From Betaproteobacteria bacterium (GTDB lineage Bacteria; Pseudomonadota; Gammaproteobacteria; Burkholderiales; Ferrovaceae), in contig JAGWPH010000299.1 of assembly GCA_028870615.1 (NCBI GenBank), positions 1-15,771 on the forward strand: a stretch of 15,771 nucleotides of DNA, in the 5' to 3' direction. The position numbers were made by a program, and so were the translations under genes. This document shows, piece by piece, positions 1-15,771 of this stretch; within the stretch, counting starts at the first letter, position 1, and each line of letters opens with the position of its first letter. The notes beneath the pieces were generated by a model, which was not told where the DNA came from, did no database searches, and saw only the letters and a list, made by a program, of their open reading frames with translations.

Positions 1-345
1 GCCTGCATACACTTCTCGCTGGATGACTTCGGCACCGGGCAATCCTCGTTGAACTATCTCAAGCGCTTGCCGCTGGACCAGATCAAGATCGACCAGAGTT
101 TCGTACGCGACATTGCTACCGACCCAGACGATGCCACGATCGTCCGGACTATTATTGGGATGGCTAACAACCTTGGATTGGGGGTTATTGCCGAAGGGGT
201 GGAGACAGAATCGCAGCGCGACTTCCTGGAACAGAATGGGTGTCACCTGTACCAGGGGTACCTGTTTAGCAGGCCCGTGCCGATCGGGGCGTTTCAGACC
301 CCGGTGCTCCATCCAGGAGCAGGGACGGGCTTTGCACCACTATGA
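1..345 (+). CDS. EAL-domain c-di-GMP phosphodiesterase, C-terminal end (5' cut by window)
   Basis: The frame is open from base 1 and ends at TGA 343-345, giving about 114 residues of the C-terminal half of an EAL domain. These domains hydrolyse cyclic di-GMP to pGpG at a metal site. Visible family motifs in order are DDFGTG (about residues 8-13), the strand [18 protein letters not shown] and the closing [10 protein letters not shown]. The acidic pair of DDFGTG and the Glu of AEGVET belong to the metal and catalytic site, so this half looks intact. The EAL signature itself and any GGDEF, PAS or membrane sensor parts lie upstream, outside the window, so the whole architecture and input signal cannot be judged. 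Only about 20 residues follow the domain. The next gene is convergent on the other strand, so this is the last gene of its transcript. Confidence 0.93.
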
Positions 346-381
346 TGTGTGGTTTTTCTTCGGAACACTTCTACCCGGAAA

Positions 382-657
382 TCATTTCGCAACCACGCGA
401 CTATCCCTTTTCCTCAATACAGAGAAATTCATGCAACCGAGCGGATACGTCCCCCGGTCTTTCGTCGACAAGGTGCCGATGCGCTTGACAAATGACGGTT
501 CTTCAAATGTCGCCATCTTGCTCGGGCGCACAATGGAATCACCGGCCAACCCGGCGAGCTTCAGGTCGTTGACCAGGACGTCTCCATACACCGGCGCATG
601 TTTGACGCCCGTAATCACTGCGAGGAAGTATTTCCCCGTTTTCTTGCTCAATCCCAC
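382..657 (-). pseudogene. PemK/MazF-like toxin remnant lacking its N-terminus
   Basis: The readable stretch has the C-terminal half pattern of PemK/MazF-type endoribonuclease toxins: a strand ending in AVITGVK, then GDVLVNDLKLAGL, SIVRPSKMATFEE and a final KRIGTLS. Family members normally begin with a segment of roughly 40 residues carrying a G-[DE]-[IV] start and an RP-x-L-[VI] strand; here the antitoxin stop codon (673-675) sits only 15 bases upstream, so that segment is absent. The frame is the same as that of the antitoxin, with no other stop between them. The last 20 or so residues (from about TYPLGCMNF) no longer resemble the usual C-terminal helix, so the 3' end may also be altered. 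A GTG at 655-657 is the only nearby start. I read it as a decayed toxin; a short functional version is less likely. Confidence 0.6.
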
Positions 658-672
658 GGCTGATAGCGCAGT

Positions 673-930
673 TTAGCGGAGCGCGTCATAGATGCTATCC
701 GCCTCCGAATCCCATTCACTGAACGTGTGGAACGGATGGTCTCTGCGCTCTTCTTCGCCGGTTGGTAGGTGGAATTGCAGGTTGCGTGACTTTACGACCA
801 GGTAGACCCGCACTGCCTCGCGGAAAAACTCTGAGCGGTTGCGTCCTTCAACCTCACAGATGGTATTAATCTGGGCGGCCATGCGCTCCGGCACGGTAAT
901 CGCAAAACGGTGACACGGGGGGGTTGCCAT
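673..930 (-). CDS. Ribbon-helix-helix (CopG/Arc-type) antitoxin
   Basis: The 85-residue protein opens with a ribbon strand (HRFAITVPERM, residues 7-17) followed by two short helices around NTICEVEGRNRSEFFREAVRVYLV. This is the ribbon-helix-helix DNA-binding fold used by antitoxins that autorepress their operon. The acidic tail ending in WDSEADSIYDALR is typical of the flexible segment that wraps the toxin in PemK/MazF-type modules. ATG codons also exist at 945 and 961-963, but the start at 930 is chosen because an AGGGGACAG sequence lies just upstream and the fold begins there. The gene lies directly before the broken toxin, so it may now be an orphan repressor or a protective antitoxin. Confidence 0.75.
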   Translation of the reverse strand: MATPPCHRFAITVPERMAAQINTICEVEGRNRSEFFREAVRVYLVVKSRNLQFHLPTGEEERRDHPFHTFSEWDSEADSIYDALR

Positions 931-956
931 CCTCTGTCCCCTCATCGTTGAGTATT

Positions 957-1244
957 TCAACATATGCTTGCGGTATTACTCAGTGCACACGCAATGTCAA
1001 ATTCTGGTACGCCGTGACCCCGGAGCATGGATGGTTGGTCGCCCCGATTCACCTTCCCCCAATTCACCCAGTCAACGGACATCATTACACCGGGCGTCAT
1101 GATCATGATGATGGAGAAAACGAAGACCTTTCTTGCCCAGGCACGCTCATTTGCGGCCTTGTGCCCGGACCACGCCATGTGCGGCCAGTACCCCCCATGG
1201 CAAGAGCCTCCGCCAATAATCCCTGGTCGCCACGGACGGTTCAA
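957..1244 (-). CDS. Putative small membrane protein at the end of the cyo operon
   Basis: This is an uncertain 95-residue frame. It begins at a TTG whose last bases overlap the cyoD stop (TTGA), with GGGG a few bases upstream, which is the kind of coupling seen between the other cyo genes. The middle (about residues 36-62) holds one strongly hydrophobic segment, VFVFSIIMIMTPGVMMSV, preceded by Arg/Lys and followed by a Trp-rich stretch (DWVNW), so a single-pass inner-membrane protein with N-in orientation is plausible. The tail after about residue 70 looks less protein-like. It does not resemble CyoE (heme O synthase), which is multi-spanning and much longer. If real it could be an accessory subunit or assembly factor of the bo3 oxidase. 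No family was recognised, and competing frames cover the same bases. Confidence 0.42.
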   Translation of the reverse strand: MNRPWRPGIIGGGSCHGGYWPHMAWSGHKAANERAWARKVFVFSIIMIMTPGVMMSVDWVNWGKVNRGDQPSMLRGHGVPEFDIACALSNTASIC

Positions 1245-1591
1245 TGCCCCGTCAACATGGAAACCGCCATCATGTGGTCACGCATGTTGAACATGATCCA
1301 GAGCGTACCGCCCACGAGAATGGCGATGATCAGCACCGTATAGACCAGCACCATCACATTCCAGCGTTGCGACGACGACGCATCAAGGTGCAGGAAATAG
1401 TGCATTTGCACGACAATCTGCACGACGGCTGCGCCAATGATTCCAAATAAAATTCCCGGGAGTGGTAACGCGCCGCGCATCACCAGTCCAAAAGCCAGGA
1501 CCGTGAGGGTCAGCGAAAGAACGAAACCGGTAGCGTAACTCTTTAAAGTCCCCCGGCCCGCTCCGGAAGAATCGACCGGCTGGCGCTCCAT
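1241..1591 (-). CDS. cyoD: Cytochrome bo3 ubiquinol oxidase subunit IV
   Basis: The protein has 116 residues, close to the usual length (about 110) of CyoD. It is a small integral membrane subunit that stabilises the CuB-heme o site of the terminal oxidase. Three membrane helices are visible: around residues 18-38 (SYATGFVLSLTLTVLAFGLV), 45-68 (ending in the family signature QMHYFLHLD) and 78-102 (VLVYTVLIIAILVGGTLWIMF). The ATG at 1591 overlaps the cyoC stop by one base (TAATG), so translation is coupled. Identity rests on the QIVVQMHYFLHL signature, three-helix topology and position directly after cyoC. Confidence 0.95.
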   Translation of the reverse strand: MERQPVDSSGAGRGTLKSYATGFVLSLTLTVLAFGLVMRGALPLPGILFGIIGAAVVQIVVQMHYFLHLDASSSQRWNVMVLVYTVLIIAILVGGTLWIMFNMRDHMMAVSMLTGH

Positions 1592-2181
1592 TACAGGGCC
1601 CCCATCAGGTAAACCACGGTGAAGACGCAGATCCAGATGACGTCAAGAAAGTGCCAGAAGATGCCCAAACGCATGAGGCGCGATTTCACCGGAATGGTGA
1701 GCCCCCTGTTCATCACCTGGAACATCATCACCGCCATCCAGATCAGACCGACGCTCACATGCGCGCCATGCGTGCCCACCAGGGTAAAAAATGCCGAAAG
1801 AAAGCCGCTGCGATCCGGGCCATTGCCCGCCATGATCAGGTGTCTGAACTCGGTGATCTCGATGCCGATAAACCCCAGACCGAACAGCGCGGTGATGATC
1901 AGCCAACGCAGCACCTGGCCGCGCTCGTTCCTGTACAGGGCAAGCATGGTGAACCCGTAAGCCACGCTGGAAATCAGCAGGAACACGGTTTCAGCAAATA
2001 CTTCGGGCAGATTGAACAGGTCTTTCCCGGTAGGGCCGCCTGCATAGTTATGGTGCAACACTGCAAATGTCGCAAAAATCGACGCAAACAGCACACAGTC
2101 CGTCATGATGTAGAGCCAGAATCCAAAAGCCGCATTGGAAACCGGATCATGGTCGTCCTGTCCGATGACCTGGGCCGTCAT
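1591..2181 (-). CDS. cyoC: Cytochrome bo3 ubiquinol oxidase subunit III
   Basis: The 196-residue protein is a five-helix heme-copper oxidase subunit III, matching CyoC in length (about 200). Visible helices include [21 protein letters not shown], the segment starting [48 protein letters not shown] and the closing [19 protein letters not shown]. The FAET and WHFLDV motifs are hallmarks of subunit III; it binds lipid and protects the proton-entry region of subunit I. The start ATG at 2181 overlaps the cyoB stop (ATGA), so the two are coupled. The periplasmic loop (about residues 44-58) contains a GGPTGKDLF segment similar to that of other CyoC proteins. There is no sign of damage. Confidence 0.97.
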
Positions 2182-4157
2182 CGCTGACCCCTGAGGGACA
2201 ACAGGGTGCGTTCCACCTCGGATGCCGGAACGTCATAATCAACATGCTCGTTGGCGGCCCGGACGATCAGCGTCGCCAGCACCCCGAAAATGCCGGCAAG
2301 CGCCATCCACCAGACGTGCCATATCATGGCAAATCCGAACACGAAGGCGAGCCCTCCCATGGCCACTCCCGCCGGCGTATTCTTCGGCATGTGGATGCTG
2401 TGAACCTCTGCTGGATGCGTGGAGGCAACACCCCTTTCCTTCATATCGGTGAAAGCGTCCAGCGCTTCCACGACCGGTATGTTTGCGAAGTTGAAAAACG
2501 GCGGCGGCGAGGATACCGACCACTCCAGGGTACGGCCATTCCAGGGGTCGCCCGTGAGGTCGCGCAATTCCTTGCGCCTCCTGATGCTGACGATCAATTG
2601 CGTGATTTGAAAAATAATGCCCAGAAGAATCACCAGGGTTCCAAACGCGGCCACTTCCAGATACAACTGCCACCCGGGGTCGTCGTAATAGACCAGGCGG
2701 CGCGGCATCCCCATGAACCCCAGGGCATAAAGCGGCATGAAGGCCAGATAAAAACCCACCAGCCAGGCCCAGAACGCGCGCTTGCCCCATGTTTCGTCCA
2801 ACCGGAAGCCGAATGCTTTTGGAAACCAGTAGGCATAGCCGGCGAAATAGGCGAACAACGCACCAGGAATCAGCATGTTATGAAAATGCGCGACCAGAAA
2901 CTCGGTGTTATGAAGTACAAAATCGGCAGGGGGCACTGCCAACAGCACCCCCGTCATACCGCCGATACAGAACGTGACGATGAATCCGAGGGTCCAGAGG
3001 GTCGGTGTCGTGAACTCGATGCGCCCACGATACATGGTGAACAACCAGTTAAAAATCTTCACGCCGGTCGGAACGGCAATCACCATGGTCGCAATGCCAA
3101 AAAAGGCGTTCACATCCGCGCCGGCCCCCATGGTGAAAAAATGGTGCAGCCAGACGCCAAAGGACAGGACGGCAATGGCAATGCTGGCATACACCATCGA
3201 GCGATAGCCAAACAGGCGCTTCCGGGAAAAAGTGGCAATCACCTCGGAATATATCCCGAAGGCAGGCAGGATGACGATGTACACCTCAGGATGCCCCCAG
3301 ATCCAGAACAGGTTGGGAAACATCATCAGGTTCCCGCCCATGCCGTTGGTGAAAAAATGCATCCCGAGGTACCGATCCAGGGTGAGTAAGGCAAGCGTGA
3401 CGGTCAGCACCGGAAAGGACAACATGATCAGCACCATGGTGACCAGAATCGTCCAGGTGAATACCGGCATCCTCATCAACGTCATCCCCGGGGCACGCAT
3501 TTTGATGATGGTGACGAAGAAGTTGATGCCCGTCATGAGCGTTCCGAGACCGCCCAGCTGGAGGCTCCATATCCAGTAATCAACGCCGGGGCCAGGGCTG
3601 TACTGGGTTTCGGACAGCGGCGGGTACCCTGACCACCCCGCATGGGAAAAATTGCCAAGGCCCAGGGAGAGCATCACCAGCATGGCACTGAAAACCGAGA
3701 GCCAGAGACTGACGGAATTGACAAACGGAAAGGCCACATCGCGCGCGCCAATCTGCAGCGGCACGATAATATTCATCAGGCCTATGAAGAACGGCATGGC
3801 CACGAAAATGATCATGATGGTGCCGTGGGCACTGAAAATCTGGTCATAGTGGTATGGCGGCAGGTAACCCTGGGTGGCCCCCAGGGCCATGGCCTGTTGG
3901 GCGCGCATCATGATGGCGTCGGCAAAGCCGCGCAGGAGCATGACCCAGGCGAGAACGATGTACATCACGCCGATCTTCTTGTGATCAACGCTGGTAAACC
4001 ATTCACGCCAAAGATAGGGCCATTTTCCGTGATAGGTGATCAGGCCGACCACCAGGGCCCCCAGGAGCAGCGATACCCCCACCGCGCCCATGATAATGGG
4101 GCTGTCAAAGGGGATTGCAGAGAAAGTCAGTTTGCCAAAAAGTGCCTCGGTCGCCAT
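2178..4157 (-). CDS. cyoB: Cytochrome bo3 ubiquinol oxidase subunit I
   Basis: This 659-residue protein is the catalytic subunit that oxidises ubiquinol, reduces O2 to water and pumps protons. Residue numbers run five above E. coli CyoB throughout, and all key positions are kept: heme b ligands H111 and H426, heme o ligand H424, CuB ligands H289 (cross-linked to Y293), H338 and H339. The D-channel has N129, D140, N147 and E291, and the K-channel has K367. The quinol site has R76, D80, H103 and Q106, so this is an A-family quinol oxidase and not a cytochrome c oxidase. The ATG at 4157 is chosen because it gives the [10 protein letters not shown] start seen in the family; the frame is open about 250 bases farther upstream, but that part overlaps cyoA. 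The ribosome site is weak, and coupling to cyoA (stop 11 bases upstream) is likely. Confidence 0.98.
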
Positions 4158-4167
4158 CTGGAGGTTT

Positions 4168-4971
4168 CTACCTGGTCTCTGTGAACATATCGGACATGTA
4201 CTTGTGCATGACGTGATCGAATAAATGCGGTTCGACCGCAGAAAAATACTCGGGGGAATTGTTTTTGCTCGGCACCTCCAGTTTCTTGAAAGCGCCTTCA
4301 TCAAGCGCCATGGAGGATTGCTTGACCTGCCTGACCCAGGCGTCAAAACCCTGCGTCGACGTCGCCACGGTATCAAAGCGCATGCCGGGAAAACCGTCGC
4401 CATCAAACTGGGTGTTCAGGCCCGCATAGGTTCCCGGCTGGTCAGCCACCAGATGCAGACGCGTCTGCATCCCTGCCATGGCGTAAATCTGGCCACCCAG
4501 TCGCGGAATGAAAAAGGAACCCATGACCGAGTCGGAAGTCAGGCGGAAACTCACCGGCACGCCTGTCGGAATCTCCAGGCGGTTGACCGTGGCAATGCCC
4601 AGATCCGGATAAATGAACAGCCACTTCCAGCCCATTGCCACCACTTCCACCTGGACTGGTTTTGCCGTCGACACGATGGGTCTGTAGGGGCTCAGCGCAT
4701 AGGAAGATCTCCATACCAGCACACTGAGCACAACAACGATCACAGCGGGGACCAGCCAGATTATCGCTTCTATTTTTGCAGAAGCGTCCCACTCGGGCGC
4801 ATAGGTTGCGGCTTTATTGCCGGCCCGGTATTTCCAGGCAAACGCGAAAGTCATGAAAATGACCGGCACCACCACCACAAGCATCAACGCGAAAGCGGTC
4901 AGGATGAGTGTTTTCTCATCTGCGGCGATGGGTCCTTTGGGATCCAGCAACGACCATTCAACTCCGGACAT
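4168..4971 (-). CDS. cyoA: Cytochrome bo3 ubiquinol oxidase subunit II
   Basis: The 267-residue protein has two membrane helices (about residues 22-46, [21 protein letters not shown], and 68-89, [21 protein letters not shown]) and then a periplasmic cupredoxin-like domain. The conserved signature [20 protein letters not shown] is present, while the cysteine and histidine ligands of a CuA centre are absent, as expected for a quinol oxidase. The protein starts almost at the conserved SLLDPKGPI, where E. coli CyoA has instead a cleaved signal peptide and lipid-modified Cys. A TGA lies directly before the ATG in frame, so no longer start is possible. The C-terminus also lacks the long His/Met-rich tail of the E. 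coli protein. It is the first gene of the cyoABCD operon, divergent from the secreted-protein/rhodanese operon. Confidence 0.96.
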
Positions 4972-5092
4972 TCATGCTCACCCATGGGGGTCAATCTCTT
5001 CATGGTAGTGGGATCCCCAAAAATGCCGGGTTATAATTTGTAAGAAAAATTTACCCCTGGGCGCTGGGGCAGGAATTGGGGCAGTACAAATC

Positions 5093-5101
5093 TGGTACAC
5101 T
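5093..5101 (+). promoter_or_regulatory. Candidate extended -10 promoter for the secreted protein-rhodanese-blh operon
   Basis: The bases TGGTACACT form an extended -10 pattern (TG, one base, TACACT) about 50 bases before the ATG at 5153. No convincing -35 is seen (TTGGGG at 5076-5081 is only 14 bases away), which is tolerable for extended -10 promoters. A second -10-like TATAAT lies at 5032-5037. Both are weak calls made by eye. Confidence 0.3.
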
Positions 5102-5152
5102 TTCAGCAGAAAACCGATCTTGAATCCATCCCTGACCTGGAGCCACATCGCC

Positions 5153-5590
5153 ATGCAACGATTGACCTGGAGCGCTTCCTTACTGCTCTTCGCTTTTGCT
5201 GTTTCTGCCAGCGCGGCAGACTATCCCTCGGAACTCAAACTCGACCATCCTGATCACAGGGCCATCGTCGGCAAGCCAGGTAAGGCGCTGGAGGCCATGC
5301 AAGAGGCCTGCCCCCGATCCATGCTGAACAACGCCCCCGCCACGGAAGCCAGAAACATCAGGGAACGTATCCTCAGGACCGACGACGGCGTGATCATTGA
5401 AACCGATGCCGAACTGGTCAATGTTCCCGTGGGTTCTGAAAAGAAAACCGTCGCCGCAACCTACCGTTGCGAATACCGGGACGGCCTGCTCACCCTGGGG
5501 ATCTGGACGCGTGGCTTTGTGGGGAAGTGGACGATTTTCAACAACCCCCAACTGACCCAAAATGACCTGGGTACGCCCTGGCCGGAATAG
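5153..5590 (+). CDS. Hypothetical secreted protein upstream of rhodanese
   Basis: The 145-residue protein begins with a clear Sec signal peptide: MQRLTW, a hydrophobic core SASLLLFAFAV, and a likely cleavage after SASA (residue 21 or 22), leaving a mature domain of about 123 residues. The start at 5153 is preferred over a TTG at 5120 because it places the signal peptide at the N-terminus and has CTGGAG upstream. The mature part has two cysteines (EACPRS and TYRCEYRDG), which could form a disulfide in the periplasm. No enzyme motif is seen and I do not recognise the family. One base separates its stop from the rhodanese gene, so they are co-transcribed; this suggests, without proving, a periplasmic role linked to sulfur metabolism. 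Confidence 0.82.
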   Translation: MQRLTWSASLLLFAFAVSASAADYPSELKLDHPDHRAIVGKPGKALEAMQEACPRSMLNNAPATEARNIRERILRTDDGVIIETDAELVNVPVGSEKKTVAATYRCEYRDGLLTLGIWTRGFVGKWTIFNNPQLTQNDLGTPWPE

Positions 5591-5591
5591 T

Positions 5592-5972
5592 ATGAAATCC
5601 GCACTCGATCTGGTCGCGGCCGCCAAAGGCCGCATTCATGAAATCCCTGTGGAACAGGCCGAGCAGGCCATTCGCAACGCCGACCTGTTGATTGATGTGC
5701 GCGAAGGCGACGAGTTTGCCGCAGGGCACATCCCCGGCGCGGTGCACATGTCACGCGGCATGCTGGAATTCAAGCTGAGCACGAACCCTGCCCTGGCTGC
5801 ACGTGACCTGAACGTGGTGGTGTACTGCAAGACCAGCGGCCGCGCCGCCCTGTCCTGTGTCTCCCTCCAGGAAATGGGCTACCTGAATGTTCAATCCATC
5901 GCCGGGGGTTACGACGCCTGGGTTGCCGCCGGCAAACCCGTGGCCAAACCGCCCGTAACAAAATTTGAATAG
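5592..5972 (+). CDS. Single-domain rhodanese-like sulfurtransferase
   Basis: The 126-residue protein is one rhodanese domain. Visible motifs are LLIDVREGDEF (residues 32-42), GHIPGAVHM (45-53), the active loop YCKTSGRA with the persulfide-forming Cys79, and the closing GGYDAWVAAGKPV. Rhodaneses move sulfane sulfur from donors such as thiosulfate or glutathione persulfide to acceptors. There is no signal peptide, so it acts in the cytoplasm. The ATG at 5592 is chosen because it follows the upstream stop (5588-5590) by one base and begins at the normal N-terminus. The neighbour downstream is a Blh/ETHE1-like hydrolase, a family often fused to or encoded with rhodanese, which supports a role in sulfide or persulfide handling. 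Confidence 0.95.
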   Translation: MKSALDLVAAAKGRIHEIPVEQAEQAIRNADLLIDVREGDEFAAGHIPGAVHMSRGMLEFKLSTNPALAARDLNVVVYCKTSGRAALSCVSLQEMGYLNVQSIAGGYDAWVAAGKPVAKPPVTKFE

Positions 5973-5996
5973 TGGAAGGTTTTGGGGTCAGCCCTC

Positions 5997-6860
5997 GTGA
6001 TCAGTCCCCTGATCGAGTCGCTGTACGACACGGCCACCTCCAGTCTCAGTCATATCGTGCTGGATCCGGCCACACGGCGCTGCGCCGTGATCGACAGCGT
6101 GCTGGACTACGACCCGAGTTCGGGGCGCACCCGCACTGACAACGCAGACCGGTTGATGGCCCGGGTACGGGCGCTGGATGCAACGGTGCAATGGATTCTG
6201 GAAACCCATGTGCATGCCGACCATCTGTCCGCGGCACCTTATCTGGCGGCGCATCTGGGCGGCAAGGTGGCGATTGGCCGTCACGTCACGCAAGTGCAGC
6301 AGGTCTTTGGCGCGCTCTTTAACGCCGGCGAAACCTTCCGGCGGGATGGCAGCCAGTTCGACCACCTCTTCGATGACGGCGAGACCTTTCTGATTGGCAG
6401 CCTTGAAGCACGGGCCCTGCATACGCCCGGGCACACCCTGGCGTGCATGACCTATCTGGTGGGGGACGCGGCATTTGTGGGGGACACCCTGTTCGCGCCC
6501 GACTACGGCACCGCGCGCTGCGACTTCCCCGGCGGCGATGCGGTCACGCTATACCGTTCAATCCGCCGTGTGCTGGACTTGCCTGCACAGACCCGCCTTT
6601 ACCTTTGCCACGACTACCTGCCCGGCGAACGTTCGGTGCTGACCCACAGCACGGTGGCCGAACAACGCGCGGCAAATATTCACATCCATGAGGGCATTGG
6701 CGAAACGGCGTTTGTTGAAATGCGCACCGCGCGCGACGCCACCCTGGGCATGCCCACGCTGATCCTGCCCTCGGTGCAGATCAACATGCGCGCGGGGCAT
6801 CGGCCTCCGGCGGAAGCCAACGGTGTGCACTATCTCAAGATCCCGCTGGATGTTTTTTGA
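5997..6860 (+). CDS. Blh/ETHE1-like metallo-beta-lactamase-fold hydrolase, probable persulfide dioxygenase
   Basis: The roughly 287-residue protein is a metallo-beta-lactamase fold enzyme. Metal-site motifs are THVHADHLSA (about residues 70-79), HTPGHT (142-147), GDTLF (162-166) and LCHDY (203-207). The signature GTARCDFPGGDA and the tail LPSVQINMRAG match the Blh/ETHE1 group, iron persulfide dioxygenases that turn glutathione persulfide into sulfite. Unlike many Blh proteins it has no N-terminal DUF442 domain; a separate rhodanese gene lies just before it. The start is uncertain: a TTG at 5982 is in frame, but its spacing to GGAAGG is too short, and the GTG at 5997, nine bases after GGGG, gives the usual start (ISPLIESLYD). 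The 3' end overlaps the convergent ATP-grasp gene by 26 bases. Confidence 0.92.
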   Translation: MISPLIESLYDTATSSLSHIVLDPATRRCAVIDSVLDYDPSSGRTRTDNADRLMARVRALDATVQWILETHVHADHLSAAPYLAAHLGGKVAIGRHVTQVQQVFGALFNAGETFRRDGSQFDHLFDDGETFLIGSLEARALHTPGHTLACMTYLVGDAAFVGDTLFAPDYGTARCDFPGGDAVTLYRSIRRVLDLPAQTRLYLCHDYLPGERSVLTHSTVAEQRAANIHIHEGIGETAFVEMRTARDATLGMPTLILPSVQINMRAGHRPPAEANGVHYLKIPLDVF

Positions 6861-8163
6861 GGGGGAAATTGCAATCTCCCGCCCCGCTCCATTCCCACAC
6901 CGGCGCAAAGCCGCCCCCCGGTGTGCGGAAATTGGTGGTCTGCCCCTGATACAGGCGTGCCGCCACCCATTGCACGGCGCCATCGTACACATAGTTGCGC
7001 AGATCGAATTTGAGCAGGGTCTCCCCTGTAATGACCCGCTCTCCCGGGGTCACCAGCCGTTGCGCCACGTAGTCTCCAGCCAGAATCTCCTGCCATACGC
7101 GCTGCGTGAGTTTGTCGCCGCGATAGGCCGCACGGCTGCCAAAACCCGCGACCGGCTTGAAAAACAAGTGTCGCCTTTCACGCCACAACCGCTCGGCCTG
7201 TGCGGCATCCACCACCTCGGTGGGCGGGATGCTGGCCAATAAAATATCGCGGGTGGCCGGCGGCACGCCCCATTTGCGTAAACACGCTTCATCGGTCAGC
7301 AACGCCAGATTGCGTTTGTCGGCGTAGAGCGCATGGGCGCGCGGATGGGGCGTCACCACTGCGGCGCGACTCAACCATGCTTCGCGCAGCACCGCATGCG
7401 ATGGGGCCCCGAAAGAAAAATCCGTCAAACGGTTGTAGACCAGGTCGATTGCTGCTGCGCCATGCCACAACTGGCCATCGCGCAATTGAAGATCTGCTGG
7501 ATCGGCAACCGTTGCCTCCAGCCCATGACGCTGGAAGTATTGCTGGAACAGAAGAAATTCCGGATAGAGGAATTGCCGCGCGGGATCATCATCCACGATC
7601 GCAATGCTTTTCAGCGGTCGCACCGCACCGGCAAGGCGCCATTCCTCCCGGAACATGGCGAGGATGCGCGTTTCAAATAAATCGGCCTGGGTGGCCGGCG
7701 AGATCAAGGGCGTCATCTCGGGGCAACAGGCGCGCTGCGCCCTTGCCAGCACCGCATTGAGCAGGGCTCCGCCCGCATTGGTATTGATTTCGATCAGCCC
7801 CACATGCTGGTCGGTCACATGAAAATCATAGCCAAAGAACACGCCGTGCGACTGCGTTTCGCCCTGGCGTGCGATCGCAGGCGCACGCGACAGCGCCACT
7901 TCCTGATACGCGGGCAGGGCCACCACCGCCGTCACCGCCTGCACGACCTGATTCATGCGCGCGAGATGATCCTGCGACACGAACACCGCGCGGGGAGAAA
8001 ACAGGTGGGGGCAATGCTTCTGAACAAGATCGAACAACCCGGGCTGACCCAGCTCGGATTCCAGCGCCCGGCGCAAGGCCGCTTCATCGAGGCTGATGCA
8101 AAAACAGAGGCTATTGAGGTCTTGATGACCGGGGTCTGACCCCGATTTTATCGTCGTGTTCAT
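6835..8163 (-). CDS. ATP-grasp-like enzyme of unknown substrate, last gene of the ars operon
   Basis: The 442-residue protein carries ATP-grasp-type motifs: LIEINTNAGGALLN (residues 123-136) resembles the acidic metal-binding strand (E-x-N), HLFFKPVAGFGSRAAYRG (332-349) resembles the ATP-binding Lys and glycine-rich loop, DYVAQRLV (364-371) the hinge, and KFDLRNYVYDG (385-395) the D-x-R strand. The E-x-N strand precedes the glycine-rich loop, whereas it is last in classical ATP-grasp proteins, so a circular permutation is likely. Such enzymes join a carboxylate to an amine or thiol; the substrate here cannot be read from the sequence. There is no signal peptide or membrane helix. The start ATG at 8163 has AAAGG five bases upstream and lies 53 bases inside the ACR3 gene, so it is coupled to the pump. 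Confidence 0.85.
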   Translation of the reverse strand: MNTTIKSGSDPGHQDLNSLCFCISLDEAALRRALESELGQPGLFDLVQKHCPHLFSPRAVFVSQDHLARMNQVVQAVTAVVALPAYQEVALSRAPAIARQGETQSHGVFFGYDFHVTDQHVGLIEINTNAGGALLNAVLARAQRACCPEMTPLISPATQADLFETRILAMFREEWRLAGAVRPLKSIAIVDDDPARQFLYPEFLLFQQYFQRHGLEATVADPADLQLRDGQLWHGAAAIDLVYNRLTDFSFGAPSHAVLREAWLSRAAVVTPHPRAHALYADKRNLALLTDEACLRKWGVPPATRDILLASIPPTEVVDAAQAERLWRERRHLFFKPVAGFGSRAAYRGDKLTQRVWQEILAGDYVAQRLVTPGERVITGETLLKFDLRNYVYDGAVQWVAARLYQGQTTNFRTPGGGFAPVWEWSGAGDCNFPLKKHPAGS

Positions 8164-9169
8164 ACCAACCTTTGCTTGCATTGACCACGCGCACCACCAG
8201 CAACATCGCCGGGACTTCGATCAGCACCCCCACGACGGTGGCGAGGGCAGCACCGGAATTGAATCCAAACAGGCTGATGGCCGCCGCGACAGCCAACTCA
8301 AAAAAATTGGAGGCGCCGATCAGTGCCGAAGGACAGGCGATGTTGTGCTTTTCTCCCAGCATCCGGTTGAGACCATAAGCCAGGGCTGCGTTGAAGAATA
8401 CCTGAATCAGGATGGGTACCGCCAGAAGCGCAATCACCAGGGGCTGGCGCAAAATGGCTTCGCCCTGAAAGGCAAACAACAACACCAGGGTCGCCAGAAG
8501 CGCGCTAACGGACCACGGCCCGATCCGCACCATGGCGGCGTTAAACGCTGACAGGCCGCGCGCCAGCAATGACCGGCGCCAGAGTTGTGCAAGGATGACG
8601 GGAATCACGATGTACAGCACCACGGAAGTCAGCAAGGTGGCCCACGGTACCGTGATGGCCGAGATTCCCAGCAGGAAGGCCACCAGCGGCGCAAAGGCAA
8701 ACACCATGATGGTGTCATTCAGCGCCACCTGCGACAGCGTAAACAGCGGATCGCCCCGGGACAGGCGGCTCCACACAAAGACCATCGCCGTACAGGGCGC
8801 TGCGGCCAATAAAATCAGCCCGGCAATGTAGCTGTCGATCTCACCGGCGGGCAGCAACGGCGCAAACCAGTGGCGGATGAACAGCCACCCCAGGAAGGCC
8901 ATCGAGAACGGCTTCACCAGCCAGTTGACGAACAGCGTCACACCGATGCCGCGCACGTGCTGGCGCACTTCATGCAGTGCGGAGAAATCCACCTTGACCA
9001 GCATCGGGATGATCATGACCCAGATCAGCAACCCCACGGGCAGGTTGACCCGGGCGACCTCCATGCCACCGATGGTCTGAAAGACGCCAGGCAGGAGCTG
9101 TCCCAAAACGATTCCGGCAAGAATGCAAAGAAACACCCAGACGCTGAGGTAGCGCTCGAACACGCTCAT
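8111..9169 (-). CDS. acr3: ACR3-family arsenite efflux permease
   Basis: The 352-residue protein is hydrophobic over its whole length, with about ten membrane helices, as in the ACR3 branch (bile acid/arsenite/riboflavin transporter superfamily). It exports As(III) as arsenite using the proton gradient. Visible signatures are the opening FERYLSVWVFLCILAGIVLG, MLVKVDF, the conserved helix-4 Cys126 in APCTAMVFVWS, ASNFFELAVA and GVLIEVPAML with Glu318. Its ATG overlaps the stop of the upstream arsC (ATGA). The normal family end is near GWYE; the last 15 or so residues (HDDKIGVRPRSSRPQ) are encoded by a palindromic repeat (8130-8144), so the original stop was probably replaced by repeat insertion. 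Confidence 0.97.
   Translation of the reverse strand: MSVFERYLSVWVFLCILAGIVLGQLLPGVFQTIGGMEVARVNLPVGLLIWVMIIPMLVKVDFSALHEVRQHVRGIGVTLFVNWLVKPFSMAFLGWLFIRHWFAPLLPAGEIDSYIAGLILLAAAPCTAMVFVWSRLSRGDPLFTLSQVALNDTIMVFAFAPLVAFLLGISAITVPWATLLTSVVLYIVIPVILAQLWRRSLLARGLSAFNAAMVRIGPWSVSALLATLVLLFAFQGEAILRQPLVIALLAVPILIQVFFNAALAYGLNRMLGEKHNIACPSALIGASNFFELAVAAAISLFGFNSGAALATVVGVLIEVPAMLLVVRVVNASKGWYEHDDKIGVRPRSSRPQ
8130..8144. repeat. REP-like palindrome CGGGGTC-T-GACCCCG inside the end of ACR3
   Basis: Two perfect 7-base arms (8130-8136 and 8138-8144) flank one central base. GGGGTCAGACCCC-type palindromes are, to my knowledge, common intergenic repeats in betaproteobacteria. Here the repeat supplies codons of the ACR3 C-terminal tail and is also in the first part of the ATP-grasp reading frame. 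Degenerate relatives lie at 5984-5996 and 14004-14017. Confidence 0.6.
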
Positions 9170-9666
9170 CGGTGCTGCTCCCCCATTTCGCGGAGCCGGG
9201 TTTGCAGGGACAGGCGGTCGAGCTTGTCAACGGGCAGACTCATGAACAACCGGATCCGGTTGGTGATCTGAAACTCCGCATGCGTAAAGGCTTTGAGCTG
9301 CTTTTCCCGGTCACCGGCGACCGCTGCGGGATCGGCAAAACCCCAGTGCGCCGTGACCGGCTGTCCCGGCCATGCCGGGCAAACCTCGCCAGCCGCCTGG
9401 TCGCACACCGTGAAGATAAAGTCCATCGCGGGGGAATCGGATGCGGCAAACGCCGTCCAGCTTTTGCTGCGCAGTCCCGCCACATCGTAGCCCTGGCTCG
9501 TGAGGACCTGCAGCGTCATCGGATGCACCGTGCCGCGCGGATCACTGCCCGCGCTGTAGGCTTTGAAGCGGCCTTTTCCAAGATCATTCATGATGGCTTC
9601 CGCCATGATGCTGCGCGCGGAATTGCCGGTGCAGATGAACAGCACGTTATAGATTTTAGCTTTCAT
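9166..9666 (-). CDS. arsC: Arsenate reductase, low-molecular-weight phosphatase type (second copy in operon)
   Basis: The 166-residue protein has the phosphatase loop CTGNSARS with the nucleophile Cys12 and a second cysteine pair in VCDQAAGEVCPAWPG (Cys88 and Cys96). This is the layout of cytoplasmic thiol-coupled ArsC enzymes that reduce arsenate to arsenite through a disulfide relay. The start ATG at 9666 lies 11 bases inside the end of the preceding arsC, with GGGAG upstream; a longer frame to 9702 is possible but would place extra residues before the conserved strand. The stop overlaps the ACR3 start. It differs from its neighbour in the P-loop (SARS against SCRS) and ends in a longer charged tail. 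The electron donor (thioredoxin or glutaredoxin) cannot be decided by eye. Confidence 0.93.
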   Translation of the reverse strand: MKAKIYNVLFICTGNSARSIMAEAIMNDLGKGRFKAYSAGSDPRGTVHPMTLQVLTSQGYDVAGLRSKSWTAFAASDSPAMDFIFTVCDQAAGEVCPAWPGQPVTAHWGFADPAAVAGDREKQLKAFTHAEFQITNRIRLFMSLPVDKLDRLSLQTRLREMGEQHR

Positions 9667-10162
9667 GGTGCGACTCCCGCCCACCCGTTTCCATATTTCC
9701 AATCTGAATCAGCGCTGCCTGCAGGCGCTTGGGATCACTTTGCAGCGCGTCGAGCGGCAATGCGAGAAAGGCTTCGATGCGACCGTGCAGAATGCGGTAG
9801 GCGGTCATGAAGGCGGCACCGATTTCCTCATCGGTGCCCGTGGCCTTCGCCGGGTCGTCCACTCCCCAATGGGCACGCAGCGCCGGCCCAAGATAGGCGG
9901 GACAGGTCTCCCCCGCCGCACTGTCACAGACGGTGATGACGATGTCGGGGGGTTGCGGCAGGTTGTCCCAGGATTTGCTGTAGTGACCCTGGGTGGGCAG
10001 TCCCTCACGCGCCAGCAGCGCAAGGGAGCGCGGATGCACCTGTCCGGTGGGATGGCTTCCCGCACTCATGGCTTTCCAGCCCGCCGGGGCAAGATGGTTG
10101 AAGATGGCTTCGGCAAGAATCGAACGGCAGGAGTTGCCGGTACAGAGAAAGAGGAGGTTCAT
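9656..10162 (-). CDS. arsC: Arsenate reductase, low-molecular-weight phosphatase type (first copy in operon)
   Basis: The 168-residue protein starts with NLLFLCTGNSCRS, the phosphatase loop with nucleophile Cys7 and an extra Cys12, and has a second pair in VCDSAAGETCPAYLG (Cys79 and Cys87). It reduces arsenate to arsenite in the cytoplasm for export by ACR3. The ATG at 10162 is chosen because it overlaps the arsR stop (ATGA), has GAACCTCCTC-like purine-poor sequence only weakly helping, and begins exactly at the family N-terminus. It differs clearly from the following arsC at many positions, so the pair is an old duplication or a merger of two lineages, not a recent tandem copy. Confidence 0.93.
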   Translation of the reverse strand: MNLLFLCTGNSCRSILAEAIFNHLAPAGWKAMSAGSHPTGQVHPRSLALLAREGLPTQGHYSKSWDNLPQPPDIVITVCDSAAGETCPAYLGPALRAHWGVDDPAKATGTDEEIGAAFMTAYRILHGRIEAFLALPLDALQSDPKRLQAALIQIGNMETGGRESHHES

Positions 10163-10464
10163 TTGGCGCATTGCTCGGGACGCCCCGAACAGCATTCCTC
10201 GGTCAGGTAAGCGATCAGGTCCAGCATCAACGGAATATTGGCGCGATAGCGTTGAAAGCGGCCCTCCTGCTCCACGGTCAGCAGACGGGCCTGCGTCAAC
10301 GCCTTCAGGTGGAACGAGAGGTTGGTGGGCGGCACATCCAGCACCGCAGCGATGTCGCCTGCCACCATGCCTTCCGGTTCTTTCCTGACAAGCAATCGAA
10401 ACGCGTCAAGCCGGACCCCTGAAGCAAGGACGTCGAAAAGCAAGACGGCAGTGGGATGATCCAT
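10159..10464 (-). CDS. arsR: ArsR/SmtB-family arsenite-responsive repressor
   Basis: The 101-residue protein is a winged helix-turn-helix repressor of the ArsR/SmtB family: LASGVRLDAFRLLV (helix region), AVLDVPPTNLSFHLKAL (recognition helix, about residues 40-56) and the wing LLTVEQEGRFQRYRAN. The classical ELCVCDL arsenic site of plasmid ArsR is missing from the recognition helix. Instead Cys91, Cys92 and Cys99 cluster near the C-terminus (EECCSGRPEQC), as in the Acidithiobacillus ferrooxidans type, so As(III) is probably bound there. The ATG at 10464 is preferred to a TTG at 10482; no ribosome site precedes it. It is the first gene of arsR-arsC-arsC-ACR3-ATP-grasp and should repress its own operon. 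Confidence 0.95.
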   Translation of the reverse strand: MDHPTAVLLFDVLASGVRLDAFRLLVRKEPEGMVAGDIAAVLDVPPTNLSFHLKALTQARLLTVEQEGRFQRYRANIPLMLDLIAYLTEECCSGRPEQCAK

Positions 10465-10470
10465 TGTTTG

Positions 10471-10479
10471 ATTGTACAA
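10471..10479 (-). promoter_or_regulatory. Candidate ars promoter -10 and ArsR operator
   Basis: TTGTACAA at 10472-10479 is a perfect 8-base palindrome just upstream of arsR. On the minus strand it overlaps TACAAT (10476-10471), a one-mismatch -10 element. No good -35 is seen. Its position is what is expected for an autoregulated operator, and it would place the transcript start close to the ATG. Confidence 0.4.
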
Positions 10480-10502
10480 CAACTATTGAAATAATGGGAA
10501 AG

Positions 10503-10538
10503 GGGACCAGGCCTCAAACACATTTGAGGCCTGGTCCC
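10503..10538 (-). terminator. Strong perfect hairpin after the small heat-shock genes
   Basis: Arms GGGACCAGGCCTCAAA (10503-10518) and its exact complement (10523-10538) flank a four-base loop. It lies 15 bases after the stop of the second hsp20 gene and before arsR, so it can end the heat-shock transcript. The run after the stem on this strand is CTTTCCC, poor in U, while AATTTTC follows on the other strand. It may therefore be a REP-like intergenic repeat serving as a terminator or mRNA 3' end stabiliser. Confidence 0.6.
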
Positions 10539-10552
10539 AATTTTCACCGTCT

Positions 10553-10933
10553 TCAACTCACCCGGATGTCAATCTTGCGGGGCTGGGCGTGGGCCGTCTT
10601 GGGTATCCGCAGCTTCAGGACGCCATGGTTAAAATCGGCGCTGACCTTGTCGCCGTCCAGTTCCCTGGACAGGGTGAACACGCGCCGGAAGCGCGGCAAC
10701 CCCACTTCGGCGTGAACGGCTTCCATTCCCTCCGGAGCATTCAACGTCAAGTCGCCCTCGATGGTCAAGGTATTGGCTTCCACCTGGAGTGAGAGCCTGT
10801 CCTTGGGGACACCCGGGAGATCGGCGTAGAGCGTAATGCCCGACGCATCCTCAATCACATCCACCGGCGGCATGAGGGCGCCCTCGCTGCGGTGCGTTTC
10901 TGTGGCTTTGGCCACGGTTGCTTGCTCAGTCAT
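10553..10933 (-). CDS. Small heat-shock protein (Hsp20/alpha-crystallin), second of pair
   Basis: The 126-residue protein is mainly an alpha-crystallin domain (about residues 22-115): PPVDVIEDASGITLYADLPG, the EANTLTIEG strand, FRRVFTLSREL and the HGVLKLRIPK strand. It ends with an I-x-I type motif (KIDIRV) used for oligomer contacts. Small heat-shock proteins hold unfolding proteins without ATP for later refolding by DnaK. The ATG at 10933 is chosen over 10939 because it lies eight bases from AGGAG, which itself follows the TAA stop of the first hsp20 (TAAGGAG). The two genes are 12 bases apart, so they form one operon; such pairs often form mixed oligomers. Confidence 0.93.
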   Translation of the reverse strand: MTEQATVAKATETHRSEGALMPPVDVIEDASGITLYADLPGVPKDRLSLQVEANTLTIEGDLTLNAPEGMEAVHAEVGLPRFRRVFTLSRELDGDKVSADFNHGVLKLRIPKTAHAQPRKIDIRVS

Positions 10934-10945
10934 GTCCATCTCTCC

Positions 10946-11386
10946 TTACTGAATGGTGATGCGGCGAGGCAACGCGGCCTCGTGGCGCTGGATACTGATG
11001 TGCAGCACGCCATCGCGATACTGGGCATCCACTGCATCGGGATTGATATCGTCCGGCAAGACAACGACGCGCCGAAACTTGCCCGCAAAGCGCTCGTCAA
11101 TATGCACGGTGGATTTGTCTTCCCGGGCCGGCATGTTGCTTTTGCGTTCGCCTGCAATGGTCAGCACGCCTTTTTCCAGCTGAATTTCGATTGCATTGGG
11201 ATCCAGGCCGGGAACAAAGGCATAGACCTCCACGGATTTGGGCGTGTTGCCCACATTCAGTCCCGGAAAACCACCCCGCGCCAGGCCGCGAATGCTGGGT
11301 GAAAACCCATCGGCCTGCTGCATGTCGCGTTGCAGGCGCTCCAATTCCGCGAGTACATCGCGGGGAAACAATGCCTTGTAAATCAT
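10946..11386 (-). CDS. Small heat-shock protein (Hsp20/alpha-crystallin), first of pair
   Basis: The 146-residue protein has an N-terminal arm with a helix (VLAELERLQRDMQQ), then an alpha-crystallin domain (about 50-140): NTPKSVEVYAFVPGLD, EKGVLTIAGERK, ERFAGKFRRVVVLP and YRDGVLHISIQR, and ends in RRITIQ, an I-x-I contact motif. The start ATG at 11386 has GGGAG about seven bases upstream. A longer frame to 11425 has no support. The gene is divergent from the CbpA-type co-chaperone gene, with candidate sigma-32 sites between them, so heat-shock control is likely. Confidence 0.95.
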   Translation of the reverse strand: MIYKALFPRDVLAELERLQRDMQQADGFSPSIRGLARGGFPGLNVGNTPKSVEVYAFVPGLDPNAIEIQLEKGVLTIAGERKSNMPAREDKSTVHIDERFAGKFRRVVVLPDDINPDAVDAQYRDGVLHISIQRHEAALPRRITIQ

Positions 11387-11420
11387 AATATTCTCCCTTT
11401 GGGTCGTTGCAGGGCCATAA

Positions 11421-11438
11421 TGCATGGCACCCCATGCA
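11421..11438 (-). promoter_or_regulatory. Inverted repeat in the hsp20 leader region
   Basis: TGCATGG (11421-11427) and CCATGCA (11432-11438) form a perfect seven-base inverted repeat with a CACC loop, about 35 bases before the hsp20 start and near the predicted transcript start. It could be a short leader hairpin or an operator. It does not cover the ribosome site, so it is not a clear RNA thermometer. Confidence 0.35.
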
Positions 11439-11442
11439 CCCT

Positions 11443-11471
11443 ATCTGAGGGCCGGGTTGCATTAGTTCAAG
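11443..11471 (-). promoter_or_regulatory. Candidate sigma-32 promoter of the hsp20 operon
   Basis: On the minus strand CTTGAA (11471-11466) matches the sigma-32 -35 core exactly. After 15 bases comes CCTCAGAT (11450-11443), which fits CCCCATNT at five of seven defined positions. It would give a leader of about 50 bases before the ATG at 11386. This is a visual match only. Confidence 0.45.
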
Positions 11472-11473
11472 AT

Positions 11474-11501
11474 CTTGTTATTTCCATTTTCGGCCCCATG
11501 T
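11474..11501 (+). promoter_or_regulatory. Candidate sigma-32 promoter of the CbpA-type gene
   Basis: CTTGTT (11474-11479) resembles the sigma-32 -35 (CTTGAA), and after a 14-base spacer CCCCATGT (11494-11501) is an exact match to the -10 consensus CCCCATNT. The -10 ends only seven bases before the ATG at 11509, so the transcript may begin at or next to the start codon. Confidence 0.5.
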
Positions 11502-11508
11502 GGACCCC

Positions 11509-12441
11509 ATGAAATTCAGGGATTATTACGACACTCTCGGCGTGGCACGCGACGCGACTGCGGAAGACATCAAAAAAGCCTTCCGCAAGATGGCACGCAA
11601 GTACCATCCCGATGTTTCGAAAGAACCGGAAGCCGAAGCCAACATGAAGGCGGTCAACGAAGCCTATGCCGTTCTTTCGGATCCCGAAAAACGCGTGGCT
11701 TATGACCAGGTCGGCCGCGGCTATCAATCGGGCCAGGATTTTCGGCCCCCCCCGGACTGGGATGCGGGTTTCGAGTTTTCCAGGCGGCGCGGGGCAGCCC
11801 CGGAAGCAGGGGATTTCAGCGACTTCTTTTCCGAGCTCTTTGGGCGCATGGGTGGCGCATCGGACGGCCGGGGACGCCGTTTTGAATCGCGCGGCGAAGA
11901 TCACCACGCCAAGGTCCTGCTGGACCTGGAAGACGCTTTCACCGGTGCCTCGCGCCAGATCACCTTGCGCTCGCCCAGACAGGATGCGCAGGGGCGCGTA
12001 TCCATGGAAACCCGCACCCTCAACGTCAGGATCCCCAAGGGATTGCGTGCCGGTCAAACCATCCGGCTGGCCGGGCTGGGGTCCCCCGGGACCGGCAGGT
12101 TTCCGGCAGGCGATTTGCTGCTGGAAGTGCAATTCAGGCCGCACGCACGGCTGCGCGCGGACGGACAGGATCTGCATATCACCTTGCCCATCACGCCGTG
12201 GGAAGCCGCCCTGGGCGCAGTCATTCCCGTGGACCTGCCGCAGGGGCAAATTAATGTGCGCGTTCCGGCGGGGACCCAGAGCGGTCGTCAATTGCGGGTC
12301 CGCGGCAAAGGCTTTCCAGGGGACACGCCAGGCGATTTACTGCTCGAGATTCAGGTGATGTTGCCGCCTGCCAGCACGCCCAAGGCCCGCACCTTGTACG
12401 AAACCATGGCGCGTGAGCTGCCGTTCAATCCGCGCGACTGA
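11509..12441 (+). CDS. cbpA: CbpA-type J-domain co-chaperone (DnaJ family, no zinc finger)
   Basis: The 310-residue protein has a J domain at residues 4-70 ([13 protein letters not shown], the HPD triad at 33-35 in KYHPDVSKE, then [16 protein letters not shown]), a short Gly/Phe-rich linker with [11 protein letters not shown], and two C-terminal substrate-binding beta domains (about 130-300, with [17 protein letters not shown] and [19 protein letters not shown]). The cysteine-rich zinc finger of DnaJ is absent, so it belongs to the CbpA class, which stimulates DnaK ATPase and may bind DNA. The ATG at 11509 is preferred to GTG 11500 because it begins at the family N-terminus; no ribosome site is seen. 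The usual partner gene cbpM does not follow. Confidence 0.95.
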
Positions 12442-13189
12442 CGGGTACAGTCCCAGCGCTCCCAACTCACCCGCAACACCCGGATCATGCATACCACGCC
12501 AGCCGGGCACATACGTCAGGCGGTGGCGGACAACCACGACATGGCAGCTGCGCGGGAATAGGCCCTGAAAGCCAACGGGCTGATCGGCCCCCCAGAAAAT
12601 GCAGCCCCATGGAATGCTGGTTTTCGGCAAAACTTCCCCAAAATGAGGCGGTTTTGTCACGGCGCAGATGCGATCCGGAGCGCCCGGCCAATAACCTGGT
12701 TGCCCCCTTGTCGTCCCGGTGCGCCATTGCCTGTACTGGCTGGCAGCGCGCGAAGCATAATGGTTCCTCAAGGCGCCCCTGATCAGTTGCCCGCAACGCA
12801 GTAAGGTATCGGTTGCGAAAATCCTCCATCGTCGCGAGTGCAACAGGCCTTTCTCTGCCCCATGAACCAAACGCGTCACCAGCCCATCAGACGTGCATGA
12901 CGGCCATTGCCGTTGGGAAATGCATGTCTCCATACCAACTGGTGGTGAAAGCGCACTGCCAACCCATCCGCATCAAGGGTCTGGTGATCAAGCTCCCGGC
13001 TTCACGGGGGCTTGAATCACTGCTACCCTTCTTCGCATCAAAAGACGCCGGGCTTCCTGATCAAACAGCGCGCTCATGGTGCTGTCGACCAGGGAGCCCA
13101 ATGGCGAGAGGCGGTACCGGATCGCCGCAGACCCCTGTTCATGCACATCGGACGATGGTGATGGGCAGCCCCATTTAGGGAAACAAAAC
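12442..13189. other. Gene-poor stretch of about 750 bases
   Basis: No recognisable gene is present. Frames without stops exist on the minus strand (12485-12829 and 12337-12933) and on plus (12813-13178), but they overlap each other, have no convincing ribosome sites and show no family motifs, hydrophobic pattern or regular composition. No tRNA, terminator or long repeat was found. It may be decayed coding DNA. Confidence 0.5.
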
Positions 13190-13936
13190 ATGACCGCCCG
13201 GCAAAACAGCGACCTCAATCGTGATAAAGCGGAAATTGATTTCCGCAGGAGATCCCTGCTGCTATTGCTGGCGGCCACGCCTGCAGCTTGCGTGATGCCG
13301 TTGCCAGACCCGCGTACCACCCCTCTCCCGGGGCCTATCACTCCCTTGCCCGTGCGCTCCCCGAAACCGGGGCAGGAGTGGGTTTATACCCTGCGGAATG
13401 TATTCAATGGGCAAGTGGTTGACGTGGTGACCGAGACAGTGGTGGCTGTGGGGGATCAGGTCCGTATACGGCGCTCCAGCAGTAAAGCCGGAATATTAAT
13501 GGACGAAATTCAAAACCCTTGGGGCATGATACTGCAGGATCCTCACTGGGAACCCCCGCAGTTATTCACAGCGGCCATTCCGCTTTGGCCAGAACAGTTG
13601 AAGGCAGGTTGGTCCGGCGAATATCGAAGGCGCTATCAGGTCGTCGGCGTCCCAGATTACGACTATGACTGGATACTGAGCATGGAAGCTTTGGCCTGGG
13701 AGGAAATTACAGTGCCTGCAGGAAAATTCCAGGCCCTGAAATTTTCCAATCGCATCCGATTTCAAAGCTACGAGTTCTACTACCGCCTGTTCAGCGAGCG
13801 AATGGAAACCTTGTGGCTGGTTCCCGGGATCGGTCGTTGGGCGGTGCGCAGGAGCGCCGGGACCTACTATATCGAAGGCAAGGGCAGCAGAATGAGGGAA
13901 GATGACCTGGAGTGGGAGCTTATGTCATGGAAGTAA
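13190..13936 (+). CDS. Hypothetical exported lipoprotein
   Basis: The 248-residue protein starts at an ATG with AGGGAAAC upstream; a longer frame to 13076 is unlikely. Residues 20-35 hold RRRSLLLLLAATPAAC, a positively charged start, a short hydrophobic core and a Cys that could be lipid-modified, although Pro at position -3 is not canonical. The FRRRSLLLL part resembles a twin-arginine motif. A Pro-rich linker (residues 37-60) follows, then a domain beginning PGQEWVYTLRNVF with the repeated theme of beta strands and ending in YYIEGKGSRM. The composition (many Trp and Tyr) and VPAGKFQALKFS suggest a beta-rich periplasmic domain of the kind seen in many proteobacterial lipoproteins. No enzyme motif is visible and the function is unknown. 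Confidence 0.85.
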   Translation: MTARQNSDLNRDKAEIDFRRRSLLLLLAATPAACVMPLPDPRTTPLPGPITPLPVRSPKPGQEWVYTLRNVFNGQVVDVVTETVVAVGDQVRIRRSSSKAGILMDEIQNPWGMILQDPHWEPPQLFTAAIPLWPEQLKAGWSGEYRRRYQVVGVPDYDYDWILSMEALAWEEITVPAGKFQALKFSNRIRFQSYEFYYRLFSERMETLWLVPGIGRWAVRRSAGTYYIEGKGSRMREDDLEWELMSWK

Positions 13937-14146
13937 CGCACCATGCGCGCCTTGCCCTGCGGTTTTACGGACGACGGACTTTCCAGAATGCACCAGTTTG
14001 CATAGGGTCAGACGTCTCCGCTCCAGCCCCCTGAAACATCCTTGTGATTGATCGCCACAGGGGCCTGAAGTCAATCCAGAGCGTCATATCCGGGTGCTCA
14101 CCAATTTCATGAACTCACCCTCGTCCAGGCCCTCCTGTTCGCATGC

Positions 14147-14689
14147 TCAACGCAACGAGTAAAAATAATAATCAGCGGTGTACGGGACGCGAACTTCCAC
14201 ATCGGCAGTGTCTGCCGTGCAAACCGGGGTGGGGGCAGAGCCGCCATTTGTATGCAGCCGCTGCAAGAAGCCGATCCGTTTAAACGTTTCGCCAGTCTGT
14301 ACAACCGTCGCGGTCAGGAGGAGCCAGGGAAGCGATGAGCCGTTTGGTGCCGCAACTCGAGCCACCTCCTTCCCGACGACCTTGCTGCCGTCGCTCGCCT
14401 CCCATGTTGGGCCTGCGTAGTGGCGCCCTACGGCCTTCCCATCCCCGTCAAACAGCGTTGCATCCGGCGCCACAAACGTCCAATCAAACCTGGCAGCGAT
14501 CCGCGCCGAGGGCCGGCATCGGTAAATTTGGACTCCGGAAGCATGGAACTTCACCTCAACTTCATAACCCGCCGGCACGGCAATTGTGGCTGGCACGGAC
14601 GGAGAGGGCTCGTTCCTGTGGGCGAACGCAGGTTGTCCGATCATGAATGCGACCAAGGCCGTGCCGATGAACTGAATAGTTGCTTTCAT
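14147..14689 (-). CDS. DUF3455-family exported protein
   Basis: The 180-residue protein has a signal peptide (MKATIQFIGTALVAFMIGQPAFA, cleaved near residue 23) and a domain matching DUF3455: VPAGYEVEVKFHASGVQIYRC, FVAPDATLFDGDGKAVGRHY, AGPTWEASDGSKVVG, LPWLLLTA, FLQRLHTNGGSAP and the closing VRVPYTADYYFY. Two cysteines (in IYRC and TPVC) may pair in the periplasm. The biochemical role of the family is not established to my knowledge; it is common in proteobacteria and actinobacteria. The start ATG at 14689 is chosen for its GGAG site and signal peptide; the frame extends to 14806 without support. It is flanked by untranslated stretches and appears to be a single-gene unit. Confidence 0.92.
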   Translation of the reverse strand: MKATIQFIGTALVAFMIGQPAFAHRNEPSPSVPATIAVPAGYEVEVKFHASGVQIYRCRPSARIAARFDWTFVAPDATLFDGDGKAVGRHYAGPTWEASDGSKVVGKEVARVAAPNGSSLPWLLLTATVVQTGETFKRIGFLQRLHTNGGSAPTPVCTADTADVEVRVPYTADYYFYSLR

Positions 14690-14966
14690 TGGCTTCTCCT
14701 GATCAGACGCAATTTGATTGCCACCATCGAAACATAACGGCCGGGTCAAACCGGATGGAACTGAACGCCGGCTACAACGCAATGCGCGCCCGGTAACAAG
14801 CGGCAACGGCGATCATTTCATCGCGGTTGATCCCCTTGCCCTGATTTTTTGTGTGATGCCCGGATTTTCCTGGGCACTCGTCTCGTTCGGCAGCACATAA
14901 GTTTTGCATTGCGAGGTTCTCCCTGGCGTGGGTTGTCAGAAACGCAACTTCAGGTTATCACGCCTA

Positions 14967-15146
14967 ATGTTTGTAATGATTGCGATATTTGTAATAATTT
15001 TTTCCGGTAGCCTGATCACCGCATCCAGGGCACGATCGACGGGTATGGCGATACCCGGCGCTGCCCCTGCTTCAGATGGCCCCGACCTCAAAGCCGGCCG
15101 CGCTCCGTCATCTGCGGGTCAAAAAAACGTCATGGTTCTGAAATAA
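14967..15146 (+). CDS. Possible small membrane-anchored protein
   Basis: This is a doubtful 59-residue frame. It opens with a hydrophobic segment MFVMIAIFVIIFSGSLITAS that could be a membrane anchor or signal peptide, followed by a low-complexity Ala/Pro/Gly tail of about 35 residues. No ribosome site is evident; a TTG farther upstream (14904) would give 80 residues. It precedes the ExbB-like gene by 44 bases, so it may be a short envelope component of that cluster. The segment is AT-rich compared with its surroundings. Confidence 0.35.
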   Translation: MFVMIAIFVIIFSGSLITASRARSTGMAIPGAAPASDGPDLKAGRAPSSAGQKNVMVLK

Positions 15147-15190
15147 GGCGTGCTTACAATCGGGCGGTTACATTCCTGAGCCCCGACACC

Positions 15191-15771
15191 ATGAACCTGT
15201 CACACCTGATTGATCTCGCCAATGAATCCGGGGGTACGCTCTATCTGATGGTGGTGTTATTAACGCTGGCATTGACCGTCATCATCGAACGTAGCCGCTA
15301 CCTGTCCAACATGCTGGAAGCGGGGGACCAATTGATTCGACTGCTCCGGTCCAGGCAAAGCGAGGGTCACACAGGGCTGACAGAGTTTTCCCGAAAGCAT
15401 CCTCAATTGCCGCATCTTAACTTGATCGATGCAGCAGCAGAAGCACTGCCCGCCATCCGATCGGATCGGGAATCCATGGACGGCACGCTGGAGGAGGCGG
15501 TAATGCATGAAATTCCCAAGCTGGATCGTTCGTTATGGATGCTGGACACCATCATTACGCTGGCGCCATTGCTGGGACTGTTCGGCACAATTCTGGGGAT
15601 GTTCAATGCATTCAGTGTGTTGGGTGAAGGGCAGAACGCTGCCACCGAGATTACCTCGGGGATCGCAGAAGCCTTGCTGGCAACGGCTTCAGGGTTGGTG
15701 GTGGCCATGGTGGGGCTGGTATTTTTCAACAGCCTGAACTCAAGAATCCGACTGGTGGTGCACCAGATGGA
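15191..15771 (+). CDS. MotA/TolQ/ExbB proton-channel family protein (3' cut by window)
   Basis: The frame runs from ATG 15191 to the window end, 193 residues with no stop. Helix 1 is at about residues 17-32 (LYLMVVLLTLALTVII), then a cytoplasmic loop up to about residue 115, helix 2 with the family signature LAPLLGLFGTILGMFNAF (124-141), and helix 3 ITSGIAEALLATASGLVVAMVGLVFFN (154-180). These are the pore-lining helices of the pentameric channels (ExbB, TolQ, MotA) that use proton flow to drive an ExbD/TolR-like partner and an outer-membrane transport or motility partner. The short length and the single N-terminal helix suggest the ExbB class. A partner such as ExbD or TonB would be expected just downstream, outside the window. 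Confidence 0.92.
   Translation, partial: MNLSHLIDLANESGGTLYLMVVLLTLALTVIIERSRYLSNMLEAGDQLIRLLRSRQSEGHTGLTEFSRKHPQLPHLNLIDAAAEALPAIRSDRESMDGTLEEAVMHEIPKLDRSLWMLDTIITLAPLLGLFGTILGMFNAFSVLGEGQNAATEITSGIAEALLATASGLVVAMVGLVFFNSLNSRIRLVVHQM

Follow-up and report, generated by a model that had tools for sequence, protein, structure and literature searches.

Ligases of the permuted ATP-grasp group convert a carboxylate to an acyl phosphate, which is then attacked by an amine. In E. coli K-12, YgiC is annotated as a peptide--spermidine ligase, and we know of no CxC/CC signature in either YgiC or YjfC. Both are named as peptide-spermidine ligases in the title of a paper in the reference list of PMC12568646, and that article describes the same order of chemistry, from carboxylate to acyl phosphate followed by amine attack, for the fungal ligase Cp1B. 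Cp1B (9CJN) makes E-64 and has no metal context, unlike the ligase described here. In the titles and abstract openings returned by a literature search, this ligase family was not named in arsenic or copper operons.

The ligase gene lies on the minus strand (6835..8163) of the window, the whole 15,771-nucleotide stretch of DNA that was analyzed, and encodes a permuted ATP-grasp (glutathione synthetase-fold) ligase-like protein. The open reading frame, read from the window sequence (8163 to 6835), is intact and specifies 442 amino acids. The motif positions given in the original prediction were recovered in the translation: residues 123 to 132 are LIEINTNAGG, with E-x-N at 125 to 127; the Gly-rich loop occupies residues 335 to 347 (FKPVAGFGSRAAY); and residues 385 to 395 are KFDLRNYVYDG, with D-x-R at 387 to 389. 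The ATG at 8163 is preceded by AAAGG 5 nt upstream, and an alternative in-frame ATG is present at 8181. The reported 53-base overlap with the ACR3 gene was also confirmed (ATG at 8163, ACR3 stop at 8111). The gene is real and correctly read.

Comparison of the predicted structure with known folds supported the claimed ATP-grasp fold and the permuted order of its motifs; the model matched permuted ATP-grasp ligases of the glutathione synthetase/Gsp synthetase group over the whole chain. We consider a glutathione synthetase-like ATP-grasp fold almost certain and predict, with high confidence, that the protein is an active ligase. The order E-x-N, Gly-rich loop, D-x-R had been described as the reverse of the classical one. 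That order is correct, but it is already established for the permuted ATP-grasp group, with glutathione synthetase, YgiC, and Gsp synthetase all showing it, so the permutation is not a novelty. When GshB was compared with the ligase model, GshB residues 1 to 249 aligned to residues 184 to 425, and the later part of GshB, in which we take its E-x-N to be located, was left unaligned. The carboxylate-amine ligase role proposed earlier is plausible from the fold but stands as a prediction.

No Pfam-A or NCBIfam model matched the window protein at an E value of ≤1, glutathione synthetases included; the cutoffs of PF14403 (CP_ATPgrasp_2; 32 bits), the Pfam glutathione synthetase models, and GSP_synth (PF03738) were not reached, and neither a PDB sequence search with the window protein nor a PDB profile search gave a match. 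PF14403 shares with the window ligase the order acidic-x-N strand, Y-x-R, D-K, K-P with Gly-rich loop, and D-L-R, although the window protein itself does not match this model at an E value of 1. Among 26 relatives, 5 matched CP_ATPgrasp_2 at an E value of ≤1 (best, 2.5e-4) and 8 matched YheCD (best, 2.5e-3), and hhalign against five CP_ATPgrasp_2 proteins gave 68% over residues 216 to 396. Because direct model matches were absent and the CP_ATPgrasp_2 matches were weak, with the 68% hhalign result, the protein is best described as a distant relative without a model of its own. A protein search with the window ligase returned at least 7,998 related proteins, all with E values below 0.001; a distant member used as the query also returned at least 7,998, with 7,997 of those below 0.001. 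Within the best 120 matches listed for the window query, the named entries were "hypothetical" or "uncharacterized," and within the best 120 listed for the distant member a few were named ATP-grasp or circularly permuted type 2 ATP-grasp. Its fold is of a known kind, and the family is large, bacterial, and uncharacterized.

Structural neighbors raise the question of what is ligated. The three top VIA rows for the fold were YgiC (two entries) and YjfC, which ligate spermidine to peptides. The window protein could accordingly be a tagging enzyme. An amino acid, a polyamine, or a peptide would be attached to a protein or peptide substrate, perhaps to repair or cap thiol proteins damaged by metal, and no free chelator would be made. 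A C-terminal domain of ∼110 residues, scored as fused in 22 of 92 homologues and separate in 5 (23 and 4 when L028, which reads as fused in a 582-residue open reading frame, is counted), might dock such a substrate; one homologue that has it as its last 110 residues (P0070) had no match in NCBIfam. The window copy lacks this domain, however, and no sequence-profile link was found to YgiC (hhalign probability, 0.15%) or Gsp synthetase (0.65%), each a weak test against a single-sequence target. Since that profile link is missing, the fold match is uninformative about the substrate, and we regard tagging as unlikely.

The eukaryotic glutathione and homoglutathione synthetases (2HGS and 3KAL) have the same fold at 12% identity; the window ligase differs from them in having no Pfam match, in being bacterial, and in occurring in metal operons. 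Their fold is what would favor a true glutathione synthetase substituting for GshB. Against this, no Pfam model, those for glutathione synthetases included, matches the window protein, and the window's own genome contains an N-terminal GshB fragment at an apparent contig end (46.6 bits against a cutoff of 299; model positions 1 to 56). GshB is probably present but cut off by the end of the contig, and on the strength of this fragment GshB replacement, which we judge very improbable, was set aside. Glutathione is probably supplied by the cell's own GshB, and thus the product of the ligase is likely to be something else or a glutathione derivative.

Conservation was assessed in an alignment of 354 long-form rows, which resemble the window protein, and 11 rows of a short sister form. 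E125, N127, Y243, R245, D248, and K336 were present in 354/354 long-form rows, and K283, K385, D387, and R389 in 353/354, the remaining row having a gap; near relatives are overrepresented in these counts because 240 of the 365 rows came from two similarity-ranked searches with repeats. Conservation of the motif residues exceeds chance. The long form also carries four cysteines, as a CxC close to the N terminus (C20 and C22) and a CC pair past the E-x-N helix (C146 and C147). C20 was Cys in all 337 covering long-form rows and C22 in 336; of 352 covering rows, 351 had Cys at 146 and 352 at 147. The same four were invariant in a second alignment (A1; 26 rows, identity down to 45%). In the 11 short-form rows, CxC was never complete and CC was absent, while E125, N127, K283, K336, D387, and R389 were common to both forms, barring gaps and one short row that differed at D387. 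For L007, L037, and L071, where the match ran beyond the stop codon, proteins trimmed at the stop were used. The CxC...CC quartet could have a structural (zinc) or catalytic role.

The ligase was originally predicted to be the last of five overlapping genes with arsR first, and family models and coordinates bear this out. On the minus strand, the co-directional, overlapping order is arsR, ArsC-like, ArsC-like, ACR3, and ligase. The ArsR/SmtB-type regulator (10159..10464) scored 47.3 bits with PF12840, over the cutoff of 27, and 52.1 bits with NF033788, below the cutoff of 55; its start is the ATG at 10464, and the open reading frame list has a TTG at 10482. The ArsC-like protein adjacent to ACR3 (9166..9702), a low-molecular-weight phosphatase-fold arsenate reductase, scored 67.2 bits with PF01451 and 74.1 bits with TIGR02691 (cutoff, 174.3). 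A second ArsC-like protein (9656..10195, the longest open reading frame; the true start may be more internal) scored 76.3 bits with PF01451 and 73.4 bits with TIGR02691, also below cutoff. ArsR and both ArsC-like proteins are thus above the Pfam cutoffs and below the stricter NCBI ones. The ACR3 arsenite efflux pump (8111..9169) scored 387.7 bits with TIGR00832, over the cutoff of 282.8.

The two ArsC-like genes form a tandem pair of the low-molecular-weight phosphatase fold within one operon (9166 to 10195, minus strand). An inverted repeat (10503 to 10538), with perfect 16-bp arms around a 4-base loop, lies between an HSP20 gene and arsR and is a candidate terminator or operator. At the other end, rhodanese and metallo-beta-lactamase genes (5562 to 6860, plus strand) are convergent with the ligase and overlap its end by 26 bp. 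The metallo-beta-lactamase gene, the second of the pair, matches the later portion of Blh (NF040641; 381.6 bits, below the cutoff of 625), a fused sulfur transferase/dioxygenase. The arrangement is preserved in the nearest homologue loci, of which one reads arsR-arsC-ACR3-ligase, with a single arsC (L002), and the other reads arsR-arsC-arsC-ACR3-ligase, followed by convergent metallo-beta-lactamase and rhodanese genes as in the window (L003).

To describe context more widely, tblastn markers within 6 kb of the gene were scored as ars (ACR3, ArsJ, or ArsC) or metal (P-type ATPase, RND pump, CopB/C/D, multicopper oxidase, CDF, DUF305, DUF411, four-helix copper protein, PCuAC, or ICMT-type methyltransferase); the few references used miss some genes and do not tell copper from other metal ATPases. 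Among the best 80 of 337 loci by similarity, 23 had ars markers only, 3 had ars and metal markers, 29 had metal markers only, and 25 had none. With the 22 loci shorter than 14 kb left out, 21 of the remaining 58 had ars markers (2 also metal), 24 had copper or heavy-metal markers only, and 13 had neither. The evenly drawn matches comprised 14 of the 15 foreign matches of one draw and 20 matches of a second (10 long and 10 short); a G038 fragment, a second G609 copy, G620 (stops and fragments), and a weak G525 match were excluded from the long ones. In this evenly drawn set, 22 loci were of the long form; 3 had ars markers, 8 had metal markers, and 11 had none. Controls were 20 random 17-kb regions, taken from other contig positions in 20 of the same genomes and counted over their whole length; they gave 1 ars marker and 1 P-type ATPase, with a ppk2 match in one control (L175) not scored as metal. 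Any marker was found at 45/58 loci of 14 kb or more (Fisher P = 1e-7) and 11/22 evenly drawn loci (P = 0.006) versus 2/20 controls, and ars markers alone at 21/58 versus 1/20 (P = 0.005), all optimistic P values because the rows share ancestry. In the evenly drawn loci there was no ars enrichment (3/22 versus 1/20; P = 0.34). Several unmarked loci were judged by eye to be set among housekeeping genes.

Linkage to individual ars genes was found in part of the family. At 10 of 80 loci, the ligase was immediately preceded on its own strand by ACR3, no more than 230 bp away. ArsR took that position at one more locus, and a divergent arsR lay within 270 bp at 9 of 92. Surveys of f182 and f208 each covered a single family. 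In one family of 197 genomes, the ligase was present in 12 and ACR3 in 85; just 1 of 13 ligase copies was near ACR3 (2.8 kb start to start), and at the genome level no ligase-ACR3 link appeared (ACR3 in 4/12 ligase genomes versus 85/197 overall; P = 0.56). Homologues are not generally ars linked, whether counted over the 58 loci, the evenly drawn set, or the 13 copies. The description of the gene as locked into an arsenic operon is only partly right: it fits this locus, and such a placement recurs in other lineages, but metal-only and unmarked loci show that the family is more general than arsenic. For 12 of 32 plasmid matches the neighborhoods were inspected; all 12 had metal genes, and no ars genes were found in their incomplete gene tables. 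A quick tree, with several long branches, was made from 124 rows (30 labeled ars, 48 labeled metal, and 46 unlabeled; L123, which had no tblastn match, and rows below 300 residues omitted). On this tree, ars/metal labels switched 8 times, versus 24 expected when shuffled, and at least 4 switches were forced by well-supported branches. Context is inherited within clades, yet arsenic and metal contexts interchange.

Two loci that the markers did not score as ars contain an ArsE-type thioredoxin (TIGR00412, over cutoff) and an SO_0444/SaoE-like permease that is under cutoff. The ligase follows the pair directly in L041 and lies one gene past it in L037. In L082, a homologue of N-acetylglutaminylglutamine amidotransferase (7669 to 9501) is near the ligase; such a neighbor, a possible pathway partner, occurs in 5 of 80 loci and on plasmid pPNAP02.

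The short form, found in many genomes in a broad draw over the phylum (10 of about a hundred matches were used), is like the long form in its ligase motifs and by hhalign (100%, 32% identity for L166), and is unlike it in being ∼355 residues long and having neither the CxC region at the N terminus nor the CC pair. Metal or ars markers were found by tblastn at 0 of 11 short-form loci. At one of them (L162), the neighbors of the gene encode a PstS-like binding protein, a Rad50/SbcC-like ATPase, and an MFS transporter, and by eye some of L160 to L165 are similar. In the f208 group, 53 of 61 genomes had the short form. TIGR04283, to which NCBI gives the name "arsenosugar biosynthesis glycosyltransferase," had 47 over-cutoff copies there, and 44 of these were less than 200 bp downstream of the short form on the same strand (e.g., L166 to L169); of the three exceptions, one was 1.8 kb away, another was on a different contig, and the third was at the edge of a contig. 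Seven ligase-bearing genomes had no over-cutoff copy. In the locus scanned (L166), TIGR04282 comes next. ArsS (TIGR04167) was over cutoff in 53/61 f208 genomes, elsewhere in the genome, a co-occurrence with little power because most of these genomes carry all three genes.

A stable short-form gene beside glycosyltransferases is one reason to ask whether the ligase is a cargo gene that hitchhikes on metal-resistance islands and has some other metabolic role (an osmolyte dipeptide or sugar-linked amide). The 11 of 22 evenly drawn loci without a metal marker and the amidotransferase homologues are in keeping with this reading. Same-strand ACR3 linkage and divergent arsR linkage in several clades, however, argue against it, as do cysteines kept in the long form and absent from the short form and the placement of all 12 examined plasmid copies inside metal-resistance gene clusters. 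Hitchhiking seems improbable to us, somewhat more so than tagging.

We instead favor, with some reservation, an amide ligase that helps detoxify thiophilic metals and metalloids (Cu(I) and As(III)), made with the arsenite pump and not confined to arsenic. Computed support comes from the fold, the order of the motifs, catalytic-type residues that hardly vary, the gene's place in the ars chain, and the frequent ars, copper, and heavy-metal efflux neighbors of homologues. Counting against this reading are the 13/58 loci of 14 kb or more and the 11/22 evenly drawn loci without a nearby marker, the marker-free short-form loci, the lack of ars enrichment in the evenly drawn set, and the missing genome-level link to ACR3 in the family surveyed. 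A role in metal stress as such is likely. As a member of the permuted ATP-grasp group (glutathione synthetase, Gsp synthetase, YgiC/YjfC, and Cp1B), the protein would form amide (C-N) bonds at the expense of ATP, phosphorylating a carboxylate and then linking it to an amine. It would be coproduced with ACR3, with As(III) induction through ArsR. The CxC...CC quartet would bind metal, so that the enzyme may be metal activated, by analogy to phytochelatin synthase. The product may be a small thiol or chelating peptide, or a conjugate, that buffers metal or feeds an efflux pump; that it is a thiol or chelator is a tentative proposal. A more speculative and rather doubtful extension is that As(III) or Cu(I) on the quartet switches on long-form synthesis of a low-molecular-weight thiol or chelating pseudopeptide, which would be a bacterial counterpart of phytochelatin synthesis common to arsenic and copper resistance islands, while in genomes with ArsS the short form supplies a related amide for glycoconjugates of the arsenosugar type.

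Copper and arsenic resistance are usually described in terms of pumps, reductases, and regulators. The interest of this ligase family lies in its size, its soft-metal context, and its four cysteines. If the proposal is true, a family with thousands of members and no proper Pfam or NCBIfam model would add to copper and arsenic resistance an enzymatic layer that has been overlooked, and through the sister form resistance by efflux may be connected with biosynthesis of the arsenosugar type.
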